A stretch of DNA of 5,294 nucleotides, taken from NCBI GenBank assembly GCA_027051265.1, contig JALTZH010000046.1:1-5294 (forward strand), in the 5' to 3' direction. Below, piece by piece: positions 1 to 5,294 of the stretch. The stretch comes from an archaeon (GTDB lineage: Archaea > Hydrothermarchaeota > Hydrothermarchaeia > JALTZZ01 > JALUTC01). Within the stretch, counting starts at the first letter, position 1; every line of letters begins with the position of its first letter. The notes beneath the pieces were generated by a model. It saw only the letters and a program-made list of their open reading frames with translations. It was not told where the DNA came from and ran no database searches. The translations under genes were made by a program, and so were the position numbers.

Positions 1-185
1 AGTCATTTAAGTACCTTTCGGAGTCCTGCTGCGCACAAAGCTCAGCTCCATGGTTAGTGGTCACCCATAAAGGCTGCGAGGAGGGAATGAACAGAGAGGG
101 TTAAAGACACAGTCGTGTGTTCGGGGTACTCCCGGGGGTGGTTAAATCCAAAATCGACACCTGAAGGTATTGAAAAATTTACAGA

Positions 186-210
186 CAAAAATAGCGCCGG
201 GGAGGGGCGC
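186..210 (-). terminator. Candidate Rho-independent terminator, minus strand
   Basis: On the minus strand, a GCGCC/GGCGC stem of five G-C pairs closes a seven-base loop (hairpin 194-210). It is followed directly by TATTTTT, the complement of 187-193. The plus strand has no T-run after the hairpin, so the signal only makes sense for leftward transcription. The stem is short, and no leftward gene is visible upstream of it, so this is a modest call. The hairpin could also belong to a repeat or a structured RNA. Confidence 0.35.
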
Positions 211-259
211 ACCCAAGCCAGCACAAAAGCCTGTAAGTATTTTAAATTTTAACATTTTT

Positions 260-274
260 CAAGCATTTTGCTTG
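260..274. repeat. Small inverted repeat (hairpin)
   Basis: CAAGC (260-264) and GCTTG (270-274) form a perfect five-base stem around an ATTTT loop. T-residues precede it on the plus strand and none follow, so it is not a convincing terminator for either direction. No function is assigned. Confidence 0.35.
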
Positions 275-316
275 TGAGGATATTAACACTTGACAAGATC
301 TCAGATTAAAATGTTG

Positions 317-395
317 GTATAACAAGCGGATAAAACGACTTCGCTATGCTTCACCCAAATGCCTACGACACTTCGTTTATCCGCCAACGTTATGT
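317..395 (+). mobile_element. attC-like integron recombination site
   Basis: The element has the architecture of an integron attC site. The left outer box GTATAAC (317-323) is complementary to the right box GTTATGT (389-395), with two wobble positions. Inside these, GCGGATAAAACGA (326-338) pairs with TCGTTTATCCGC (373-384), leaving one extra A on the left arm, like the extrahelical bases of attC hairpins. The unpaired spacers next to the boxes are unequal (AA on the left, CAAC on the right), as in known sites. The inner part (339-372) is largely unpaired. The right box resembles the GTTRRRY core, with a T where the second-position R is expected. The left box departs similarly from RYYYAAC. 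If functional, recombination would fall between G389 and T390, and the next cassette would begin there and include the operon at 475. It could also be a dispersed repeat derived from such sites. No integrase gene is in the window. Confidence 0.65.
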
Positions 396-410
396 CTAAT
401 TCCGTTGCCT

Positions 411-426
411 CGCCGATCGCCGATCG
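411..426. repeat. Short tandem repeat with two CGATCG palindromes
   Basis: The 7-mer CGCCGAT occurs twice head to tail (411-417, 418-424), followed by CG. This creates two CGATCG palindromes at 414-419 and 421-426, seven bases apart. The patch is GC-rich and sits abruptly in an AT-rich leader between the attC-like site and the first gene. Closely spaced half-sites are typical of ribbon-helix-helix operators, and the first gene encodes such a protein, so an operator is possible. That is inference from position only. Confidence 0.3.
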
Positions 427-428
427 AA

Positions 429-456
429 AAATATTTATAAATATGTGCAAATATTT
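429..456. promoter_or_regulatory. AT-rich palindromic leader, possible -10 region or operator
   Basis: ATATTTATAAATAT (431-444) is a perfect 14-base palindrome and contains TATAAAT (436-442), which could serve as a -10 element. AAATATTT occurs at 429-436 and again at 449-456, 20 bases apart, about two helical turns. No good -35 hexamer lies at the right distance: TTGCCT at 405-410 is too far from TATAAAT. The promoter assignment is therefore weak. Short palindromes also arise easily in AT-rich DNA. Confidence 0.3.
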
Positions 457-462
457 CTTTAT

Positions 463-467
463 GGAGG
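463..467 (+). promoter_or_regulatory. Shine-Dalgarno site of the first gene
   Basis: GGAGG lies seven bases before the ATG at 475, an ideal bacterial arrangement that fixes this start. The ATG at 461, which overlaps the site, opens only a five-codon frame and is not a credible alternative. Confidence 0.8.
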
Positions 468-474
468 ATGGGGT

Positions 475-624
475 ATGAAAAACGAAACCAAGAACATAAC
501 ACTAAAAGTTAATGCTGAACTTTACCAAAAATTCAGAAAATATTGTAAAGAAAAAGGCCTGATTATTTCAAGACAGTTTGAGATTTTTATGGAGAAAGAA
601 CTTAGAAAAAGGGGAAGAATATGA
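475..624 (+). CDS. Small ribbon-helix-helix (Arc/MetJ/CopG-type) DNA-binding protein
   Basis: This is a complete 49-residue protein. Residues 7-13 (NITLKVN) form the expected beta strand, 14-27 an amphipathic helix (ELYQKFRKYCKEKG), and 32-46 a second helix starting SRQFEIF. That matches the strand-helix-helix fold of the Arc/MetJ/CopG family, and the length fits a bare DNA-binding dimer with no extra domain. The family binds DNA by inserting paired strands into the major groove, and members often repress their own operon. The start is set by GGAGG seven bases upstream. The stop TGA overlaps the ATG of the large helicase gene (ATGA at 621-624), implying one transcript and coupled translation. 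Likely roles are an autoregulator of the operon, perhaps acting on the palindromes at 411-456, or a small DNA-binding partner of the helicase. An antitoxin-like role is possible, but no toxin-sized partner is present. The fold call is from sequence pattern only. Confidence 0.8.
   Translation: MKNETKNITLKVNAELYQKFRKYCKEKGLIISRQFEIFMEKELRKRGRI
610..617 (+). promoter_or_regulatory. Ribosome-binding site of the helicase gene
   Basis: AGGGGAAG lies inside the 3' end of the preceding gene, three bases before the ATG at 621. It is purine-rich and GA-like but less perfect and rather close to the start. The ATGA overlap suggests that ribosomes finishing the upstream gene also re-initiate here. Confidence 0.5.
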
Positions 625-3600
625 ATACAAATACTATAAGAAGTACCTATCATAAACTATTGTGGAAAGAATGGGAAAAATATAAAATACAAAAAACATT
701 GAAGAAAGTTTTTCTTACTAAACAGGATTTTCAAGATCTCAAAATTTCTAAAGAAATAGTTGATCTTCTATTACGTGAGGGTTTACTATTACAAGCGACT
801 GACGATAAATTTAGAACTCTCCTGATGGATATAGCTTTTAGAGCTTCTGATATACGAATAAAACACGGTGGCACTAAATATGTTCTTGAATCTGAACTCA
901 AATTACTCCCTAGACCTGTACTACATCATTCCTATGTTTTATTTGATAGGGAAACGAAAGAACTTGAGAACCTAAAAAATTCGTTGTTAAGAGTCGTAAG
1001 CGACGAAAATATAATCGATTCATTTTTGAGTGCTTTGATGGATGCTGGAATAAAAGGCCTTTCAAGATATCAATACTGGTCAATTATAGAATTTCTCAAT
1101 AAAAACCAAGATGCTGTTATCTCAGCACCAACAGCTTTTGGTAAAACGTACTGTTTCATCCTACCTGTTTTAATAGAGGCCATAAAGAACGTAAAAAATG
1201 ATGGGAAAACCTTAGCAGTTATATTTTATCCAAGGAAATCTTTAGGTTCGGATCAGATGGGAAAATTAATTCGACTTATTTATCATATAAACAAGAAATG
1301 TAATACGAAAATAACAATAGGCATTGATGATGGAGAAACAAAAAGAAGAAAAGATTTAGTAGACGGTGAACAATATAGAGGAATAAAATGTCCTCTTCAC
1401 CCAAATGAAACACTAATGATTAAGAATAAGAAAGTTTATTGTAAATCTTGCGGTGGTTATCTAGATTTTATTTGTTTATCTAGAGAGGACTTCGAAAAAA
1501 ATCCGCCCACTATTATAATAACAAATATATGGGCTTACCAATACAGACTTTCCAATCCAAAATATTGGACGAATGGATATCTTAGCGAAGATATAAAATT
1601 TTTTATTTTTGATGAAGTCCATGCATACAGAAGTCTGGTAGCAGGAATAATAAGGTATCTCATAAAAATTATTAAACAATTAGTTTCGCCAAATGCCAGG
1701 TTAGTTCTTTCCTCTGCCACAATTCCAAAGTTAGAAGATTTTGTTTATGAAATCACAGGATCTAAAGTTAAAGACATGTTGAATTTAATTTATGATGAGA
1801 GATATCATGGGAAAGATTCGGAAAAATTGGAATTATATTTGCTATTAGGGATTAACCCATACACCTCATGGGAAACTTATACTCATGAATTAGCAATATT
1901 CTTATCTACTGTCAATAGATTAAGAAAAAATAAAAATCTTCAGAGCCTTATCTTTGTAGATAGTATTAAAAATATTAACAGATTATACGACCAATCACGA
2001 GAAGCTATAAAACTTGGAGACCCAAAGGATCATTTTAGTTCCTTTTTATCACCAGAGGATCCTTTTTGTTTTTGGATATACAATAAGGACTTCAAATTAG
2101 ATCCAAAAGATATAGAAACTTCCACAAAAATAGAAAATCTCAGAAAAGAAATTTTAGAAAATCTTGGATATCATTATTCTCAACTTCCAGATAGGTTTGA
2201 AATAGAGGAGAGAATTAGAAATGGGACCATAGATGTAGTTTTTTCTACTTCTACATTGGAACTAGGTGTAGATTATGACAATGTATCTGTAATAGTAAAT
2301 GCAGGAATTCCTCGTACCGCTGAAAGTATAGTTCAAAGAGTTGGTAGAGCTGGTAGAAAAGAAGAAACTACATTTAATACTTCACTATCGATTATAATCG
2401 TTAGAAATAACCCACTAGAATACTTTTACATTTATAAAGGTATAGAAAATTTAGTGGATCCTAGTCTAATGTCAAAAATTCCTGTATCTTATACGAATCA
2501 ATTCGTAGTGTTTTACTCAGTTATGTTGTATATAATATCCTCATTTGCCAAAAAAGGAGAGATACTAAAAGGAGATACTAAAACACTTGAATATTTACTT
2601 GATTATTTCAACAAAAATGAAAACAATATCATCAGCAGCTTGGAAATTACAGTAGATATAACAAGACTTAAAAATGATATAGAAAAACTCATAAGAATTT
2701 TGAAGAATAAGAATATAGGCGATATTTGCAGAGAAATATACTCCTATATAAATTCACTTTGGATTTACAGAGAACTTGAAGGCTTAAAAAATGATTTAGG
2801 AGAGTTTATGAGATTATTAGAAGAAAAAATTGGAGATCTTCCTAAAAGAGAAAAACCGATTTTCGTAGAGAAATTCAGTAAACTCAAAGATGCTTTAATA
2901 AAATTAGAGAACAGCAGAAATTTAGGCGATATACGAGATATTCTCTATGACTTAATATCAATTTTAGATGAAACTAAAAATTTAATAAGAGGGAGCATCC
3001 ATCCCATGTATTCATTCAGAAGCAATTTCTTTGAGATGTCAAGAAGATCCGAGAGTTATGTTTCAGAAATCGAAAAAATCGGTTCAGTCACAAGAACATT
3101 TAGAGATGATGAATATGGGTTGTACGCTAGAGCATGCGAAATTTATAGAAATATTTCTAACAATATAATACAACTTGTAGAAAATATAATTGGTTTTAGA
3201 TTTATGGGGAATGAGTTTATAGATCAGCAGATAAACCTAAAACCTGAATTTGAATCTGGAAAAGGAAAAGAGGAATTTTTCACAACTGTAATGACACGAA
3301 TGCCGCCATTTGAGTTGATAAATATACCTTTTGAATCCAAAGAAAATAGAGAAATAACAAAAAAAGTTGGTGCTAGACATTTTTGGTTCCCTAAACCTAA
3401 AAAATCGATAGTTTTTCTAGAATGGAATACGGAAACATCCACTCTTTATCGATCCTTAATGGATAATTTTTTGATTAGTGGACATACAACAAAGTTTCGA
3501 GACATTATTATTCCTGAAACTATCAACTTTATAGATTTATTGACATATTCTTCTCCACTTGTATTAAAGATTTGGACAAAAACTGGACCAATATATATCA

Positions 3601-5294
3601 AATATGGATCCAATATTGTCAGCAACGATAAAGTAAGAGGTCGTTATCTCCTATGCAAAAATGTGAAGGAACTATACTCTCTAAATCCTACTTCTAATAG
3701 ATTTAAAATAATTCATTCTGCTACAAAAGAACATCTTGGCTTTTTAGACAAAAAGATTGTCGAACGAGGAAATCCCTGGGGAATTAATTTTAGATATGTT
3801 TCTATGTGCAAACTTGGGAAATGTTTTTCCACAGATCCATACGATTTTCAATGCCCCAAACAAATTCAGGAAGAATGTAAACAGTGTGATGGAAAAAAAT
3901 TATGGAATAGGTATCGCAAAATATTTCCAAAATTTTATGCAAGATTAGGTGTTAAAAATCTTCCAGAGGAAAGAACACCTTTAATTACTTCCCTAGAAAC
4001 ACGAACATACGAAGAAATGGAAGAAGACATCGAATTCATCTATGATACTGTATATGTTTATTTACCTATTAGATTTGGAGATTACATACTAAGAGAGATT
4101 GAAATTGAGCCTTTGGGGTATACTGCTAAAACTTCTTACATTTTACTTAAATTTAACCCGCTATTTATAGAAATTTTAATTGATAGTTTGCTAAATTCAA
4201 ACAAAGAATTACTCGAACTGTTGAAATTTAAATATTATATGTATACTCAATATAAATTAAAAGCTTCCTCCTTAGATGCATCATTAATGTGTTTAAAATA
4301 CGACTCAGAAAAAATAAATACGGATTCTGAAGAATTTAAAGAGTTCGTAACTAGATCACTAATTCACACTATAGCACATTTATTTTATACATTCTTAGCA
4401 GTCGAAAAAGTGAATATAGACCCGGACAGGATGATCTATTTTATTGAGGATTACAATATATACATATTAGAAAATTCAAAAAATGATGGAATAGGTATTG
4501 TAGAAACTATCAGAAGCGAGATTGAAAGAAAAGGAAAAGAAAGAATATTACGTGAATTTTATAAATGGTGTATTGACTTTCTAAACACACACAATGAGCA
4601 TGTAACTTACTCAGAACGAGAAATTAAAAAAGAGTCTAAAAATTTCGTTAAAACCTTAATATCAGATAACGAAATTGGTACCGACATAAAAAATATATTG
4701 GACGAACTAGATAAATTAAATAGAGAAATTTCTTCAAAAGTACCATTAAGATTTGTGGATTTAATTACTTATAGACATATAATTTCTCATCAGTTACAAA
4801 TACCTGAAGAATTGTCCGAGTATTTACTTACTATTATTAATTCACAGAATGAACCTCATCTGTGTTTTGATGGATGTAATGAGTGTTTAATATTTTCAAG
4901 TGGTTGTTCGGAGCCATTTGCACAAATCTATTTGCTTTCAAAACTCTTGGTGTCAGATTTTTTGGAAAATATTCATCAAAAGAGTATTTCTATTCTTAAA
5001 AAAGGAACTGGAAAAATAATTGAAAATCTTATGGAAATTTCCCAAAAAATAATAATAAAAACTCCTTTTATTGATGAATTTGGGATAAAATTGCTGGAAA
5101 GAATGAAACAGTCTGGGAAAGAAATAACTCTCATTACCCGGGAATCCAATATCGATTATTTAAGACATCTAAAGAAAATTGGCATCAATATAATTATATC
5201 AAGAGAAAAATTCCATGCAAAAATCTATTATTTTAATATAAATGAAGAAGAAATTTGTATTCAAGGATCAGTAAATCTAACTAAGAACAGCTTT
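621..5294 (+). CDS. Giant SF2 DExH helicase - DUF1998-like - PLD nuclease fusion (3' end beyond window)
   Basis: An uninterrupted frame of 1558 codons is still open at the right edge. Residues 1-130 are partly winged-helix-like and contain RTLLMDIAFRASDIR (65-79). The helicase core shows Q151, Walker A SAPTAFGKT (168-176, K175), a motif Ia-like stretch (202-212), DEVH (331-334), SSAT (364-367), SLIFVDS (442-448), STLELGVD (544-551) and QRVGRAGR (572-579), so ATP-driven nucleic-acid translocation is expected. C257/H260 and C274/C277 form a metal site inserted between motifs Ia and II. Residues 675-800 are helix-rich. Cysteines 1063, 1068, 1078, 1086 and 1089 cluster. LIHTIAHLF (1247-1255) and ENSKNDGIGIVE (1284-1295) look DUF1998-like, ending in C1415, C1419, C1422 and C1429. 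From about 1465 a PLD fold begins, with H1532-x-K1534 and G1549-S1550-x-N1552. This combines the domain types of DISARM DrmA, DrmB and DrmC. Antiphage function is inferred; a DNA-repair helicase of MrfA type is the main alternative. Domain calls are strong, function is not. Confidence 0.88.
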   Translation, partial: MNTNTIRSTYHKLLWKEWEKYKIQKTLKKVFLTKQDFQDLKISKEIVDLLLREGLLLQATDDKFRTLLMDIAFRASDIRIKHGGTKYVLESELKLLPRPVLHHSYVLFDRETKELENLKNSLLRVVSDENIIDSFLSALMDAGIKGLSRYQYWSIIEFLNKNQDAVISAPTAFGKTYCFILPVLIEAIKNVKNDGKTLAVIFYPRKSLGSDQMGKLIRLIYHINKKCNTKITIGIDDGETKRRKDLVDGEQYRGIKCPLHPNETLMIKNKKVYCKSCGGYLDFICLSREDFEKNPPTIIITNIWAYQYRLSNPKYWTNGYLSEDIKFFIFDEVHAYRSLVAGIIRYLIKIIKQLVSPNARLVLSSATIPKLEDFVYEITGSKVKDMLNLIYDERYHGKDSEKLELYLLLGINPYTSWETYTHELAIFLSTVNRLRKNKNLQSLIFVDSIKNINRLYDQSREAIKLGDPKDHFSSFLSPEDPFCFWIYNKDFKLDPKDIETSTKIENLRKEILENLGYHYSQLPDRFEIEERIRNGTIDVVFSTSTLELGVDYDNVSVIVNAGIPRTAESIVQRVGRAGRKEETTFNTSLSIIIVRNNPLEYFYIYKGIENLVDPSLMSKIPVSYTNQFVVFYSVMLYIISSFAKKGEILKGDTKTLEYLLDYFNKNENNIISSLEITVDITRLKNDIEKLIRILKNKNIGDICREIYSYINSLWIYRELEGLKNDLGEFMRLLEEKIGDLPKREKPIFVEKFSKLKDALIKLENSRNLGDIRDILYDLISILDETKNLIRGSIHPMYSFRSNFFEMSRRSESYVSEIEKIGSVTRTFRDDEYGLYARACEIYRNISNNIIQLVENIIGFRFMGNEFIDQQINLKPEFESGKGKEEFFTTVMTRMPPFELINIPFESKENREITKKVGARHFWFPKPKKSIVFLEWNTETSTLYRSLMDNFLISGHTTKFRDIIIPETINFIDLLTYSSPLVLKIWTKTGPIYIKYGSNIVSNDKVRGRYLLCKNVKELYSLNPTSNRFKIIHSATKEHLGFLDKKIVERGNPWGINFRYVSMCKLGKCFSTDPYDFQCPKQIQEECKQCDGKKLWNRYRKIFPKFYARLGVKNLPEERTPLITSLETRTYEEMEEDIEFIYDTVYVYLPIRFGDYILREIEIEPLGYTAKTSYILLKFNPLFIEILIDSLLNSNKELLELLKFKYYMYTQYKLKASSLDASLMCLKYDSEKINTDSEEFKEFVTRSLIHTIAHLFYTFLAVEKVNIDPDRMIYFIEDYNIYILENSKNDGIGIVETIRSEIERKGKERILREFYKWCIDFLNTHNEHVTYSEREIKKESKNFVKTLISDNEIGTDIKNILDELDKLNREISSKVPLRFVDLITYRHIISHQLQIPEELSEYLLTIINSQNEPHLCFDGCNECLIFSSGCSEPFAQIYLLSKLLVSDFLENIHQKSISILKKGTGKIIENLMEISQKIIIKTPFIDEFGIKLLERMKQSGKEITLITRESNIDYLRHLKKIGINIIISREKFHAKIYYFNINEEEICIQGSVNLTKNSF

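Follow-up and report, generated by a model that had tools for sequence, protein, structure and literature searches.

A helicase-DUF1998-PLD fusion as the probable effector core of a DISARM-like restriction system in archaea

According to Bell et al. 2025 (PMC12458937), the YprA helicase family consists of a repair branch and defence branches. The same work places the OB-CON-DUF1998 canopy of DISARM on a separate protein, describes a fused canopy in Dpd, with the four DUF1998 cysteines lost in canonical Dpd, and reports a PLD domain fused to the YprA helicase in Druantia III (PMC12458937). In DISARM, DrmAB is autoinhibited until DNA bearing a 5′ overhang activates it (Bravo et al. 2022, PMC9142583). 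DrmC lies outside the core complex, and because it neither co-purifies with DrmAB nor seems to be essential, the identity of the DNA cutter in DISARM is an open question (PMC9142583). Here we describe an archaeal gene whose product carries helicase, DUF1998 and PLD domains in one chain. Judged from sequence, this gene is likely to encode the effector core of a DISARM-like archaeal antiviral restriction system that forms a separate clade of the YprA family.

The window, that is, the whole stretch of DNA analyzed, comprises contig C46 in full (5294 bp); the archaeal assembly to which it belongs totals 1.46 Mb and has 257 contigs. The fusion gene (621..>5294, plus strand) encodes 1558 residues in a frame open to the contig end; its stop codon is absent from the window because the window is the whole contig and the gene is cut at its 3′ side. 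Since residue 1558 aligns to residue 1585 of 1600 and to residue 1667 of 1682–1685 in intact relatives, about 15 C-terminal residues are missing. The contig ends within the PLD domain, so that any partner genes would lie beyond it, and no continuation was found elsewhere in the genome of the window. Upstream lies the gene of a 49-aa ribbon-helix-helix protein (475..624, plus strand), which matches the Arc-like repressor family phrog_582 in PHROGs (6.9e-5) and shows only sub-threshold matches in Pfam and NCBIfam. Its stop overlaps the start of the fusion gene (ATGA), in agreement with an earlier sequence-only reading of this locus, which had placed such a gene beside the fusion. The ribbon-helix-helix protein would probably be an autoregulator of the operon. 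A putative archaeal promoter (TTTATAAATA, at about 433–442) and a putative ribosome binding site (GGAGG, at about 463–467), both on the plus strand within 429..468, were read from the sequence. The GC content of positions 1–470 is 43%, reaching 48% over the initial 250 bases, versus 30% in the gene, and this region contains neither an open reading frame of 60 aa nor an Rfam match. In a related genome, G406, a 159-aa protein with a ribbon-helix-helix-looking N-terminus and no family match (L089, 13844–14323) occupies the corresponding position upstream of the helicase.

The sequence-only reading had proposed that an SF2 helicase, a DUF1998-like region and a PLD domain share a single frame, and the domain and motif searches bear this out. 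The N-terminal region (residues 1–130, 621..1010, plus strand, as are all features below) is conserved within the clade in the alignment and is possibly a winged helix as in DpdJ. RecA1 (1011..1820; Pfam DEAD, 1.5e-17) contains motif I (PTAFGKT, residues 170–176, 1128–1148), motif II (DEVH, residues 331–334, 1611–1622) and motif III (SAT, residues 365–367, 1713–1721). It also contains a Cys/His insert (C257, H260, C274 and C277; 1389..1451), probably a zinc-binding module, which is shared with a Nitrososphaeria homolog (L009) and is absent from the family homologs inspected. RecA2 (1821..2540; Pfam Helicase_C, 6.7e-13) carries motif VI (QRVGRAGR, residues 572–579, 2334–2357). The predicted structure of residues 1–690, made together with the L009 homolog, has a mean pLDDT of 45, and that of residues 1229–1558 alone a mean of 38, both too low for use.

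A canopy region follows at 3204..4340, defined in an alignment of the window protein with homologs from the genomes G026 and G128 (36% and 24% identical); the OB/CON name is taken from its position. Cysteines C1063, C1078 and C1086 of the canopy are invariant in all three sequences. The DUF1998/MZB signature (4365..4907) is likewise supported by invariant residues in this alignment, namely H1249 and H1253 (HxxxH), ENS at 1284–1286, and the four cysteines C1415, C1419, C1422 and C1429. The region has no Pfam match, and profile comparison by hhalign aligns it with DrmB (E = 5e-5, 67% probability) and with a DpdJ-like helicase (E = 1e-9, 96%), while the match to YprA proteins alone is weak (E = 0.01). 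The conserved motifs and the remote profile matches make the DUF1998 assignment a good, albeit remote, one. The PLD nuclease domain (5016..5294; PLDc_2, 2.5e-6) scores 27.8 bits against a Pfam cut-off of 27 and contains HAK (residues 1532–1534, 5214–5222) and GSVN (residues 1549–1552, 5265–5276). The textbook PLD motif is HxKxxxxD. The window has HxK...GSxN without the Asp, as does DpdK, and hhalign aligns the domain with DpdK (4.5e-5) and with Dpd-linked PLD proteins (4.6e-6). Thus the C-terminal part, whose failure to match either family had been named as fatal to the sequence-only reading, matches both PLD and DUF1998 profiles. Chance can be excluded as the source of these similarities, because conservation spans long stretches between archaea at 30–50% identity.

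Relatives of this protein are sporadically distributed. The gene occurs in 1 of the 23 genomes of the window's class and in 6 of the 94 genomes of the archaeal family of G026, and a search of 394 archaeal genomes with the C-terminal half found only the window's genome, G026 and G128, plus short PLD-only matches. Neither the viral contigs nor, with the C-terminal half as query, the plasmids searched contained a relative of the full protein, and the phages searched gave only weak helicase-core matches. The genes surrounding the G026 locus (DNA polymerase D large subunit, PPAT, triosephosphate isomerase and Kae1) suggest that it belongs to Thermococcus. The scan of genome contigs returned a single homolog, on the Nitrososphaeria metagenome contig L009 (52% identical), which retains the helicase and the canopy and inside which that contig ends. 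The genes flanking it on the opposite side were read as HsdR, HsdS and HsdM, the components of a type I restriction-modification (R-M) system. A DUF2400 protein (1e-31; L009, 5101–6414) with an extra, weakly NucS-like C-terminal part is also encoded upstream of this homolog.

The six family genomes share a common cassette in which the effector takes two forms. It is fused in G026, G421 and G449 (1682, 1685 and 1600 aa, respectively), with 36% identity between the G449 protein and the window over 1610 positions. In G128, G403 and G406 it is split into two overlapping genes, for a helicase of 739–765 aa and a DUF1998-PLD protein of 926–970 aa; the two G128 proteins match the window by BLAST at 6e-67 and 2e-27, respectively. 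Helicase, DUF1998 and PLD therefore stand in one chain in the window and in three complete relatives, and three others encode them in two overlapping genes. The domain order is identical in both forms, and DUF1998 and PLD always remain together. Two split-type proteins (L045, 8269–11178; L087, 10322–13231) keep HxK in the PLD domain and have GSxN changed to KPTxN. The PLD domains of these two may be inactive, in which case cleavage would not be universal in the clade.

Directly downstream of the effector is a gene of 404–458 aa in the fused type and 414–419 aa in the split type. The members scanned have no above-cut-off Pfam match and no PADLOC match, and PHROGs gives one weak match, to a family of unknown function. 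Among the 94 genomes, each type of this gene co-occurs exactly with its respective helicase (3/3 and 3/3). The chance of this is 1 in 134,044 per type if the genomes are treated as independent; because two genome pairs carry near-identical cassettes, about two independent events per type is the better count. No similarity between the two types is detectable by BLAST or hhalign, and we treat them as one component on the basis of position, size and co-occurrence. No match to this gene was found in the 257 contigs of the window's own genome.

An amino-methyltransferase gene adjoins the cassette in all six genomes. It is DUF1156/HmaB-like (619–623 aa) in the split type, PF01555 in G449, and type II-like in G026 and G421, where the listed reading frame starts late and the frame extends upstream through the SAM motif DPFGGSGT. 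These enzymes fall into two or three families with little resemblance to one another. On a 3-kb contig of G002, a genome of the window's order, two genes overlap: one for a methyltransferase related to the split-type enzyme (E from 1e-27 to 7e-33) and one of the fused-type ~400-aa family, which matches its G449 counterpart at E = 1e-33. Therefore, a link between the methyltransferase and the ~400-aa protein is seen across archaeal lineages. The GC contents of the six cassettes and their flanks are 0.454/0.555, 0.450/0.562, 0.324/0.423, 0.484/0.557, 0.487/0.547 and 0.375/0.495, so that every cassette is 6–12 points below its flanks, and a DpnII endonuclease with a Dam-type methylase adjoins the G449 cassette. 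Low GC content together with R-M neighbors is typical of mobile defence cassettes.

We then placed the helicase by phylogeny, with DISARM, Dpd, BRIGADE, Druantia and YprA helicases included. In a tree of 31 helicase cores, the window, L009, G026 and G128 form one clade (100/100) separate from DpdJ, DrmA, BRIGADE/Druantia and YprA, and in a tree of 35 sequences the window, L009 and all six family genomes group at 99.4/100. Sampling of DrmA in these trees is thin (n = 2), and the DrmA branch is weakened by the very divergent DrmA_Halisc (QASSRVGR as motif VI). The AU test rejects placement of this clade with canonical DpdJ (p = 6e-6) or with the DpdJ-like helicase from the window's genome and genus (p = 0.002), but not a sister position to all Dpd (p = 0.73) or placement with BRIGADE/Druantia (p = 0.30), DrmA (p = 0.23) or YprA (p = 0.12). 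The window shows the SF2 RecA1-RecA2 core followed by the four-Cys DUF1998/MZB that defines the YprA family, and YprA is its best solved-structure match. The helicase thus appears as a distinct clade within the YprA/MrfA family, for which the AU test leaves several deep positions unrejected. Three identifications were rejected: DrmA, by a weak PADLOC score and by the maximum-likelihood trees (although the AU test did not reject it); canonical DpdJ, by the AU test and despite the best profile score; and MrfA, by the clade of its own and by contig C244 of the same genome, which encodes a YprA/MrfA-like protein separately. The sequence-only reading had looked to grouping with DrmA or to a separate clade enriched in defence islands. 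DrmA grouping was not obtained, and what was found is a separate clade with patchy distribution and foreign composition, located in part beside R-M genes.

Several other loci, in this genome and elsewhere, carry related components. In G001, of the window's genus, a DpdJ-like helicase of 1311 aa is followed by a DpdA-like TGT, Cas7a and Cas5a (L031, 165–8696), which we read as a 7-deazaguanine-type pair lying within a type I-A CRISPR locus or next to it; contig C137 of the window's genome encodes a helicase related to the one in L031. Contig C127 of the same genome encodes, in a row, an OGG-like DNA glycosylase, QueC (PADLOC, 4e-38) and a TGT-like protein (1e-47) (L104, 246–2618), possibly a DNA base-modification locus. 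A Deinococcus Dpd locus (L080, 5356–11467) has a short DpdJ-like helicase (1027 aa), then a protein of 737 aa and one with PLD, which is another split arrangement. A DISARM-like locus in G002 (L033, 5540–14587) contains DrmA, DrmB, DrmC and a C5 methyltransferase.

The protein could be a Dpd-type effector, a fusion of DpdJ and DpdK that acts on DNA without 7-deazaguanine marks; the genes for the modification would then be located at another site of the genome. DpdJ is the best PADLOC match of the window, split-type and G449 helicases, helicase and canopy lie in one chain in both cases, the single-motif PLD resembles DpdK, the AU test does not reject a sister position to the whole Dpd clade, and the window's genome has both the QueC and TGT-like genes and the DpdJ-like helicase mentioned above. 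Against this, both more specific Dpd groupings are rejected, the NCBIfam DpdJ profile scores 72 bits where 800 are required, and the four DUF1998 cysteines reported as lost in canonical Dpd (PMC12458937) are kept. Furthermore, the six family cassettes showed no neighboring queuosine or TGT gene; a methyltransferase stands there in place of 7-deazaguanine genes. We consider this explanation unlikely.

Still less probable is a MrfA/YprA-type repair helicase with an added nuclease domain. The shared family, the helicase-DUF1998 architecture, the best solved-structure match and the unrejected placement beside YprA favor it, but MrfA/YprA has neither PLD nor methyltransferase, and the window's genome has its separate YprA-like copy. 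Repair members of this type are marked by a housekeeping setting, by an MrfB exonuclease as partner or by the lack of a fused PLD; the window carries such a fusion. The sequence-only reading had named a housekeeping repair clade with conserved context as contrary evidence; the cassettes are instead patchy, of foreign composition and adjoined by methyltransferase and R-M genes. Its remark that MrfA lacks PLD stands, whereas the fusion of YprA helicase and PLD has a precedent in Druantia III (PMC12458937). Like the window, DruE of Druantia III carries PLD at the C-terminus, but it has two PLD domains and long inserts both between and inside the RecA domains, and it occupies a separate branch of the tree. 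Druantia III is also characterized by DruH as a partner. BRIGADE and ARMADA are also defence-branch YprA helicases, BRIGADE often with PLD nearby, and differ from the window in a long RecA1-RecA2 insertion and in their partner genes. Motifs III and VI are ~200 aa apart in the window, compared with ~800 aa in Druantia III and BRIGADE.

Equally improbable is a true DISARM whose drmA, drmB and drmC were fused and then diverged: the domain types and the methyltransferase of the homologous loci agree, DrmB ranks high among the profile matches of the DUF1998 region and DrmA grouping is not rejected, but the PADLOC DrmA score of the window (1.1e-21) is far below that of the true DISARM DrmA of G002 (4.6e-122), the trees place the helicase away from DrmA, the profile match of the fused PLD is to DpdK and not to DrmC, and no DrmD or DrmE homolog was recognized in the cassettes.

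The likeness to DISARM is nevertheless considerable under the preferred reading of a DISARM-like system in its own clade. As in DISARM, a YprA-family helicase, a four-Cys DUF1998, a PLD nuclease and a DNA methyltransferase belong to one locus in the six family genomes, and the probable zinc module in RecA1 of the window and L009 is a further resemblance. Unlike DISARM with its three genes, the effector domains form one chain, or a helicase and a DUF1998-PLD protein, so that DUF1998 is never a separate gene, and there is an extra ~400-aa protein without known family. The proposal of a compact DISARM-like core therefore holds in part. One chain contains the DrmA, DrmB and DrmC domain types and a methyltransferase adjoins the complete homologous loci, making the phrase a fair description of how the protein probably works; DISARM membership is not supported, the helicase lying on what seems a separate branch outside that of DrmA.

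From the domain architecture and gene linkage, which are read directly from the sequences, we infer the function and every step of the following mechanism. The methyltransferase would mark host DNA as self. The helicase would load on unmarked or single-stranded invading DNA and then translocate, the DUF1998 canopy would link translocation with activation, as it does in DrmAB and MrfA, and the tethered PLD domain would then cut the DNA. Target recognition or loading is a possible role for the ~400-aa protein. The DISARM and YprA precedents in PMC12458937 and PMC9142583 make this the most likely mechanism. More tentatively, the cassettes might represent an undescribed archaeal class of YprA-helicase defence, combining one effector with amino-methyltransferases that can be exchanged and with an indispensable ~400-aa protein, of no known family, that decides target recognition, although we would not put this at even odds. 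The classes in the figure 1 legend of Bell et al. 2025, which are not described individually in its main text, probably contain the clade of the window (PMC12458937).

As a natural helicase-DUF1998-PLD fusion, this protein makes the contribution of PLD to defence directly testable through HxK in cis. If the carriers are Thermococcus, which their gene content suggests, Thermococcus kodakarensis would be a close relative that is amenable to genetics.
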